The translations under genes and the position numbers were made by a program. A stretch of 64,000 nucleotides of DNA from Chloroflexota bacterium (lineage in GTDB: Bacteria; Chloroflexota; Anaerolineae; DTLA01): positions 1 to 64,000 of the forward strand of contig JADBJK010000016.1 in NCBI GenBank assembly GCA_014874485.1, written 5' to 3'. The notes under the pieces were generated by a model that ran no database searches, was not told the origin of the DNA, and saw nothing but the letters and a program-made list of their open reading frames with translations. Every line of letters starts with the position of its first letter. Positions within the stretch are counted from its first letter, which is position 1. This document shows positions 1-64,000 of this stretch, in pieces.

Positions 1-203
1 AACGACCGAATGTCGTTAGGTTGTCGCGCAGAATCTACCTCACCTATCCCCACCCCGGCCCTCCCCTTTCCTCTCCGCGGGCGGAGAGGAAAGGGGAGGG
101 TGTGGGAGGGGTTAGGTGAGGTCAAGCAGCCCCATCGCCCTACGTCAGGCGGCGAAAGAGACTGCCCATTGCAGCAGCCTTGCCCCCAAACCGAAATGCG
201 CCC
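1..203. mobile_element. MITE-like element, copy 1 (cut by window start)
   Basis: This is the first of four copies of one element (others at 2944-3210, 24382-24609 and 62409-62675). The window opens about 20 bases inside its left end. It contains the shared central palindrome of about 84 bp (38-121), whose arms start and end with CCTCACC/GGTGAGG and pair around a CGCGGGCG-like centre. Its right end, GAAATGCGCCC, is an inverted version of the left ends seen in the other copies. It has no coding capacity. The right-hand target flank is AATGTCTG, and the left flank lies outside the window. It lies downstream of the NTF2-like gene and may have replaced that cassette's own recombination site. Confidence 0.75.
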
Positions 204-251
204 AATGTCTGCGAATCCTTGACACATTCGTGGGCGAAGCCCTCGGGCAGG

Positions 252-641
252 CTACGCGCCGCCGAAGGGGCCCTTGACGTAGGAGCGGTGCTCGCAGATG
301 AGGTGCTCGCGCACCTGGAAGATGTCCACGCCGCGCACGTGGCCCGGCTCGCCCGAGGCGCTCACCCAGTCGCAGCGCCAGCGCATGACGCACCGCAGGC
401 CGAACCCGAAGACGTCCTCAACCTTCAGGCGGGCCTGGGGCGACCGGCGGAAGAAGTCCTGCCAGAACTCGGCGACCGCCGCCTTGCCCGAGCGCACGGC
501 GCCGTCGGGCGCGGGGCCGGCAGTCTCCAGCACGCAGTCGTCGGTCAGAAGTTGCATCATGCCGGCGACGTCGTGGCGGTTGAAGGCCTCGGCGAACTCC
601 AACACGACGCGCACGGCCGATTCAATCCGCGCCATCTTCAT
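252..641 (-). CDS. NTF2-like / SnoaL-like small protein
   Basis: A 129-residue protein with the alpha+beta cone fold pattern of the NTF2/SnoaL/ketosteroid-isomerase superfamily. The N-terminal helix (FAEAFNRHDVAGMMQLLTDD) is followed by strands with the typical CVLE, FGFGLRCVMRWR and VRGVDIFQVRE segments. The ATG at 641 is chosen because AAGGAG lies eight bases before it. The superfamily includes isomerases, polyketide cyclases and many binding proteins, so the substrate cannot be named. The gene follows the DUF4272 cassette in the same direction, separated by an attC-like site and an 82-bp repeat unit, which suggests it was also acquired as a gene cassette. Its own downstream attC is not visible; MITE copy 1 lies there instead. 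Confidence 0.75.
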   Translation of the reverse strand: MKMARIESAVRVVLEFAEAFNRHDVAGMMQLLTDDCVLETAGPAPDGAVRSGKAAVAEFWQDFFRRSPQARLKVEDVFGFGLRCVMRWRCDWVSASGEPGHVRGVDIFQVREHLICEHRSYVKGPFGGA

Positions 642-679
642 GCGAGCGACTCCTTGTGGGGGTGGGCGGCGGGGGTGAA

Positions 680-761
680 GCCGCCGCGAGCGCAGCGAGC
701 CAGGCCGACAAGCGGCGAAGCCGCCGCGCCGTTCAGCCGAGCGCGAAGCGGTCGGCTGAAC
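680..761. repeat. 82-bp repeat unit, copy A
   Basis: This stretch is identical over its 82 bases to 1797-1878. It contains a 10-bp perfect inverted repeat (GTTCAGCCGA / TCGGCTGAAC, here 731-740 and 752-761) and a GCGGCGAAGCCGCCGC hairpin. On the minus strand it begins exactly at the right core (GTTCAGC) of the attC-like site at 755-841 and precedes the NTF2-like gene. It looks like a degenerate or partly duplicated recombination site, or a shared cassette leader. No protein is encoded. Confidence 0.7.
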
Positions 762-841
762 GATCTGCCGCTCAGCCGCAGACGCGAGCGGCGAGCGAAG
801 CGAGCCGCGAAGCGGCTGTCGGCTGGAGCGGCGGGTTATGC
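755..841 (-). other. Integron attC-like recombination site 1
   Basis: Read on the minus strand, this site starts with the core GCATAAC (835-841) and ends with GTTCAGC (755-761). The inner arms are CCGCTCCAGCCG and CGGCTGAGCGG. They pair perfectly except for one extra C in the first arm, which is the extrahelical base that marks attC sites. The middle is GC-rich and self-complementary (GCCGCTTCGCGGC). It lies directly downstream of the DUF4272 gene, as expected for that cassette's own attC. The whole DUF4272 cassette would span about 761-1721. The cores deviate from the strict consensus, so this is a structural call. Confidence 0.65.
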
Positions 842-884
842 GGCGTAAGCATCCGTTCTTACTTATCAACTCAACGCTTTCTCC

Positions 885-1688
885 TCACGTATCGGTAGGG
901 GTTTCATCCCATCGGTTATTGGGAGCATATCCGCAAAGCCAATTAAGCGCAAAGTGCCGCTCCACAGTAATTGAGCGTACTACAGACCATTCTTCAGGAG
1001 TTAGATCCCGGTATGCTTTCCCGTGCACTGCAAAATCCTCATCAATTACGTCAAGCAGCCCTTCTTCCTTGCAACGATTCGCAGTGAACCTCACAATATC
1101 ATCAAATGTCTCGAGACCTGCTGCTTTCATCTTCGGATCAGGATCAAAAGTGCGCCCCTCTTCAATCAGTTGCCGAGTCCGACTGCGCCAATGCCAAAGT
1201 TCAGCCAAGTCACGCGCTTGGTCAATCTCCACATTGGGTAATAAACGCACTGATTTGACAAACTCACCGATCTCCTCTGAGGGGATTTCCTTCAGCAAGT
1301 CGAGACTGGCTTGGGTGTCGTAGGGCGGAAGACTAGGCACAAGTCCAAGAGCCCACATCAAAACCTGAACTGCCTCTATCCGCCACATTGCATTGAGCTG
1401 TTCTTGATGCGTCATCGTTAGCATTGTGGTCGTGGCAAATTCACGTTCCTGAGGCGAAAGAACACTCCACAGCCTTAAAGCGCGAAGACGCTCCCAGTAC
1501 TTATCACGCATTACTTGAGCGTCGTGCTCGAACTTAATCCGTTCGCTCTCATCCCAGTTCTCAAACCATTGCATTAGCACATCTCGTGGCGGCGTTATCA
1601 TCGCATAACCCACCACGTACTTGAGCGCGAGTAGCCGCTTCGCTACTTCCTCAGCAGATGGTCGCTTGTTACGCCCACGGAACCGCAT
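885..1688 (-). CDS. DUF4272-family protein
   Basis: A soluble protein of 267 residues that I assign to the DUF4272 family. Typical features are the N-terminal RSAEEVAxRLLAL-like helix (residues 10-24, here PSAEEVAKRLLALKYVVGYA), the central WRIEAVQVLMWALGL segment (residues 101-115), and the C-terminal VDEDFAVHGKAYRDL / ERHFALNWLCGY region (about 215-256). Members are common in accessory DNA, including integron cassettes, but their function is unknown. AAGGAG lies six bases before the ATG at 1688. The gene is noticeably richer in A+T than gatB and the genes to the right. It is bounded by two attC-like sites, which together define a complete cassette. Confidence 0.8.
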   Translation of the reverse strand: MRFRGRNKRPSAEEVAKRLLALKYVVGYAMITPPRDVLMQWFENWDESERIKFEHDAQVMRDKYWERLRALRLWSVLSPQEREFATTTMLTMTHQEQLNAMWRIEAVQVLMWALGLVPSLPPYDTQASLDLLKEIPSEEIGEFVKSVRLLPNVEIDQARDLAELWHWRSRTRQLIEEGRTFDPDPKMKAAGLETFDDIVRFTANRCKEEGLLDVIDEDFAVHGKAYRDLTPEEWSVVRSITVERHFALNWLCGYAPNNRWDETPTDT

Positions 1689-1715
1689 TGTGATCTCCTT
1701 TGTCGCTCGCGAGCC

Positions 1716-1798
1716 GCATAACGGCGCGGCGGTTGAGATGCGCGCAGCGGAGGCGCTGGCGCGCCTCCGCCAGCGTCATCTCCAACCGCTTGTTCGGC
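1716..1798 (-). other. Integron attC-like recombination site 2
   Basis: Read on the minus strand, this site runs from GCCGAAC (1792-1798) to GTTATGC (1716-1722). The inner arms are GCGGTTGGAGATG and CATCTCAACCGC. They are complementary apart from a single extra G in the first arm, the extrahelical base typical of attC sites. The centre is a strong GGCGGAGGCGC / GCGCCTCCGC hairpin. The insertion point G^TTATGC lies at 1721/1722, about 18 bases before the ribosome-binding site of the DUF4272 gene, so this site would belong to the preceding (now empty or lost) cassette. Confidence 0.7.
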
Positions 1799-1878
1799 CG
1801 CCGCGAGCGCAGCGAGCCAGGCCGACAAGCGGCGAAGCCGCCGCGCCGTTCAGCCGAGCGCGAAGCGGTCGGCTGAAC
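1797..1878. repeat. 82-bp repeat unit, copy B
   Basis: This is the second copy of the unit described at 680-761. It abuts attC-like site 2 on one side and the A+T-rich stretch TATATATTATGC (1879 onward) on the other. Because copy A follows attC-like site 1 and copy B precedes attC-like site 2, the two flank the DUF4272 cassette as direct repeats, so homologous recombination between them could delete that cassette. Confidence 0.7.
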
Positions 1879-1931
1879 TATATATTATGCTGCAATTTGC
1901 TATACGGCGGAATTTCCGTATAATATCGCCA

Positions 1932-1978
1932 ATTCAGCGGGCTATGCGGGAAACATCCCGCGTATCCCTGCACTGAAT
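1932..1978. other. Long imperfect hairpin in the array leader
   Basis: The stretch folds as ATTCAG...CTGAAT at the base, GGG/CCC in the middle and GCGGGA-AACA-TCCCGC at the tip, about 47 bases in all. It lies between the leftward promoter at 2014-2043 and repeat unit B. It has no clear U-tract, so it may be a structured leader, an attI remnant or a weak terminator. The rest of 1879-2090 is A+T-rich and shows no gene. Confidence 0.45.
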
Positions 1979-2013
1979 CAATGACTTACGTTGGTGAAAC
2001 GAAGTCCATCCGT

Positions 2014-2043
2014 ATTATATCACACCTTCACGAGAAAAATCAA
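2014..2043 (-). promoter_or_regulatory. Sigma-70-type promoter reading into the cassette array
   Basis: On the minus strand TTGATT (2038-2043) is followed after 18 bases by TATAAT (2014-2019), with TG before the -10 (TGATATAAT). Transcription would run left through the hairpin and repeat unit B into the DUF4272 and NTF2-like genes, so it could play the part of an integron Pc promoter. This is inferred from sequence only. Confidence 0.55.
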
Positions 2044-2090
2044 TAGGTCTTATGAGCAATTTGCTACGTACGCCTCCCCCATCCCCCCAA

Positions 2091-2324
2091 CCGCCCTTGT
2101 GTGCTATAATCCCCACGACACCGCCACGCGGGGGAGCCATGGAGTACGAAGCCATCATCGGAATGGAAGTCCACGCGCAACTGCTGACGCGCAGCAAGAT
2201 GTTCTGTGCGTGCGCCGCCGACTACGCCGCCGCGCCGTTCAGCCGCACGCAGGAACAGTCAGCCCGACGCGCGGGGCATTTCCCCTCCTTGTCCGGCTAT
2301 CGTGCCGCTACGTGTCGGACTTGA
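2091..2324 (+). pseudogene. Duplicated promoter and 5' end of gatB
   Basis: From about 2091 the sequence repeats the promoter and first 33 codons of gatB (3308-3451). The CTATAAT box (-10 at 2105-2110), the GCGGGGG leader and ATGGAGTACGAAGCC at 2139 are all present. The coding copy is the same over 99 bases except for one T/C change. At GCCGCCGCGCCG (about 2228-2239) it leaves gatB and continues with TTCAGCCG, a sequence also present in the 82-bp repeat unit. The open frame runs to 2324 and would give a 61-residue product with GatB residues 1-32 and an unrelated tail. It cannot be a working amidotransferase. Confidence 0.8.
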
Positions 2325-2562
2325 CTCCGACGCGCTTCTTGCCCTGTTGAATCTCTGCCAGTTGGATCACCAGACGCAGGGCTTCGTTCACCGCCGCCTC
2401 ATCTGGGAAAGCCTTGGCTACGTCGGGATCCAGCAGCACCAGATTGGTACCTGCACGGTAACGGGCCACGTGCTTGCCACGAACCCCTCCCTTGAGCAGT
2501 TCTCCCAGGTTGTACTCAGGGCGCAGTTCGTCGTCCATCTCAGTCGTGTCTTTGCTCTTCAT
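2308..2562 (-). CDS. BrnA-position antitoxin candidate
   Basis: An 84-residue protein partnered with the BrnT-like toxin upstream. The first 23 bases overlap the toxin gene, so translation is probably coupled. The core ([40 protein letters not shown]...) is that of small partner proteins found after BrnT-type or related toxins. The C-terminal [13 protein letters not shown] helix resembles the tail of such proteins. I see no clear ribbon-helix-helix N-terminus, so it may be a BrnA analogue rather than true BrnA. Known BrnA neutralises BrnT and represses the operon; that role is inferred here from position. Confidence 0.65.
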
Positions 2563-2821
2563 AGGCTCTTCTCTCCGCGCGGGTCAGTTCGCGCGCACTG
2601 ATAATGCGGACCGCATCTCCGCGTTCCCCAAACGACACAATTAGCAAACGGCCTCTGTACGACTGGCCCACGATGATGAAACGGTCTTCTTCTTCCGAAT
2701 GGTCTGGATCGGACACAGTTACACTCAGCGGATCTCCAAACACTGTCGCTGCTTCAGCGAAAGATACCCCGTGCTTCGCCAGGTTCCTGGCAGCCTTCTG
2801 CGGGTCCCATTCAAATTCCAC
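2540..2821 (-). CDS. brnT: BrnT-family ribonuclease toxin
   Basis: A 93-residue protein with the BrnT signature at its N-terminus (FEWDPQKAARNLAKHGVSF, residues 3-21), then EAATVFGDP, DRFIIVGQSYRGRLLIVSF and the C-terminal [18 protein letters not shown]. BrnT toxins are RelE-fold ribonucleases that cleave RNA when freed from their antitoxin. The length matches the family. It is the first gene of a two-gene leftward operon with a good promoter at 2900-2928. The pair sits between the duplicated gatB 5' end and MITE copy 2, which marks the whole interval as acquired DNA. Confidence 0.85.
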   Translation of the reverse strand: MEFEWDPQKAARNLAKHGVSFAEAATVFGDPLSVTVSDPDHSEEEDRFIIVGQSYRGRLLIVSFGERGDAVRIISARELTRAERRAYEEQRHD

Positions 2822-2899
2822 TCACAACACCCCCAAGCACATGCCGGCGTTCGCTGTGCGCTTTCGCGGTCGTCCAGGCCCAGGGTTTGTCCCAACTTC

Positions 2900-2928
2900 A
2901 TTCTACCATTCTTCCCTGCCCTCGTCAA
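2900..2928 (-). promoter_or_regulatory. Promoter of the brnT operon
   Basis: On the minus strand TTGACG (2923-2928), a 17-base spacer and TAGAAT (2900-2905) make a good sigma-70 match, 79 bases before the brnT start. Known BrnTA systems are autorepressed by the toxin-antitoxin complex; no operator could be picked out here. Confidence 0.65.
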
Positions 2929-2943
2929 GGGATTTCGCGCAAG

Positions 2944-3210
2944 GGGTGCATTTCAATCCTGGGGCGAGAATGACCGGATGTCGTTAGGCTGCCGAGCAGA
3001 ATCTACCTCACCTAACCCCTCCCGCACCCTCCCCTTTCCTCTCCGCCTGCGGAGAGGAAAGGGGAGGGCTGGGGTGGGGATAGGTGAGGTCAGCAGGCCC
3101 ATCGCTGTACGTTGGGCGGCGAAAGGCGGATTCCGTTGAGTGTGGAGCGGCTCACGAGTCTGCTCCGGGCTGCCATTGCCGCAGGCTTGCCCCCAAACTG
3201 AAATACACCC
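2944..3210. mobile_element. MITE-like element, copy 2 (267 bp)
   Basis: A full-length copy starting GGGTGCATTTCAATC and ending GAAATACACCC. These ends form an imperfect terminal inverted repeat of about 22 bp. The central palindrome is at 3006-3090. The flanks CGCGCAAG (2936-2943) and TGCGCAGG (3211-3218) match at six of eight bases, consistent with an aged 8-bp target duplication. It separates the brnT promoter from the gatB promoter. No transposase gene is present, so it would need a transposase supplied elsewhere. The rest of 2822-3352 holds only promoters. Confidence 0.75.
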
Positions 3211-3314
3211 TGCGCAGGGCAATTGCATCTACCCCGTTAGTGGGGCTTTCGGAGGATTGGACAGTTGCAACTGCCCCGATTTTGCTCCCCCCATTCCCCC
3301 ACATCCCGCTTGTG

Positions 3315-3323
3315 TGCTATAAT
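3315..3323 (+). promoter_or_regulatory. Extended -10 promoter of gatB
   Basis: TGCTATAAT gives an extended -10 (TATAAT at 3318-3323) 30 bases before the gatB start. No convincing -35 is seen at the usual distance. The same box is repeated upstream of the gatB fragment at 2102-2110, supporting its identity as the native promoter. Confidence 0.6.
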
Positions 3324-3352
3324 CCCCCCGACACCGCCTCGCGGGGGGACTT

Positions 3353-4789
<1,437 letters not shown>

Positions 4790-4806
4790 CGGCAGGGGGT
4801 GGCGCG

Positions 4807-4876
4807 TTCACCGCAGAGACGCAGAGGTCGCGGAGAGACAAGAAACCTCTGCGCTCTCTGTGCCTCCGCGGTGAAA
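4807..4876. repeat. CCGCAGAGACGCAGAG palindromic repeat, copy a
   Basis: A 70-bp inverted repeat that begins TTCACCGCAGAGACGCAGAG and ends CTCTGTGCCTCCGCGGTGAA, just after the gatB stop codon. It belongs to the dispersed family also found at 4887-4958, 18175-18246, 40992-41065, 46608-46683, 48113-48177 and 60180-60395. It could form a long hairpin in the gatB transcript. Confidence 0.75.
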
Positions 4877-4886
4877 CGGCCTTTCA

Positions 4887-4958
4887 TTCACCGCAGAGAC
4901 CCAGAGGTCGCGGAGAGATAAAGAAAAACCTCTGCGCTCTCTGCGTCTCTGCGGTAAA
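4887..4958. repeat. CCGCAGAGACGCAGAG palindromic repeat, copy b
   Basis: A second, adjacent copy (CCGCAGAGACCCAGAG ... CTCTGCGTCTCTGCGGT) separated from copy a by about ten bases. Together they occupy most of the gap between gatB and glutamate dehydrogenase. The remainder of the gap holds the promoter at 4978-5006 and a leader of about 130 bases with no gene. Confidence 0.75.
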
Positions 4959-4977
4959 ACACCGGCGGGCGGTGATT

Positions 4978-5006
4978 TTGGCCTCGCCGCCACAGTATGT
5001 TATAAT
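4978..5006 (+). promoter_or_regulatory. Promoter of glutamate dehydrogenase
   Basis: TTGGCC (4978-4983), 17 bases and TATAAT (5001-5006), with TG one base before the -10. The start codon lies at 5145, so the 5' leader is about 130 bases. Confidence 0.6.
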
Positions 5007-5144
5007 TCGCACACATTGCGCCGTGCGCCGTCGCTTGAAACGACCCATCACAAGGAGGTGATTGGAAACCCGAATTACCCGCATCGGCTCAACGGCGAGC
5101 CACCATTCGCTTCACGCAAATCTAAAACAAAGGAGTTTTGGCAA

Positions 5145-6395
5145 ATGACCGAGAAGTTGAATCCTTTCAAAATCGCACAGCAGCAGTTGGACGAGGCTGC
5201 GGCCATTCTGGAACTGGAACCCGGCATTCACGCACTCCTGCGCGAGCCCATGCGCGAACTCCACGTTACCATCCCGGTCAAGATGGACGACGGCAGCGTC
5301 AAGGTGTTCAAGGGCTTCCGCGTTCAGTACAACGACGCCCGCGGCGCGACCAAGGGCGGCATCCGCTTCCACCCCGAGGAGACCATTGACACGGTGCGCG
5401 CGCTGGCCGCGTGGATGACGTGGAAGACCGCCGTCGTGGACATCCCGCTGGGCGGCGGCAAGGGCGGCGTCATCTGCAACCCCAAGGAGATGTCCAAGGG
5501 CGAACTGGAGCGGCTGAGCCGTGGGTACATCCGCGCCATCGCCAAGTTCATCGGCCCCGAGACCGACGTGCCGGCCCCCGACGTGTACACCGACCCGCAG
5601 ATCATGGCCTGGATGATGGACGAGTACAGCGTCATCACGGGCTACAACGTCCCCGGCGTCATCACCGGCAAGCCCCTGCCGCTGGGCGGCTCGGCGGGCC
5701 GTGGCGATGCGACGGCTCGCGGCGGCGTGTACACCATCCGCGAGGCGGCCAAGATGCTGGGCCTGAACCTGAAGGGCGCGCCGTGCGCCATCCAGGGCTA
5801 CGGCAACGCGGGCTACTTCGGCCACATCCTCGCCCAAGAAATCTTGGGCCTGAAGGTTGTCGCCGTCAGCGACTCCAAGGGCGGCATCTACAAGGCCGAC
5901 GGGCTTGACCCCAAGGCGGTCTCGGACCACAAGGACAAGACCGGCTCGGTGGTCAACTTCCCGGGCGCCAAGAACATCACCAACGAGGAACTGCTGGAAC
6001 TGGACGTGATGGTGCTCATCCCCGCGGCGCTGGAGAACCAGATCACCGAGAAGAACGCCGCCAACATCAAGGCCAAGATCGTGGCCGAGTTCGCCAACGG
6101 CCCGACCACGCCCGAAGCCGACAAGATTCTGTTCGCCAAGGGCGTGTACGTCATCCCGGACTTCCTGTGCAACGCGGGCGGCGTTACCGTCAGTTACTTT
6201 GAGCAGGTCCAGAACGCCTACGACTACTACTGGCCGGTTGAAGAAGTCCATGCAAAACTGGACCAGAAGATGACCGCGGCCTTCCACGCCGTCCACGAGA
6301 TGGCGCAGAAGCACAAGGTGAACAACCGAGTTGGGGCATACCTGGTGGCCGTGCACCGCGTGGCCGAAGCCATGAGACTGCGCGGCTGGGCCTAG
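5145..6395 (+). CDS. gdhA: Glutamate dehydrogenase (Glu/Leu/Phe/Val family)
   Basis: A 416-residue enzyme that interconverts glutamate with 2-oxoglutarate and ammonia using NAD(P). The dimerisation/substrate domain carries [10 protein letters not shown] and the catalytic lysine region [19 protein letters not shown] (about residues 91-109). The Rossmann domain has the dinucleotide motif [11 protein letters not shown] (about 210-220), and the end of the active site is [18 protein letters not shown]. The length fits the hexameric bacterial/archaeal GDH class. The ATG at 5145 follows AAGGAG; an earlier in-frame ATG at 5016 would add 43 residues unlike any GDH. It is monocistronic, with its own promoter and a strong terminator. 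Confidence 0.95.
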
Positions 6396-6422
6396 AAGCC
6401 CGCTTTGCCATCAGAGCAAACC

Positions 6423-6453
6423 AAAGCGCCCTGGGTATGCCCCAGGGCGCTTT
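6423..6453 (+). terminator. Intrinsic terminator after glutamate dehydrogenase
   Basis: A perfect 13-bp stem (AAAGCGCCCTGGG / CCCAGGGCGCTTT) around a short loop, followed by TCTTGTCC, 28 bases after the stop codon. It separates the dehydrogenase from the next operon. Confidence 0.8.
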
Positions 6454-6508
6454 CTTGTCCCACTGGAAACGTGTGCGATGCCGACACCGGAAAGGAGTGG
6501 ATGCCATC

Positions 6509-7099
6509 GTGAGCGAGTACACCGTACCCTGCGTCTACTTTGAGCAGGCCGGCCCCGCCAACACCGAGCGAGCCCTGGAGATCGCCAAGGCGCGGGCCGA
6601 CCAACTCGGCATTCGGAGCATCCTCGTGGCGACGACCACCGGCGAGACCGGCGTCCGCGCCGCCCAGGTCTTCCGCGGCTACGACCTCGTGGTGGTGTCC
6701 CACAGCCACGGGTTCAAGGCCCCCAACACCCAGGAACTGACCGACGCGAATCGCGCCGCCATCCTCGCCGCCGGCGCGAAACTCCTCACCTGCCAGCACG
6801 CCTTCGGCGGCATCAACCGCGCCGTGCGAAAGGAGTTCGGCACCTACATGCTGGACGAACTCATCGCGTTCGTGCTGCGGAACTTCTCGCAGGGCGTGAA
6901 GGTGTGCGTGGAAATCGCCGTCATGGCCGCCGACGCGGGCCTGGTGCGCGTGGGCGAACCCGCCATCGCCATCGGGGGCACGGGGCGCGGCGCGGACACG
7001 GCCGTGGTGCTCATCCCGGCCAACGCCCAGGACTTCTTTGACTTCCGCGTGCTGGAAATCCTGTGCAAGCCCCGACTGGGGCGGCCGCTGAAGGGGTAG
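6509..7099 (+). CDS. Stand-alone pyruvate-kinase C-terminal-like domain protein
   Basis: A 196-residue protein resembling only the C-terminal alpha/beta domain of pyruvate kinase. Visible features are ANTERALEIAKARADQLGIRSILVATTTGETG, a central segment with GYDLVVVSHSHGFKAPN, and a C-terminal GRGADTAVVLIPANAQDFFDFRVLEI. The catalytic TIM barrel of pyruvate kinase is absent, so it cannot have that activity. Such solitary domains are annotated as hypothetical PK_C proteins; a ligand-binding role is possible. GTG at 6509 is chosen because AAGGAG precedes it by 11 bases. The stop at 7099 is three bases before pstS, so it may lie at the head of the pst operon. Confidence 0.7.
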   Translation: MSEYTVPCVYFEQAGPANTERALEIAKARADQLGIRSILVATTTGETGVRAAQVFRGYDLVVVSHSHGFKAPNTQELTDANRAAILAAGAKLLTCQHAFGGINRAVRKEFGTYMLDELIAFVLRNFSQGVKVCVEIAVMAADAGLVRVGEPAIAIGGTGRGADTAVVLIPANAQDFFDFRVLEILCKPRLGRPLKG

Positions 7100-7102
7100 A
7101 GC

Positions 7103-8014
7103 ATGGCGCGGGCGGTGCGGGTGATTCTCCTCGCGGCGGTTGTGGCGCTGGCCCTGGTGGGGTGCGGCCCATCGCAACCCGCCACCGGCACCGAGCAGCC
7201 GGCCGCGGTCAGCATCCAACAGAAAGGCTCCGACACCCTCGTGAACCTCGCCCTGGCGTGGGCCGAGGAGTACATGCGCCTGCACCCCGAAGTGCGCATC
7301 TCGGTAACCGGCGGCGGCTCGGGCACCGGCATCGCCGCCCTCATCAACGGCACGGTGGACATCGCCAACGCCTCGCGCGAGATGAAGCCCGAGGAGATTG
7401 AGGAGGCCAAGAAGAACGGCTACACGCCCAAGGAATACACCGTCGCGTGGGATGCCATCGCCGTGGTGGTGCACCCGTCCAATCCGGTTGACGGCCTGAC
7501 GCTGCAACAGGTGTCCGACATCTACACCGGAAAGATCACCAACTGGCGGCAGGTTGGCGGGGAGAATCGCCCCATCGTGCTCCTGTCGCGCGAGTCCAAC
7601 TCCGGCACCTACGTGTACTTCCTGGAGCACGTGGTGCGGCTGGGAGACCCTAAGAGCGACGCGCTGTTCTCGCCCGACACGCTGCTGATGCCGTCGTCCG
7701 AGGGCATCAGCGCCGAGGTGCGCCAGAACCCCAACGCCATCGGCTACGACGGGCTGGGATACGTAACGCCCGACCAGAAGACGCTGGCCATCGCGCGCGA
7801 CGCCAACGGCCCCTACATCCTGCCGTCGGCCGAGACGGTCAACGACGGCTCGTACCCCATCGCGCGGCCTCTGTACATGTACACGGCAGGGGAGCCGGCC
7901 CCGCACGTCCGGGCCTACCTGGACTGGATTCTGGGCGACGGGCAGCGGCTGGTCGCCGGGCTGGGCTTCGTGCCGCTGCGCCAATCGCCGACGGGAGGTT
8001 CCGCCACACCATGA
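7103..8014 (+). CDS. pstS: Phosphate ABC transporter substrate-binding lipoprotein
   Basis: A 303-residue periplasmic-type phosphate-binding protein anchored as a lipoprotein. A hydrophobic signal (residues 5-19) ends in the lipobox LVGC (Cys21). Phosphate-contact segments typical of PstS are present: GSDT (residues 43-46), GGGSGTGIAAL (70-80), and SRESNSGTYVYF (about 162-173). It captures orthophosphate and hands it to the PstCA channel. The next gene, pstC, overlaps its stop by four bases. No PhoB box could be recognised upstream, and the transcript may start before 6509. Confidence 0.92.
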   Translation: MARAVRVILLAAVVALALVGCGPSQPATGTEQPAAVSIQQKGSDTLVNLALAWAEEYMRLHPEVRISVTGGGSGTGIAALINGTVDIANASREMKPEEIEEAKKNGYTPKEYTVAWDAIAVVVHPSNPVDGLTLQQVSDIYTGKITNWRQVGGENRPIVLLSRESNSGTYVYFLEHVVRLGDPKSDALFSPDTLLMPSSEGISAEVRQNPNAIGYDGLGYVTPDQKTLAIARDANGPYILPSAETVNDGSYPIARPLYMYTAGEPAPHVRAYLDWILGDGQRLVAGLGFVPLRQSPTGGSATP

Positions 8015-8907
8015 GACAGACGCCGCGTGTCCGCTGGGGTGAATTCGCCATAGAGTCCCTGATTCGGGTCATCGGGTTCTCCACCGTGGGGTTCGTCATC
8101 ATCATCTTCCTGTTCCTGCTCCGAGAGGGCCTTCCGGCCTTCGCGCAGATAGACCTGGACAACCTGTTCGGCACACGCTGGTATCCGACCTTCGACCTGT
8201 TCGGCACGCTCCCGCTCATCCTGGGGTCGGCGCTCATCACCATCACCGCCATCGTCATCGCGCTGCCGCTGGGTGTGGCGACCGCCGTGTTCATCCGCGA
8301 GGTAGCCCCCAACTGGGCGCGGGAAATCCTGAAACCCATGATAGAGGTGCTGGCGGGGATTCCCTCGGTGGTGCTGGGATTCTTCGGGATGACGCTGGTC
8401 GCCCCCATCGTCCGCGAGACCTTCGGCGCGCCGACGGGCCTGGTGGCGTTCACGGGGGCGCTCATCCTGGCCTACATGTCGCTCCCCACCATCATCAGCG
8501 TGGCCGAGGACGCGCTGGACGCCGTGCCGAAACTGTACCGCGACGCGGGGCTGGCCATGGGCGCGACGCAGTGGCAGACTATCTGGCGGGTCGTCGTGCC
8601 CGCGGCGCGTTCGGGCATCCTTACCGCCGTCATGTTGGGCATGGGCCGCGCCATCGGCGAGACCATGGCCGTCATGATGGTTACCGGCAACGCCGCACGT
8701 ATGCCCCTGGGATTGGACGCCCTGTTCCGGCCGGTGCGCACCATGACCGCCACCATCGCCGCCGAGATGGGCGAGGTGGCCCACGGGAGCGTGCACTATC
8801 ATGCCCTGTTCGCCATCGGCATCATCCTGTTCGTCATCACGTTCCTCATCAACCTGGCGGCGGCTTCTACCATGTTCCGCAAGCGTCGGCGAGGTGGATT
8901 GCGATGA
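8011..8907 (+). CDS. pstC: Phosphate ABC transporter permease PstC
   Basis: A 298-residue inner-membrane permease with six predicted membrane helices. The first is at about residues 20-42. The coupling-helix region typical of PstC reads DALDAVPKLYRDAGLAMGATQWQT (about 169-192). The C-terminal helix FAIGIILFVITFLINLAAA ends before a basic tail (FRKRRRGG). It forms half of the phosphate channel with PstA. It starts in the ATGA overlap with pstS and ends in another ATGA overlap with pstA, so the three are translationally coupled. Confidence 0.93.
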   Translation: MRQTPRVRWGEFAIESLIRVIGFSTVGFVIIIFLFLLREGLPAFAQIDLDNLFGTRWYPTFDLFGTLPLILGSALITITAIVIALPLGVATAVFIREVAPNWAREILKPMIEVLAGIPSVVLGFFGMTLVAPIVRETFGAPTGLVAFTGALILAYMSLPTIISVAEDALDAVPKLYRDAGLAMGATQWQTIWRVVVPAARSGILTAVMLGMGRAIGETMAVMMVTGNAARMPLGLDALFRPVRTMTATIAAEMGEVAHGSVHYHALFAIGIILFVITFLINLAAASTMFRKRRRGGLR

Positions 8908-9752
8908 GAAACCGGTTTGTGGCGCAGAGAGTGGGGTTCGCGCTGCTGACCTTGGCCGCGCTCGTCGTGGTCATCCCCATCCTGACCATCGTTGCCACCA
9001 TCTTCATCCGGGGCGCGGCGGCCATCAACTGGGAGTTCCTGACAGCCATGCCGCGCGACGGGATGCGGGCCGGGGGCATCTTCCCGGCCATCGTGGGCAC
9101 CATCGTGCTCACGCTGGGCACGGCGCTCGTCGCCATCCCGCTGGGCGTGGGTGGGGCCATCTACCTGTCCGAGTACGCCCGCGACACATGGCTGACCCGC
9201 TCCATACGCCTGGCCATCATCAACCTGGCGGGCATCCCGTCGGTCGTGTACGGCCTGTTCGGGCTGGGGCTGTTCGTGCTCCTGATGGGGTTCGGGACGT
9301 CCATCGTGGCCGGGTCGCTGACGCTGGCCATCATGACCCTGCCCATCATCATCAGCACCGCCGAGGAGGCGCTGCGGGCCGTCCCCACCGAGTTCCGCAC
9401 CGTCAGCGCCAGTTTGGGCGGGACGCGGTGGCAGGGCATCCGCTACATCGTCCTGCCCCAGGCGCTACCCGGCATCATCACCGGCGTCATCCTGGGCCTG
9501 CTGCGCGCCGCCGGCGAGACCGCGCCCATCCTGTTCACCGTGGCTGCGTTCTACCTGCCGCGGCTGCCGCGGTCGCCGCTGGATCAGACCATGGCCCTGC
9601 CCTACCACCTGTACGTCGTGAGCACGCAGGTGCCCGGCATGCCGTCGGAGATTCAGTTCGGGACGGCGCTGGTACTCTTGGGGCTTGTCCTGTCGCTGAA
9701 CATCGTGGCCACGACGATTCGCAGTTACTTCCGGCGTCGGCGGCAATGGTAG
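8904..9752 (+). CDS. pstA: Phosphate ABC transporter permease PstA
   Basis: A 282-residue permease partner of PstC. The N-terminal helix is at about residues 12-35. The periplasmic GGIFPAIVGTIVLT and LGVGGAIYLSEYA segments are characteristic of PstA. The coupling helix is EEALRAVPTEFRTVSASLGGT (about 153-173), followed by GIRYIVLPQALPGIITGVILG. ATG at 8904 is chosen from the four-base overlap with the pstC stop; longer frames upstream merely shadow pstC. Confidence 0.93.
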   Translation: MRNRFVAQRVGFALLTLAALVVVIPILTIVATIFIRGAAAINWEFLTAMPRDGMRAGGIFPAIVGTIVLTLGTALVAIPLGVGGAIYLSEYARDTWLTRSIRLAIINLAGIPSVVYGLFGLGLFVLLMGFGTSIVAGSLTLAIMTLPIIISTAEEALRAVPTEFRTVSASLGGTRWQGIRYIVLPQALPGIITGVILGLLRAAGETAPILFTVAAFYLPRLPRSPLDQTMALPYHLYVVSTQVPGMPSEIQFGTALVLLGLVLSLNIVATTIRSYFRRRRQW

Positions 9753-9775
9753 GGCCATAGCACTCGGAGCGAGAC

Positions 9776-10534
9776 GTGAGCGAGCCGAAGATTCAGATTC
9801 AAGACGTATCCTACGCCTACGGAGACCAGCAGGTGCTCCGCAACATCACGCTGGACATCCCGGCGCGGGCCATCACCGTCCTGTTCGGCCCCGCGGGCGG
9901 CGGCAAGACCACGCTCCTGCGCCTGATGAACCGCCTGAACGACCTGGTGGAAGACGGCCGCATGACGGGGCGCATCCTGCTGGACGGCGAGGACATCTAC
10001 GCGCCCGGGTTTGACGTCCCCGGCCTGCGTCGCCGCGTGGGCATGGTCTTCGCGCTGCCCCTGCCTCTGCCGGGCACCATCCGCGAGAACGTAACCTACG
10101 GGCCGAAACTGGCGGGGCTGCGCGACCGCGCGCGTCTGGACGAAATCGTGGAGCGAAGCCTGCGCCAGGCCGCCCTGTGGGACGAGGTCAAGGACCGCCT
10201 GGACAGCCCGGCCAATGCCCTGTCGGGCGGGCAGCAGCAGCGACTCTGCATCGCCCGCAGCCTGGCATTGGAGCCGGAGGTGCTGCTCCTGGACGAGCCG
10301 ACGTCCGGCCTGGACCCCATCTCCACGGCGAAGGTGGAGGAGTCGCTGCTGATTCTGAGAGAGCAGTACACCGTCGTCATCGTGCCCCACAGCGTCCAGC
10401 AGGCGAGCCGCATCGCCGACTACGCGGCTTTCTTCCTCATGGGCGAACTGGTGGAGCACCAGCCCGGCAAGAGGATTTTCACCACACCGGTTGACAAACG
10501 GACGGAAGACTACGTAACCGGACGATTCGGATAG
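9776..10534 (+). CDS. pstB: Phosphate ABC transporter ATPase, first copy (degenerate Q-loop)
   Basis: A 252-residue ABC ATPase of the PstB family. Walker A is GPAGGGKTT (residues 38-46), the signature is canonical LSGGQ (149-153), Walker B is LLLDEPTS, and the switch histidine is in VPHSV. The Q-loop is unusual: the normal MVFQKPNPFP reads [10 protein letters not shown], so the magnesium-contacting Gln is Ala93. The start is GTG at 9776. A second PstB follows after five bases. With two different PstB proteins and one PstC/PstA pair, a heterodimeric ATPase is plausible. The Gln loss would weaken the site formed by this protein's Walker motifs. Confidence 0.9.
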
Positions 10535-10539
10535 CGCGC

Positions 10540-11307
10540 ATGGACAAGATCAAGACCGAGCATCTGTACTTCTACTACGGCCGCAAGCAGGCCCTCTGGG
10601 ACATCAACATCGCCATCCCAGAGCGGCACATCACGGCGCTCATCGGCCCATCTGGCTGCGGCAAGTCCACGTTCCTGCGCTGCCTGAACCGCATGAACGA
10701 CACCATCCCCCGCACGCGCGCCGAGGGCAAGGTGCTCCTGGACGGGCAGGACATCTACAGCCCCGATACCAACGTGGTGGAACTTCGGCGGAGGGTGGGG
10801 ATGGTCTTCCAGCGCCCCAATCCCTTCCCCGCGTCGGTGTTTGACAACGTGGCTTTCGGGCCGCGCGTCCTGGGCCTGTACTCGCGGGCCGAACTGGCCG
10901 ACGTGGTGGAGGAAAGCCTGCGCAGCGCCGGGCTGTGGGACGAGGTCAAGGACAACCTGGGGCAAGACGCACTCTCCCTGTCCCTGGGCCAGCAGCAGCG
11001 GCTGTGCATCGCCCGGGTGGTCGCCGTCAAGCCCGAGGTCATCCTGATGGACGAGCCGTGCTCGGCGCTGGACCCCATCGCCACGCTGAAGATAGAGGAC
11101 TTGATGAGAGCGCTTAGTACGGAGTATACTATTGTCATCGTAACGCACAACATGCAGCAAGCGGCCCGCGCATCGGACTTCACCGCCTTCATGCTCAGCG
11201 ACGCGGAGCGCACGGGCCAACTGATAGAGTTCGGGCCGACCGCCGACGTCTTCACCCGCCCGCGCGACAAGCGCACCGAGGACTACATCACCGGGCGGTT
11301 CGGCTAA
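10540..11307 (+). CDS. pstB: Phosphate ABC transporter ATPase, second copy (variant signature)
   Basis: A 255-residue PstB paralogue. Walker [10 protein letters not shown] (residues 36-44), the Q-loop [10 protein letters not shown] with Gln91 intact, Walker [12 protein letters not shown] and the switch histidine VTHNMQQ are all normal. The ABC signature, however, reads LSLGQ (147-151) instead of LSGGQ. The C-terminus ([16 protein letters not shown]) closely matches that of the first copy ([13 protein letters not shown]), showing an origin by duplication. In an ABC sandwich dimer this altered signature would face the Walker A of the first copy, the same site that lacks the Q-loop glutamine. 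Confidence 0.92.
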
Positions 11308-11326
11308 CCACAGGGGGGAAGCAAAG

Positions 11327-12004
11327 ATGCGTAGGGCATTTGACGAGGACCTTCAGGAATTGCAGAACCAGATGCTGGAACTGGGCAGCATGGTCGGCGA
11401 GGCACTGGCCCGCTCCGTGGACGCGCTGAAACGCCAGGACATGCAAGCATCCCGCGAAGTCATCCGCAACGACATGAAGATCAACGAGAAGCGCTTCGCC
11501 ATTGAGGCCGACTGCCTGCGGCTGATTGCGACCCAGCAGCCCATGGCGCGGGACCTGCGCTCCATCGCCGCCGTGCTGGAGATCATCACCGACCTGGAGC
11601 GGTGCGCCGACTACGCGGCGGGCATCGCCAAGATCACGCTCATGATCGGCAAAGAGCCGTTCATCAAGCCGCTGATTGACATCCCGCGCATGCTGGAGAA
11701 AGACCTCTCTATGCTGGATCGCGCCCTCAAGGCGTTCGTGGACCGAGACGTGGACGCGGCGCGCCGCATCGCCGCAGAGGACGACGACGTGGACGCGCTC
11801 TACGACCAGATCAACAATGAACTCCTTGCGTTTATGCTCCAGGACCCGCGCACGGTGCGCCAGGCCACGCGCCTGCTGTGGGTGGCGCACAACCTGGAGC
11901 GCTTCGCCGACCGGGTTACCAACATCTGCGAGCGGGTGGTGTTCACCGTAACCGGCGAAATGCGTGAGATGAACATCCAGGAACCCGAAGAGGAACCCCA
12001 GTAG
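11327..12004 (+). CDS. phoU: Phosphate signalling protein PhoU
   Basis: A 225-residue all-helical protein made of two PhoU repeats. The metal-binding signatures are DLRSIAAVLEIITDLERCADYA (about residues 75-96) and RLLWVAHNLERFADRVTNICER (about 182-203). PhoU damps phosphate-starvation signalling by linking the Pst transporter to the PhoR-type kinase. It starts 19 bases after pstB2 behind GGGGG and is the usual last gene of a pst operon. The C-terminus is acidic (EPEEEPQ). No PhoR/PhoB pair is in the window. Confidence 0.93.
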   Translation: MRRAFDEDLQELQNQMLELGSMVGEALARSVDALKRQDMQASREVIRNDMKINEKRFAIEADCLRLIATQQPMARDLRSIAAVLEIITDLERCADYAAGIAKITLMIGKEPFIKPLIDIPRMLEKDLSMLDRALKAFVDRDVDAARRIAAEDDDVDALYDQINNELLAFMLQDPRTVRQATRLLWVAHNLERFADRVTNICERVVFTVTGEMREMNIQEPEEEPQ

Positions 12005-12031
12005 CGGCGGGGCCGAGTAGTCAGGGACAAG

Positions 12032-13882
12032 ATGAAACGCGCGCTGCTCCTCGCGGCAGTTCTGGCCCTGGTGCTCGCGGCGGGAGCGCCCGGCGCGGCC
12101 TGGCATCCTGACCCCCGCATCCGCTGGGTGGACGGCGTCGCGGACCCGACCGCAGGCATCCGCGAAGGCCCGCCATCGCGCCCGGCCCCCGACGTGCCGC
12201 TGGCCCAAGTAGAGGACGCGCCCGCGTTCTTCAGCCGCTATCCCTCGTCCGCCGAAGTGCGCGCCTTTCTGGAAGGCCTCGCGCAGGAGTACCCACAACT
12301 CGTGGCGGTGGAGACGGTGGGCACCTCGTGGCAGGGGCGGCCCATCCTGGGCGTCCGCCTGGGGAACCAGGCCACCGGCGACCCGGACGCGCGCCCCGCG
12401 CTCTACCTGGACGGCCAGCACCACGCCCGCGAACCCATCTCCACCCTGTGCGTGCTGTACACCCTGTGGTGGCTTCTGTCGCAGTACGGCCACGACGCGC
12501 TCGCCACGCACCTGCTGGACACGCGCACGGTGTACGCCATCCCATCCGTCAACCCGGACGGCAACGACATCTGGCTGGCCGATCACTTCGCCCAGCGCCG
12601 CAACGCCAACCCCACCTGCTGCGACGATGACGGCGACGGCCTGGTGGACGAAGACCCGCCCAACGGCATCGGCTGGGGCACATTCCACGCCTACCTCTAC
12701 GTCTTTGACCCCGCATGGCTCGCTGCGCACCCAGGCAACCCCTTTGTGGACGACTGGTACAGGCATGTGCGGGGCACGGCCGACATGGGGTTCGTGGACG
12801 CCGAGGGGAACCCCATCCCGCAGATAGATGACGACGGAGACAGCCCCCAGCGCGGCGTGAACGAGGACCCCATCGGCGGAGTGGACCTGAACCGCAACTA
12901 CGACGTCCATTGGAACCTCGGCACACCCCAGGTCTGGAGCGACACGTACCGCGGGCCTGCCGTCTGGTCGGAACCCGAGGCGAGGGCCGTGCGCGACTGG
13001 GTGCTGGCCCATCCCAACATCGGCGTGGCGGCGACGCTCCATTCGGGGGCCGACGTGCTGTTGTACCCCTGGGGCTGGTCCTCCACCGAGCGCCTGCCCG
13101 ACGGCCAGGTGTACGAGCACATCGGGCGCAAGGCGTCGCAGTTGACCGAATGCTGCGGCTTTCTGGGCGCACCCCACACGTGGACGGCGCGGGGGCTGTA
13201 CACGGTTAGCGGCAGCGCCATAGACTGGCTCTACCTGCAGGGCATCTACGCCTTCTCGCCCGAGGTGTACGCGGCGAGCGGAATCGCCTACGCGACGCCC
13301 TACACCGCGCCGGGGATTGAGAACGCCTATCTGGCCTATACCAGCGTCGGCGTCATGTTCAACCCCCCGGAGGAGCAAATCGTCCAGACGTGCGAGCGGT
13401 GGCGGCGCTTCCTCGTGTACCTGCTGGCTGCGCTGCCCGCGCCCGTGTTCAACGAGGTCGCCGTGGACGGCAGCAGTCTGGTCGTGCGTGTCGCCAACAA
13501 CGGCGGCATCGCGGCGGACCTGGCACTGGATGCCGCGACCGACAAGGGCCTAACCCTCCACGTGAACGCGCCCGGACTTCGGGGCAGGCCGTTCGCCTGG
13601 TCGTTGCCGCTGAAGCCGCTCCTCGGCCACACGCTCACGCTCACGGCCACCGCGACGCTGCACATCGGCGGCGCCCCGCGCGACCTTCCCCCGGCAACGC
13701 TGCGCGTGCGCGTGGGCGAGGGCGGCGTGGAGGTGCTGGACGGGAATCTCTCGCCGTTCGCGTCGCTGGCGGGGTTCTTCGGCGAGGACGGCTGGGACGC
13801 CGACCCGCGCCGCTGGGAGGGGGCCTACCACCTAGGGCCGCCCATCGGGTATCCGCTCGTACTCCCCGTGTTCTGGCGGTAG
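12032..13882 (+). CDS. Secreted M14 zinc carboxypeptidase
   Basis: A 616-residue exported metallopeptidase. A signal peptide (residues 1-23) ends GAPGAAW. The zinc site is HHARE (about residues 130-134, HxxE) with the third ligand in ATLHSGAD. GGVDLNRNYDVHW (about 284-296) is the substrate-arginine region, and the catalytic Glu is probably in FSPEVY. Between these is an insertion with Asp-rich calcium-loop-like motifs (DDDGDGLVDEDPP and DDDGDSPQRGVNED). A C-terminal beta domain (about 460-570) ends in a W-rich tail. M14 enzymes trim C-terminal residues from peptides. It lies 27 bases after phoU and could be cotranscribed with it. Confidence 0.88.
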   Translation: MKRALLLAAVLALVLAAGAPGAAWHPDPRIRWVDGVADPTAGIREGPPSRPAPDVPLAQVEDAPAFFSRYPSSAEVRAFLEGLAQEYPQLVAVETVGTSWQGRPILGVRLGNQATGDPDARPALYLDGQHHAREPISTLCVLYTLWWLLSQYGHDALATHLLDTRTVYAIPSVNPDGNDIWLADHFAQRRNANPTCCDDDGDGLVDEDPPNGIGWGTFHAYLYVFDPAWLAAHPGNPFVDDWYRHVRGTADMGFVDAEGNPIPQIDDDGDSPQRGVNEDPIGGVDLNRNYDVHWNLGTPQVWSDTYRGPAVWSEPEARAVRDWVLAHPNIGVAATLHSGADVLLYPWGWSSTERLPDGQVYEHIGRKASQLTECCGFLGAPHTWTARGLYTVSGSAIDWLYLQGIYAFSPEVYAASGIAYATPYTAPGIENAYLAYTSVGVMFNPPEEQIVQTCERWRRFLVYLLAALPAPVFNEVAVDGSSLVVRVANNGGIAADLALDAATDKGLTLHVNAPGLRGRPFAWSLPLKPLLGHTLTLTATATLHIGGAPRDLPPATLRVRVGEGGVEVLDGNLSPFASLAGFFGEDGWDADPRRWEGAYHLGPPIGYPLVLPVFWR

Positions 13883-13910
13883 CGAGGACAGCCCAGGTAG
13901 ACCCCGCCGC

Positions 13911-15023
13911 TCACACCACCCGCACCATCATCTCGCGGGAGGCGAAGTGTTCCTCGGGCTGCTCGGCCCCGGGCGGAGGCAGCAGCCGCACGCGTACCCG
14001 CACGAACACCGCGCCTCTACGCCCCACAGGGACAATCTCGTGGAACTGCCTGCGCCCGCTGTTGGTGATGACGCTGGTCGCGTTGGCGTGCTCGCGGCCC
14101 TGCGCGTCCGACTCCGTGTCGTAGGAAATCCACGTCTCGTACGCCTGCTCCGGGCCCAGGTTGATGCGCCAGCGCACGTGGATGGGGCGAGGGAATTGCA
14201 CTTCCTCAGGCAAATCCAGAATCTCAATCCACCCCACCACGGTGTGATAGGCTCGGAACCACTTGGCCAGTTGCGCGTGCTGGCGGGTTGCTTCCTGTGC
14301 CTCGCGCCGCTCGTTGAGTTGGTCAATGTAGCGGAAGATCGTCTGCTGGATGTTCAGCGGGTTAGGCACTTCCAGGAAAACCACCGCCTGGGTTCGCCCT
14401 GCGGTCTCCACCGTTACGTCGCCGAAGCCGAGGAGCCCGCCCCAGAAGTCCTGCTGGTAGCGCACGTTCTGCACCTGATCCAGGCGTGCCTCGGTGCGCT
14501 GGTCATACAGCAGCGGAAACCTGATTTGGTCAATGATGCGGTCGTGGGTAAGGATGTAGATGTCGTTCCGAAAGTCTATGGAGTTCACCGTAAGCCATAG
14601 CGCCACACAGACCAGCCAGGCAAAGTACACGACGGATACCCAGCCCGCAAAGGCAGGGGCCAAGACGGACGCGGGGACGGTGATAAAGGTCCCCACCACA
14701 AGCCCCAGCGCCACAGCAGCCATGAGCGCCCGCACAAAACCCGTTACCCGATAGAGCACGCCCTGGACTTGCGACGCGGGGGTCTGCGGGCCAGGACGCT
14801 GTATGCGTATCGCTACCACCGCGCGCCAAATCAGCACCACGCTGCCCACCAGCAGCGTGGTGCGGACCCACGCCCCATTGGGCGCCCCGTCCGCGATCCA
14901 AGCGATGAGAAGCGTGAGGATACCGACGGACGGCAGAAGCGCCGTCCGCAGCAGCACGATGGGATGCCGATGCCACACCCTGCGCTCGGGCAGTGGGGGG
15001 GCAGCAGGCGGCTGGGCCATCAC
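13911..15023 (-). CDS. PH-domain membrane protein (larger partner)
   Basis: A 370-residue membrane protein with a bacterial PH domain. Four hydrophobic segments lie at about residues 25-45, 53-72, 95-115 and 125-150. The PH region runs from DIYILTHDRIIDQIRFPLLY (about 157-176) through VQNVRYQQDFWGGLLGFGDVTVETAG. A linker helix (about 230-255) leads to a C-terminal beta-rich domain (270-370) with no recognised match. The function of such PH proteins is unknown; membrane or envelope roles are likely. The start overlaps the stop of the upstream smaller PH protein by four bases. Confidence 0.75.
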   Translation of the reverse strand: MMAQPPAAPPLPERRVWHRHPIVLLRTALLPSVGILTLLIAWIADGAPNGAWVRTTLLVGSVVLIWRAVVAIRIQRPGPQTPASQVQGVLYRVTGFVRALMAAVALGLVVGTFITVPASVLAPAFAGWVSVVYFAWLVCVALWLTVNSIDFRNDIYILTHDRIIDQIRFPLLYDQRTEARLDQVQNVRYQQDFWGGLLGFGDVTVETAGRTQAVVFLEVPNPLNIQQTIFRYIDQLNERREAQEATRQHAQLAKWFRAYHTVVGWIEILDLPEEVQFPRPIHVRWRINLGPEQAYETWISYDTESDAQGREHANATSVITNSGRRQFHEIVPVGRRGAVFVRVRVRLLPPPGAEQPEEHFASREMMVRVV

Positions 15024-15670
15024 GAACCCCTCCGGCCGCCTGGGGCAACGAGATGCGCCTCCAGCATCCGGCGCACCTGCTCCTCATCCATGAGCGCGCG
15101 GCTGTGCTTCGCCTCGTCCGCCGCCTTCAGAATCTGCTGCGAGATGCCGAGCGCGTCCCGCACATTGTCCATCTGAAACGCCCGCCCCATGCTCGCGGTC
15201 TCCACTTTTACCGTGCCCAGGCCCACCCACTTCTGGAGCCCGACCGACGAGTACGAGGCGTTCTGCACCTTGGGCAGTTGCACCTCGTTCCGGGCGCGCC
15301 AGATGATGCCCTCGCGCCGTATCAGCCGCCGATTGGTGAGAACGTAGATGCGGAAATACCACCGCAGTATCGCCACCGGCAGCCATATCAACACGGCAAA
15401 CGAAAGGGGCAACAGGAGGCCGAACAGGATCGTCTCAACCAACGTGGCCCTGCGGTAGGTGAGCGCGAACAAGGCCACGAGCATGATTGCCAACAGAAGC
15501 GGCAGCAACATGTCTCGAAGCAGGATCAGCCGGGAGTCCCGCCATACGCCCAGGAACCCCTCGCCAGGCTCCAGTGGCACCTCGTGGCGGACGAACCAGT
15601 CCACGGCCGCCCGTGCGCTGCTCCCGTCGGCCTGCCTCGCTTGCCCCTGTTGGCGGGTAACTTCCTCCAC
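15020..15670 (-). CDS. PH-domain membrane protein (smaller partner)
   Basis: A 216-residue protein with two membrane helices (about residues 53-70 and 77-105). A bacterial PH domain follows: YVLTNRRLIRREGIIWRARNEVQLPKVQNASYSSVGLQKWVGLGTVKVETA. A C-terminal helix runs to residue 205. The start is GTG at 15670 behind GAGGAGGG. It is the first gene of a two-gene operon with the larger PH protein, and the two probably work as a pair in the membrane. Confidence 0.78.
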   Translation of the reverse strand: MEEVTRQQGQARQADGSSARAAVDWFVRHEVPLEPGEGFLGVWRDSRLILLRDMLLPLLLAIMLVALFALTYRRATLVETILFGLLLPLSFAVLIWLPVAILRWYFRIYVLTNRRLIRREGIIWRARNEVQLPKVQNASYSSVGLQKWVGLGTVKVETASMGRAFQMDNVRDALGISQQILKAADEAKHSRALMDEEQVRRMLEAHLVAPGGRRGS

Positions 15671-15696
15671 AGCCGCGCCCTCCTCACTGTGCGCGT

Positions 15697-15725
15697 ATTA
15701 TACCACAATCCGCGCGCTCACAACA
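15697..15725 (-). promoter_or_regulatory. Promoter of the PH-domain operon
   Basis: On the minus strand TATAAT (15697-15702) lies 27 bases before the GTG start, with a weak -35 (TGTTGT, 15720-15725) at 17 bases. The -35 overlaps the 3' end of uvrC. Confidence 0.5.
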
Positions 15726-17568
15726 GGTCTTTGACGCGCTCGGCGATTTCGCGGGTCATCCCCGGCACGGCGGCCAGTTCCTCCACGCTGGCCCGGCGGA
15801 TGCCATCCAGCGAGCCGAAGCGGGCCAGCAGCGCCTTCCTGCGCCTGGGCCCGATGCCGGGAATCCGGTCCAGCGACGACGCCAGGCCCGTGCGCTGCCG
15901 GATGGTGCGGTGGTAGGCCACCGCGAAGCGGTGTGCCTCGTCGCGCAGGCGCTGCAGCAGGAACGCCCCCTGCGAGTTCGGCGGGAGCGGCACAGGGTCA
16001 GGTCGGTCGGGCACGAACACCTCCTCGTGCTCCTTGGCGAGGGACGCCAGGGCGATGTCGGTGATGCCGAGTTCCGCCATCACCTGCCGCGCTGCGTTCA
16101 GTTGGCCCTTGCCGCCGTCTATGAGGATGAGGTCGGGCTTCAGCGCGAACGAGTCGGGCCTGGCCCCTGGCGCGCGCGGCTCCTTCTCACCCGCTGCCTT
16201 CAGGCGGAGCAATCGCCGCCGAAGCACCTCGGCCATCATGGCGAAATCGTCCGCGCCCTCCACCGTCTTGATGCGGAATCGGCGGTAGTCGCTCTTCCTG
16301 GGGATGCCCTTCACGAAGACCACCATGCTGCCCGTGGCCGACGCGCCCTGGATGTTGGAGATGTCGTAGCACTCCATCCGCGTGGGCGGTTCGGGCAGGC
16401 CCAGCGCCGCCTGCAGGTCGGCCAGCGCCGCCGCCCACTTCGCCTCGTCCAACTGCCACTGGGCGCGCAGGTGGGCCAGCGTCTCGGCGGCGTTCTTGGC
16501 CGCCAGCGCCACCAGTTCCTTCTGCTCGCCCCGCCGAGGCACGCGAACCGCCACCTTGTGCCCGCGCTTCTGGCGGAGCCAGGACTCCAAGATGAGCCGC
16601 TCGTCCAACCCCTCGCTGAGCACAATCTGCGGCGGGATGTAGGCCGCCTCGTCGTAGAACTGCTTGACGAACGAGCCGAGGATGTGCGAGGGCTGGTCAT
16701 CCTCCACGCCGTCCAGCAGGAACGTCTCGCGCCCGATGAGTTTGCCGCCGCGGATGAAGAAGATCTGCACGCAGGTGTCGCCGTCCTCGCGGGCGAAGGC
16801 GATGACGTCCTCATCGGCGCGGGCGCGGGTAACCACGCGCTGGCGCTCCACCACCCGCTGCATGGCGGAAATCTGGTCGCGGACGAAGGCAGCGCGCTCA
16901 AAATCCAGCGCCTCGGCGGCGGCCCTCATCTGCGCCTGCAACTGTGCCTGAATGCGCTCGGTCTTGCCCTCCAAGAACAGGCAGATTTGCTGAATGGTGG
17001 CCCGATAGTCTTCCTGGGAAATCGCCCCGATGCACGGCCCAGGGCACCGCTTGATGTGATAGTACAGGCACGCGCGGCGGTCCTTGCCCGTGATCTCGCG
17101 CGTGCACGTGAGGTACGGGAAAATGCGCCGCAGGAGGTCCAGCGTTTGGTGCACAGCGCCCACATCGGCAAACGGGCCGTAGTAGCGCGCGCCGTCCTGG
17201 CGCATCTCGCGGGTTACCTCCACGCGGGGGAACGGGTCCTGCCAGTGGATCTTGATGTACGGGTACCGCTTGTCGTCCTTGAGCCGCACGTTGAAGCGCG
17301 GGCGGTGCTCCTTGATGAGGTTGCACTCCAGGACGAGGGCTTCCAGTTCCGTCGCCGTAACGATGAACTCAAAATCGGCGACCTCGGCCACCAGCCGCCG
17401 CGTCTTGGACGAAGCCTGGGCCGAGTCGTGGAAGTACGAGCGCACGCGGCTGCGGAGATTCACCGCCTTGCCGACGTAGATGACCCGCCGCTCGGCGTCC
17501 CGCATGATATAGACGCCCGGCTCGGTGGGCAGGGTGTCCAGTTTGGCGCGAAAGTGCTCGGCGATCAT
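15718..17568 (-). CDS. uvrC: Excinuclease ABC subunit C
   Basis: A 616-residue UvrC, the nuclease that makes both incisions in nucleotide excision repair. The N-terminal GIY-YIG domain is visible as PGVYIMRDAERRVIYVGKA (residues 16-34). A UVR motif follows (about 195-230). The cysteine cluster CTREITGKDRRACLYYHIKRCPGPCIG is complete. The RNase H-like domain has CYDISNIQG and LILIDGGKGQLNA, and the C-terminal helix-hairpin-helix is IPGIGPRRRKALL and VPGMTREIAE. ATG at 17568 is chosen from the four-base overlap with the DUF4126 stop, giving the normal UvrC length. Confidence 0.96.
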   Translation of the reverse strand: MIAEHFRAKLDTLPTEPGVYIMRDAERRVIYVGKAVNLRSRVRSYFHDSAQASSKTRRLVAEVADFEFIVTATELEALVLECNLIKEHRPRFNVRLKDDKRYPYIKIHWQDPFPRVEVTREMRQDGARYYGPFADVGAVHQTLDLLRRIFPYLTCTREITGKDRRACLYYHIKRCPGPCIGAISQEDYRATIQQICLFLEGKTERIQAQLQAQMRAAAEALDFERAAFVRDQISAMQRVVERQRVVTRARADEDVIAFAREDGDTCVQIFFIRGGKLIGRETFLLDGVEDDQPSHILGSFVKQFYDEAAYIPPQIVLSEGLDERLILESWLRQKRGHKVAVRVPRRGEQKELVALAAKNAAETLAHLRAQWQLDEAKWAAALADLQAALGLPEPPTRMECYDISNIQGASATGSMVVFVKGIPRKSDYRRFRIKTVEGADDFAMMAEVLRRRLLRLKAAGEKEPRAPGARPDSFALKPDLILIDGGKGQLNAARQVMAELGITDIALASLAKEHEEVFVPDRPDPVPLPPNSQGAFLLQRLRDEAHRFAVAYHRTIRQRTGLASSLDRIPGIGPRRRKALLARFGSLDGIRRASVEELAAVPGMTREIAERVKDLL

Positions 17569-18152
17569 GCGCTCCCAGGCGACCCCATCCCATCCGCGCG
17601 GCGCTGTTTCCGGCGGCGCACCCACAGGTAGAAGCCGAGTATCAGCAGCAGGAACAGCACGAACGTGATGACCGGCACGAGGATGGCCATGACGGAGGTC
17701 CCCGCCGAGACCACGTCCTCGGTGAAACTGACCGCCGGGTTCAGCACGCCGCCGCCCATGGTGGTGATGACGGGGCGCGAGGTGGCCTTTACGGCGTGCA
17801 CCCCGCCCGCGACGATGAGCCCGCAGACGACCGCCACAACCGGGTGGATGTCGGTGATGACCCGCGTGCTGGCGGCGAACAGGATGGCCCCCGCCGCAGG
17901 CCGTACCACCGTCTGGATGATGTCGTTGGCGGTGTCCACGGCGGGAATCTTGTCCACGAAGATTTCTACCGTCAGGAGCACCAGGAGCACGCCGATGGCC
18001 CACCAACTGGTGAGCGCGTCAAACGGCGGGCTGAGGTGAATCCAGTCGGTGAATCGCCCGGCCAGCGCCACGATGAGCAGGGGCAGGTAGGCATTCAGCC
18101 CCGCCGCGCCCGCCAGGCCAAACCCGGTCAGAAGTCCCGTTGCCCAGTCCAT
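17565..18152 (-). CDS. DUF4126 membrane protein
   Basis: A 195-residue integral membrane protein of the DUF4126 family. It opens LLTGFGLAGAAGLNAYLPLL (residues 7-26) and contains five or so helices, with PAVDTANDIIQTVVRPAAGA in a loop and a C-terminal helix followed by WVRRRKQRR. The function is unknown; the glycine-rich pattern suggests a small channel or transporter. AGGAGG precedes the start. The stop overlaps the uvrC start, so the two are translationally coupled, although no functional link to repair is known. Confidence 0.82.
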   Translation of the reverse strand: MDWATGLLTGFGLAGAAGLNAYLPLLIVALAGRFTDWIHLSPPFDALTSWWAIGVLLVLLTVEIFVDKIPAVDTANDIIQTVVRPAAGAILFAASTRVITDIHPVVAVVCGLIVAGGVHAVKATSRPVITTMGGGVLNPAVSFTEDVVSAGTSVMAILVPVITFVLFLLLILGFYLWVRRRKQRRADGMGSPGSA

Positions 18153-18174
18153 ACCCTATCCTCCTAAGGGATTG

Positions 18175-18246
18175 CACCGCAGAGGCGCAGGGAGCGCGGA
18201 GAGAGAAATGGCCTTCCTCTGTGTTCTCCGCGTCTCTGCGGTGAAT
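18175..18246. repeat. CCGCAGAGACGCAGAG palindromic repeat, copy c
   Basis: An inverted repeat beginning ACCGCAGAGGCGCAGGG and ending GCGTCTCTGCGGTGAA. It fills the gap between DUF2085 and DUF4126 and lies five bases downstream of the DUF2085 stop codon, where it could act as a transcript end hairpin. Confidence 0.75.
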
Positions 18247-18251
18247 TCACC

Positions 18252-19019
18252 CTACCGACCCACCGCGCGCTCCAGCGCCATCCGAGCGACGCGGATGAGC
18301 AGAATCTCGCCCGATGCCATGACGAACCCCGCCGCCAGCGCCGGCAGCGCATCGCGGAGGGTCAACGCCCGCTCTTCCCTGCGGGCCAGCACCAGCCACA
18401 GCGCCGCGTTCACGCCCGTGAACATCAGCGCGATTCCCGCCAGGCTGACCAGCGCGAACAGCGGCAGCAGCCACGCCACCCCGCTCACGACGGGCAGCAT
18501 CGCCCACACCGCCAGCGTCAGCCCGATGACCTCGCGCGGCCGGCGCAGGATGGTCGCGTCGGCCCAGTCGCGCCACAGGACGGCGTTCAGCAGCGGGTAG
18601 CCGAACCCCACCATCGCCATCCCGCTGAACACGCCCGTCGCGTACCGCAGCGCGTTGCTGGGCGCGTACAGATGCACCTGCCCGCCGGTCAGCGCATCCG
18701 CGAACGAGTTGCCGCCGTCCAGCGCCATGAGCGCCAGCCCCGCCGCCAGCAGCAGCGCGACCGACCTGGGCGGCCAGGCACCCGCCTTCGCGCGGCCTGT
18801 CGCCCAGGCGAAGGCCAGCACCGCCAGCGCCCCGAAGTACGTCCCCGTGCACCGCGCGCACAGCGGGAACGGCGTCCCGTCCACCGCGCACGAGTGCTCG
18901 GGCCATTGGTGGCAGACCGAATAGCCCACGGCCCTGGCTGCCGCCAGCGTGGCATGGGGAAAGGCGAACGCCCCTGCAATGAGCACGACCGTTAGCCCGA
19001 TGACGATTCGCCTTCCCAT
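18252..19019 (-). CDS. DUF2085 membrane protein
   Basis: A 255-residue membrane protein. The N-terminal half matches DUF2085, with CHQWPEHSC (residues 36-44) and CARCTGTYFGAL (54-65), cysteine/histidine motifs that could bind a metal or haem. It has about seven hydrophobic segments. The C-terminal third (about 150-245) is an additional membrane region ending in ASGEILLIRVARMALERAVGR. The role is unknown. A TATAAT box (19049-19054, minus strand) lies 30 bases upstream of the start. Confidence 0.78.
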   Translation of the reverse strand: MGRRIVIGLTVVLIAGAFAFPHATLAAARAVGYSVCHQWPEHSCAVDGTPFPLCARCTGTYFGALAVLAFAWATGRAKAGAWPPRSVALLLAAGLALMALDGGNSFADALTGGQVHLYAPSNALRYATGVFSGMAMVGFGYPLLNAVLWRDWADATILRRPREVIGLTLAVWAMLPVVSGVAWLLPLFALVSLAGIALMFTGVNAALWLVLARREERALTLRDALPALAAGFVMASGEILLIRVARMALERAVGR

Positions 19020-19138
19020 ACGCGCCCCGACATGCGATCAGCACGTGTATTATACCGCAGTTGCCCAGCGGGGGCGAGTTGTGCGGCGCGAACGGGGACG
19101 GCCCAAGCGTGCGGATTCGTGGAATTCGCGGACACCGG

Positions 19139-20914
19139 TCAGTCCAGCAGGTGCGCGGCGAGGTCGGCGGTGGTTGCCAGGATGAGGTCGGCCTGGGTCA
19201 GGTCGCCCAGCATCCCAAGCCCGCACAGCACGCCCACCGCCTGCGCGCCCGCGGCCTTGGCCGAGCGGATGTCCAGCGACGTGTCGCCCACCATCACCAC
19301 CTGCGACGGCGCAAGCCCCAGCGCCTGGGCGGCCTTGTGCACGGGCTGCGGATGCGGCTTCAGCCGACGGACGTCCTCGCGGGTGATGACGACCTCAAAG
19401 CGTCCATCAAACCCGATCTGCCGCAGGAACGCGAGGGCGGCCTCTCGGTCGCGGGTCGTTACCACGCCCAGGCGATACCGCTCGCCCAAACGCTCCAGCA
19501 GCGGCCCGATGTTGTCCACGGGCAGGAAATCCTGGCGCTTTCCCCGCCACACGACGCGCAAGGCGTCGCGCAGGGCGAACACCACGCCGTCCAGCCCCAC
19601 ATGGTCCAGCAGGGTCAGCGCGCCGTTGACCCAGCCCTCGCCGCTCATCACCAGGTGGCGCAAGAACGGCTCCGGATCGCGGTTGCGGAACAGCCAATTC
19701 ACCGGCTTTAGGCGGCGCGCCCAGGTGCGAATGGCGGAATCGTCGCTGTCAATCAGCGTGCCGTCCAGGTCAAACAGCACCGCCTGGACGTCGTCCCGTC
19801 GCAGCGCCCCGATAGGCGGTTGGGGCGCAGGGGGCTTGGCCTCTTCCGCGGGGAACGGTTCCTCGTCCAGGAGTTTCCTGTACACATATCGCCCAAGGAC
19901 CCGCAACGTGGCCAGCGTCGGCGCGGCCAGGAAGATGCCCAACACGCCCGCCAGGCTCGCCCCCATGAGCACGCCCAGAAGCACCACCAGCGGGTGCAGG
20001 TTCAGGCTGTAGCCCATGATGCGCGGCACGAGCACGTTGTTCTCCACCTGCTGGATGAGCACATACAGCCCCGCGACCAGCACCGCAAACCAGAACGGCG
20101 TCAGCGGCAGATAAGTGGAGCCGCGCAGGAGCGCAACCAGGACGGCAGGCACCGCAGCGACGGTGGGCCCCACGTTGGGGATGAGTTCAAGCACGCCCGC
20201 GATAAGGCCCATCAGCAGCGCGTAGGGCAGGCCGACGAGGGTCATCGTGATCGCCACGGCGACGCCCACCACCAGGCACAGGATGAGTTGGCCCTGGAAG
20301 AACGCCTGCCAGACGCGCACGACCTGCACCAGGAGCAGCCGCATGTCCCGCTGGTAGCGCACGGGGGCAAGCGCCATGACCTTCTCGCGGATGTAGGGCG
20401 CGTCCTTCACGAACCAGAACGCCAGCACCAGGATCAGCACAAACCACGCGAGGCCGGACGCGATGTTCAAGAGCAGGTTCACCGACGACGACGCCAGCGA
20501 GGAGAGCAGCGACTGCAACGACGCCGACACCTGGTCGTACAGTTGCGTGGTGTCAATGGTGAAGCCGGCGATGACGATGGGGCCTTTGAGGAGAGAGATG
20601 GCGAAGTCCAGCACCTGCTGGATGCTGAGGTTCAGCCCGCGCACCTGATCCACCAGGGCAGGGATGACCAGAATCGGCACGAGGGCGATGATCCCCAGCA
20701 GGACGAGCAAGACCAGCAGGGCCGCCAGCGTGCGGGGAACGCGCAGCCTGCGGTGCAGGAACGACACGGCGGGGTTCAGCACATACGCCAGGATGAGCGC
20801 CAGCGCCACCGGCCCCAGAATGCGCCGAAACTGGTAGAACGCCAGCGCCGCGAGGATGAAAATCCCCGCCACAACCCACTGCTTTGTCCTGTCGCTCCAC
20901 TTCTGCTCGGCCAT
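19139..20914 (-). CDS. AI-2E-family permease fused to HAD-type phosphatase
   Basis: A 591-residue fusion. Residues 10-350 are an AI-2E family (PerM-like) transporter, with paired N-terminal helices, AYVLNPAVSFLHRRL, the LIPNVGPTVAAVPAVLVAL signature and NNVLVPRIMG. After a Pro-rich linker (EEAKPPAPQPPIG), residues 370-591 are a HAD phosphatase of the Gph/PpaX type. Its motifs are I FDLDGTLIDSDD, II VTTRD, III KPHPQP and IV MVGDTSLDIRSA. There is no stop or frame change between the halves. ATG at 20914 is preferred to a GTG seven codons upstream. The fusion suggests phosphatase action at the membrane, with an unknown substrate. Confidence 0.88.
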   Translation of the reverse strand: MAEQKWSDRTKQWVVAGIFILAALAFYQFRRILGPVALALILAYVLNPAVSFLHRRLRVPRTLAALLVLLVLLGIIALVPILVIPALVDQVRGLNLSIQQVLDFAISLLKGPIVIAGFTIDTTQLYDQVSASLQSLLSSLASSSVNLLLNIASGLAWFVLILVLAFWFVKDAPYIREKVMALAPVRYQRDMRLLLVQVVRVWQAFFQGQLILCLVVGVAVAITMTLVGLPYALLMGLIAGVLELIPNVGPTVAAVPAVLVALLRGSTYLPLTPFWFAVLVAGLYVLIQQVENNVLVPRIMGYSLNLHPLVVLLGVLMGASLAGVLGIFLAAPTLATLRVLGRYVYRKLLDEEPFPAEEAKPPAPQPPIGALRRDDVQAVLFDLDGTLIDSDDSAIRTWARRLKPVNWLFRNRDPEPFLRHLVMSGEGWVNGALTLLDHVGLDGVVFALRDALRVVWRGKRQDFLPVDNIGPLLERLGERYRLGVVTTRDREAALAFLRQIGFDGRFEVVITREDVRRLKPHPQPVHKAAQALGLAPSQVVMVGDTSLDIRSAKAAGAQAVGVLCGLGMLGDLTQADLILATTADLAAHLLD

Positions 20915-20969
20915 GCAAACCACCGAAGATAGCACAAGCGCCCACCGCGAGGCGGGCGCCTGCGATTCG

Positions 20970-21563
20970 CTAGTCCACGATGCCTATGGCGTTGGGCGGC
21001 CAGTAGGAAAGCCAGGCGTGCCCGATGATGTTCTCCAGCGACACCGGCCCGAAGGCGCGGGAATCGTTGCTGTAGCCGCGATTGTCGCCCAGGACGAACA
21101 CATGCCCCTCGGGCACCACCAACGGGGCCATGTAGCCCATGGTGGGCTGGGTCAGGTACGGCTCGTCCAGCGGCTGGCCGTCAATCCACACTGCGCCGTC
21201 CCGAATCTCCACCGTTTCGCCCGGCAGCGCGATGACGCGCTTGATGAGCAACTCGGAGGGGTCCCGCGGCAACCGCAGCACCACCACGTCGCCCCGGCGC
21301 GGCAGGTGGAACCGATACGACAGTTTCTCCACCACGATGCGCTGGTCGGTGTGCAGGTTCGGCTCCATGCTCTGGCCGAAGACCCGCGTGGCCTGGGCCA
21401 GGAACAGGTTGATAACCAGCGCCAGCAGCACTGCGGGCAGGATGGTCTCCAGCAACTCCCGCAGCCAGCCACCCCCTGCACCCCCGGAAGCAGGGGCTGG
21501 GGGGCGGGGCTGCGGTTGCGGTTCGGATGTGGGTTCGGGTGTCAGCGGAGCGTTGTCTTCCAT
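20970..21563 (-). CDS. lepB: Signal peptidase I
   Basis: A 197-residue type I signal peptidase. A Pro/Glu-rich cytoplasmic tail (residues 1-30) is followed by one membrane anchor (about 38-56). The catalytic Ser is in GQSMEPNL, and the general-base Lys is in LLIKRVIALPGE. Box E reads VLGDNRGYSNDSRAFGPV. It removes signal peptides from exported proteins on the outer face of the membrane. It begins six bases after the pnp stop, so it belongs to the rpsO-pnp-lepB transcription unit. Confidence 0.95.
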   Translation of the reverse strand: MEDNAPLTPEPTSEPQPQPRPPAPASGGAGGGWLRELLETILPAVLLALVINLFLAQATRVFGQSMEPNLHTDQRIVVEKLSYRFHLPRRGDVVVLRLPRDPSELLIKRVIALPGETVEIRDGAVWIDGQPLDEPYLTQPTMGYMAPLVVPEGHVFVLGDNRGYSNDSRAFGPVSLENIIGHAWLSYWPPNAIGIVD

Positions 21564-21569
21564 GCGAAC

Positions 21570-23768
21570 CTACCGCCTCTGCGGGGGCCTTCCTCCGCCG
21601 CGGCGGTCGCCGCCGGAACGCGGGCGGTCTCCGCCCGGCCGGGGGCCGCTGGGCTTGCGGTCGCGCGCCCGGGCTTCTTCCGCCGTCCAGCCTTCCAGCA
21701 CGGCCTGCCGCGACAACTTGATCTTGCCGTCCTTGTCTATGTCAATGACCATGACCATGATCTCGTCGCCGACCTTGACCACGTCCTCCACGCTGGGAAC
21801 GCGGTAATCGGCCAACTGCGAGATGTGCACCAGGCCGTCGGTGCCCGGCAGGATTTCCACGAACGCGCCGAAGTCGGTGATGCGGACAACCTTGCCCGTG
21901 TAAATCTTGCCGATGGTAGCCTCTTCGGTCAGGGCGCGCACCATGCGCTCGGCTTCCATGCCGCCGGGGCCTTCCAGCGCGGAGATGTACACCGTGCCGT
22001 CCTCTTCCACGTCAATCTTGGCGCCGGTCTGCTCCTGGATGCTACGGATGGTCTTGCCGCCCGGGCCGATGAGGGTGCCGATCTTCTCCTGCGGGATCTT
22101 CACCATCACGATGCGCGGCGCAAACGGCGACAGGGTGGCGCGAGGCTTGTCAATGACTTCCAGCATCTTGTCCAGGATGTACATGCGCGCCTCGTGGGCC
22201 TGCTGTAGCGCCTGCTCCAGGATGTTGTAGTCCAGGCCCTTGACCTTCATGTCCATCTGCAGGGCCGTTACCCCGTCGCGGGTGCCGGCCACCTTGAAGT
22301 CCATGTCGCCCAGGTGGTCTTCCATTCCCAGGATGTCGGTGAGCACGGCGTAGCGGTCGCCTTCCTTGATGAGGCCCATGGCGATGCCGGCCACCGGTGC
22401 CTTGATGGGCACGCCCGTGTCCATCAGCGCCAGGGTGCTCCCGCATACCGACGCCATGGACGTGGAGCCGTTGGACGACAGGACCTCGGACACCAGTCGG
22501 ATGGTGTACGGGAATTGCTCCTGGGACGGGATGACGGGGACCAGTGCCCGCTCGGCCAGCGCGCCGTGGCCGATTTCGCGGCGGCCCGGCCCGCGCAGGG
22601 GCTTGACCTCGCCCGTGCTGTAGGGCGGGAAGTTGTAATGGTGCATGTATCGCTTGGCCCCCACGGTTACCACCGTGTCCAGGATTTGCTCATCGGCGCT
22701 GGTCCCCAGCGTGGCGATGGTGAGCACCTGGGTCTCGCCGCGCGTGAACAGGCCAGAGCCGTGAGCGCGGGGCAGCAGCCCCACCTGGCAGGAAATCGGG
22801 CGGATGTCGCGCAGCCCGCGCCCGTCCACGCGGATGCCCTTGTCCAGCACCTGGGCACGCATGGCGGTGCGAAGGGCGTCCTCAAACACCTCTTTCACGT
22901 CAGAGGCCGCAAACTGTTCGCCCGCCTTCTCCACCAACTCCGCGGCCAGGTTGTCAATGGCCGTGTTCCGCTCCTCTTTGGACAGGCCCGCCGTGAGAAT
23001 CTGCTGGATGCGGTCGCCGATTTGCTCCAGCGTCCACTGGCGCGTCTCCTCGGGGACAACGTGCAGCGTGAACTCGCGCTTGGGCTTGCCGATGGCGGCT
23101 GCCATCTCGTTCTGCATGCGGATCACGTCCTGCATGGCCTCGTGGCCCAGGCGGATCGCCTCCAGCATCAGGCTTTCGGGCACCTCATCGGCGCCCGCCT
23201 CCACCATGAGGACGGCGTCGGCAGTGCCCGCCAGGCGCAGGTCCATCTCGCTGTTCGCCATTTCGGTGGCGGTGGGGTTGAAGACAAACCGGCCGTCTAT
23301 GTACCCCACGCGCACCGCGCCCACCGGCCCCTGGAACGGGATGTCGGAGATGGTCAGGGCCGCCGACGCGCCGATGATGGACAGGATGTCCAGGTAGTTC
23401 TCCTGGTCGGCGGACAGAGCCGTAACGATGATTTGCACGTCGTTGCGGAACCCCTTGGGGAACAGGGGACGCAAGGGGCGGTCCGTCAGGCGGCACAGGA
23501 GAATGGCCTCTTCCGAGGGCTTGCCCTCGCGCTTGAAGAACCCGCCGGGGATGCGTCCGGCCGCATAGAGCCGCTCCTCGTAGTCCACGGTGAGGGGGAA
23601 GAAATCCACGCCTTCGCGGGGCTCTTTGGAAGCGGTGGCCGTCGCCAGAATCATGGTGTCGCCGCAGCGCACGGTAACCGCGCCGCCGGCCTGCTGGGCG
23701 AGCAACCCGGTCTCAACGATGATCTCGTGCTCGCCAACCTTCGCTGTAAATCTGTGTACTGTATTCAA
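21570..23768 (-). CDS. pnp: Polyribonucleotide nucleotidyltransferase (PNPase)
   Basis: A 732-residue PNPase, which degrades RNA 3'-5' using phosphate. It has two RNase PH domains (residues 10-140 and about 310-460) around an all-helical domain, a KH domain (about 555-612, with [16 protein letters not shown]), and an S1 domain (about 625-692, with [26 protein letters not shown]). An Arg/Gly/Pro tail (residues 702-732) may bind RNA or partners. The start is TTG at 23768, supported by GGAGG six bases before it. rpsO lies upstream in the usual order, with a hairpin between them that may serve processing or autoregulation. Confidence 0.96.
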
Positions 23769-23948
23769 TTCAAACCTCCGTAAGTTTCCTGGGTACGGAG
23801 GTCAGGGACTGGGGACTATCCCCCACCGTGTGAGAGGCACTCCCCAATTCCTGTACCATCCGCCCCAGGGATGAAATGTAGGATATTGTCAGGGTTTTGG
23901 CTGTCTGCCGGACCTAGCCTTTTCTACACCTCCTGCGTTAGAATGTCA

Positions 23949-23984
23949 AACGAGTAGATGCTGGGTGATGCTCATCTACTCGTT
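23949..23984 (-). terminator. Hairpin between rpsO and pnp
   Basis: A perfect 12-bp stem (AACGAGTAGATG / CATCTACTCGTT) with a 12-base loop, followed on the minus strand by TGACATTC, 35 bases after the rpsO stop. It may be a leaky terminator or a processing site like the RNase III stem in enterobacterial rpsO-pnp leaders. Confidence 0.55.
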
Positions 23985-24018
23985 CCGCGTGAACGTATAG
24001 AGAGATGACCGACGCCAT

Positions 24019-24288
24019 CTACTTGCGCAGGCCAAGCCGATCCACAATCGCCCTGTAGCGATTGATGTCCTTGCGGCTCAGGTAAGCCAAATGGCGACGC
24101 CTCTGCCCAACCAGTTTCAGGAGCCCGCGCCTGGAGTGCTCGTCGTGCTTGTGCACTTTCAGGTGCTCAATCAACTGGTTGATGCGAGTGGTCAGCAGCG
24201 CAATCTGCACTTCGGGCGAACCGGTGTCGGCCGGGTGCATGTGGAACTGCTGAATGATATTGTCCTTCTCAGACTTCGAGAGCGGCAC
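24019..24288 (-). CDS. rpsO: 30S ribosomal protein S15
   Basis: An 89-residue S15, which binds 16S rRNA early in small-subunit assembly. The core motifs are [50 protein letters not shown] and a terminal [15 protein letters not shown] at 24288 is chosen because AAGGAGG lies five bases before it and the result is exactly the family length. An in-frame GTG at 24303 would place that ribosome-binding site inside the gene. The promoter is at 24338-24366. Confidence 0.96.
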
Positions 24289-24337
24289 GCTGTCCTCCTT
24301 CACGCTCGTTGCTCAACTCAAAACCCTTACGCGGCGC

Positions 24338-24366
24338 ATTATATCACACCTGAACTATCTGCGCAA
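24338..24366 (-). promoter_or_regulatory. Promoter of rpsO
   Basis: On the minus strand TTGCGC (24361-24366), 17 bases and TATAAT (24338-24343), with TG before the -10. MITE copy 3 is inserted only 7 bases upstream of the -35 (its target duplication is 24374-24381). Confidence 0.7.
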
Positions 24367-24381
24367 ATCTCGCAACAGGGC

Positions 24382-24609
24382 GGAGTGCACTTCAGTTTGG
24401 GGGGCAAGCCTGCGGCAATTGACACCCCTTTCGCCGCCTGATGTACAGCGATGGGTCTGCTGACCTCACCTAACCCCTCCCGCACCCTCCCCTTTCCTCT
24501 CCGCGGGCGGAGAGGAAAGGGGAGGGCCAGGGTGGGGATAGGTGAGGTAGATTCTGCTCGGCAGCCCAACGATATCCGGTCATTTTCGCCCCAGGGTTGA
24601 AATACACCC
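24382..24609. mobile_element. MITE-like element, copy 3 (228 bp, exact 8-bp target duplication)
   Basis: This copy lies in the opposite orientation. It starts GGAGTGCACTTCAG and ends TTGAAATACACCC, with the central palindrome at 24466-24549. It is flanked on both sides by AACAGGGC (24374-24381 and 24610-24617), an exact 8-bp duplication that proves insertion as a unit. It is about 40 bp shorter than copies 2 and 4, lacking a block next to one end. It separates the rpsO promoter from the GH31 gene; no other gene lies in 24289-24664. Confidence 0.85.
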
Positions 24610-24664
24610 AACAGGGCGTTTCGGCGCCGGAGGGGTATCCCGGTAACCCGACATTCTTCGCCGC

Positions 24665-27148
24665 CTAGTGCCCCACCCGCACCTCGCACACCGCGAACTC
24701 TCCCACGGCGACGCGGGCCACGCCGCCTTCCCACACGCACTCCGCCGCCTGCCCGTCCACGCGAACCTCCGGGCGCTCGCCCAGCCCGTGAATGGCGACC
24801 TCCACGCCCGAGTATGGTGGCCGGTACGCCCCCTCTCGGTGCCAGCGAATCGCCCAGCCCTCCGCCGTCGGCTCCACGGCGAAGCGGCTCAGCCAGAAGA
24901 CACCTTCCTTGTGCGCCCAGCCGTCGCCCTCGTCCTCGTACAGCCAACTTTCGCCGCGCCCCGGAAAGGCGTGCAGCGTGAGCGGGTCGGGCGGCCGCTC
25001 GCCCACGTACTGCATCACGGGCCAGTTGGGGATCACGCTGCCCGCGCGGGCGAACAGGGGCAATCGGTCCAGCGGCGCGTCCACGGTGATGGTTACAGGC
25101 CCGTCGTGCGCCTGGCCGCTCCAGAAGTCGTACCAGCGGCCTGCGGGCAGGTACACGCTGCGGCGGGTCGCGCCCTCCTCCAGCACGGGCGCAACCAGCA
25201 GCGCATCGCCGAACAGGAACTCGTCGTCCAGGGCGTAGGTGGCGGCATCTTGGGGGAACCCCAGGAACAGGGGCCGCATCATCGGCAAGCCCGTCCGGCT
25301 GCACTGCCAGAAGGCCGTGTAGATGTACGGGAGCATCCGGTAGCGCAGTTCAATGGCCGCGCGGTTCAGGCTCTCGTAGGGCTCGCCGTGCACCCACGGC
25401 TCCTGGTCCTTGGTCCAGACGGCAGTGTGATTGCGGAAGAACGGCGTGAAGACGCTCAACTGGTTCCAGCGCACCAGCAACTCCGGCGACGGGCTGCCGC
25501 TGAACCCACCGGTGTCGGGACCGGTGAACGCCACGCCCGAAAGGCCCAGCGTCAGCACCATGGGGATGACGTTGGCCATGGACGGCCAGTCGGAGCGGTT
25601 GTCGCCCGTCCAGTGGCTGCCGTAGCGTTGCAGCCCCGCCCAGCCCGACCGCGAGATGACCAGCGTGCGGCGGTCGGGGCGCAGGCGGCGCAGCCCTTCG
25701 CACGACCCGCGCACCATCAGCAGCCCGTACACGTTGTGCGCCTGGCGAAAGTCGGCCCCCTGCCCCTCCCAGGCGAAGCGCACGCAGTCGGGCATGGTCT
25801 CGGGCCCCGCGCCGAAGATGGCCGGCTCGTTCATGTCGTTCCAGAAGCCGTCCAGCCCCACGTCCAGCAACGCCTTGTACTGGTCGCCCCACCAGGCGCG
25901 CGCGTTGGGGTTGGAGAAGTCCGGGAAGTAGCACAGCCCCGGCCACACCGGCCCCTTGAACAGCCGCCCGTCCGGGTATTTGCAGAACACGTCCCGCTCC
26001 AGCCCCGAGCGGCACACGGCGTACTTGCGGTCGGCCTTGATGCCCGGGTCCACCATGCCCACCACCTTGAACCCGCGCTCGTGCAGGTGGTGCACCAGGC
26101 CGGGCGGGTCGGGGAATCGCTCCGGGTGCCACGTGAAGCACCGGTAGCCGTCCATGTAGTGGATGTCCAGGTGGATGGCATCGCAGGGGATGCGCCGCTG
26201 ACGGAACTCGCGGGCGATTTCGCGCACGCGGGCGTCGGGGTAGTAACTCCAGCGGTTCTGATGATAGCCCAGCGTCCACAGCGGCGGGAGTTCCATGCGG
26301 CCCGTCAGGTCGGTGTACTGGCGCAGCACGTCGGCGGGGGCGGGCCCGGCGAAGAAGTAGTAGCGCAATTCGCCGCCGTCGGCCTCCAGCCGAAGCGTAG
26401 CGGGGTCGGAAGCGCCCACGTCCGCCACGGCGCGGTACGAGTTGTCAAAGAACACGCCGCAGGCCAGCCCGCCGCGCAGGAGCATGTAGACCGGGATGCT
26501 CATGTACAGCGGGTCGTCGCCAGGGCCGTAGCCGTTGCAGTCAAAGTTGTACAGGTCCATGCGATGGCCCCGCTTGTCCAGCGGCAGGGCCTTCTCGCCG
26601 AAGCCGTACACATGCGCATCGCCGGGCAGTGCGCGGGCCAGCGCCACCCGCTCGCCCGCCCAGGCCATGGGCGCAGTGTCGGCGTCCAGTGCGCGGCCGT
26701 CGGGCGTCAGGAAGCGGATGGACGCGTCGGCCTTGCGCACCTCCACGTGCAACGCGGGCGTGCGCATCACGACGGCGGCGGGCGTCTCGTCCACGGCGAC
26801 GGCGCACGGGGGCCAGTCCGCGTCCTCGCGGGCCAGCGCGTAGGAGAACGGCGGGGGGAACTGGCGGTCGGGGCGCAACCGCACGCGCACGATGTCGGGC
26901 GACAGGGCCGTCAGTTGCACGTCGGCCTTTTCGCACACCAGGGTCAGCGCATTGCCCTGGACGCGCCACGAACGCACCGCCCCGGGCGATGTCCAGGCGG
27001 GAACAGCCGTGGGCTTGGCGGCGAAGCGGCGGCAGCCCCACCACTTGCGGAGCGGGTAGATGGCCGCCTGCACGACGACGCCGAAGCCAAGCGTGCCGAT
27101 GGAGCGCACCAGTCGCGCAATTGAGGATTCGCGTTGCGGTTCGGACAT
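24665..27148 (-). CDS. GH31 family glycosidase (alpha-glucosidase-like)
   Basis: An 827-residue glycoside hydrolase of family 31. The N-terminal beta domain (residues 55-270) contains VYGFGEK. The catalytic barrel starts at PPLWTLGYHQNRWSYY. The nucleophile Asp (about 438) is in FWNDMNEPAIF, and the acid/base Asp (about 516) is in HWTGDNRSDW. C-terminal beta domains follow with ALLVAPVLEEG and PAGRWYDFWSG. The N-terminus has one possible membrane helix (about residues 18-33), so it may be membrane-attached inside the cell. The closest activity is alpha-glucosidase, but GH31 also includes alpha-xylosidases. It follows the MoxR/radical SAM/DUF58 genes in the same direction, 42 bases after DUF58. 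Confidence 0.92.
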   Translation of the reverse strand: MSEPQRESSIARLVRSIGTLGFGVVVQAAIYPLRKWWGCRRFAAKPTAVPAWTSPGAVRSWRVQGNALTLVCEKADVQLTALSPDIVRVRLRPDRQFPPPFSYALAREDADWPPCAVAVDETPAAVVMRTPALHVEVRKADASIRFLTPDGRALDADTAPMAWAGERVALARALPGDAHVYGFGEKALPLDKRGHRMDLYNFDCNGYGPGDDPLYMSIPVYMLLRGGLACGVFFDNSYRAVADVGASDPATLRLEADGGELRYYFFAGPAPADVLRQYTDLTGRMELPPLWTLGYHQNRWSYYPDARVREIAREFRQRRIPCDAIHLDIHYMDGYRCFTWHPERFPDPPGLVHHLHERGFKVVGMVDPGIKADRKYAVCRSGLERDVFCKYPDGRLFKGPVWPGLCYFPDFSNPNARAWWGDQYKALLDVGLDGFWNDMNEPAIFGAGPETMPDCVRFAWEGQGADFRQAHNVYGLLMVRGSCEGLRRLRPDRRTLVISRSGWAGLQRYGSHWTGDNRSDWPSMANVIPMVLTLGLSGVAFTGPDTGGFSGSPSPELLVRWNQLSVFTPFFRNHTAVWTKDQEPWVHGEPYESLNRAAIELRYRMLPYIYTAFWQCSRTGLPMMRPLFLGFPQDAATYALDDEFLFGDALLVAPVLEEGATRRSVYLPAGRWYDFWSGQAHDGPVTITVDAPLDRLPLFARAGSVIPNWPVMQYVGERPPDPLTLHAFPGRGESWLYEDEGDGWAHKEGVFWLSRFAVEPTAEGWAIRWHREGAYRPPYSGVEVAIHGLGERPEVRVDGQAAECVWEGGVARVAVGEFAVCEVRVGH

Positions 27149-27190
27149 AGCGACGCCTCCTGAAGCCTTGTGTTGCGTTTCGGATTCGCC

Positions 27191-28471
27191 CTACCCCGCC
27201 CTGCGCGCGAGGATGGCCCGGTCGGCACTGAGCGCCTGCTCCAGCCGCTCGCCGTTGCGCACCACATAGGTGGGAATCTGGTGCAGCGCCAACTCGGCCA
27301 GGACAGGCTCGCTGCCGGGCGCTTCGCCGAAGGTGGCGGGCACCACGTGCACGGCAATGGCCCGCAGCCCCCGCCGCCGCAGATGGTTCAGCACCTGCAC
27401 CCAGCGCAAGTCGGCGGACGGCGTGATGACGACAACCGACGTCCCGCGCGGCAGGCTCATCCCCTCCCCGGCCAGCACCTGCGCCAGCGGCATCTGCCCA
27501 CGCGCGTGGATGACCGCCAGCGTCTCCATGATCTTGCCCAGTTGGCGGTCGCCCCGGTCCGGCTGGATGAACTCGCGGCGCGACGTCTGGGCAGCCAGGC
27601 CCACCGCCCGATTCCGCCCCAGGAAGTGCTTGGCCAGCGACGCCGTGATGGCCACGACGTACTCCTCCGTGCTGGGCTCCAGCACCCGCGGGCCTTCTTT
27701 CATCAGCACCGCGGGCATGAGCCACTCGTCCGCCGCCTCGGCCACCCTGCCCACCTGTACGCCGCTGTGCATGTCGGGGAACAGCCACACGTCGGCCAGG
27801 GGGTCCAGTTCAAACTCCTTGACGATGAGCCGGCCGGTGCGCGCGGTGGACTTCCAGTGAATGCGGTTGAAACTGTCGCCCGGCTCGTAGTCCCGGACGC
27901 CCGAAACGTTCGTGGTGATGTGATGGGTCTTGCGGCGCAGGGCATCGCCGCCCGGGAGTTCGCCGCTGGGCGGGAGAAACGCGGGCAGGTCCACCGCGTA
28001 GGGGTACACCACCACCGACGCGGTCGCCTCCACGCGGCGCGTGATGCGGAACAGCCCGAAGGCGTCGCCGCTGGTCATGTCCACCGGCCCCAGCCGGAAC
28101 CGGCCGCGTCGGTAGCACATGGTGCGGACCGTCCAGCCACGCCTGCGCCTCGGCCCCAGGGATGTGATCACGCGGCTGGCGCGGTGGCCGGGCAGTTCGG
28201 ACAGGTCGCGCACCTCCAGCCACAGTTTCGGGACCAGGCTCGTGTTGCGCACGGTGAAGCGTTCCTCAATGTAGCGGCCCACCTGCGAGCGGTGCGCGGG
28301 CGCGTGGCGGATGAACTCCACCGAGCGCGCGCCCACCCTGGCCCACGCATACGCCACGACGACCGTCAGCGTAACCACGTAGGCGATCTGGTCGTACAGC
28401 GGCTGCGTCGTGGTGATAGCCACCACAAGGGCCGCCAGCACCACCAGCAGGATGCTCGCCGTGCGCTTCAC
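27191..28471 (-). CDS. DUF58 protein (MoxR-associated), copy 1
   Basis: A 426-residue protein with two N-terminal membrane helices (about residues 5-22 and 28-46). A beta-sandwich region follows, then the DUF58 signature RDYEPGDSFNRIHWKSTART (about 194-213). The C-terminal part (220-426) has a von Willebrand A-like fold without an obvious complete MIDAS. DUF58 proteins work with MoxR AAA+ ATPases, probably in protein maturation at the membrane. Here a radical SAM gene lies between it and its MoxR partner. The stop lies 42 bases before the GH31 start. Confidence 0.87.
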   Translation of the reverse strand: MKRTASILLVVLAALVVAITTTQPLYDQIAYVVTLTVVVAYAWARVGARSVEFIRHAPAHRSQVGRYIEERFTVRNTSLVPKLWLEVRDLSELPGHRASRVITSLGPRRRRGWTVRTMCYRRGRFRLGPVDMTSGDAFGLFRITRRVEATASVVVYPYAVDLPAFLPPSGELPGGDALRRKTHHITTNVSGVRDYEPGDSFNRIHWKSTARTGRLIVKEFELDPLADVWLFPDMHSGVQVGRVAEAADEWLMPAVLMKEGPRVLEPSTEEYVVAITASLAKHFLGRNRAVGLAAQTSRREFIQPDRGDRQLGKIMETLAVIHARGQMPLAQVLAGEGMSLPRGTSVVVITPSADLRWVQVLNHLRRRGLRAIAVHVVPATFGEAPGSEPVLAELALHQIPTYVVRNGERLEQALSADRAILARRAG

Positions 28472-28472
28472 G

Positions 28473-30236
28473 TCAGCCTGCCTTCTGCCCCGAACGCGCG
28501 AGCCGTTGCCGCAGGTCGCGCAGGATGACCGTCGCCGCCGCGGGCACGTTGAGTTTGGCCCAGCCCAGCGGCACCTCCAACTCGCTCTTCTCGCAGACGG
28601 TGGAGATGTTCGCGCTGTCCACCTGGGGTTTCAGCGCGCGCAGGAGTTTGGCGCGAAGGCCCGCGTCGCCCATGCTCATGATGTCGTCAATCTGGGCGAT
28701 GAGCCGCCGCGCCTTGTGGATGCGCTTCTCCGTCGCCTCGCCCACCGCGCGTGGGATAATGCCGGTGTCCATCTTCAGGCGGTTCAGCGCCAGACCCGCC
28801 GCGTAGGTGCTGTCCACGATTTCATCGCGGTTCATCCAGACCGTCTCGTAGTTCAGCACGTACTTCCACGACGGCTGCACCAGCGCCCGCCGATGCTCCT
28901 CCACGGTGCGGCACAGCAGCCGATAGCCGTGCGCCTCCGGATTCTCAAACACCTCGCTGCCGGGGTCCAGGAAGGGCGCGAGGGGCGAGATGAACGGAAT
29001 CAGACGGCGGGGTTGCCCGTTGCGCCCCGCGTCCACATCGTGCACCAGGTGGCGGCAGTACTCGGCCGTGCCCATCACCGAGTCGTAAGTCTGCTTGGGA
29101 AGGCCGATCATGAAGAAGACATCCAGTCGCTCGCAGCCGGCCTCCAGGGCGTACTCCATGGTCTTCTCCATGGCCGCCGTCGTGTAGGGGCGGCCAAACG
29201 CCTGGCGCACCTCATCGTCGTGCGACTCCAGCGACACCTCCAGCGTCCAGTGGGGCAGGCTGCGGCCGACCAACTGCATGAACTCGCGCGACGCCGGCTC
29301 AAACAACTCCAGGATGACCGGGTTGGGGAAGCCCCTGACGGCGGCGAGGAACGCCTCGGCATAATCCATCCCGGGCTGGCGGATGTCGCCCAGCACGAAG
29401 ACCGGCCCCTTGCTGAAGCGGCTGATGCTGCGCAGGTCCTGGGCCAGGTCCGAGGGCGAGCGGTAGGCCGGGCGCTGGCGCTCGTGCAACTGCTCGTAGG
29501 CCCGCGCCGACCCGCCGCACGTCTTGCAGCCGTAGGTGCAGCCGCGGCAGGTGAGCGCCGCCGTGATGGGGTAATCCAGCCAGTGGCGGAACGGGATGGC
29601 GCTGGCCAAATCCCGATACCGCGCCACACTGCGGATCACATACGAATAGTCCAGCAAGACGTGGTCCAACGTGTCGGGCGAGAAGCCGATGGGGTTGGCG
29701 CGCACCTGCCCGTCGGGGCCGCGCCACGTGAGGTTGTCCACGTCGGCCAGGTCCCCGCCGTCGCGCAGGACGGTCATCAACTGGCGCATCGGCTCTTCGG
29801 TGGAATCGCCCCGCACGACGAAGTCCACCTCCGGGTACTCGGCCAGCAGTTCGCGGTGGTAGTAGGTGCTGGAGAACCCGCCGAGGAAGACCGGCGTATT
29901 GGGGTGGTGCTTCTTGACCAGGCGCGCCACCTCTATCGCCCCGTGCGCGTGGGGCATCCAGTGCAGGTCTATGCCGAAGGCGCGCGGGTTCAGCGAGCGG
30001 ATCATCATCTCGGGGTCAAACCGCCGTTCCCGCAGCATCCGCACCGCCAGGTTCACGATGCGCACGCGGAACCCGTGCCGCTCCAGATACTCGGCGATGG
30101 TGGTGAACCCGATGGGGTACATTTCAAAGACGGGCGTGGACGGCACCAGGTCGCTCACAGGCCCGTACAGGATGGACTCTTTGCGGAAGTCGTACACGCT
30201 TGGAGCATGAAGCAGGACGAGGTCAAGGCGAGACAT
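28473..30236 (-). CDS. B12-binding radical SAM protein (Ta0216-like)
   Basis: A 587-residue enzyme with an N-terminal cobalamin-binding Rossmann domain (residues 40-190, including PIGFTTIAEYLERHGFRVRIVNLA and VFLGGFSSTYYHRELL). The radical SAM cluster is CTYGCKTC (CxxxCxxC, about residue 235). The barrel continues through SLESHDDEVRQAFGRPYT and FMIGLPKQTYDSV. A helical C-terminal region runs from 440 to 587. The layout fits the B12-binding/radical SAM family first defined from Thermoplasma Ta0216, whose reaction is unknown. It lies two bases upstream of DUF58 and nine bases downstream of MoxR, so all three should be one transcript. Confidence 0.85.
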   Translation of the reverse strand: MSRLDLVLLHAPSVYDFRKESILYGPVSDLVPSTPVFEMYPIGFTTIAEYLERHGFRVRIVNLAVRMLRERRFDPEMMIRSLNPRAFGIDLHWMPHAHGAIEVARLVKKHHPNTPVFLGGFSSTYYHRELLAEYPEVDFVVRGDSTEEPMRQLMTVLRDGGDLADVDNLTWRGPDGQVRANPIGFSPDTLDHVLLDYSYVIRSVARYRDLASAIPFRHWLDYPITAALTCRGCTYGCKTCGGSARAYEQLHERQRPAYRSPSDLAQDLRSISRFSKGPVFVLGDIRQPGMDYAEAFLAAVRGFPNPVILELFEPASREFMQLVGRSLPHWTLEVSLESHDDEVRQAFGRPYTTAAMEKTMEYALEAGCERLDVFFMIGLPKQTYDSVMGTAEYCRHLVHDVDAGRNGQPRRLIPFISPLAPFLDPGSEVFENPEAHGYRLLCRTVEEHRRALVQPSWKYVLNYETVWMNRDEIVDSTYAAGLALNRLKMDTGIIPRAVGEATEKRIHKARRLIAQIDDIMSMGDAGLRAKLLRALKPQVDSANISTVCEKSELEVPLGWAKLNVPAAATVILRDLRQRLARSGQKAG

Positions 30237-30245
30237 GGGCGACGG

Positions 30246-31202
<957 letters not shown>

Positions 31203-31252
31203 GTCAAAGCCCTTTCGTTGTCCTTGAGGCGAGAAAAGCGCACCCCATTCGC

Positions 31253-31280
31253 ATTATAACGGAAACATCGGGCGGGACAA
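31253..31280 (-). promoter_or_regulatory. Promoter of MoxR operon 1
   Basis: On the minus strand TTGTCC (31275-31280), 16 bases and TATAAT (31253-31258), 51 bases before the MoxR start. It lies in the gap between the deacetylase stop and MoxR. Confidence 0.55.
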
Positions 31281-31349
31281 TTCCGCGCATCTACGATACT
31301 CCTCGCCCATGCGGTCGGTTCAGCGGCAGGCCAATGGGCGGGCGCGGCG

Positions 31350-32360
31350 CTACCGCCCCCGTTCCAACTTCGCAGCGAACGCCTCCAGCGTGTCGTCGTA
31401 GCGCACCCACACGCGCGCCAGGTCAAAGACGGACGGCGAGGTCTGCACGGTTCCCGAACGCAGCGTAACCGCACCCACGTACCCCTCGCCCCGCAGCAAC
31501 TCCACCACCTGGCGGTTGTAAGTGCCATACGGGTACGAGAACAGGCGCGGGCGCTTGCCGGTGTGCTTCTCTATGGCATCGGCGGCCTTCCGCACCTCTC
31601 GGAGCAACTCCTCCGCCGACAGGCGGGTGAGCATCGGGTGGCTGTAACTGTGCGACTCCACATCCATCCCCGCGCGGCTCATCTGCTCCACCTGCGCCCA
31701 GGTCATGTAGGCCGGATACTCGTCGTCAATGGGCTGGGGGTTGATGAAGAACGTGGCCGTGAACCCGTACTTCAGCAGCAGCGGGAAGGCCACCACGGCG
31801 TTGTCGCGGTAGCCGTCGTCAAAGGTGATGACGACAGCCCTGGCAGGCAGGGAACCAGCGCCTTCCAGATAGCGGACGACGTCGTAGAGGCGGACCGACT
31901 CGTACCCCTGGGCTTTGAGATACTGCAACTGTTCGTCAAACCGCGCGGGCGACACGGCGTAGTCGCGCTGCGCGGCGCCGGCATCGTCGGGCAGATCCAT
32001 GATGCGGTGGTACATCAGAATGGGCACAGGCGCAGGGTTGCCCTGGCCTACAGGCGCGCGCGTGGGGGTTGCAGTGGCCGTCGGCGGGAGCGTCGCCGTC
32101 GCGGTCGGCGACGGGGCGGGCGTCGGGCTCGGCGTGGGCGTGGGCGTGGCGGTGGGGGCAGGCGTCGGCGTGGCCGGGGGTACCGTCGCCGTTGGCAGCG
32201 GGATGGGGACGGTGGGGGCCGCAGCGCCAGAAGGTCCGCAGGCGGCCAGCGCCACCGCGACCAGCACCACGACTGCTGCCATCCCGCCGCGGCGCACCCC
32301 CCACGCCAGCGCCGCGCGCCAATCCCGCCTCGTCCTGCGCCGCCCGCAAGTTATTGACAC
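31350..32360 (-). CDS. Polysaccharide deacetylase lipoprotein
   Basis: A 336-residue NodB-type carbohydrate esterase on the outer face of the membrane. An Arg-rich N-terminus and hydrophobic helix end in the lipobox LAAC. A Thr/Pro/Ala linker of about 60 residues follows. The NodB domain has PILMYHRI, motif 1 TFDDGYRDN (metal Asp), motif 2 SHSYSHP (two metal His) and motif 3 FSYPYGTYN. It likely removes acetyl groups from cell-wall or exopolysaccharide sugars. The start is GTG at 32360, with AGGAGG just before it. This codon overlaps the -35 box of the divergent promoter at 32354-32382. Confidence 0.88.
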   Translation of the reverse strand: MSITCGRRRTRRDWRAALAWGVRRGGMAAVVVLVAVALAACGPSGAAAPTVPIPLPTATVPPATPTPAPTATPTPTPSPTPAPSPTATATLPPTATATPTRAPVGQGNPAPVPILMYHRIMDLPDDAGAAQRDYAVSPARFDEQLQYLKAQGYESVRLYDVVRYLEGAGSLPARAVVITFDDGYRDNAVVAFPLLLKYGFTATFFINPQPIDDEYPAYMTWAQVEQMSRAGMDVESHSYSHPMLTRLSAEELLREVRKAADAIEKHTGKRPRLFSYPYGTYNRQVVELLRGEGYVGAVTLRSGTVQTSPSVFDLARVWVRYDDTLEAFAAKLERGR

Positions 32361-32382
32361 AAGCCCTCCTGTCTGGTATAAT
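32354..32382 (+). promoter_or_regulatory. Consensus sigma-70 promoter
   Basis: TTGACA (32354-32359), 17 bases and TATAAT (32377-32382), a perfect consensus match. It drives the small membrane protein at 32427 and overlaps the start codon and ribosome-binding site of the oppositely oriented deacetylase gene. Confidence 0.8.
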
Positions 32383-32426
32383 TCTCGTAATTCCACAAGG
32401 TCTGGAACCGTCTTGGAGGAGATGCC

Positions 32427-32783
32427 ATGACGAAAGCCGACAAGTTCATCTGGGCCATTGCCATCCTGCAATTTATCCCGACGCTCACGTTCCCGCCTGC
32501 AGTGCTCGCCAGCGCCAAGATCACCGTTCTCGTCCTGCCGATTGTGCTATTCGCCTTCCTCGGCTGGGGGCTGGTTCGCCACCGCCCGTGGGCTCTCACC
32601 CTGAGCGTCTTCGTGCAAGGCTTCAACGTCATCATTCGCGTGCTCATGCTCCTGCCCCGCGTGGTTACCAACGGGCACGTGGACGTGGCTTGGCTTGTAA
32701 CCAGCACCCTGGCTGTGGCGCTTTCCCTCGTCTTCCTGTTCCTGCTGGAAAAACCGGACGTGCAGATCGCCATCACGGCCTAG
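32427..32783 (+). CDS. Small four-helix membrane protein, unknown
   Basis: A 118-residue hydrophobic protein with four predicted membrane helices at about residues 8-28, 30-50, 55-76 and 88-106. A basic WGLVRHRPWALTL segment lies between helices 2 and 3. I do not recognise the family. GGAGGAGA lies six bases before the ATG. It has the strongest promoter in the window, and a perfect-stem hairpin downstream, so it is probably an abundant single-gene transcript. Its stop codon overlaps the 3' end of the convergent DUF4129 gene by 11 bases. Confidence 0.75.
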   Translation: MTKADKFIWAIAILQFIPTLTFPPAVLASAKITVLVLPIVLFAFLGWGLVRHRPWALTLSVFVQGFNVIIRVLMLLPRVVTNGHVDVAWLVTSTLAVALSLVFLFLLEKPDVQIAITA

Positions 32784-34230
32784 CGTCGGCTCCATCCGCT
32801 TGTGCCCACTCCAGAATCCGCTCCCAACAGGAGCGGATTCTTTGCAATTCGCCCTCGGTCTCCGGCAGTTCGCCGTAGTGCGAGCGGACGTAGGCCTCGG
32901 TGATCGCCCGCAACTCTGGCGCGAGGTCGGGGAATGCGGGCGTCAGCGCCTGCAGGAATTCGTAGGGCGTCTGCCAGGCCTTGCGCGGGTGGCCCATCCC
33001 CGCCGCCCACCGCAGCAGGTTCGCGTAAATCCAGCGGATGGAAGCGGCCGCGCGGAACCGCTGGCCCAAACCGAACTGGCCCACGAGGTTGAGCCAATCG
33101 CCCAAGCGATCCCACCCCGCCCGAAGCGTGTTCAGAAGTCCGGGCGACGCCGGGGCCGTGTCGCGGACAAACTCGCGCTCCTCTTGCCGCCCCGACGCCG
33201 CCGCAATGGCCCGCGCACGCCGCACCGAAAACGCCACCAGCGCCAGAATGCCCAGGACGAGCAGACCCACGACGGCGTACTTCAGCGCGTCCAGATACGG
33301 GGGCGGCGGCGCGGGCGTCTGGGGCAAGAACTCGGGCGTCGCCTGCGGGACAGGGGTTAGACCCGGAACCTCCACCGGCATCAGCGACCGGAAGAACCGC
33401 ACAAACCAATTCAGCAGCGGCTGGATGAGCCAGGCCAGCGCCTGGGCCACCAGGAGCGCCACCGCCTCCAGGATTCGCCACAGTGGCGATAGCGCCCGCA
33501 TCACCGCGCTGATGTTGCCCACCGTGAGCAACTGGCTCGCGATGACCGCCAGGAACAGCACGGCGGCGATGGCCCCCAGCGTGGACGCGAGCCAGAACGG
33601 GGTGGACACCCTCCCGCCTGACTCCGGTTGCAGTTCCAGGTCGTACACGCGGCCAACGCCCACGGCCAGAAGGCCGAAGAAGAAGTACACGATGGCGAAC
33701 CCCAGAATCGGCACGCGCCACCCCACCAGCGCCGAGACCGCCGCGTTCCACATGAGCAACACGATTCCCGCGCGGAAACTGAACCCGATGCGCTCAAAGG
33801 TGTGCTCGCGGTCTCCCAGCGTCAGCCCGCGCCACCACAGGAAGAACACCCCCAGGAGCAGGACCAGATCGGCCGGAATCGCCTCGGAAATCCCCGCCAT
33901 GCGCCGCGCAAATTGCGCCAGCCACGCCGAGGCCGAAAGTCCCGCCGGATACAGGTGCACCCGCACCGCCGCCAGGCCCGACACCAATCCCAGCGCCATG
34001 ACGACAAGGGACACGGCCCTGGGCGCGACGTTCAGGCGGTTCATCCCCTTCACCAGCAGCGCGATGACCAGCAGGCTTCCGAATACCGCCAGTCCCAGCG
34101 GCACCGCCGGATGGCGAGGGGCAAACGGGCGGATGGCGAACAGGAACCACGGCGCAATCCACGCCGTCTCCATGGCGACGAGCGCCAAGTCCAGCAGCGC
34201 GCGCTTCCAGTCCAGGCGAGGCCCGCTCAC
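32773..34230 (-). CDS. Membrane protein with C-terminal DUF4129 domain
   Basis: A 485-residue protein with about ten membrane helices (residues 15-290). A Pro-rich loop follows (VPGLTPVPQATPEFLPQTPAPPPP), then one more helix (about 320-340) and a cytoplasmic DUF4129 domain. The DUF4129 part includes IRWIYANLLRWAAGMGHPRKAWQTP and YEFLQAL. Many relatives carry a transglutaminase core before DUF4129, but no Cys-His-Asp transglutaminase motif is visible here. GTG at 34230 is chosen because it overlaps the DUF58 stop by four bases behind GGAGGTG. It is the last gene of the second MoxR cluster. Confidence 0.8.
   Translation of the reverse strand: MSGPRLDWKRALLDLALVAMETAWIAPWFLFAIRPFAPRHPAVPLGLAVFGSLLVIALLVKGMNRLNVAPRAVSLVVMALGLVSGLAAVRVHLYPAGLSASAWLAQFARRMAGISEAIPADLVLLLGVFFLWWRGLTLGDREHTFERIGFSFRAGIVLLMWNAAVSALVGWRVPILGFAIVYFFFGLLAVGVGRVYDLELQPESGGRVSTPFWLASTLGAIAAVLFLAVIASQLLTVGNISAVMRALSPLWRILEAVALLVAQALAWLIQPLLNWFVRFFRSLMPVEVPGLTPVPQATPEFLPQTPAPPPPYLDALKYAVVGLLVLGILALVAFSVRRARAIAAASGRQEEREFVRDTAPASPGLLNTLRAGWDRLGDWLNLVGQFGLGQRFRAAASIRWIYANLLRWAAGMGHPRKAWQTPYEFLQALTPAFPDLAPELRAITEAYVRSHYGELPETEGELQRIRSCWERILEWAQADGADARP
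32813..32841 (+). terminator. Intrinsic-type terminator for the 32427 gene
   Basis: A perfect 12-bp stem (AGAATCCGCTCC / GGAGCGGATTCT) with a five-base loop followed by TTGC, 30 bases after the stop codon. The U-tract is poor. The whole hairpin lies inside the C-terminal coding part of the convergent DUF4129 gene, so it would end transcripts from the plus strand while also being translated from the other. Confidence 0.55.
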
Positions 34231-35462
34231 GCCTGCACCTCCACTTCGCGCAACTGCCACAGGCCCACGTCCTCAAGCGGGCGCTGCGACACCGTGTAGG
34301 CCGGAATCCCCTCCAGCAGCCCCGTGTCCACGTCGGCGTCCACGGCCACCAGGGCCACCTTGCGCCCCGCCGCGCGGAGTTCCAGGAGCGAGGCCAGCAG
34401 CGCCTCGGAGACGATGCCCGAGATGACGACCAGCGTCGCGCCCCAGGGCAGTTTGGGCGACTCCGTCTCCAGCAGCCGCTCAATGCGCGCCGTGGAGAAG
34501 GCCGTTACCGCCGCCAGCGCCTCCAGCATGTGCATGAGATGGTCGGGGCTCCGGCTGGGGAGCACCTTCAGCGGTTGATCCGACCGCGGCAGGCTGCCGT
34601 TGGCCAGCAGCCCCACCAGGTACTTCTGCTCCACGGCGAACGACGCGATGGACGCCGCCACGCTCACCACCCGCTCCAGGAGCACAGGGTTGCTCCCCTG
34701 AAGCGGCTCCGGAAGGGTGTTGACGTTGAGGAAGATAACCCACTGGGGGCTTGTCGTCGGCTCGTACACCTTGACCTGGAGCCGCTGCTGCCGCGCCGAG
34801 GCCTTCCAGTGGATGTGCTTCTGCCCGTCGTAGGGCTGGTGGTCGCGCACGCCGACGGCGCGGCTGGGATCGGCGAACAGCGGCTCCTCGGCCCTGGCGT
34901 CGCCGAAGGGGTCTTTCGGCGGCAGTCCCAGCGCCTCCAGCGGCAGCACCTGCGGATAGATGATGAGGGTGTCCTCGGTCTCGTCCACAACGGACGCGGA
35001 GAACAGGCCGAACACGTCACTGGCCTGCAAGCGCACCGGCCCCAGGGCGTAGAACCCGCGCTGCGCGCAGGCGATGCGAAACCGCCGCGTTACTCGTTCG
35101 CGCCACCGCAGCGAGTACAGGTTCACCAGGTAGCCGACCGTCTCCTTGTGCGACGGAGCCAGGTGGTCGCCGATGAGGGGCAGGGCCGTCGGGAGTTCGT
35201 CCTCGGCCTTCAGCCACGCCACGGGGAGCAGTTTGCCGTTCGTTACCTGGATGGACAGGGTAACCTCCTCGCCGACGAAGGCGCGGCGCTCGCTGAGTTG
35301 TCGCTTGTAACGGACGCCGCGCAGGGCGTAGCGGTTCCACAGCCAAGCCACCGCGATGACCGTGAGGAGCACGGTGGACATGATGACCAGGGCGTCCTGG
35401 CGGAACAGCACCCCCAGCAGGCCGAAGAGGACGGCCAGCGCAATCCAGGCATCGGTGAACAT
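34227..35462 (-). CDS. DUF58 protein (MoxR-associated), copy 2
   Basis: A 411-residue DUF58 protein. Two N-terminal helices (about residues 4-20 and 24-42) are followed by a beta domain with RYALRGVRYKRQLSERRAFVGEEVTLSI. The signature is VRDHQPYDGQKHIHWKASARQ (about 207-227), and a vWA-like C-terminal region runs from 235 to 405. It starts one base after the MoxR stop codon and its own stop overlaps the DUF4129 gene, giving the usual MoxR-DUF58-DUF4129 order. It is clearly distinct in sequence from copy 1. Confidence 0.87.
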   Translation of the reverse strand: MFTDAWIALAVLFGLLGVLFRQDALVIMSTVLLTVIAVAWLWNRYALRGVRYKRQLSERRAFVGEEVTLSIQVTNGKLLPVAWLKAEDELPTALPLIGDHLAPSHKETVGYLVNLYSLRWRERVTRRFRIACAQRGFYALGPVRLQASDVFGLFSASVVDETEDTLIIYPQVLPLEALGLPPKDPFGDARAEEPLFADPSRAVGVRDHQPYDGQKHIHWKASARQQRLQVKVYEPTTSPQWVIFLNVNTLPEPLQGSNPVLLERVVSVAASIASFAVEQKYLVGLLANGSLPRSDQPLKVLPSRSPDHLMHMLEALAAVTAFSTARIERLLETESPKLPWGATLVVISGIVSEALLASLLELRAAGRKVALVAVDADVDTGLLEGIPAYTVSQRPLEDVGLWQLREVEVQA

Positions 35463-36398
35463 CTACTGCTCCACAGGCACGGGCACCGACTCCACCACCT
35501 CGGCCAGAATCTGCTCCGGCCTCCGCCCGCGAAGCCGCGTCTGCGAACTGATGAGGATGCGGTGCCCCAGCACGAACGGCGCGAGGTACTTGACGTCATC
35601 CGGCAGCACGAAGTCGCGCCCGCGGATGGCCGCCAGCGCCTGCGCCATGTGGTACAGCGCCAGCGTCCCGCGCGGGCTGGCCCCCAGCATCACGGCAGAG
35701 TGCTCGCGCGTCGCCCGAACGATGCGGACGACGTACTCGCGCACGGACGCCTCCACGCGCACCTGGCGGACGGCATCGCGGAGCGTCAGCCAGTCCTCCG
35801 CCTGCATGACGGGCTGGAGCCGCTCCAGCGGGTCTTCGCGCTCAAAGCGCAGGAGAATCTCGTTCTCCTCAGCCTCCGTGGGGTAGCCCAAGGCGATCTT
35901 GATGAGGAAGCGGTCCACCTGCGCCTCGGGCAGCGGGAAGGTGCCCTCCAGTTCAATGGGGTTTTGCGTGGCCAGCACCAGGAACGGGCGCGGCAGGGGG
36001 TACGTAACGCCGTCCACCGTGATCTGCCGCTCCTGCATGGCCTCCAGCAGCGCCGACTGAGTGCGCGGCGTGGCGCGGTTGATCTCATCGGCGAGCAGAA
36101 TCTGGGACATGACCGGCCCAGGGCGGAACTCAAACTCCTGCTTCTTCTGGTTGAAGAACGAGATGCCCGTAACGTCGCTGGGCAGCAAATCCGGCGTGAA
36201 CTGCAGTCGGCTGAAGGTGCAGCCGGCGGACCGGGCCACCGCCTTCGCCAGCGTCGTCTTGCCGATGCCGGGCACGTCCTCAATCAGCACGTGCCCCTCG
36301 CACAGCATGGCCGCCAGCAGCAACTCCACCGTCGCCCTCTTGCCGACGATCACCGTGTCCACGTTGTCCAGCACGCGGGCCATCGCTTCGTGAATCAT
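35463..36398 (-). CDS. MoxR-family AAA+ ATPase, copy 2
   Basis: A 311-residue MoxR ATPase, paralogous to the one at 30246-31202. Walker A is EDVPGIGKTTLAKA. The signature is RLQFTPDLLPSDVTGISFFNQ, Walker B is [22 protein letters not shown], sensor 1 is [23 protein letters not shown], and sensor 2 is GASPRGTLAL. ATG at 36398 is chosen because GGAGGTGGGG precedes it; upstream in-frame sequence lacks MoxR character. It heads the second MoxR operon. Confidence 0.93.
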   Translation of the reverse strand: MIHEAMARVLDNVDTVIVGKRATVELLLAAMLCEGHVLIEDVPGIGKTTLAKAVARSAGCTFSRLQFTPDLLPSDVTGISFFNQKKQEFEFRPGPVMSQILLADEINRATPRTQSALLEAMQERQITVDGVTYPLPRPFLVLATQNPIELEGTFPLPEAQVDRFLIKIALGYPTEAEENEILLRFEREDPLERLQPVMQAEDWLTLRDAVRQVRVEASVREYVVRIVRATREHSAVMLGASPRGTLALYHMAQALAAIRGRDFVLPDDVKYLAPFVLGHRILISSQTRLRGRRPEQILAEVVESVPVPVEQ

Positions 36399-36432
36399 CC
36401 CCACCTCCACTGCGGTCTGTGTCTCTGCGTTC

Positions 36433-36460
36433 AGTATACCACTGCCCAAGGCGGGCGCAA
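36433..36460 (-). promoter_or_regulatory. Promoter of MoxR operon 2
   Basis: On the minus strand TTGCGC (36455-36460), 16 bases and TATACT (36433-36438), 35 bases before the start codon. Confidence 0.55.
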
Positions 36461-36562
36461 GAATCCCATCGGGGCCTGTGCCCGACCCACCTCTGCGTTC
36501 ACCACAGAACACGGGGAGACCGAAGAGAAAAGGCAGCAGATGTCGGCCCCCCACAAAAGCGA

Positions 36563-36588
36563 AGCGCCCCTGGAACATGCGGGGCGCT
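36563..36588 (-). terminator. Terminator after acpS
   Basis: On the minus strand AGCGCCCC / GGGGCGCT pairs around a ten-base loop and is followed by TCGCTTTTGTGG, 34 bases after the acpS stop. It would end the UGD-acpS operon. Confidence 0.6.
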
Positions 36589-36621
36589 CTGGAAGTGTGC
36601 CTTGCTCGCCTTTGCGTGCGC

Positions 36622-37023
36622 CTATGCGCCGCCAGCCACGACCATCGCCATCGCGTGCTCCTTGGTGTGCGTCAGGCTGATGGCCCATCGGTGCAGGCCC
36701 AGTTCCTCGGCCCGGTTGCGCGCGCGACCGTGCAGCCGCACGATGGGCTTGCCGCGGAAGTCGGCGAGAATCTCCATCTCCGTCCAGTCTATCCCCACCA
36801 GGCCCGTGCCCAGCGCCTTGGAGATGGCCTCCTTGCCCGCGAACCGCACGGCCAACTCGGGGACGCGCCCGTCGCACAGCGCGATCTCGTTCGCCGTGTA
36901 CACGCGGCGTAGGAACCGCTCGCCCCACCGTTCCACGGCGCGGGCGATGCGCGACACCTCTATCAAGTCCACGCCCACCGAAAGGGCCGACGCGGGCATG
37001 ACAGGGAAGGGATAGGCTTTCAT
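36622..37023 (-). CDS. acpS: Holo-[acyl-carrier-protein] synthase
   Basis: A 133-residue AcpS, which moves the 4'-phosphopantetheine arm from CoA to acyl carrier protein. Motifs are [11 protein letters not shown] (residues 14-24, with the magnesium Asp), the central [15 protein letters not shown] (about 58-72, with the magnesium Glu), and the C-terminal [18 protein letters not shown] at 37023 overlaps the stop of the upstream UDP-glucose dehydrogenase by four bases, so translation is coupled. The combination with UGD genes is probably a matter of operon economy. Confidence 0.92.
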
Positions 37024-38351
37024 TGGCTCCGCACCAGGCCGCCGTTGTGGCCGCGCCCCACACCGCGGTAGATGAACCCCAACTCGCGCATGCGCGGCGG
37101 GTCGTAGATGTTGCGCCCGTCCATCAGGATCGGCTGCCTCATGAGGTCTTTGATGCGCTGCATGTCCAGTTGCTTGAACTCGTTCCACTCGGTTACCAGG
37201 ATGAGCGCGTCGGCGTCCTTGGCGACCTCATACGGGTCGTTGCAATAGGTTACGGGCACGTCCTGCATGGCGCGCTTGGCCGTCTCCATGGCGACGGGGT
37301 CGTAGGCTTTGACCTGCGCGCCCTCGGCCACCAGCAGCCGCGCCAGCGTGATGGACGGCGCGTCGCGCATGTCGTCGGTGTTCGGCTTGAACGCCAGCCC
37401 CAGCAAGCCCACCACCTTGCCCCGATACGAGCCGAGGATGTCGCGCAGGTGGTTGATGATGCGCTTGCGCTGGTCGTAGTTGATCTCCATCACGGCGCGG
37501 AGCAGTTGGGGCCGCGTCCCGTGGGTGGTCGCCATGTGGATGAGGGCCTTGACGTCCTTGGGGAAGCACGAGCCGCCCCAGCCGATGCCCGCGCCCAGGA
37601 AGTGGGGGCCGATGCGCTTGTCGGTGCCCATCCCGCGCGCCACCTCTTTCACGTCGGCGCCCAGCGACTCGCAGATGGCGGCGATCTCGTTGATGAACGA
37701 AATCTTGGTCGCCAGGAAGCAGTTGGACGCGTACTTGATCATCTCCGCCGTGCGCAGGTCGGTGATGATGGTCTCGGCCTGGAGCGGGTAGTACAGTTCG
37801 GCCACGCGCTCCGCCGCCTCGCGGCTCAGCGACCCCAGCACGATGCGGTCGGGGTTCATGAAGTCGTACACGCCCGAACCCTCGCGCAGGAACTCGGGGT
37901 TGGAGACCACCCAGAACGGGATGGACGGGTCGGGCATGTTCTCGCGGACGATGTCGGCCACCCAGTCGCCCGTGCCGATGGGAACGGTGCTCTTGTTGAC
38001 GATGATGAGCGGGTGGTCCAGGCGCTTGGCGATCTCCACCGCCGCGTCGTGCACGTGCTGCAGGTCGGCCTCGCCTTCCAGCCCCGACGGCGTCCCCACC
38101 GAGATGAAGACGAACTCCGCGTCCTTCACGCCCTCATCGTAGGACGTGGTGAAGAAGAGTCGGCCCGCCTCGCTGTTGCGGTGGACGATCTCCTCCAGCC
38201 CTGGCTCGTAGATGGGCAGGATGCCCTTGCGCAGGTTGGCGGCCTTGCGCTCGTCTCGGTTGACGCACACCACGCGGTTGCCCAGGTCGGCAAGGCAGGC
38301 CCCAGTAACCAGCCCCACGTACCCCACGCCGATCATGCAGATTCTCTTCAT
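37020..38351 (-). CDS. UDP-glucose/GDP-mannose dehydrogenase family, copy 1
   Basis: A 443-residue NAD-dependent sugar-nucleotide dehydrogenase, most likely UDP-glucose 6-dehydrogenase. The NAD site is [18 protein letters not shown] (residues 6-23). The middle domain has [34 protein letters not shown] and [18 protein letters not shown], and the catalytic Cys is in [14 protein letters not shown]. The C-terminal domain has [17 protein letters not shown]. The product, UDP-glucuronate, feeds polysaccharide synthesis. ATG at 38351 is preferred because AAGGAG precedes it by seven bases. It follows a close paralogue in the same direction. Confidence 0.9.
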
Positions 38352-38426
38352 GCCCTTGCTCCTTTGCAATGATGCGCGAACCCGCAGGCAGACGGGAGCC
38401 GAACGCCCATCCCCCGCGGCCCGCGA

Positions 38427-39731
38427 TTACACACCGTAGCCGCGACCCACGCCTCGGTACAGGAACCCCAGTTGCCGCATGGTTTCGGGGTCGTAGATGT
38501 TGCGCCCGTCCACGATAATGGGGCGGCGCATGGCCTCTTTGATCCACTTCAGGTCCAGGTGCTTGAACTCGTTCCACTCGGTGCAGATGACCAACGCATC
38601 GGCACCCTGGGCCACCTCGTAGGCGTTCTCGCAGAAGGTAACGCCGTCCAGCATCGCCTTGGCGTTGTTCATCGCCACGGGGTCGTAGGCACGGATGATG
38701 GCCCCCTCGTTCTGCAAGAGGTGGATGATCTCCACGGCGGGGGCCTCGCGCATGTCGTCGGTGTTGGGCTTGAACGCCAGCCCCAGCACGCCGATGACCT
38801 GCTCGTCCAGCGAGCCGAGGATGTCGCGCAGTTTCTGCACCAGGCGGCGGCGCTGGTCGCGGTTGATCTCCAGCACCGCGCGCAACAGTTGCGGGTGGCA
38901 GCCGTGGATGGCGGCCATGTGCGCCAGCGCCTTCACGTCCTTGGGGAAGCACGACCCGCCGAAGCCGATGCCCGCGTCCAGGAAGGCCGACCCGATGCGT
39001 TTGTCGTAGCCCATGCCCGCCGCCACTTCTTTCACGTCGGCGCCCAGGGCCTCGCAGATGGAGGCGATCTCGTTGATGAACGAGATGCGGTTGGCCAGGA
39101 AGGCGTTGGACGCGTACTTGATCATCTCGGCGGTGCGCAGGTCGGTGATGACGATGGGCGCGCGGAGCGACAGGTACAACTGCGCCACCTGCTCGGCGGC
39201 CTCGCGGTTGAGCGACCCCAGCACCACGCGGTCGGGGTTCATGAAGTCGTACACTGCCGACCCCTCGCGGAGGAACTCGGGGTTGGACACCACCGCGAAC
39301 GGCACGTCGTTCTTCTTGTGCTTGTTGACGATGTCCGCGACCCAGTCGCCCGTGCCGATGGGGACGGTGCTTTTGTTCACGATGATGATGGGGTGATCCA
39401 TGACCTCGGCGATGGCTTCGGCGGCCTGCCGCACGTAGCGCAAATCCGCCTCGCCCTCGGTGCCCGAAGGTGTGCCGACTGCGATGAAGACGAATTCGGC
39501 GTCGCGCACGCCCTCGGCGTAGGACGTCGTGAACCGCAGGCGGCCCGACTGCGCGTTGCGGCGGACGATCTCCTCAAGCCCTGGCTCGTAGATGGGCAAG
39601 ATGCCCTGGCGCAGGTTCTCAACCTTGCGCTCATCAATGTCCACAATGGTAACCAGATTCCCGAGGTCGGCAAAACAGGTGCCCGTGGTCAGCCCCACGT
39701 AGCCAGCGCCGATGACGCATATCTTCTTCAA
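38427..39731 (-). CDS. UDP-glucose/GDP-mannose dehydrogenase family, copy 2
   Basis: A 434-residue paralogue of the downstream gene. Nearly every motif block is shared: [69 protein letters not shown] (catalytic Cys), and [15 protein letters not shown]. The shared C-terminus ([24 protein letters not shown]) points to a tandem duplication. Differences cluster in the middle and sugar-contact regions, so the two may use different sugar nucleotides. It heads the leftward UGD2-UGD1-acpS operon. Confidence 0.9.
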
Positions 39732-39810
39732 CGAGACTTCACCTTCCCAGCGAAGATTCTACAACCGCGCAGGGCTGCTACTGCTTTACCACAGGGATTC
39801 TTGATCGTCT

Positions 39811-39970
39811 GTCATTGCGAGGGCACGCAGCGCCCGTAGGGACAATTCATGAATTGTCCCTACGGTTATTCTGAGGCGCGAAGCGCCGAAGAATCTCGTC
39901 AACCGAGATGCTTCGCTTCGCTCAGCATGACAGATGGAGCGTGAGATTGCTTCGCTTCGCTCGCAATGAC
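39811..39970. repeat. Composite palindromic repeat cluster
   Basis: The outer ends GTCATTGCGAG (39811) and CTCGCAATGAC (39970) are inverted. Nested inside are a 30-bp perfect palindrome at 39835-39864 (CGTAGGGACAATTCA and its complement) and a TTCTGAGGCGCGAAGCGCCGAAGAA unit with GAGATGCTTCGCTTCGCTC. These are non-coding structured repeats of the type dispersed through many environmental genomes. The gap 39732-40210 contains only this and the next repeat. Confidence 0.7.
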
Positions 39971-40060
39971 AACAGGCAATTCTCCCCGTGGTCAAGTGCT
40001 ACAAGCCCAACGGCCATTATACTATACCTCGCGGAGATGAGAAAAACGCACAGGATAGAT

Positions 40061-40124
40061 TGTCATTCTGAGGCGCTCCGCGCCGAAGAATCTCGCCAAC
40101 CGAGAGGCTTCGCGCGCAATGACA
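40061..40124. repeat. TGTCATTCTGAGGCG palindromic repeat
   Basis: Begins TGTCATTCTGAGGCG and ends GCGCAATGACA, enclosing CGCGCCGAAGAATCTCG. It is a shorter relative of the cluster at 39811-39970. A half copy of the CCGCAGAGACGCAGAG family follows at about 40158-40199, just after the rlmB stop codon. Confidence 0.65.
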
Positions 40125-40210
40125 CAGGGCAAGCGGCAAGCGCCCCCAGCCCAGTGTTTCCCTTACGTCTCCGCGGTCTCTGGGCACTCTGCGGTGCAAC
40201 AACAGCACCG

Positions 40211-40966
40211 TCAACCCTGCCGCTGGCGGGCGATTTCGTACAGCGCCACCGACCCAGCCACGGCGGCGTTCAGCGACCCCACGCGGCCGCGCATGGGCAG
40301 CCGAATCAGGAAATCGCACCGCTCGCGCAGCAGGCGGCTGATGCCGCTTCCCTCGCTCCCGACGACGAGCGCCAGCGGCCGATTCAGGTCGGCCTCGGTG
40401 TACGGCAGCGCATCGGGCGTGGCTTCCAGGCCCACCGCCCACACGTTCGCCCGCTTCATCTGCTCCAGCGTCTGTGCCAGGTTGGTTACGATGCCCACAT
40501 TCAGGTGCTCCGCCGCGCCAGCCGACGCATTCACGACCGCAGGGGTGATGTCCACCGCGCGGCGCTTCGGAATCACCACGCCGTGCACGCCCACCGCCTC
40601 GGCGGTTCGCAGGAGGCTGCCCAGGTTCTGCGGGTCCTGCAGGCAGTCCAGGACGAGCAACAGCGGCATCTCGCCGGCCTGCTGACTCGCCCGCAGGGCC
40701 TCCTGCCACGGGACGTAGGGGTAGCCGCTGACCTCCAGCGCAACGCCCTGGTGGTGGCCCGCGTCCTTGCCCACCAGTTTGTCCAGTGCGGCGCGGTCCA
40801 CGGCCACGTGGGGCACGTTGCGAGCGCGCGCCTCGGCGAGGATGTCGCCCACCGCCCCGCCAGACGCCACGTTCTGCGCCAGGAGCAGTCGGTAGAACCG
40901 CCGCCGATTCGCCCGCAGGGTCTCCAGGACGGCGTTCCGTCCGTACAGCACCTCAAAGCCGGGCAT
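40211..40966 (-). CDS. rlmB: 23S rRNA (guanosine-2'-O-)-methyltransferase, SpoU family
   Basis: A 251-residue TrmH/RlmB-type methyltransferase. The N-terminal substrate-binding domain starts VLYGRNAVLETLRANRR. The trefoil-knot SAM domain has DPQNLGSLLRTAEAVGVHGVVIPKRRA (about 113-139), LALVVGSEGSGISRLLRERCDFLIRLPM (about 198-225) and GSLNAAVAGSVALYEI. It methylates a guanosine in the 23S rRNA peptidyl-transferase region in well-studied relatives. cysS lies upstream in the same direction with a palindromic repeat between them; rlmB downstream of cysS is a common bacterial order. Confidence 0.9.
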   Translation of the reverse strand: MPGFEVLYGRNAVLETLRANRRRFYRLLLAQNVASGGAVGDILAEARARNVPHVAVDRAALDKLVGKDAGHHQGVALEVSGYPYVPWQEALRASQQAGEMPLLLVLDCLQDPQNLGSLLRTAEAVGVHGVVIPKRRAVDITPAVVNASAGAAEHLNVGIVTNLAQTLEQMKRANVWAVGLEATPDALPYTEADLNRPLALVVGSEGSGISRLLRERCDFLIRLPMRGRVGSLNAAVAGSVALYEIARQRQG

Positions 40967-40991
40967 TCAAATCCCCCTCGCGAACGCACAG

Positions 40992-41065
40992 GTTTACCGC
41001 AGAGACGCCGAGGCCGCAGAGAAATCGCTGTTCCACTCTGCGTGCTCTGCGTCTCCGCGGTGATG
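40992..41065. repeat. CCGCAGAGACGCAGAG palindromic repeat, copy d
   Basis: An inverted repeat (GTTTACCGCAGAGACGCCGAGG ... arm ending GCGTCTCCGCGGTGATG) occupying the gap between cysS and rlmB. It would form a hairpin in a cysS-rlmB transcript. Confidence 0.7.
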
Positions 41066-41083
41066 TTCCCCCGGCCGAGGCCC

Positions 41084-42547
41084 CTAGTCCTCCGCTGCCT
41101 CGGGCGGCCGAATGCGCCAGGTCGTGCCGTCGGGCCTGTCCTCCAGCGCCACGCCGAGCGCGCCCAGGCGGTCGCGGATGCGGTCGGCCAGCGCCCACTG
41201 CTTGGCCTGGCGCAGTTCCGCGCGGGTCTCCACCAGCAGGCGCAGCAGGTCCTCGGTCAGGCCAGCAGTCTGCGCCTGGTACGTTTCGGGCGTGATAAGC
41301 CCCAGCACATCCCCCACAAGGCGGCCGTAGAGCGCATCCACCTGCTGCCAGGACTCGCGGCTCACGGGCGCGCCTTCGTGCACCATCTTGTTGACCTCAC
41401 GGTTCAGGTCAAACAGCACGGCCAGCGCGTTGGCGGTGTTGAAGTCGTCGTCCATCGCCTCGCGGAAGCGCGCCTCGGCGTCTGCCACCAGGCCGGCGAC
41501 GGTCTCCGACACAGGCCCCGACGCCGCCTCTTCCACCTGGGCGCGCACGCGGCGCATGGTCCCGTAGAGCCGCTCCACGCCCTTCGCCGCGGCGGTGAGC
41601 GCCTCGTCGGTTACGTCAAGCGGGCTGCGATAGTGGCTGCCCAAGATGAAGAAGCGGATGGTCATCGGCGCGTACTGCTGGAATGCCTGCTCCAACGTGA
41701 TGAAGTTGCCCAGCGACTTGTGCATCTCCTCGCCGCGGATCATGAGCATCCCGTTGTGCAGCCAGTACTTGGCGAAGGGCTTGCCTGTCGCCGCCTCGCT
41801 CTGGGCGATTTCGCACTCGTGGTGGGGGAACTTGTTCTCCATCCCGCCGCCGTGGATGTCAAACGGCTGGCCCAGGTACTTGGTGGACATGGCCGAGCAC
41901 TCAATGTGCCAGCCGGGGAACCCCATGCCCCAGGGGCTGGGCCACTGCATGATGTGCTCGGGCTCGGCGCGTTTCCACAGGGCGAAGTCGGCGGGATCGC
42001 GCTTCTCTGGCAGCACTTCCACCCGCGCGCCTTCTATCAGTTCGTCCACCTTGCGGCCCGACAACTTGCCGTACTCCGGCCACTTGCGGACGGAGAAGTA
42101 CACCGACCCGTTGACCTCGTAGGCGTAACCCTTCTCTATGAGCGTCTTGATCAGTTCAATCTGCTCTGGGATGTGGCAAGTGGCGTGGGGCGTGATGTCG
42201 GGGCGGGTTACGTTGAGCGTGTCCATGTCGCGGAAGAAGCGCCGCTCGTAGTACTCCACCAGCACCCAGGGGTTGAGCCGCTCGCGCTTGGCCCCCTTGA
42301 GGATGCGGTCCTCGCCCGTGTCCAGCAGGTGGCCCACGTCGGTGATGTTCTGGACGTGGAGCACCTTGTACCCCAGATAGCGCAGGTAGCGCACGACGGT
42401 GTCAAAGTTGACGTAGGTCTTGCCGTGGCCCAGGTGCGCGTCGTTGTGCACCGTGGGGCCGCAGACGTAGATGCCCACCCGCCCCTCGTGGATGGGTTCA
42501 AACAGTTCCAGTTGTCGTGAAAGTGAGTTGAAAACTCGGAGCGCCAT
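41084..42547 (-). CDS. cysS: Cysteinyl-tRNA synthetase with variant KMSKS loop
   Basis: A 487-residue CysRS. Zinc ligands are in place: Cys29 (YVCGPT), Cys217 (WHIECSAMS), His242 and Glu246 (HHECEIAQ). The HIGH motif reads HLGH (38-41). The class I KMSKS loop reads EMHKSLGN (274-281), so the first Lys is Glu and the first Ser is His; the normally Asn position in HHENEIAQ is Cys. The remaining sequence, including the DALR-type C-terminus (about 345-470), is that of a normal CysRS. No T-box is visible in the leader. No second CysRS is in the window. Confidence 0.92.
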
Positions 42548-42703
42548 GGTTTACCTCCATACCCAGGAATAGGGAATTCGGTGGTCGCAGCGGATTGGGA
42601 AGGGCCTCATCAGCGCCTTCCCCATGTACAGATGCACTTCCACGCGCTCCGTGCCAAGAATTCAAACGCGAGCATTGGTCGTCTCCACACGAGTCCGAGA
42701 GTA

Positions 42704-42862
42704 TCAGCGGCGCGATCTGGCTCGCCCCTCTTGTCTAAAAACCACCTCTAGGTCTGACAAGGCATATTCCGCCTCATCGTCTTCCATGCCACGCATGGCA
42801 AAGGCCAGCGCGAGCGAGGACCACTCTTGCCGGTCCTGCTGCGCAGCCTTTGTAGCGTCCAT
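42704..42862 (-). CDS. Small acidic protein next to the restriction system
   Basis: A 52-residue frame starting at ATG 42862 behind GGGGG (or 59 residues from ATG 42883). The pattern QDRQEWSSLALAFAMRGMEDDEAEYALSDLEVVF resembles short proteins of the form AFA-R-MEDDEPEYTLxDLKE. Those proteins are found near toxin genes and mobile DNA; their role is unknown. It follows the restriction endonuclease in the same direction after 65 bases. No toxin-like gene follows it before cysS (42548-42703 holds only a GGGAAGG/CCTTCCC hairpin). Confidence 0.5.
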   Translation of the reverse strand: MDATKAAQQDRQEWSSLALAFAMRGMEDDEAEYALSDLEVVFRQEGRARSRR

Positions 42863-42948
42863 CGGATCCCCCTGGTCAGTCATGGAGCGGTTTCTACATG
42901 TTCGGCTCTGGTCTGGCCACTGAGCGCAAACGGTCCGCGAAAGCCATC

Positions 42949-43905
42949 TCAAAGGTTACACAGCCAGCGCGAAATGGACGCGACCTGGCCATCGTCGTTC
43001 AAATTGGCAGCATTGCCGAGATGGCCTGACTCCAATTGAGCCCAGATTTCACCAGCCATTCTACTCTCAATAGCGGCCCCGATAAAGAACGTGTGAGGGG
43101 AGAGGCCTTTGTCAGAGAAGGCTTTACGGATGCGCTCTAGAGCTGACCGAGCAGTCTTCCAGTGCTCGTCAGCCCCTGCGGGATCTATGCCGCCCTTTAG
43201 TTCGCCGAGAGCAATATATGATTCTGCAACCCGATACCTTGTCCGCAGTATTTCTTGAGGCCCCATGTTGAACAGACAGATATCGACATTGCTGTCTGTC
43301 AAAGGCACCTTCAAATTATAGATCAGGGTGCGCTGTGAACCTCCGTTGCTCCAGGCCAAGCCACGCAAAGCATACTCAATGTCAGAGTCCTCGTCTGTCA
43401 TGTGAGCCCATTGCCTAGTTTTTGAATGTTGCCAGACATAATCAATTCCAGCGATTTTCAGTGTCGCAATGATGGCGCGGGCGAGTTTCCTTTGCGCCAA
43501 TGCGCCACCCAAATTTCGCATAGAACCGCCAAGCGTATCACCGCGAGTCAGGAGAAACCGAAACACGAGCTCCTCGACAAATCTGGCTCCCGCTGGCTCA
43601 AGAAAACGTCTTATCAGCCCCTCGATCGCTTCGCGTTTATCTTCAGGCTGCAGATGAACAAGCGCCTTATCAGACAGGCCCGCTGCGGTCAATAGCCCCG
43701 CCTCGATTCCCTGAATCGTGAGCAGGTCGTAAGGTGTTCTCGCTACCGACGCCGCTTGCTGCAAAGCCCTCGCCTCTGCAACGTAAGGGGCAGCGCGCCT
43801 GTTCTTCTCAAGCGCAAGGGCTACAAAGCCAGCGCGCGTAGCTTCGTAGCTGGTTACGAGATCGTGGCTGGAATGCAGATGATCTAGGTACGGGCGATTA
43901 GACAT
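42949..43905 (-). CDS. Type II restriction endonuclease, AvaI/BsoBI family
   Basis: A 318-residue homologue of BsoBI/AvaI. Matching blocks run along the whole protein: [72 protein letters not shown] and [19 protein letters not shown]. Catalytic residues known in BsoBI (Asp of VDIC, Glu and Lys of GELKGG, His of DEHW) are all kept. BsoBI and AvaI cut CYCGRG, which is the likely target here. ATG at 43905 is used because it overlaps the methylase stop (TGATG). The gene is clearly more A+T-rich than its surroundings, a sign of transfer. Confidence 0.92.
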
Positions 43906-45323
43906 CACCGTTTTCTCCAGACGTAGATGCACTTGCGCAGAATTGCGCGGCCATATTCGCCCATTTGCTGACTACTGTTACCTTTACCATTTGGCAAGAC
44001 AATGATGCTCTCAGCAACGAAACCGAGTTTCTCAGCAATGTCCGAGAGTATCAAGTCAACAGAAATACTTGCTCCCGCGTACCGAACATTATCGTTGACC
44101 ATGAGCAGCAAAGAGCCCGGCTTCAAGACGCGAGCACACTCGGCGATGACACAAGCCATTTCGTAGAAATACCCCCTTACCATTCTCGGAATGCCGTTAT
44201 TATTCAGAATCCCCAGGGTTTTCTGTCTCTCCAGATAGTGCAAGATGGCTTGGAGCAGAGTTTGCTCGTCCGCAGCAGTCAACGCATTCGTCCATCCTTG
44301 ATTGATGGCCAACAAGTCCTTAGCCCGATTCTCCACAGTACAACTCAGCATTTCCTGACGAAGACCTGCAATGCCCGCTTCATCTACACCTAGCACTGCT
44401 AACTCAAGTGCATACGTCCGAGTGTAATCATACCGGTTACAGTACGGTGGAGAGGTCATGATCGCATCGTAGGAATTATCCGCTAGGCCCGGCAATACCT
44501 TGAGACACGATCCTTCATAGAGACGAATTCTCCCCAGATACGATTCGGGAAGAAACAGGCCGACCCTGTGAGAAGGCGACGCGTCCTGGAGTATCTCGCT
44601 GATTTTGTCGCAAATGGCCTGCTCAAATCTGGCTATTTCTCCTTTGTCAAAGACCTTCCGGCCTTGCCTGCGCCCAGACCTATAGTCCCAGCGAAGATAC
44701 TGACCGTCCTTGCGAGTGAAACTGATTGACTCAAGAACGCATAGTAGAGCGAAGCGTAGGACAGTCTGGACCCTACTGTTTTCCTGCAGGCATGCGCCCA
44801 AGTACCTCTCTATTGCATCCTTCGTTTCCTCAGGGTACGCCCCTCTTGTGATCCGTAACTCTGGCAACCTAACCCGTGCGTCCGAACGCTGCCAAGGCCG
44901 CAGCAAGCACCATTGCCACAGCCTTTCGAAGTCTTCAGGTGTAAACTCGGTATCAATGGCCCGCTTGGCGGCAACAATCTGCTGACCGATCGGGAGTAGC
45001 TCGATCCCATCAGCGTCCATGCCCATCGCACTGGCCACGAACAGAGTCGTTCCACTGCCGGCGAAAGGATCAAGGATTCGGCCTCTACGGATTCCATATT
45101 CGTGAAACAGATGCTCAACCAAAGACGCAGAAAACGCTTCTTTGAACTTGTACCACCGGTACACAGGTCTGTTCTTGTTCGCCTGGAAACTGACAAGTGC
45201 GCGGCTAAGCAGAGGTTGGGCCGTGAGTCGGTCTTGAAAGCGCGCAAGTAAGTCCTGATCTAGGCGCGTAATCTCGTCTAGAATAGCATCTCGCTCGCTT
45301 GTAACTGCCCGAGGCACGTCCAT
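43905..45323 (-). CDS. DNA methyltransferase of the AvaI/BsoBI-type system (N4-cytosine type)
   Basis: A 472-residue methyltransferase paired with the endonuclease. SAM motif I is [19 protein letters not shown] (about residues 85-103). The catalytic motif IV is [13 protein letters not shown] (about 292-304), the TSPPY form of N4-cytosine or some N6-adenine enzymes. Motif I precedes motif IV, with a long target-recognition-like region between. Partners of AvaI/BsoBI protect CYCGRG, which favours cytosine methylation. Being transcribed first from its own promoter lets methylation precede cutting. The low-GC character matches the endonuclease. Confidence 0.88.
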
Positions 45324-45374
45324 AATTCAGTACACTCCACCATCATCTACCAATAGCCCCACAGACCGAACTCA

Positions 45375-45402
45375 ACTCTAGCACAACCACACTCGGAGTC
45401 AA
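45375..45402 (-). promoter_or_regulatory. Promoter of the restriction-modification operon
   Basis: On the minus strand TTGACT (45397-45402), 16 bases and TAGAGT (45375-45380) with TG before the -10, 52 bases upstream of the methylase start. No separate C-protein (controller) gene or C-box was recognised. Confidence 0.6.
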
Positions 45403-45441
45403 TATGTGATCACCCTGTACCTGCGATTCCACCGACCCACC

Positions 45442-46482
45442 TCACGACCGCGCGCCCTCAATCTGCGCGAAAATCATGCGTCCAGCGGCGGTCTGCAGCA
45501 CCTTCGTAACCACAACGCTGATGGTCTGGCCGATGTGGCGCCGCCCGTTCTCCACCACCACCATCGTGCCGTCGTCCAGGTACCCCACGCCCTGGCCGAG
45601 TTCCTTGCCCTCCTGGATGATGCTCACGCTCAGGGTCTCGCCCGGCAGCACGACGGCCCGCACCGCATTGGCCAGTTCGTTGATGTTCAGGACGGTTACG
45701 CCCTGGAGTTCGGCCACGCGGTTCAGGTTGTAGTCGTTGGTGATGATGGGGGCGCGCAGCCGCTTGGCCAGCATCACCAGTTTGTCGTCCACGTCGCGCA
45801 CGTCCTCAATGTCCAGGTCGGCGACGCGAATCGGGACGACGGACTCCTTCTGCAGGCGGTTCAGCATGTCCAGCCCGCGCCGCCCTCGCGCACGCCGCAG
45901 CGGGTCGGGCGAGTCGGCAATGTGCTGAATCTCGTTGAGCACAAAGCGGGGCACGACCATGGTGCCGCTGATGAAGCCCGTGTGGCTGATGTCGGCGATG
46001 CGCCCGTCAATGATAACGCTGGTGTCCAGGAGAACGATATTGTCCTCGCGGCTGACCTCTCGGCTCATCCGCCCGCTCAACAGCGCGAAGAAATCCCTGT
46101 GGCGCATCACACCGACGAACATGCCCATGTACCCCAGGAGCACGGCGAACACCGCAGGCAGTGCCCGTCCCCACGGCGACGGGAGAAACGACAGCGGCAG
46201 CGCGAGCAGCGCCGAGGCAATGAGGCCCACGATCAGCCCTGCGATGCCCGATACCACCTGCTGCGCCGACGCCGTGCGGATCGCGTTGCGGATGTTGCGG
46301 ATGGGCCGCAGCACCACATAGGGGGTGATGAGCAGGCCCAGCGCGGCCCCAGCCAACGACAGCGTGAGAATGTAGCGCACCGATTGGGTGTCCACCCGCC
46401 CCCCAAGCAGGATGCCCACCTCCCAGCCAATCAGTCCGAAAACGATCATTCCAATGATACGGACAATGAATTCGCCAGTCAT
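45442..46482 (-). CDS. Membrane-anchored PIN/TRAM nuclease (YacL-like)
   Basis: A 346-residue protein. Four membrane helices cover residues 5-125. A PIN domain follows (about 147-270), with acidic metal residues in LLDTSVIIDGRIADI, VLNEIQHIAD, DVDDKLVMLAKRL and TNDYNLNRVAEL. A TRAM domain (about 278-340) has GETLSVSIIQEGKELGQGVGYLDDGTMVVVENGRRHIGQTISVVV. This is the architecture of Bacillus YacL. PIN domains cut RNA and TRAM domains bind RNA, so RNA cleavage at the membrane is likely. A promoter 435 bases upstream implies a long leader or an independent small RNA. Confidence 0.88.
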   Translation of the reverse strand: MTGEFIVRIIGMIVFGLIGWEVGILLGGRVDTQSVRYILTLSLAGAALGLLITPYVVLRPIRNIRNAIRTASAQQVVSGIAGLIVGLIASALLALPLSFLPSPWGRALPAVFAVLLGYMGMFVGVMRHRDFFALLSGRMSREVSREDNIVLLDTSVIIDGRIADISHTGFISGTMVVPRFVLNEIQHIADSPDPLRRARGRRGLDMLNRLQKESVVPIRVADLDIEDVRDVDDKLVMLAKRLRAPIITNDYNLNRVAELQGVTVLNINELANAVRAVVLPGETLSVSIIQEGKELGQGVGYLDDGTMVVVENGRRHIGQTISVVVTKVLQTAAGRMIFAQIEGARS

Positions 46483-46607
46483 AACACGCTCCTCACAAGT
46501 CCTGTTATTCAGGTTGTTCCTTGCGGTGGTCTATCTCGGCGAGTGCACCTCCTTACTGCAGGCTATCCTCCTTTGGCAGTTGTCCGTGGGTGCGGATGTC
46601 GGGAACT

Positions 46608-46683
46608 GACCGCAGAGATTCAAGGATACAGGAACACTTCCTGCCCTCTCACCTTCACGGCGTGCTCCGCGCCTCCGCGGTGC
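46608..46683. repeat. CCGCAGAGACGCAGAG palindromic repeat, copy e (diverged)
   Basis: A diverged copy with a left arm TGACCGCAGAGATTC and a right arm GCGCCTCCGCGGTGCG. It lies in the leader region between the PIN/TRAM gene and tsaD. Confidence 0.55.
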
Positions 46684-46734
46684 GAGAAGCGACCCACACC
46701 CAAGAGGACATCCCGCCTTCTCCCACGAGCAAAA

Positions 46735-46912
46735 TCAAAGAGTGCACATCCCGTGCACTCTTCGCGATCCGAATCCTATTGCGAATAGCGATGCCGATGC
46801 CGATTTTCGGAAGACGATGGACCGATAAGTGCCAGGGATGATAGGAAAAACCGCCTGCCGCCGCCATGGCGAACGGTAGTATGAATCAACAAGATACGAA
46901 ATAAATCTCTAC
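46735..46912 (-). ncRNA. Candidate small RNA or attenuated leader
   Basis: A strong minus-strand promoter (46917-46945) would start transcription near 46910. About 150 bases later a perfect 10-bp stem (AAGAGTGCAC / GTGCACTCTT, 46738-46762) is followed by TGATTTTGC, like an intrinsic terminator. Between them is a CTATT-CGC-AATAG hairpin. The 70-residue reading frame in this interval (46655-46867) has no protein-like character. The unit may be an independent RNA of about 175 bases, or a leader that attenuates the PIN/TRAM gene 255 bases further on. Confidence 0.4.
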
Positions 46913-46916
46913 ATAA

Positions 46917-46945
46917 ATGATAGCACAACTTGCGCGAAAAGTCAA
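46917..46945 (-). promoter_or_regulatory. Leftward promoter after tsaD
   Basis: On the minus strand TTGACT (46940-46945), 17 bases and TATCAT (46917-46922) with TG one base before the -10, starting immediately after the tsaD stop codon. Confidence 0.65.
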
Positions 46946-46947
46946 CG

Positions 46948-48087
46948 CTACGGCGCGGGCGCAACCCCAAGCCTCAGGTTCGGGTTCACGTCCAGGTCGT
47001 GGCCGGAGCGCTCGCCCCGCGTGAAGCGGAAGTAGCCCAGGCTGGCGATGGGGGCGGCGTTGTCGGTGCACAGGGCCGGGGGCGGCACCAGCACCGGCAC
47101 GGGCGCGAGGCGGGCGGTCATCTCCTTGCGGAGCAGGGCATTGGCCGCGACTCCACCCGCCAGGAGCACCTGCCTGGCCTTGGTTGCCTCGGCGGCCTGA
47201 CGCGTCTTCTCCACCAGCACGTCCACGACGGCCGCCTGAAAACTGGCGGCGATGTGGGGAACCGGTATCGTGTGCATCAGGGGCGGGGTCTGCGACGAGA
47301 CGAGTTTGGACTTGCGGTCGGCGGCGGGGGCGCCGATTTTCGCCTCGTACTTCCGCACGGTGTGCAGGACGGCGGTCTTCAGCCCGCTGAACGAGAAGTC
47401 GTAGGTTCCCTTGAGCCAGGCGCGCGGGAACTGGAACGCCTCGGCGCTGCCACGAGAGGCGGCCTGCTGGATGGCGGGGCCGCCAGGGAAGCCCAATCCC
47501 AACAGTCGCGCCACCTTGTCAAACGCTTCGCCCGCCGCGTCGTCAATGGTCGCGCCCAGACGCTTGAACTGGCCGTGGTCGGTCATCAGCAGGAGTTCCG
47601 TGTGGCCGCCGGAGACGATGAGCGCAAGGAGCGGGAACTGCGGCTCGGGCGGAGGGGCGGGCGGCTCCGCGGGTTGAGGGGGCGCGCTGCCCAGGTCCGT
47701 CGGCGCGGGCCTGGTGGGCACGAGCCAATTGGCGTAGACGTGCGCCTCAATGTGGTTGACGCCCACCAGGGGGATGTCATGGGCGAAGGCCAGCGCCTTG
47801 GCCACGTTCACGCCGACCAGGAGCGAGCCGGCCAGCCCAGGCCCATAGGTTACGGCGATGGCGTCCAGGTCCCGCCAGTCCACGCCCGCGTCGCGCATGG
47901 CCTGCTGGATGACGGGCACGATGGTCAGGATGTGCTGGCGCGACGCGATTTCCGGGAACACGCCGCCGTACTGCTTGTGCAGATCAATCTGCGAGGCGAC
48001 CACATTGCTCAGGATGCGCCGCCCGTTCTCCACGACGGCCGCACCCGTCTCGTCGCACGACGTCTCAATGCCCAGAACCAGCGTCAT
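46948..48087 (-). CDS. tsaD: tRNA N6-threonylcarbamoyladenosine synthesis protein TsaD
   Basis: A 379-residue TsaD, the Kae1-type subunit that transfers the threonylcarbamoyl group to A37 of ANN-decoding tRNAs. Features are the N-terminal [15 protein letters not shown], the metal-binding HIEAH (about residues 112-116), [32 protein letters not shown] and [13 protein letters not shown], with the metal Asp in CTDNAAP. A Pro-rich insertion of about 30 residues (PTRPAP...PPAPPPEP) after HIEAH is unusual. The partners tsaE and tsaB are 13 kb away at 60475-61685. Confidence 0.95.
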
Positions 48088-48112
48088 GATGCACCTTCCC
48101 GTCGGTCGTGAT

Positions 48113-48177
48113 CGCCGCAGAGACCACCAAGGGTCTCCATCCCCCTCCGCGCCTTCTGCGTCTCTGCGGTAAACTTA
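48113..48177. repeat. CCGCAGAGACGCAGAG palindromic repeat, copy f
   Basis: Arms GCCGCAGAGACCACCAAGG and CTTCTGCGTCTCTGCGGT, just upstream of the tsaD start. The remainder of 48178-48275 shows nothing recognisable. Confidence 0.7.
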
Positions 48178-48275
48178 CGCGCTACCCACATTGTAGCGCA
48201 GGTGCGGGGGAGATGGCAAGCAGCCGCACCTACACACAATGCACACACCACCTTCAAACATTCTTCACACGGGCC

Positions 48276-48284
48276 TGCTATACT
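48276..48284 (+). promoter_or_regulatory. Extended -10 promoter of the DUF2202 gene
   Basis: TGCTATACT (-10 at 48279-48284) lies 88 bases before the ATG. The best -35 candidate (TTCAAA, 48253-48258) is 20 bases away, which is long, so the extended -10 probably carries the activity. Confidence 0.5.
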
Positions 48285-48371
48285 CCAGATGTAGATGTTG
48301 GCAAGGCCGTATACGAACACAGGCCGCCAGCACCCAACGATCAAGAACAGTAAACCGTGGAGGTTGAGAAA

Positions 48372-49034
48372 ATGAAACGATTTGTGTTGATGACGCTTGT
48401 AGTTGCATCGCTGGTTGTGGGGACCGTCGCAGCGGCTCCCGCCTTGGCTCAGGCGCCTGTCCCGGTCGCGGCGGCGACATCCCTGACCGAGGACGAGGCC
48501 GACGCGTTGGCCTTCATGCGCGAGGAGGAGAAGTTGGCCCATGATGTCTATGTTACGCTGTACGACAAGTGGGGGTTGCCGGTCTTCAAGAACATCTCCG
48601 CCGCCGAGCAGACGCACAGCGACGCCGTGAAGCGCCTGCTGGACCGCTACGGCGTGGAAGACCCGGCTGCGGGCAACGCCGTCGGCGAATTCACCAACCC
48701 GACGCTGCAGAGCCTGTACGACCAACTCGTGGCACAGGGTAGCCTGTCCATCACCGACGCGCTGAAGGTGGGCGCGGCGATTGAGGAGATTGACATCCTG
48801 GACCTGCAAGAGCGGATCGCTCAGACGGACAAGGCCGACATCACCCGGGTCTACTCCAACCTGCTGAAGGGGTCGGAGAATCACCTGCGGGCCTTCGTGT
48901 CCAACCTGGAGGCACGAGGCGAGACCTATGCGCCCCAGTACCTGAGCCAGGCCGCGTACGACGAGATCATCGCGTCGTCCAACGCGAGCGGCAACGCGGG
49001 CGCAAGGGGCAGGAACGGCACGCGCGGGCGGTAG
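48372..49034 (+). CDS. Secreted DUF2202 (ferritin-like) protein
   Basis: A 220-residue exported protein. A signal peptide (residues 1-22) ends APALAQA. The DUF2202 domain is a four-helix ferritin-like bundle with possible metal ligands: FMREEEKLAHDVYVTLYDKWG (about 45-65), ISAAEQTHSDAVKRLLDRYG (about 72-91), and a later LLKGSENHLRAFVSNLE. The C-terminal tail is Gly/Asn/Arg-rich. The function of the family is not established; metal-dependent oxidative roles are possible. ATG at 48372 follows GGAGG. A terminator hairpin follows, so the gene stands alone. Confidence 0.85.
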   Translation: MKRFVLMTLVVASLVVGTVAAAPALAQAPVPVAAATSLTEDEADALAFMREEEKLAHDVYVTLYDKWGLPVFKNISAAEQTHSDAVKRLLDRYGVEDPAAGNAVGEFTNPTLQSLYDQLVAQGSLSITDALKVGAAIEEIDILDLQERIAQTDKADITRVYSNLLKGSENHLRAFVSNLEARGETYAPQYLSQAAYDEIIASSNASGNAGARGRNGTRGR

Positions 49035-49070
49035 TTGCCGACTTCCGAACCGAACTGAATATCGCTTCCA

Positions 49071-49096
49071 TCGGGCCGGTGCATCCAAGCGCCGGC
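49071..49096 (+). terminator. Hairpin terminator after the DUF2202 gene
   Basis: GGGCCGGTGC and GCGCCGGCCC form a 10-bp stem with one G.U pair and a six-base loop, followed by TCTGTTTCG, 37 bases after the stop codon. Confidence 0.6.
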
Positions 49097-49223
49097 CCTC
49101 TGTTTCGCCGTCATCCTTTCCCGGGATGGGGCGGATTGACTCGGTGCCAAAGTCTGCTGCTCGCGCCGAGCAGAGGTGCGACGCACCTTGGTCGCCCCAC
49201 AAGGCGGAAACGAATCGGCGCAT

Positions 49224-49252
49224 TTGCGAAAAATCCGCACTCCTGCTATGAT
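49224..49252 (+). promoter_or_regulatory. Promoter of the nurA-herA operon
   Basis: TTGCGA (49224-49229), 17 bases and TATGAT (49247-49252) with TG before the -10, 32 bases upstream of the nurA ATG. Confidence 0.65.
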
Positions 49253-49283
49253 TAGACCAAATGTGCGAACGGAGGCAGGGGAC

Positions 49284-50441
49284 ATGCCGCTGGACCTTTC
49301 GGCCATTCACCCGCACATACGCGCCCTGGTGGACCTCCAGCGCCCGGAGGAACGGATGCGGCTCCTGCGCGAGGCCCGCAGCGTCCTCCAGCGGGCCGAC
49401 CCCGACAAGGTGCGCGACAATCTGGAGGTGCGCAACAAACGCTACCCCTGGCTTGTGGCCAATCCCTTGCACTCGCTCGGCGACACGTTCCCGGTGCCCC
49501 CGCTGCCCGTGGGCGGCTACTCCGTTGCAGCCAGCGACGGCTCCAACATCCCGCCCGACCGGCATAGCCCCGTCCGCTACTGCATCCTGAACGTCAGCAA
49601 GGTGGTGCTGGCCTACGGCGAGAACCCGATGGCCTCGTTGACGTCGGTTACCGAGATGCTCTACAAAGAGGAAGACCTCTCCCTGGACGGCAAGCCTCTC
49701 AAGGGCGAGTTGCTCGGCGCGAAGATGGCCGTGCGCGAGTTGGAGGTCCTGCTGGAGACGGCGCTGGCCCTCTCCGCTCCGCGCGTGGCCCTGCACGATG
49801 GCACGCTCATCCTGTGGCCCCTTCAGAACCAGCCCGACCCCGTCCGCGACCGCTTCACCCGCCCGTTTCGCCGCGCGCTGGACGGCTTCCGGGCAGAGCG
49901 CATTCCGCTGTTGAGTTACATCAGTTACCCCAGCGCCCGCGATTTGTGCAATGCCCTGCGGGTGGCCCTGTGCGACACCGAAACGTCGGAGTGCAAAACG
50001 TGCGAGAGCGATCACCGCGAACTGTGCGAGTTCCTGGGCCAATTGCGCGACCGCGAACTCCTGCAGGGCGTCCTGGAGCCAGGGGAGCGCACCGATCTCT
50101 TCGCGACAGTCTCTGACGTGGTCAGGGAGTATCATGGGCATGACATCGTGTTCTGCTACCTGGACGTGGGCGGGGAAATCGCCCGCGTGGAGATGCCCAA
50201 GTGGGTGGCCGAGGGCGAGGAGGCCCTGAACCTGGGGCTGGGCGTCGTGCTGGATCAGTGCGCGCTGAGCGGCGACGTGCCCCCCTATCCGCTGGCGCTC
50301 ATGGAGGCGCACGAGGCCGCCGTCATTGACGTGGCGATGCGAACCGTGGTGGAGGAACTGGTGGAGGGCGAGTTCGCCCAGCGCGGCCTGCCCTACATCC
50401 GCTCGGGCAAAGACAGGAGCAAGAGGAGGCGAGGCGTATGA
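49284..50441 (+). CDS. nurA: NurA-domain 5'-3' nuclease
   Basis: A 385-residue NurA-family nuclease with an RNase H-like fold. The first catalytic Asp lies in VAASDGSNIPPDRH (about residues 78-91). ALHDGTLILWPL, ISYPSARDLCNALRV and DIVFCYLDVGGEIARVEMPKWV are further conserved parts, and the late AVIDVAMRTVVEEL helix completes the fold. A CDTETSECKTCESDHRELC insertion with four cysteines could bind a metal. ATG at 49284 follows GGAGGCAGGGG. In archaea NurA works with HerA to resect DNA ends. Here it opens a three-gene operon with a HAS-barrel protein and HerA. Confidence 0.87.
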   Translation: MPLDLSAIHPHIRALVDLQRPEERMRLLREARSVLQRADPDKVRDNLEVRNKRYPWLVANPLHSLGDTFPVPPLPVGGYSVAASDGSNIPPDRHSPVRYCILNVSKVVLAYGENPMASLTSVTEMLYKEEDLSLDGKPLKGELLGAKMAVRELEVLLETALALSAPRVALHDGTLILWPLQNQPDPVRDRFTRPFRRALDGFRAERIPLLSYISYPSARDLCNALRVALCDTETSECKTCESDHRELCEFLGQLRDRELLQGVLEPGERTDLFATVSDVVREYHGHDIVFCYLDVGGEIARVEMPKWVAEGEEALNLGLGVVLDQCALSGDVPPYPLALMEAHEAAVIDVAMRTVVEELVEGEFAQRGLPYIRSGKDRSKRRRGV

Positions 50442-51034
50442 CCGAGAGAATCGGCGAAATCATAGAGACCGACTCGTTCACGTTCGTGGCGGAGAGTTTC
50501 GCGCTGAACCGCCCGCCCGCGCTGGGAAGCCTGGTCAAGGCCCAGGCAGGCGGCGACACGTGGGTCTACGGCGTCGTCGCGTTCGGCGAGACGGTGTCGG
50601 TGGATCCGGGGCGCGGGGCGATGCGCCGCAGCCGCCCCGATGCCTACGATGAGGCCGTGTACACCCGCCACCCCGAGTTGGAGCACCTGCTGCACACCAA
50701 GTTCACGGTGATTCCCGTGGGGTCGCGGGTGGGCGAGCGGATGAGCCAACGGATTCCGCCCCAGCCGCCGCCGATGCACTACTCGGTGTACGCGTGCGCG
50801 CCAGACGAGGTGCGGGAGTTCTCGGAGCGGCGGCTGTACCTGCGCACGCTGGCGACGGCCCAGTTGCCCGCACCTGTGGAGCACGTCCTGGCGGCCCACC
50901 TGACGTGGACCTACGAGCAGCGCGGGCGCGATGAGGCGTGGCTGGAACAGGCCGCGCTGGAGGTGGCCGGGCTGCTCCAACAGGACGTGGAGCGGCTCCT
51001 GGCGGTGCTGTACGCCGTGGACCCCGAAGCGTAA
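50438..51034 (+). CDS. Detached HAS-barrel-like protein of the nurA-herA operon
   Basis: A 198-residue protein of unknown function. The N-terminal part (IGEIIETDSFTFVAESFALNRPPALGSLVKA and WVYGVVAFGE, residues 5-50) resembles the HAS-barrel found at the start of HerA ATPases. A Pro-rich middle (RIPPQPPPMH) is followed by helices ending in LEVAGLLQQDVERLLAVLYAVDPEA. Its start overlaps the nurA stop by four bases and herA follows after 29 bases. It is probably a third subunit that bridges NurA and HerA or controls loading, but this is inference from position and the barrel-like segment. Confidence 0.7.
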   Translation: MTERIGEIIETDSFTFVAESFALNRPPALGSLVKAQAGGDTWVYGVVAFGETVSVDPGRGAMRRSRPDAYDEAVYTRHPELEHLLHTKFTVIPVGSRVGERMSQRIPPQPPPMHYSVYACAPDEVREFSERRLYLRTLATAQLPAPVEHVLAAHLTWTYEQRGRDEAWLEQAALEVAGLLQQDVERLLAVLYAVDPEA

Positions 51035-51063
51035 GCCGCGCGTTGTGATCTCGGAGGTAGGAC

Positions 51064-52716
51064 ATGGACAGGAAACGACTGGGCGTGGTGGTAGACGGCT
51101 CCTTCACGGCGGGGCTCACCGTGCGGCTGGACCCCGGGCAGAGCACCGAGGATTTGCAAATCGGCAGTTTCATGGTAGTGCAAGGGCGCGAGTACACCTA
51201 CTTCTGCATGTTGTCCGATTTGCAGTTGCGCACGTCGGACGCGCGGCTCATCGCCAAGCCGCCGCAGGGGTTCACGCCGTTCGTGTCGCGCGTGCTCAGC
51301 GGCTCGGCGACCTACGCCATGGCCGTGGTCAAGCCCATGCTCATGATGCCCACCGTGGACGTGCGCGACGACTCGCGGCTGTTGGTCGGGCAGACGCCGG
51401 AGGAGCGCGGCGTCATGTCCGTGCGCACCATCCCCATGCACTACGCGGAACTGGTGGAGGCGACCGAGATAGACTTCCTCACCGTCTTCGGCTCGCCCGA
51501 CAAGCCCAATCACTTCGTCTTCGGCCAGCCCCTGACGATGGACCTGCCCATCTGCCTGGACCTGGGGCGGTTCATGGAGCGCTCCAGCGGCATCTTCGGC
51601 CAGACGGGCACGGGCAAGAGTTTCACCGCGCTGGTCGTCCTGGCGGGCATCATCAAGCACGATGTGGGCGTGAACCTCATCTTTGACGCGCACAACGAGT
51701 ATGCCTACGGCAAGGAGAGCGAGGAGAAGCAGTGGGTCAAGGGCCTCAAGCACCTGTTCGGGTCCAAGGTGCGCGTGTACTCGCTGGACGAGTCGCAGGC
51801 GAACAAGCCTGGCCGCCCGGCCGACGGAATCCTCAAGATCGGCCTGAATCAGATTGAGCCAGAAGACGTGATCCTCATGTCCCAGGAACTGGGGCTGACG
51901 GCCAAGGCGGGAACCATGATCGGCCTGCTGAAGGATACCTACGGCGACAAATGGCTCACCCGCCTGATTGAGATGGACGCCGAGGCACTCAGCGAGTTCT
52001 GCCAACAGTCGGGCGCGCACGAGGGGTCGGTGCAGGCTCTCCAACGCGACCTGAAGAAACTGGCGCGGAAGGAATACATACGGCCCGAAATGGACTCCAA
52101 CCTGCTGGATGAAATCATCCTGACGCTGAAGGATGGCAAGCACGTCATCCTGCACTTCGGCCAGCACAGCAGCATGATGGACTACATGCTGGTCTCCAAC
52201 CTGGTAACGCGGCGCGTGCGCGCTGCGTGGGAGAAGCAGACCGAGCAGTATGAACTCACCCAAGCGAACGCGGACCGGCCCAGGCCGCTGATGATCACGC
52301 TGGAGGAGGCGCACAAGTTCCTGAACCCCGAAATCGCCTCGCAGACGACCTTCGGCACCATCGCCCGCGAGATGCGCAAGTTCCACGTAACGCTGATGGT
52401 GATAGACCAGCGCCCGTCGGGTATAGACTCGGAGGTGCTGTCGCAACTGGGCACGCGCATCTCGGGCAAGTTGGCCGACGAGCGGGACATTGACGCGGTG
52501 CTCACGGGCGTCAGCGACCGCAGCGCCCTGCGCAACGCCCTGGCCAGCCTGAAACTCCGCCAGGAGGTGCTGGTGGTGGGGCACGCCGTGCCCATGCCGA
52601 TCCAGGTGCGCCCGCGCACCTACGACGAGGCGTTCTGGGCCGAGGTCTCCAAGCCGACAGCCCCTGTGGCCGATGACGACCTGGAGCGCGAGAAGCGGGA
52701 GTTGTTCGGGGCGTAG
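51064..52716 (+). CDS. herA: HerA-like hexameric DNA translocase
   Basis: A 550-residue FtsK/HerA-superfamily ATPase. An N-terminal HAS-barrel (residues 4-60) is followed by Walker A GQTGTGKSFTAL (about residues 179-190), FDAHNEYAYG, and a helical insertion. Walker B reads PLMITLEEAHKFL (about 410-422). The arginine-finger/sensor part is LMVIDQRPSGIDSEVLSQLGTRISGKLADERDIDAV. The acidic C-terminus DDDLEREKRELFGA is short. HerA pumps duplex DNA into the NurA nuclease in known systems. With NurA and the HAS protein it may serve end resection or phage defence. Confidence 0.9.
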   Translation: MDRKRLGVVVDGSFTAGLTVRLDPGQSTEDLQIGSFMVVQGREYTYFCMLSDLQLRTSDARLIAKPPQGFTPFVSRVLSGSATYAMAVVKPMLMMPTVDVRDDSRLLVGQTPEERGVMSVRTIPMHYAELVEATEIDFLTVFGSPDKPNHFVFGQPLTMDLPICLDLGRFMERSSGIFGQTGTGKSFTALVVLAGIIKHDVGVNLIFDAHNEYAYGKESEEKQWVKGLKHLFGSKVRVYSLDESQANKPGRPADGILKIGLNQIEPEDVILMSQELGLTAKAGTMIGLLKDTYGDKWLTRLIEMDAEALSEFCQQSGAHEGSVQALQRDLKKLARKEYIRPEMDSNLLDEIILTLKDGKHVILHFGQHSSMMDYMLVSNLVTRRVRAAWEKQTEQYELTQANADRPRPLMITLEEAHKFLNPEIASQTTFGTIAREMRKFHVTLMVIDQRPSGIDSEVLSQLGTRISGKLADERDIDAVLTGVSDRSALRNALASLKLRQEVLVVGHAVPMPIQVRPRTYDEAFWAEVSKPTAPVADDDLEREKRELFGA

Positions 52717-52748
52717 GGCAAGCCCGCCAACAGTCCTCGGCCCGCGGA

Positions 52749-54071
52749 CTACACTGGGAGCGCCCAGCGACGGAGTTGTTCGCCCATGGCCAGAGAGACC
52801 AACTCCTGCGGCATCGGCAGTAGCCGCAACATGGTGGCGGTAAGGTGGGGCACGAAGTCGCGGTAGAGCCTGCGTGTATGCGCTTGCATCCCCTCGCTGT
52901 TCAGGTGCGCGACGACGGCGTCCAAGTCAGCGATGGCGACCAGCGGCACGAGATGGAACTCCTCACGCCAGGGATAGCAGCGTCGGTCTACGGCGGCAAC
53001 GACGCGCGTCCCTTTGGTGTGCGCCACGACGATATGCGGCATAGCGTAGAAGGCGCGCAATTGCGGCGCGTCTTCTCGCGGCATCCATAACCCCGAATGG
53101 CACGTCTCGTAGTCGATCCACCCGCGGTGCAGGTTGCGCCCCGTCAGGATGGGGACGTAGCCCGGGCGCGGTTCGGCGACGACGGACGGGTGTCTGCGGA
53201 TTTCGGGGCTTCGCGCCGCGAAGTGGATGCGAAAACACGCGCCCAGCGGGATTCCCCTGCGCTCGAACTCCAGCGCGTCGGGAGTTTCAAAGCGGATCAT
53301 CTCGCCTCGGTAGACGGGCTTGCTCAACGCGCGTACCGTCCCATCGTACAGTTCCAGCCCTTGCTCCCCCTTCGCAAGCACCAGAACCACCGCGCTCACG
53401 TTCCGTTTCGGGAACGCTTTGCCGAGATAGTACACCGAGACCTTCCCCGACTCCGCCAGGAAGGCGCGGAGTCTGGCGAAATCGTCCAGGACAAGCCATG
53501 TGGCCGGGACCACAAGCACGGCTTTACCGCGTGGTTTCAGCAGATGCACCGAACGCTCGATGAACGCGCCGTAGATGTTGTACTTGCCGAACCAGGTGGA
53601 GAAACGCCGCTTGTAGAGCGCCTTGTGCTCGCGGAGCGTGTGAATGGGATAGTGGGAAGCATCGCCGATGATCCCGTAGGGTGGGTTGCCGATGATGATG
53701 TCGAAGCAGTCCTCGGTCTCCCACAGCAGGTAGTCGGCCTCCACGAAGCGTGCGCTTGGGAGTTGCGTTCGTGCCGGGCCGAACTCCGCCGCGTGGATGT
53801 CCATGCCGGTGAGGTTGTGATGCGCCCCGTACTGCGCGGCGAAGGCGCGCAGGAACGGCGCGTCGCCGCAGGCTGGCTCCAGCACGTCCAGAGCACCGGC
53901 AGCGAGCGGTTCACACAGGCGCACCATGAAGTCCACGATCTCGGGCGGCGTGGCCACCATGCCGAAGGCGCGCGCTTTCTCGTCGGCCGAGACGATAGCG
54001 TGGCGCTTGGAAACTTCCACGGGCGTTGCCTCAACGGGACGTTCTTCGCCCAATGGCAGTGCCGTTTGCAT
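52749..54071 (-). CDS. Orphan TaqI-like N6-adenine DNA methyltransferase
   Basis: A 440-residue methyltransferase. SAM motif I is VLEPACGDAPFLRAF (about residues 63-77), and GMDIH follows. The catalytic motif IV is IIGNPPYGI (about 125-133), the NPPY form of N6-adenine enzymes. A C-terminal target-recognition-like region (about 240-440) contains YVPILTGRNLHRGWIDYET. The layout matches M.TaqI-type gamma enzymes. No endonuclease gene is adjacent, so it is either a solitary regulator-type methylase or part of a system with the convergent NurA/HerA operon, whose end lies 32 bases away. Confidence 0.82.
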   Translation of the reverse strand: MQTALPLGEERPVEATPVEVSKRHAIVSADEKARAFGMVATPPEIVDFMVRLCEPLAAGALDVLEPACGDAPFLRAFAAQYGAHHNLTGMDIHAAEFGPARTQLPSARFVEADYLLWETEDCFDIIIGNPPYGIIGDASHYPIHTLREHKALYKRRFSTWFGKYNIYGAFIERSVHLLKPRGKAVLVVPATWLVLDDFARLRAFLAESGKVSVYYLGKAFPKRNVSAVVLVLAKGEQGLELYDGTVRALSKPVYRGEMIRFETPDALEFERRGIPLGACFRIHFAARSPEIRRHPSVVAEPRPGYVPILTGRNLHRGWIDYETCHSGLWMPREDAPQLRAFYAMPHIVVAHTKGTRVVAAVDRRCYPWREEFHLVPLVAIADLDAVVAHLNSEGMQAHTRRLYRDFVPHLTATMLRLLPMPQELVSLAMGEQLRRWALPV

Positions 54072-54086
54072 GGTCCTCCGTCCTGC

Positions 54087-54401
54087 TCACCGTATGAACA
54101 GCGACAGCACCCAGAAGATGCCCAGGAAGATGGCGATGATGACGGCGGAGATGCCCAAGAAGACGAACACGCCGACAACGAAGTTCACCACGCGGTTGTC
54201 GTGCTTGGTAACCATCTTGCCCGAGCGCAGGAAGTAAGGCGTGTACATCACCACCAGGCCCGCCACCGCGCCCCACAGGATGCCCTCTTCCACCGTGATG
54301 CTGACGCCGGCCGAACCCAGAACGCTGGCAAGGATGGCCCCTGCGACAACGCCGAAGATGGGCCATCGCCAGCCCAACAACTGCTGCCAAGCCTTCTTCA
54401 C
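54087..54401 (-). CDS. Small three-helix membrane protein, unknown
   Basis: A 104-residue protein with hydrophobic helices at about residues 13-32, 40-57 and 73-102. The sequence between helices 2 and 3 (YFLRSGKMVTKHDNRVVN) is basic. I do not recognise a family. It lies between the lipid kinase and the methyltransferase in the same direction, with gaps of 36 and 15 bases, so it may share their transcript. Confidence 0.65.
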   Translation of the reverse strand: MKKAWQQLLGWRWPIFGVVAGAILASVLGSAGVSITVEEGILWGAVAGLVVMYTPYFLRSGKMVTKHDNRVVNFVVGVFVFLGISAVIIAIFLGIFWVLSLFIR

Positions 54402-54437
54402 GCCGTAAACACTCTCCTCTCGCCTATGCCGGGCGGC

Positions 54438-55358
54438 TCACGCGATGACCCGCAGGACGCGCGGGATGATGCGGAAGGACGCGGGCGCTTGCCCCACCAG
54501 TTCCCCGTCGGCCTGCACCAGCATCCGCTCCTGGGCTTCCGCGTGCACTTCCCGCGCCTTGTGGATTTGCACCTTCGGGTGGGTCAGGTGGGTGCCCTTG
54601 TACACGCGGGGCACGTTGATGACCAGTTCCGGCTTGGAGAAATCGCCCAGGATCACCAGGTCAAACTCGCCATCTTGCAACTCCGCCGGCGGCGCGATGT
54701 ACATGGCCCCGCCGAAGTATCGCCCGTTGCACACCACCACCGAGTTCATCCGCCGGTCCTGCGCCTGCCCGTCAAAACGCAGGGACACGTGCTTGTTGCG
54801 GTAGTACACCAGCGTCAAGAACAGGTTCAGGAGGTACGTCAGCGTGCCGCCCAGGGCTTTGGAACTGCGCTGGACGCGCTCTACTACTTCGCCGTCAAAC
54901 CCCAGGCCCGCGACGTTGGCGAAGTACAGCCGCCGCTCGCTCCCGTCAAACCCCTGGAAGACGGCGTAGCCCACGTCCACCAGACGCTCTGTCCCGCCGA
55001 CGAGCCTGGCGCAGGCCTCGCGGTAGTCGTGCGGGATGCCCAGCGTGCGCACGAAGTCGGAGCCGGTGCCGCCCGGAATGATGCCGAGCGGGGCCACGGA
55101 AGGCTGGCCCGGCTCGCCCAGCAGCCCGTTCACCGTCTCCATCAGCGTGCCGTCGCCGCCGTAGGCCACGATGGGGCCGTATCCCGCCTGGGCCGCCTCG
55201 CGCGCGATTTCGGTGGCGTGCAGGGGCCGCTCGGTGAGCCGGAAGTCAAAGGCCAGCCCCAGGCCCGCCAGGTGCTCCCGCACGGTGGGCCATTGCGCCG
55301 CCACGCGCCCGTTGGCGGCGATGGGATTCACGATGACAAAGGCTTTCTGCTCGTTCAT
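54438..55358 (-). CDS. Diacylglycerol kinase-family lipid kinase
   Basis: A 306-residue lipid kinase of the DagK/LCB5 family. The ATP site is VAYGGDGTLMETVNGL (about residues 64-79), and the family motif GIIPGGTGSDFVRTLG (about 93-108) follows. The C-terminal beta domain has ANVAGLGFDGEVVERV, NGRYFGGAMYIAPPAELQDGEFDLVI and a terminal ADGELVGQAPASFRIIP. It phosphorylates diacylglycerol or a related lipid at the membrane. The promoter is at 55385-55414. Confidence 0.92.
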   Translation of the reverse strand: MNEQKAFVIVNPIAANGRVAAQWPTVREHLAGLGLAFDFRLTERPLHATEIAREAAQAGYGPIVAYGGDGTLMETVNGLLGEPGQPSVAPLGIIPGGTGSDFVRTLGIPHDYREACARLVGGTERLVDVGYAVFQGFDGSERRLYFANVAGLGFDGEVVERVQRSSKALGGTLTYLLNLFLTLVYYRNKHVSLRFDGQAQDRRMNSVVVCNGRYFGGAMYIAPPAELQDGEFDLVILGDFSKPELVINVPRVYKGTHLTHPKVQIHKAREVHAEAQERMLVQADGELVGQAPASFRIIPRVLRVIA

Positions 55359-55384
55359 GCGCTCCCTCCCGCTCGGCTGAAGAC

Positions 55385-55414
55385 ATTATAGCACGGCCAT
55401 CCTCGGTCTTTCAA
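55385..55414 (-). promoter_or_regulatory. Promoter of the lipid kinase gene
   Basis: On the minus strand TTGAAA (55409-55414), 18 bases and TATAAT (55385-55390) with TG before the -10. The leader before the ATG is only about 20 bases. Confidence 0.65.
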
Positions 55415-55459
55415 ACACGCGAGGGGGCAAAAGGTTCTCCAGGGCGCACGCCGCAGATT

Positions 55460-55488
55460 TTGTACGCGCTGGGCAAGTATGGTAAACT
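55460..55488 (+). promoter_or_regulatory. Promoter of the glutaredoxin gene
   Basis: TTGTAC (55460-55465), 17 bases and TAAACT (55483-55488), 38 bases before the chosen GTG start. Confidence 0.45.
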
Positions 55489-55526
55489 ACGCGGCGAAGA
55501 GGACTACATGGAGGGCGAGGCAAGCC

Positions 55527-55745
55527 GTGCCCGAAGAAGAGGTTGTCATCTTCACCAAGCCGGGGTGTCCCTACTGCGCAGCAGCGAAGGAAGACTTCCG
55601 TCGGCGCGGCGTGGCCTTCACCGAGTACAACGTCCTTGCCGACCGCCAGGCCCGCGAGCGCATGCTGGCGCTGAACGGCGGCAAGCGCGCCGTCCCCACC
55701 ATTGTGGAGGGCGGCCGCGTCCGCGTGGGGTTCAACGGCTACTGA
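55527..55745 (+). CDS. Glutaredoxin-like protein
   Basis: A 72-residue glutaredoxin-fold protein. The redox motif is CPYC (TKPGCPYCAAAKEDF, about residues 10-24). The cis-proline strand is AVPTIVEGGRVRVGFNGY. It is shorter than classical glutaredoxins and ends at the GFNG turn, without the last helix. It probably reduces disulfides or mixed thiols in the cytoplasm. GTG at 55527 is favoured because GAGG lies six bases before it; a start at 55479 would add 16 residues. The 55746-55917 gap holds one hairpin. Confidence 0.8.
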   Translation: MPEEEVVIFTKPGCPYCAAAKEDFRRRGVAFTEYNVLADRQARERMLALNGGKRAVPTIVEGGRVRVGFNGY

Positions 55746-55791
55746 AGCGTCTAGCGCGGCCGGTCGGGTCGCACGGACTGGCGTCAAGTCT

Positions 55792-55828
55792 TCAGATGCG
55801 ACGCATTTCACAGGTGCGCCGCATCTGA
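55792..55828. terminator. Hairpin after the glutaredoxin gene
   Basis: TCAGATGCGACGCA and TGCGCCGCATCTGA pair except for one central mismatch, with a nine-base loop, 46 bases after the stop. There is no U-tract. A related GGTGCGACGCACC sequence occurs near 49177, so this may also be a dispersed repeat. Confidence 0.5.
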
Positions 55829-55917
55829 ACCACCCTTTCTCGCCCCGCACCGTAACAGAAGGGGCTTGGCGACGAGAGGGTTAGCCTACAAAACCCAGTG
55901 TCAAAAGAGGTGAGAGC

Positions 55918-56907
55918 ATGAAGAAAGGCAGGGTCTTTTCCGGGGCGCGTCCCACGGGACGCCAACATCTGGGCAACTACTTCGGAGCCATCCGCAACTA
56001 CGTGGCGCTGCAGGAGGAGTACGACTGCGTGTACTGCGTCGTGGACCTGCACGCGCTGACCTCGCTGGTGGACACATCGCCCTTGCGCGAGTACACCTAC
56101 GAGATGGTTCTGGACTGGTTGGCCGCCGGAATTGACCCGACGCGCACCATCGTCTTCGTGCAGTCGCACGTGCCCCAGGTAACCGAACTGTACACGCTGC
56201 TGGGCATGACGACCCCCCTCGGTTGGCTCACGCGCCTGCCCACGTTCAAGGACAAGGTGCGCGAACAGCCCGACAACGTCAACTACGGCCTGGTCGGGTA
56301 TCCGGTGCTGATGGCCGCCGACATCCTGCTATACAAGGCCGACGCGGTCCCCGTGGGCATTGACCAAGCGCCGCACCTGGAGTTCACCCGCGAAATCGTG
56401 CGCCGCTTCAACGCCCGCTACGGCGAGGTCCTGGTGGAGCCGCAGATGGTGCTCACCGAAGCGCCCAAGATTCTCGGGCTGGACGGCGTCAGCAAGATGA
56501 GCAAGTCGCTGGAGAAGGACAACAGCATTGAACTGGCCGACTCGCCCGAGGACATCACGCGCAAGGTCATGGGTGCGGTAACGGACCCCGCGCGCTTGTA
56601 CAAAAAGGACCCAGGCCACCCGGAGGTGTGCAATATCTTCACCCTGCACCGGCTCATCGCGGGCGACGAAGCGCGCATGGACCAGATTGCGCGCGACTGT
56701 CGGGGCGCGACCCTCGGCTGCGTGGAGCACAAGCGGATGTTCGCCAGGGAACTGATTGAGTTCCTGGCCCCGTTCCGCGAGATTCGCGCGAAGTACGCCG
56801 AGCACCCCGACGACGTGTGGGACATCCTGCGGGATGGCGCGGCGCGGGCACGCGTCATCGCGTCGCAGACGCTGGACGAGGTCAAGCGGGCCGTGCGCCT
56901 GCCCTAA
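55918..56907 (+). CDS. trpS: Tryptophanyl-tRNA synthetase
   Basis: A 329-residue class I synthetase that charges tRNA(Trp). The HIGH-type motif is SGARPTGRQHLGNYFGA (residues 8-24), and KMSKS is intact (GVSKMSKSLEKDNSIEL, about 192-208). YPVLMAADILLYKADAVPVGIDQAPHLEFTREI is the TrpRS dimer/substrate region. The length is normal for the bacterial enzyme. The ATG at 55918 follows GAGG. The M20 gene starts 29 bases after its stop. Confidence 0.95.
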   Translation: MKKGRVFSGARPTGRQHLGNYFGAIRNYVALQEEYDCVYCVVDLHALTSLVDTSPLREYTYEMVLDWLAAGIDPTRTIVFVQSHVPQVTELYTLLGMTTPLGWLTRLPTFKDKVREQPDNVNYGLVGYPVLMAADILLYKADAVPVGIDQAPHLEFTREIVRRFNARYGEVLVEPQMVLTEAPKILGLDGVSKMSKSLEKDNSIELADSPEDITRKVMGAVTDPARLYKKDPGHPEVCNIFTLHRLIAGDEARMDQIARDCRGATLGCVEHKRMFARELIEFLAPFREIRAKYAEHPDDVWDILRDGAARARVIASQTLDEVKRAVRLP

Positions 56908-56936
56908 AACGCTGACACCATCAACGAGGCCACGCT

Positions 56937-58097
56937 ATGCTTTCCAACGCAAATGCCATCCTCCCACGCCTTGTGGAGATTCGCAGGAGGCTGCATCAGT
57001 ATCCCGAACTGGGGTTTCAGGAGCACCAGACCGCCGACTACATCGCGGGCCTGCTCGCGTCGCTGGGCCTGAAGCCGCGCACTGGCGTCGGCAAGACGGG
57101 CGTCGTCGCCGACATGGGGGCCGGACGCCCCATCGTGGCGCTTCGGGCTGACATGGACGCGCTGCCCATCCGGGAGGAGAACGACGTTCCCTACGCCTCG
57201 CGGAACCCTGGGGTGATGCACGCCTGCGGCCACGACGCGCACATGGCGTGCCTGGTGGGGGCGGCCATGCTCCTGAAGGAACACACGCTCCCGGGCACCG
57301 TCCGCCTCATCTTCCAGCCCAGCGAAGAAGGGCAGGACGAGGAAGGCCAGAGCGGCGCGATGCGCATGGTTGCCGAGGGCGTCATGGACGGCGTGAGCGC
57401 CGTCTTCGGGATGCACGTGGACGACGAAGCCTACGCCGGCACGGCGGGGGTCCGCCCCGGCCCGGTGATGGCCGCCGCGGATGCGTTCCGAATCGTCGTG
57501 CGGGGGCAGGGCAGCCACGGCGCGTACCCCCACAAGGGCGTGGACCCCATCCTGCTGGCGGCGCAGGTGGTGGTGGCGCTGAACCACGTGGTGGCGCGGC
57601 GGATTTCGCCCCTGGACAGCGGCGTCATCTCCATCGGCAGCATCCACGGCGGCACGAAGAGCAACATCATCCCCGCCGAGGTGGAGATCAAGGGAACCGT
57701 GCGGAGTTTCACGCCGGAGGTGCGGGGCGCCCTCTTTGACGGGGTGCGACGCGCCTGCGAGGTGGCCCGCGCCCTCGGCGGCGATTACGACCTGGTCATC
57801 CAGGAGGGCTACCCGCCGACGGTGAACGACCCAGAACTGACACGCCTGGCGCAGCGCGTGGGGCACGAACTGCTGGGCGAGCGATTCGGAGACCAGCCCG
57901 TGGAGATGGGCGCGGAGGATTTCAGCATCTTCGCGGCCAAGGCCCCCGGCTGCTACCTGCGGCTTGGCGTGCGGACGCCGGGCCAGCCCCTGCGGGCCAT
58001 CCACACCTCGCGGTTTGACGTGGACGAGTCGGCGCTGGCCGTGGGGGCCGCGCTGTTTGCGGCGCTTGCCCTGGCGCGCCTGGAGCAGGGCGACTGA
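56937..58097 (+). CDS. M20D amidohydrolase (aminoacylase/hippurate hydrolase type)
   Basis: A 386-residue metal-dependent amidohydrolase. The N-terminal RRRLHQYPELGFQEHQTADYI is typical of M20D. Metal and catalytic residues are in ALRADMDALPI, MHACGHDAHMA (about 90-100), FQPSEEGQ (about 125-132) and the late IHTSRFDVDE. The dimerisation insert contains GSHGAYPHKGVDPI. It probably hydrolyses N-acyl amino acids; the exact substrate is unknown. It lies between trpS and the phosphotransbutyrylase-like gene in the same direction. Confidence 0.9.
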   Translation: MLSNANAILPRLVEIRRRLHQYPELGFQEHQTADYIAGLLASLGLKPRTGVGKTGVVADMGAGRPIVALRADMDALPIREENDVPYASRNPGVMHACGHDAHMACLVGAAMLLKEHTLPGTVRLIFQPSEEGQDEEGQSGAMRMVAEGVMDGVSAVFGMHVDDEAYAGTAGVRPGPVMAAADAFRIVVRGQGSHGAYPHKGVDPILLAAQVVVALNHVVARRISPLDSGVISIGSIHGGTKSNIIPAEVEIKGTVRSFTPEVRGALFDGVRRACEVARALGGDYDLVIQEGYPPTVNDPELTRLAQRVGHELLGERFGDQPVEMGAEDFSIFAAKAPGCYLRLGVRTPGQPLRAIHTSRFDVDESALAVGAALFAALALARLEQGD

Positions 58098-58126
58098 CGG
58101 GCACACGCCCGTGCGGAGGAGTGAAC

Positions 58127-59074
58127 GTGAGACCTCGTACCTCGCCGATTATGACCTTTGACGAGATGATAGAGGAAGCCATTACGGTCGGGCCGAAGAC
58201 GGTGGCCGTAGCCGCCGCGGCAGACCGCGAAGTGCTCATCGCCGCCGAGGAGGTGGAGCGCAAGGGCATCGCCCACTGCCACCTGGTGGGCGACGAGCGG
58301 GCCATCCGCGCCATCGCCGAGCAGGAGGGGTTGAGCCTCGCCGGCATGGAGATCACCCACGTGCCCGACGCGCTGTCGGCGGCGCGCGAAGCGGTGCGCC
58401 TGGCCAGCGTGGGCGCCGCCGACGTGGTGGCGAAGGGGCAACTCAAGACCGACGAACTCCTCGGCACGGCGCTGGACCGCCAGTACGGCATCCGCCGAGG
58501 CCGCCTGCTGACCCACGTGGGCATCTTTGAGATTCCGGGCCTGGACCGGCTCATCTACATCAGCGACAGCGGCGTAGTGCTGTACCCGACCATCTACCAG
58601 AAACTGGAAATCATCCAGAACGCGGTGGAAGTGGCGCGGCTGTTCGGAATCCAGCGCCCGAAGGTGGCTATCCTGGCGGCATCGGAGACAGTCCACCCCA
58701 AGGTGCCCTCGTCCATTGACGCGCTGGCCCTGTCGCGCATGGCGGCGCAGGGCTGGGTGGACGACGCGGTGGTGGATGGCCCGCTGCCGCTGGATGCTGC
58801 CATCTCGCCCGAGGCGGCGCGCATCAAGAACCTGGGCGGCGAGGTGGCGGGCCGCGCCGACATCCTCATCGTGCCCAGCGTGGAAGCGGGCAACACCATG
58901 GCGAAGAGCATCCTGTACTTCGCCAACGGGCGCATGGCCGGGCTGGTGGTCGGTGCCAAAGTCCCCATCATCATCAATTCCCGCGCGGACGAGCACGTAA
59001 CCCGTGTGCTGTCCATTGCCATGGCCGTCGTGCTCGCCCACGCGCAACACTCTATACCACAAGGAGATCGCTAA
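58127..59074 (+). CDS. Phosphate acetyl/butyryltransferase-family enzyme
   Basis: A 315-residue member of the Pta/Ptb family, which exchanges CoA for phosphate on acyl groups. Typical regions are KTVAVAAAADREVLIAAEEVERKGIA, GAADVVAKGQLKTDELLGTAL, RLLTHVGIFEIPGLDRLIYISDSGVVLYP and PSVEAGNTMAKSILYFANGRMAGLVVGAKVPIIINSRAD. The sequence looks closer to phosphotransbutyrylase than phosphotransacetylase. The partner acyl kinase is not in the window. GTG at 58127 follows GGAGGA by six bases. Confidence 0.85.
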   Translation: MRPRTSPIMTFDEMIEEAITVGPKTVAVAAAADREVLIAAEEVERKGIAHCHLVGDERAIRAIAEQEGLSLAGMEITHVPDALSAAREAVRLASVGAADVVAKGQLKTDELLGTALDRQYGIRRGRLLTHVGIFEIPGLDRLIYISDSGVVLYPTIYQKLEIIQNAVEVARLFGIQRPKVAILAASETVHPKVPSSIDALALSRMAAQGWVDDAVVDGPLPLDAAISPEAARIKNLGGEVAGRADILIVPSVEAGNTMAKSILYFANGRMAGLVVGAKVPIIINSRADEHVTRVLSIAMAVVLAHAQHSIPQGDR

Positions 59075-59077
59075 TCT

Positions 59078-60154
59078 ATGCGGAAGTACGGTGCAGTCGG
59101 TGCGCTTGTGCTTGTTCTCGCAAGTCTGGTTCTCCGGGTTTCGCCCGCCCTGGCCGGCCCGCCCGCGCAAGACCCCTGCCCGGGCAACCTGCTCGCCAAC
59201 CCGGGGTTTGAGGACGGCAGCCGCCTGACGCTCGGCGAGGGCACCAGCCTGTCGTCGTGGGTCGCCAACGGCTGGTATGCCTGGTCCCTGCTGGGCGATC
59301 AGGTGCGCAACCGGGAGCCCGAGTTCAAGGTGGAGGACATTGTAGAGAAGAACAGCCCCTACCGCGTCCACAGTGGGCGATACTCGCAGAAGTTCTTCAC
59401 GCTCTGGGCGACCCATACGTCGGGCTTCTACCAGCGGGTGGCGGTGCCCAAGGGGAGCCTGGTTACCTTCACCATCTGGGTGCAGATTTACACTGGCCAG
59501 ACCGAGATGTACGGCCGCAACAACAGTTTCATCTCGGACCTGACCGAGGGCGGGCCGGGCTACTACCGCGTGGCGGCGGGCATTGACCCCTACGGCAACA
59601 CGCCGCCCGGGTTCGGTGCGCCTCCGCCGGAGACCGCCGTCTGGTCCGCGCCCGTGCTGGACCGCGAGACGCGGCGCTATGATGCCGATGGCTTCCCCTA
59701 CGATGCCTGGGTGCAGTTGACGGTAACCACTCGCGCCCTCGCGGATCACGTTACCGTGTACACCAAGGGCTGGCAGGAGTACGCCGTCAAGCACAACGAC
59801 TCGTTCTGGGATGACGCCTGCCTGACCTACGTCGCGCCGACGCGGGCGCCGACCAACACGCCCAAGCCGACGGCCACGCCCACCGACACGCCCACGCCGA
59901 CGGATACGCCGCTCCCGACGAGCACACCGACGGACACGCCCACGCCGACACCTACGGCCACCTTCACGCCGGAGCCCACGCCGACATCCACGCCGGTGCC
60001 GCCCACGGCGACGCCGACCGCCACGCCCACGCCTGTGCCCGGCGTGCTGGAGCGGCTGGATGTCGGCGTGGTGTCCATCGCCGCCGTCGCGGTGGCGCTG
60101 GTGGTCGGCCTGGCGGCGGGGTTCTACCTGGCGGGCAGCCGCCGGGCCAAGTGA
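59078..60154 (+). CDS. Surface protein with Thr/Pro linker and C-terminal anchor
   Basis: A 358-residue exported protein. A signal peptide (residues 1-26) ends ALAGPP. The N-terminal domain (about 30-250) opens CPGNLLANPGFEDGSRLT, which resembles carbohydrate-binding or jelly-roll modules. A linker of about 70 residues is rich in Thr-Pro pairs. One membrane helix near the C-terminus (about 332-352) ends in the basic SRRAK. It is probably displayed on the cell surface and may bind sugars. It starts three bases after the previous stop, behind AAGGAGATCG. Confidence 0.75.
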   Translation: MRKYGAVGALVLVLASLVLRVSPALAGPPAQDPCPGNLLANPGFEDGSRLTLGEGTSLSSWVANGWYAWSLLGDQVRNREPEFKVEDIVEKNSPYRVHSGRYSQKFFTLWATHTSGFYQRVAVPKGSLVTFTIWVQIYTGQTEMYGRNNSFISDLTEGGPGYYRVAAGIDPYGNTPPGFGAPPPETAVWSAPVLDRETRRYDADGFPYDAWVQLTVTTRALADHVTVYTKGWQEYAVKHNDSFWDDACLTYVAPTRAPTNTPKPTATPTDTPTPTDTPLPTSTPTDTPTPTPTATFTPEPTPTSTPVPPTATPTATPTPVPGVLERLDVGVVSIAAVAVALVVGLAAGFYLAGSRRAK

Positions 60155-60179
60155 GTCCTCACGGCCCGTAGGGTGTTAG

Positions 60180-60395
60180 CACCACAGAGACGCAGAGGCC
60201 GCAGAGATTGATCGTGAATTCTCTGTGTTCTCTGCGTCTCTGCGGTGAACCCATGAATTCAATATAATTCTCTGTGCTCTCTGCGTCTCTGCGGTGAACC
60301 CACGAAACAAATCTCTGCGTTCTCTGCGTCTCTGCGGTGAACCCATGAATTCAATATAATTCTCTGTGCTCTCTGCGTCTCTGCGGTGAATCCAT
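60180..60395. repeat. CCGCAGAGACGCAGAG repeats amplified in tandem
   Basis: A full palindromic copy (60180-60246) is followed by three further right arms (60260-60296, about 60310-60342 and 60358-60394). Each carries CTCTGCGTCTCTGCGGTGAA, with ATGAATTCAATATAATT spacers between some of them. This is the only tandem amplification of the family in the window. It fills most of the gap 60155-60474; the remainder holds the tsaE promoter. Confidence 0.75.
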
Positions 60396-60412
60396 GGCGC
60401 GGCGTCCCAGCA

Positions 60413-60441
60413 TTGCGAAGAGCGGCGCGTCGTTGTATAAT
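60413..60441 (+). promoter_or_regulatory. Promoter of the tsaE-tsaB-rimI operon
   Basis: TTGCGA (60413-60418), 17 bases and TATAAT (60436-60441), 33 bases before the GTG start of tsaE. Confidence 0.7.
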
Positions 60442-60474
60442 GACACGCGCACAGACCTACCGGGGAGGCTTGCC

Positions 60475-60996
60475 GTGTCGCCCGTCCTAGACGAGAGGAT
60501 GCTGGATTTCATCAGCCACAGCGATGCCCAGACGCGACGGCTTGGAGCGCGTCTGGCTGCCCTTCTGCGCGGCGGCGAGGTCATCTGCCTGGAGGGGGAA
60601 CTGGGCACGGGAAAGACCTGTTTCGCCCAGGGTATCGGAAAGGGCCTGGGCGTGGAGGAGCCGGTGGTCAGCCCCAGTTTCACCCTCATCCGCGAGTACG
60701 CCACAGCCCCCTCGCGCCCCAAGTTCATCCACGCGGACCTGTACCGCCTCGGCGAGGATGACCTCCCGACCCTGGGACTTGAGGAGTACATGACCGCGGC
60801 CTGCGTCGTGGTGATTGAATGGGCGGACCGCATGGGCGCGAGCACGCCGGAAAAACGCCTGGAGGTGCGGCTTCGCTTCGTGGATGACACCAAACGCGGC
60901 CTGACGTTCGTTGCCTACGGCGAGGAGCATCGGCGTCTGCTGGACGCATTCCGGCAGAGCATGTTCGGCGCCGGCGAGATGGGAGGGGAGCGGTGA
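60475..60996 (+). CDS. tsaE: tRNA threonylcarbamoyladenosine biosynthesis ATPase TsaE
   Basis: A 173-residue P-loop ATPase that recycles the TsaB-TsaD complex during t6A synthesis. Walker A is EGELGTGKTCFAQGI (about residues 40-54). SPSFTLIREY (about 65-74) and HADLYRLGEDDLPTLGLEEYM are the family motifs, and IEWADRM is the Walker B-like end. GTG at 60475 is chosen because GGGGAGG precedes it by six bases; an upstream ATG would lie before the promoter. The stop overlaps the tsaB start by four bases. Confidence 0.93.
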   Translation: MSPVLDERMLDFISHSDAQTRRLGARLAALLRGGEVICLEGELGTGKTCFAQGIGKGLGVEEPVVSPSFTLIREYATAPSRPKFIHADLYRLGEDDLPTLGLEEYMTAACVVVIEWADRMGASTPEKRLEVRLRFVDDTKRGLTFVAYGEEHRRLLDAFRQSMFGAGEMGGER

Positions 60997-61685
60997 TCGC
61001 CAGAGACGCCATCGTGCTGGCCATAGACACGGCCACGTCCACAGCGGGGGTCGCCCTGTACACCGAAGACCGCGTGCTGGCAGAAGCCACGTGGGTAACC
61101 CAGGGCAACCACACCGCCGAACTGATGCCGGTCCTGGCGTCTGTCATGGAGCGGCAGCGACTGAAAGTGCGGGATTTGGGCGGGCTTGTGGTCTCCATCG
61201 GCCCCGGTTCGTTCACGGGAACGCGCATCGGCCTGGCCGTGGCCAAGGGGCTGGCGCTGGCGCACACCTTGCCGCTGGTCGGCGTGCCCACGCTGGACGC
61301 GCTGGCCTACGCTCATGCGCCGCTGCGCCTGCCGACGTGGGCGGTGGTAGAAGCGGGACGCGGGCGCTACTGCGCGGCGCTCTACGGCATCCAGCGCGGG
61401 CAATGGCAGAAGGTCCTGCCCTACCGCATCGTGAAGTTGGACTCGCTCGTGCCCGACGGGAATCACAAGACGCTCTACTGCGGGGAATTGGACAGGGACG
61501 CGCGAGAGTACCTGCGGCAGAAGTTCGCGGACCTGGCGATTCTGGCCCCCAGCGCCGCATCGCTGCGCAGGCCCGCGTTCCTGGCCGAGTTGGGTTGGCG
61601 GCGGCTTCTGGCGGGCGAGACCGACGACGTGGCCACGCTCAGCCCCATCTACCTGCAGCATCCCGTCTCGGAGAGGGAGCCGTGA
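60993..61685 (+). CDS. tsaB: tRNA threonylcarbamoyladenosine biosynthesis protein TsaB
   Basis: A 230-residue TsaB, the catalytically inactive partner of TsaD. The ASKHA-fold N-terminus is LAIDTATSTAGVALY (residues 9-23). VVSIGPGSFTGTRIGLAVAKGLALA (about 66-90) is the hallmark, and VVEAGRGRYCAALY begins the second half. The start is GTG at 60993 inside the tsaE stop region, and the stop overlaps rimI. Proteolytic or dimer roles known elsewhere cannot be judged here. Confidence 0.93.
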   Translation: MIARDAIVLAIDTATSTAGVALYTEDRVLAEATWVTQGNHTAELMPVLASVMERQRLKVRDLGGLVVSIGPGSFTGTRIGLAVAKGLALAHTLPLVGVPTLDALAYAHAPLRLPTWAVVEAGRGRYCAALYGIQRGQWQKVLPYRIVKLDSLVPDGNHKTLYCGELDRDAREYLRQKFADLAILAPSAASLRRPAFLAELGWRRLLAGETDDVATLSPIYLQHPVSEREP

Positions 61686-62296
61686 ACAGCGACATCTTGC
61701 CCTATATTCTCCAGCCCATGCGCGTTCAGGACATCCCCGAAGTGCTGGAGATTGAGCGGGTGTGCTTCTCCATGCCCTGGTCGGCGCACGCCTACCGCTA
61801 CGAGATTGAGGAGAACACGCTGTCCTGGTACGTGGTGGCGCGCCCGGCCCCCCGCCAGGCGGAGCGCGGGCTCCTGGGCAAAATCCTGAACCTGCGTTCG
61901 GCGGGACAGCCTCGCACGCCTATCATCGGGTACGGCGGCTTCTGGATGATGGTGGACGAGGCCCACATCAGCACGCTGGCCGTCGCGCCGCCCTATCGGC
62001 GGCGGGGTGTGGGCGAACTGCTGTTGCTCACGATGATAGAGGAAGCGCAACGCCGAGGCGCAGCGGCCGTAACGCTGGAGGTGCGCGTGAGCAATCTGCC
62101 GGCCCAGCGGCTCTACGAGAAGTATGGGTTCACGGTGCAGGGCCGCCGCGTGCGCTACTACAGCGACAACGGCGAAGACGCCTACATCATGACGACGCCA
62201 CCGCTTCGCTCCGCATCGTACCGTGAGACGCTGGAAGCCCTCAAGGCCCGCCTGTACGCGCGTCTGTCCTCGGAAGCCCCGCCCGTGGCGCAATAG
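61682..62296 (+). CDS. rimI: Ribosomal-protein-alanine N-acetyltransferase RimI
   Basis: A 204-residue GNAT acetyltransferase. The acetyl-CoA loop reads VAPPYRRRGVGELLL (about 102-116), followed by VTLEVRVSNLPAQRLYEKYGF, the standard RimI motif; VCFSMPWS lies near the N-terminus. An insertion of about 25 residues (ERGLLGKILNLRSAGQPRTP) in the beta2-beta3 region and a C-terminal extension make it longer than usual RimI (about 150). The GTG start overlaps the tsaB stop, completing a common tsaE-tsaB-rimI operon. A weak GCAACCG/CGGTTGC hairpin follows at 62360-62380. Confidence 0.88.
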   Translation: MNSDILPYILQPMRVQDIPEVLEIERVCFSMPWSAHAYRYEIEENTLSWYVVARPAPRQAERGLLGKILNLRSAGQPRTPIIGYGGFWMMVDEAHISTLAVAPPYRRRGVGELLLLTMIEEAQRRGAAAVTLEVRVSNLPAQRLYEKYGFTVQGRRVRYYSDNGEDAYIMTTPPLRSASYRETLEALKARLYARLSSEAPPVAQ

Positions 62297-62408
62297 GCTG
62301 CGCGGATGGCGCTTCCCTCCGCGACAGCCGTCCATCCTCGCCGCTTCGCCGCGCGGAACGCAACCGCAAATGACGGTTGCACCAAACCTCGGGACCTGCC
62401 TTACGGAT

Positions 62409-62675
62409 GGGTGCATTTCCGTTTTGGGGCGAGAATGACCGAATGTCGTTAGGTCGTCGCGCAGAATCTACCTCACCTATCCCCACCCCGGCCCTCCCCT
62501 TTCCTCTCCGCGGGCGGAGAGGAAAGGGGAGGGTGTGGGAGGGGTTAGGTGAGGTCAAGCAGCCCCTTCGCTGCACGCCGGGCGGCGAAAGTGGATTTCG
62601 TTGGTGGGGAGCGGCTCACGGCCCTGCTCCGACGTGCCCATTGCAGCAGGCTTGCCCCCAAACTGAAATGCACCC
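62409..62675. mobile_element. MITE-like element, copy 4 (267 bp)
   Basis: A full-length copy from GGGTGCATTTCCG to TGAAATGCACCC, with the central palindrome at 62471-62555. The flanks TTACGGAT (62401-62408) and CTACGGAT (62676-62683) match at seven of eight bases. The interior closely matches copy 1, and also copy 2 outside the palindrome loop. The right end lies 16 bases upstream of the -35 of the rarA promoter. Confidence 0.82.
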
Positions 62676-62690
62676 CTACGGATGCCCCGC

Positions 62691-62719
62691 TTGACGTCTG
62701 CCCGCGCGCGGCGTAAGAT
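62691..62719 (+). promoter_or_regulatory. Promoter of rarA
   Basis: TTGACG (62691-62696), 17 bases and TAAGAT (62714-62719), 30 bases before the ATG. MITE copy 4 and its target duplication end only seven bases upstream of the -35. Confidence 0.65.
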
Positions 62720-62748
62720 GAACGCAGGACTGGGAGGGATCCTGTCGC

Positions 62749-64000
62749 ATGGCTAGAGACGATTTGTTCGCCCACGCCCGTGCGGAGCAAATCCGCAAAG
62801 AAGCCCCCCTCGCCGCGCGCATGCGCCCGCGAACGCTGGACGAGTTCGTGGGCCAGGAGCATATCGTCGGCGAGGGCAGGCTGCTTCGCCGCGCCATCCA
62901 GGCTGACCAGTTGAGTTCGCTCATCTTCTGGGGACCGCCGGGCACCGGCAAGACAACCCTCGCCATGATCATCGCCAACACCACCAAGTCGCACTTCGCC
63001 GCCATCAGCGCGGTCATGGCGGGCGTGGCCGACATCCGCCGCCTGATAGACGAAGCCAAGGAGCGCCGCAATCTCTACGGCCAGCGCACCATCGTCCTGG
63101 TGGACGAAATCCACCGCTTCAACAAGGCCCAGCAGGACGCGCTCTTGCCCCACGTGGAGGACGGGACCATCATCCTCATCGGCGCCACGACCGAGAACCC
63201 ATACTTTGAGGTCATCTCGGCGCTGGTGTCGCGCTCGCAGGTGTTCCAACTGCGCCCGCTGACCGAGGAGGACATCCTCACGCTCCTGCGCCGCGCCCTG
63301 ACGGACAAGGAGCGCGGCTACGGCAACTGGAAGGTGCGCGTGGACGAAGAGGCCATCCAGCACATCGCCCGCATCGCCGGGGGCGACGCCCGCCGCGCGC
63401 TCAACGCTCTGGAACTGGCCGTTACCACCACCCCCGCCGACAAGCAGGGCTGGGTACACGTTACGCTCCAGGTGGCCGAGGACTCCATCCAGCGGCGCGC
63501 CATCCTGTACGACAAAGACGGCGACGCCCACTACGACACCATCTCGGCGTTCATCAAGAGCCTGCGCGGGTCCGACCCCGACGCCGCGCTGTACTGGATG
63601 GCGAAGATGCTCTACGCGGGCGAGGACCCCCGATTCATCGTGCGGCGGATGATCATCTTCGCGTCGGAGGACGTGGGGCTGGCCGACCCGCAGGCGCTGG
63701 TGGTGGCCACTGCCGCCGCCCAGGCGCTGGAGTGGGTGGGCCTGCCCGAAGCGCAGTACGCCCTGGCCGAGGCCGCCATCTACCTGGCGACCGCGCCCAA
63801 GAGCAACTCGGTGGGGGCCTACTGGAAGGCGCTGGCCGACGTGGAGCGCGAGGGCAAGGTGGAGGTGCCCGACCACCTGAAGGACGCCAGCCGCGACGCC
63901 GAAGCGCTGGGCCACGGCGAGGGGTACAAGTACCCGCACGCGTTTGACCGCCACTGGGTGGAGCAGCAGTACCTGCCCGATCCCCTCAAAGGCCGCCGCT
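62749..64000 (+). CDS. rarA: Replication-associated recombination protein A (partial, runs off window)
   Basis: The first 417 residues of a RarA/MgsA AAA+ ATPase; the frame is open at the window end. Motifs are [17 protein letters not shown] (residues 25-41), Walker [14 protein letters not shown] (about 60-72), Walker [27 protein letters not shown], and sensor 1 [24 protein letters not shown]. The tetramerisation domain has [40 protein letters not shown] and ends APKSNSV...Y. RarA acts at stalled replication forks and resembles clamp-loader subunits. The family is about 420-450 residues, so only a short C-terminus is missing. ATG at 62749 follows GGGAGGG. Confidence 0.93.

Follow-up and report, generated by a model that had tools for sequence, protein, structure and literature searches.

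The first kilobases of contig C24 in a Chloroflexota draft genome (3.74 Mb, 95.7% complete, 122 contigs) carry what an earlier note described as an integron-like gene cassette array lacking an integrase. This raises the question of whether the array belongs to an integron and, if so, where its integrase went. We analysed the first 64 kb of this contig (the window), in which the array can be followed leftward to the contig end at position 1, together with other contigs of the same genome (own contigs) and two genomes of the same genus but of different species (G001 and G002). The description was supported by an attC model, exact cassette ends, and a scar of the integrase gene, and the array very probably represents the proximal part of a sedentary chromosomal integron from which an internal deletion removed intI. 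The order proposed leftward from gatB is gatB fragment, 13-nt intI scar, Pc, attI, gene-less cassette with attC1, DUF4272 cassette with attC2, a third junction, and an NTF2-like gene (Table 1).

Table 1. Coordinates of the array and its surroundings in the window.
Feature	Position	Strand	Evidence
SnoaL/NTF2-like gene, candidate third cassette or chromosomal flank	252..632	-	PF12680, 79 bits
85-nt repeat opening at the third GTTCAGCC junction (G761)	680..764, second copy 1797-1881	-	99% identical
attC2 (second structured site)	753..843	-	30.3 bits, E 7.9e-6, model from other genomes
Cassette 2 with DUF4272 gene, 961 bp	761..1721	-	R'/R'' complement and homology ends
DUF4272 gene, 267 aa, complete	885..1688	-	PF14094, 84 bits
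attC1 (first structured site)	1714..1800	-	30.5 bits, E 6.9e-6, model from other genomes
Cassette 1, gene-less, 156 bp, closed by attC1	1722..1877	-	R'/R'' 8/9 complementary
Proposed attI region, insertion point G1878/T1877	1878..1960	-	Position and form ..ATA/GTT
Promoter-like site, candidate Pc	2014..2043	-	TTGATT-18-TATAAT, 10/12, TG before -10
intI scar: 13 nt left from the start of the deleted integron integrase gene (ATGAGCAATTTGC)	2052..2064	+	In G002, an intact intI follows this leader and start codon
Counterpart of the G002 sequence downstream of the intI stop, with a 5' gatB fragment; end GCCGCGCC	2065..2236	+	88%/95% matches
Intact gatB	3353..4789	+	In G002, gatB is immediately preceded by an intI 3' end

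The two structured sites, previously placed at 755-841 and 1716-1798, were both found on the minus strand within a few nucleotides of those positions. As in attC sites, R''/R' (AAC/GTT) and the L''/L' arms pair, with one extra base in L'': a G in attC1 (AAC 1794-1792, GTT 1722-1720) and a C in attC2 (AAC 837-835, GTT 761-759), which confirmed the cores and single extrahelical bases read in the earlier note. A strict structural scan, which required AAC, two arm segments forming 12 base pairs in total with a single extra base, and GTT, returned exactly these two sites in the 64 kb, with both strands covered. They were also the top two matches in the 64 kb, the next best scoring 17 bits, in the covariance-model search that had been suggested as a check; the model was trained on eight attC sites from six other Anaerolineae genomes with an integron integrase, leaving out sites of the window genome. 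Relaxing the arm search and ignoring sequence context yielded several false sites, and the motif and the covariance model were used instead. Rfam families at their gathering thresholds did not match the window, which has no bearing on attC sites. The spacing of the two sites (843-753 and 1800-1714, minus strand) agrees with the definition of a CALIN, in which two or more attC sites lie less than 4 kb from each other. In the whole genome, the covariance search gave ten matches up to E 0.5, on C24, C46, C65, C74, C109, and C10, and those on the first four contigs belong to recognisable cassette arrays. At 59.7 bits, the highest-scoring attC match of the assembly lies on the short contig C109 (L088). 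An attI-like sequence on this contig is similar to the attI of a different genus (G105), and C109 may therefore be a contaminant or carry a second integron.

Next, we considered the cassettes. Complementarity of R' to the R'' of the same cassette, the criterion for a gene cassette, was found in both: the start GTTATGCGGC and attC start GCCGCATAAC of cassette 2 are perfect 10-nt complements (10/10), and the start GTTCAGCCG and R'' CGGCCGAAC of cassette 1 are complementary at 8 of 9 nt. Complements were likewise found in other own cassettes, namely the DNA-methylase/HerA cassette on C46 (10 nt), the P-type ATPase cassette on C65 (7 nt), and two cassettes on C74 (12 and 14 nt). BLAST homology of the cassette 2 DNA with other Anaerolineae begins exactly at G1722 (L029) and ends at 837/836 (L037, L028); because these limits lie at GTT and within AAC, they represent exact cassette ends. 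In L029, a cupin gene lies between an attI-like sequence and the DUF4272 cassette. The DUF4272 protein has its closest named relatives in 'Anaerolineae bacterium' MAGs (83% and 80% identical), and these matches are the basis for placing the genome in this class. A complete DUF4272 gene in a cassette at about 761-1721 thus stood as described, running from T1721 to G761. The view that the two sites bound a single cassette held for cassette 2 and had to be extended, as the first site closes a gene-less cassette of its own. This cassette recurs on own C46 and C65 and in G001 and G002; such cassettes have also been described in other systems, and some of them show promoter activity (PMC12444791).

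Dispersed GC-rich palindromic repeats or terminators flanking a gene by chance might produce a similar picture, given that the region is rich in GC palindromes and contains the 85-nt repeat, which was also found on own C46 and C65. Single-stranded DNA folding gave z = -4.7/-4.9 for attC1 and z = -2.1/-1.1, marginally better than shuffles, for attC2, so that folding energy by itself is convincing for attC1 and weak for attC2. The probability of such a chance arrangement is nevertheless close to nil in view of the independently trained attC model, the exact cassette ends, and the intI gene behind the same leader and differing cassettes behind one site described below; moreover, no terminator-like site was called at attC1 or attC2. 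The other expectation set against an integron, a locus conserved among relatives and lacking attC matches, was not borne out either, as attC sites were found and the locus differs between species.

For one gene the cassette reading is less firm. The NTF2-like gene noted as the next one is present, but no attC was found downstream of it, and the homologue in G002 is flanked by a truncated attC on one side and by a chromosomal gene on the other; the window gene may be either a third cassette or chromosomal flank. On own C46, a 4.2-kb cassette (L022 6184-10370) encodes a D12-class adenine methylase, a HerA-like ATPase, and a third protein of no known family, and looks like a candidate defence system inside an integron cassette. 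Own C74 (L023 5710-7960) contains an array with the promoter TTGACA-17-TACAAT and with PIN-domain toxin-antitoxin, lipoprotein, and small-ORF cassettes.

In agreement with the earlier note, no integron integrase was found in the window, and none above the TIGR02249 family cut-off in the whole assembly (95.7% complete, so that an intI might lie on the missing sequence). The array therefore lacks the intact intI of a complete integron and has no integron integrase nearby, as expected of a CALIN. The two best recombinase matches of the genome (C8 and C73) scored as XerC and XerD and were rejected as IntI. PF13009 (Integrase_2) was the wrong family, giving no match in control genomes either, and was replaced by TIGR02249. 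The earlier note had suggested searching for intI beyond position 1; the site of loss lies instead between Pc and gatB. On G002 C44, the leader of the window (93% identical) runs into an intact intI (L047 105-1079), followed by a short spacer, a 5' gatB fragment, and a DUF1801-type gene. In the window, the leader reads through ATGAGCAATTTGC and then, at a junction at approximately 2064/2065, jumps to the sequence that follows the intI stop in G002 (88% match to C44:1085-1249; 95% match to the start of the own gatB). The sequence comparison thus places the deletion from codon 5 to about the stop of intI, with ATGAGCAATTTGC fused to the gatB fragment. An identical scar and join was found on own C46, beside the same DUF1801 gene as in G002.

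This scar bears on two other explanations of the missing integrase. Cassettes inserted into a secondary site by an integrase encoded elsewhere, at a place that never had intI, would also account for its absence, and this is a recognised route to CALINs (PMC8618304). Such an origin could apply to the two lone sites on C10 and C109; for the window array it is highly improbable, since the leader, the first intI codons, and the post-intI-stop sequence of G002 are all present and joined. Only slightly less improbable is that the cell has an intI which the assembly collapsed or joined wrongly, as the genome is a draft and contigs break at the repeat in all three genomes. The same join, however, is present on two contigs (C24 and C46) with different flanks and a sequence difference of approximately 5%, which is unlike the product of a single mis-join, and IntI was found nowhere in the assembly. 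Loss of intI by internal deletion is accordingly retained as the preferred reading.

The presence of one scar at two own loci suggests, in its simplest reading, that the deletion preceded the duplication of the platform. The gatB locus is probably the ancestral site of the integron, as the 3' end of intI lies directly upstream of the true gatB in G002 and G001 retains remains there: a promoter-like site, an attC1 copy, and a possible intI 5' remnant (L071), the last with 15 residues at 87% and weak taken alone. The gatB fragment would then probably be the passenger of a copy that moved, and homologous recombination at this fragment may have brought the C24 copy back. Between the gatB fragment and gatB, a BrnT/BrnA-like toxin-antitoxin pair (2308-2821, minus strand) ends near GCGGCTGAAC (2236), abutting the gatB fragment; a shortened relative in G001 (C19, L090) is directly followed by a strong attC, so the window pair may be a former cassette. 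A strongly palindromic dispersed repeat of approximately 125 nt occurs at window positions 1-124 and 2969-3092 and in L024 (~6490-6680), with many copies in the genus (numerous matches in G001 and G002).

Comparison with the sister species revealed turnover behind a constant site. Across the three species, attC1 is followed by a different sequence in each of seven copies (own C24, C46, and C65; G001 C100 and C110; G002 C7 and C36), and a shortened form was additionally found on own C74. Two length variants occur; inside each, identity is 91-100% over the 74 nt left of the junction and 28-40% over the 40 nt right of it. Because the copies diverge from the base after G (G/TT), they bear the signature of site-specific recombination at this position; the seven junctions and the cassette-bounded homology point to past events catalysed by an integron integrase. 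Cassette gain and loss, for which a comparison of strains had been proposed, was evident between species at two loci. At an epimerase-type (rfbC-like) locus, the same constant site is followed by the P-type ATPase cassette on own C65 and by a methyltransferase cassette on G001 C100; upstream of gatB, G001 has a different cassette (GTTAGCCAGG..) and no DUF4272 gene. The leader and constant element are largely restricted to the genus; four other genomes gave weaker matches. G001 and G002 each encode a true IntI (~497 bits, TIGR02249). Beside a transporter gene lies a second integron, whose intI is truncated at its 5' end in G002 (C44:9457-10038) and absent from own C74, where the array occupies the corresponding position, so integrase loss affected two platforms. 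On G002 C133 (L074 1-900), another leader copy is joined to transposase-like sequence where intI should start, which suggests that an insertion removed a further integrase.

The leftward promoter predicted at 2014-2043 is present as a promoter-like sequence. In relatives with intact intI, such a sequence is followed by the insertion point ..ATA/GTT upstream of intI, and its window counterpart is G1878. The attI and Pc proposed for the window are thus assigned by position and by pattern or homology. As attC1 directly precedes every variable cassette, it was considered as attI itself; comparison with the intact integrons places attI at G1878 and identifies attC1 as the attC of the gene-less cassette. 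By these sequence features, the array is a CALIN that retained a candidate attI and Pc region.

The cassettes would have entered while an integrase was active, in the own lineage or in trans, by recombination of folded single-stranded attC at G/TT. Deletion of intI would have come first and duplication of the platform later, probably by homologous recombination through the gatB fragment. Thereafter, the array would be unable to shuffle itself, while Pc may still drive transcription of the DUF4272 gene and the attC sites may serve as substrates for IntI supplied in trans. One feature has no ready explanation, namely the recurrence of one gene-less cassette ahead of variable cassettes at dispersed loci. 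Possibly, though we consider it rather unlikely, the attC-type site of the fixed gene-less cassette, rather than a simple attI, is the effective capture site in this genus, and the leader with this cassette acts as a dispersed multi-copy landing pad that works without a local integrase, with IntI in trans; the variable sequence after the constant site in 7/7 copies, in three species and at different loci, is compatible with this reading.

Such arrays had been said to be seldom described in this kind of bacterium, which did not hold: Chloroflexota are listed among the integron-bearing phyla (PMC8618304, PMC9668308), and IntI was found above the cut-off in 43/150 related genomes, so integrons are not exceptional here. 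At least 41/100 related genomes had attC matches (E<=0.001), approximately 18 of these without IntI at E<=1e-40; these attC counts are lower bounds, as the strict filters missed known G002 sites. Anaerolineae, seldom cited for integrons, thus appear to be a large, little-used cassette reservoir. Neither the CALIN nor its origin through intI loss is a new idea (PMC8618304, PMC9024848), and of the intI genes studied, 43% were predicted to be inactive (PMC3108266). The window array is a well-documented case of a known element and involves no new principle. It offers a base-by-base view of how an integrase-less array originates, the intI between Pc and the adjacent gene having been deleted before a second locus received a copy of the platform, and represents a clean test case of how arrays freeze.

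Among known systems, the intact integrons of the same genus (G002 C44 and G001 C79) were compared on the integrase side only, as both contigs break at attI. The leader is shared (93% identical in G002, where IntI has 324 aa and the integron-specific insert ALARKYPNADKELAWQYLFPS), whereas the integrase is deleted in the window. The array resembles CALINs (PMC9024848, PMC8618304) in its two attC sites 0.9 kb apart, a typical single-gene cassette, and the lack of intI. It differs from them in one gene-less cassette that recurs at other loci and in keeping a candidate attI/Pc region and a readable intI scar, which make its origin by deletion traceable. The integrase-deleted chromosomal integrons of Xanthomonas (PMC12444791) likewise have a deleted or truncated intI, an array at a fixed place by a housekeeping gene, and an intact intI in sister species. 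The present array differs in its phylum, Chloroflexota, and in its anchor gene (gatB here, ilvD there); its unusual detail is the several dispersed platforms per genome, two with the same deletion scar and most with the same gene-less first cassette.
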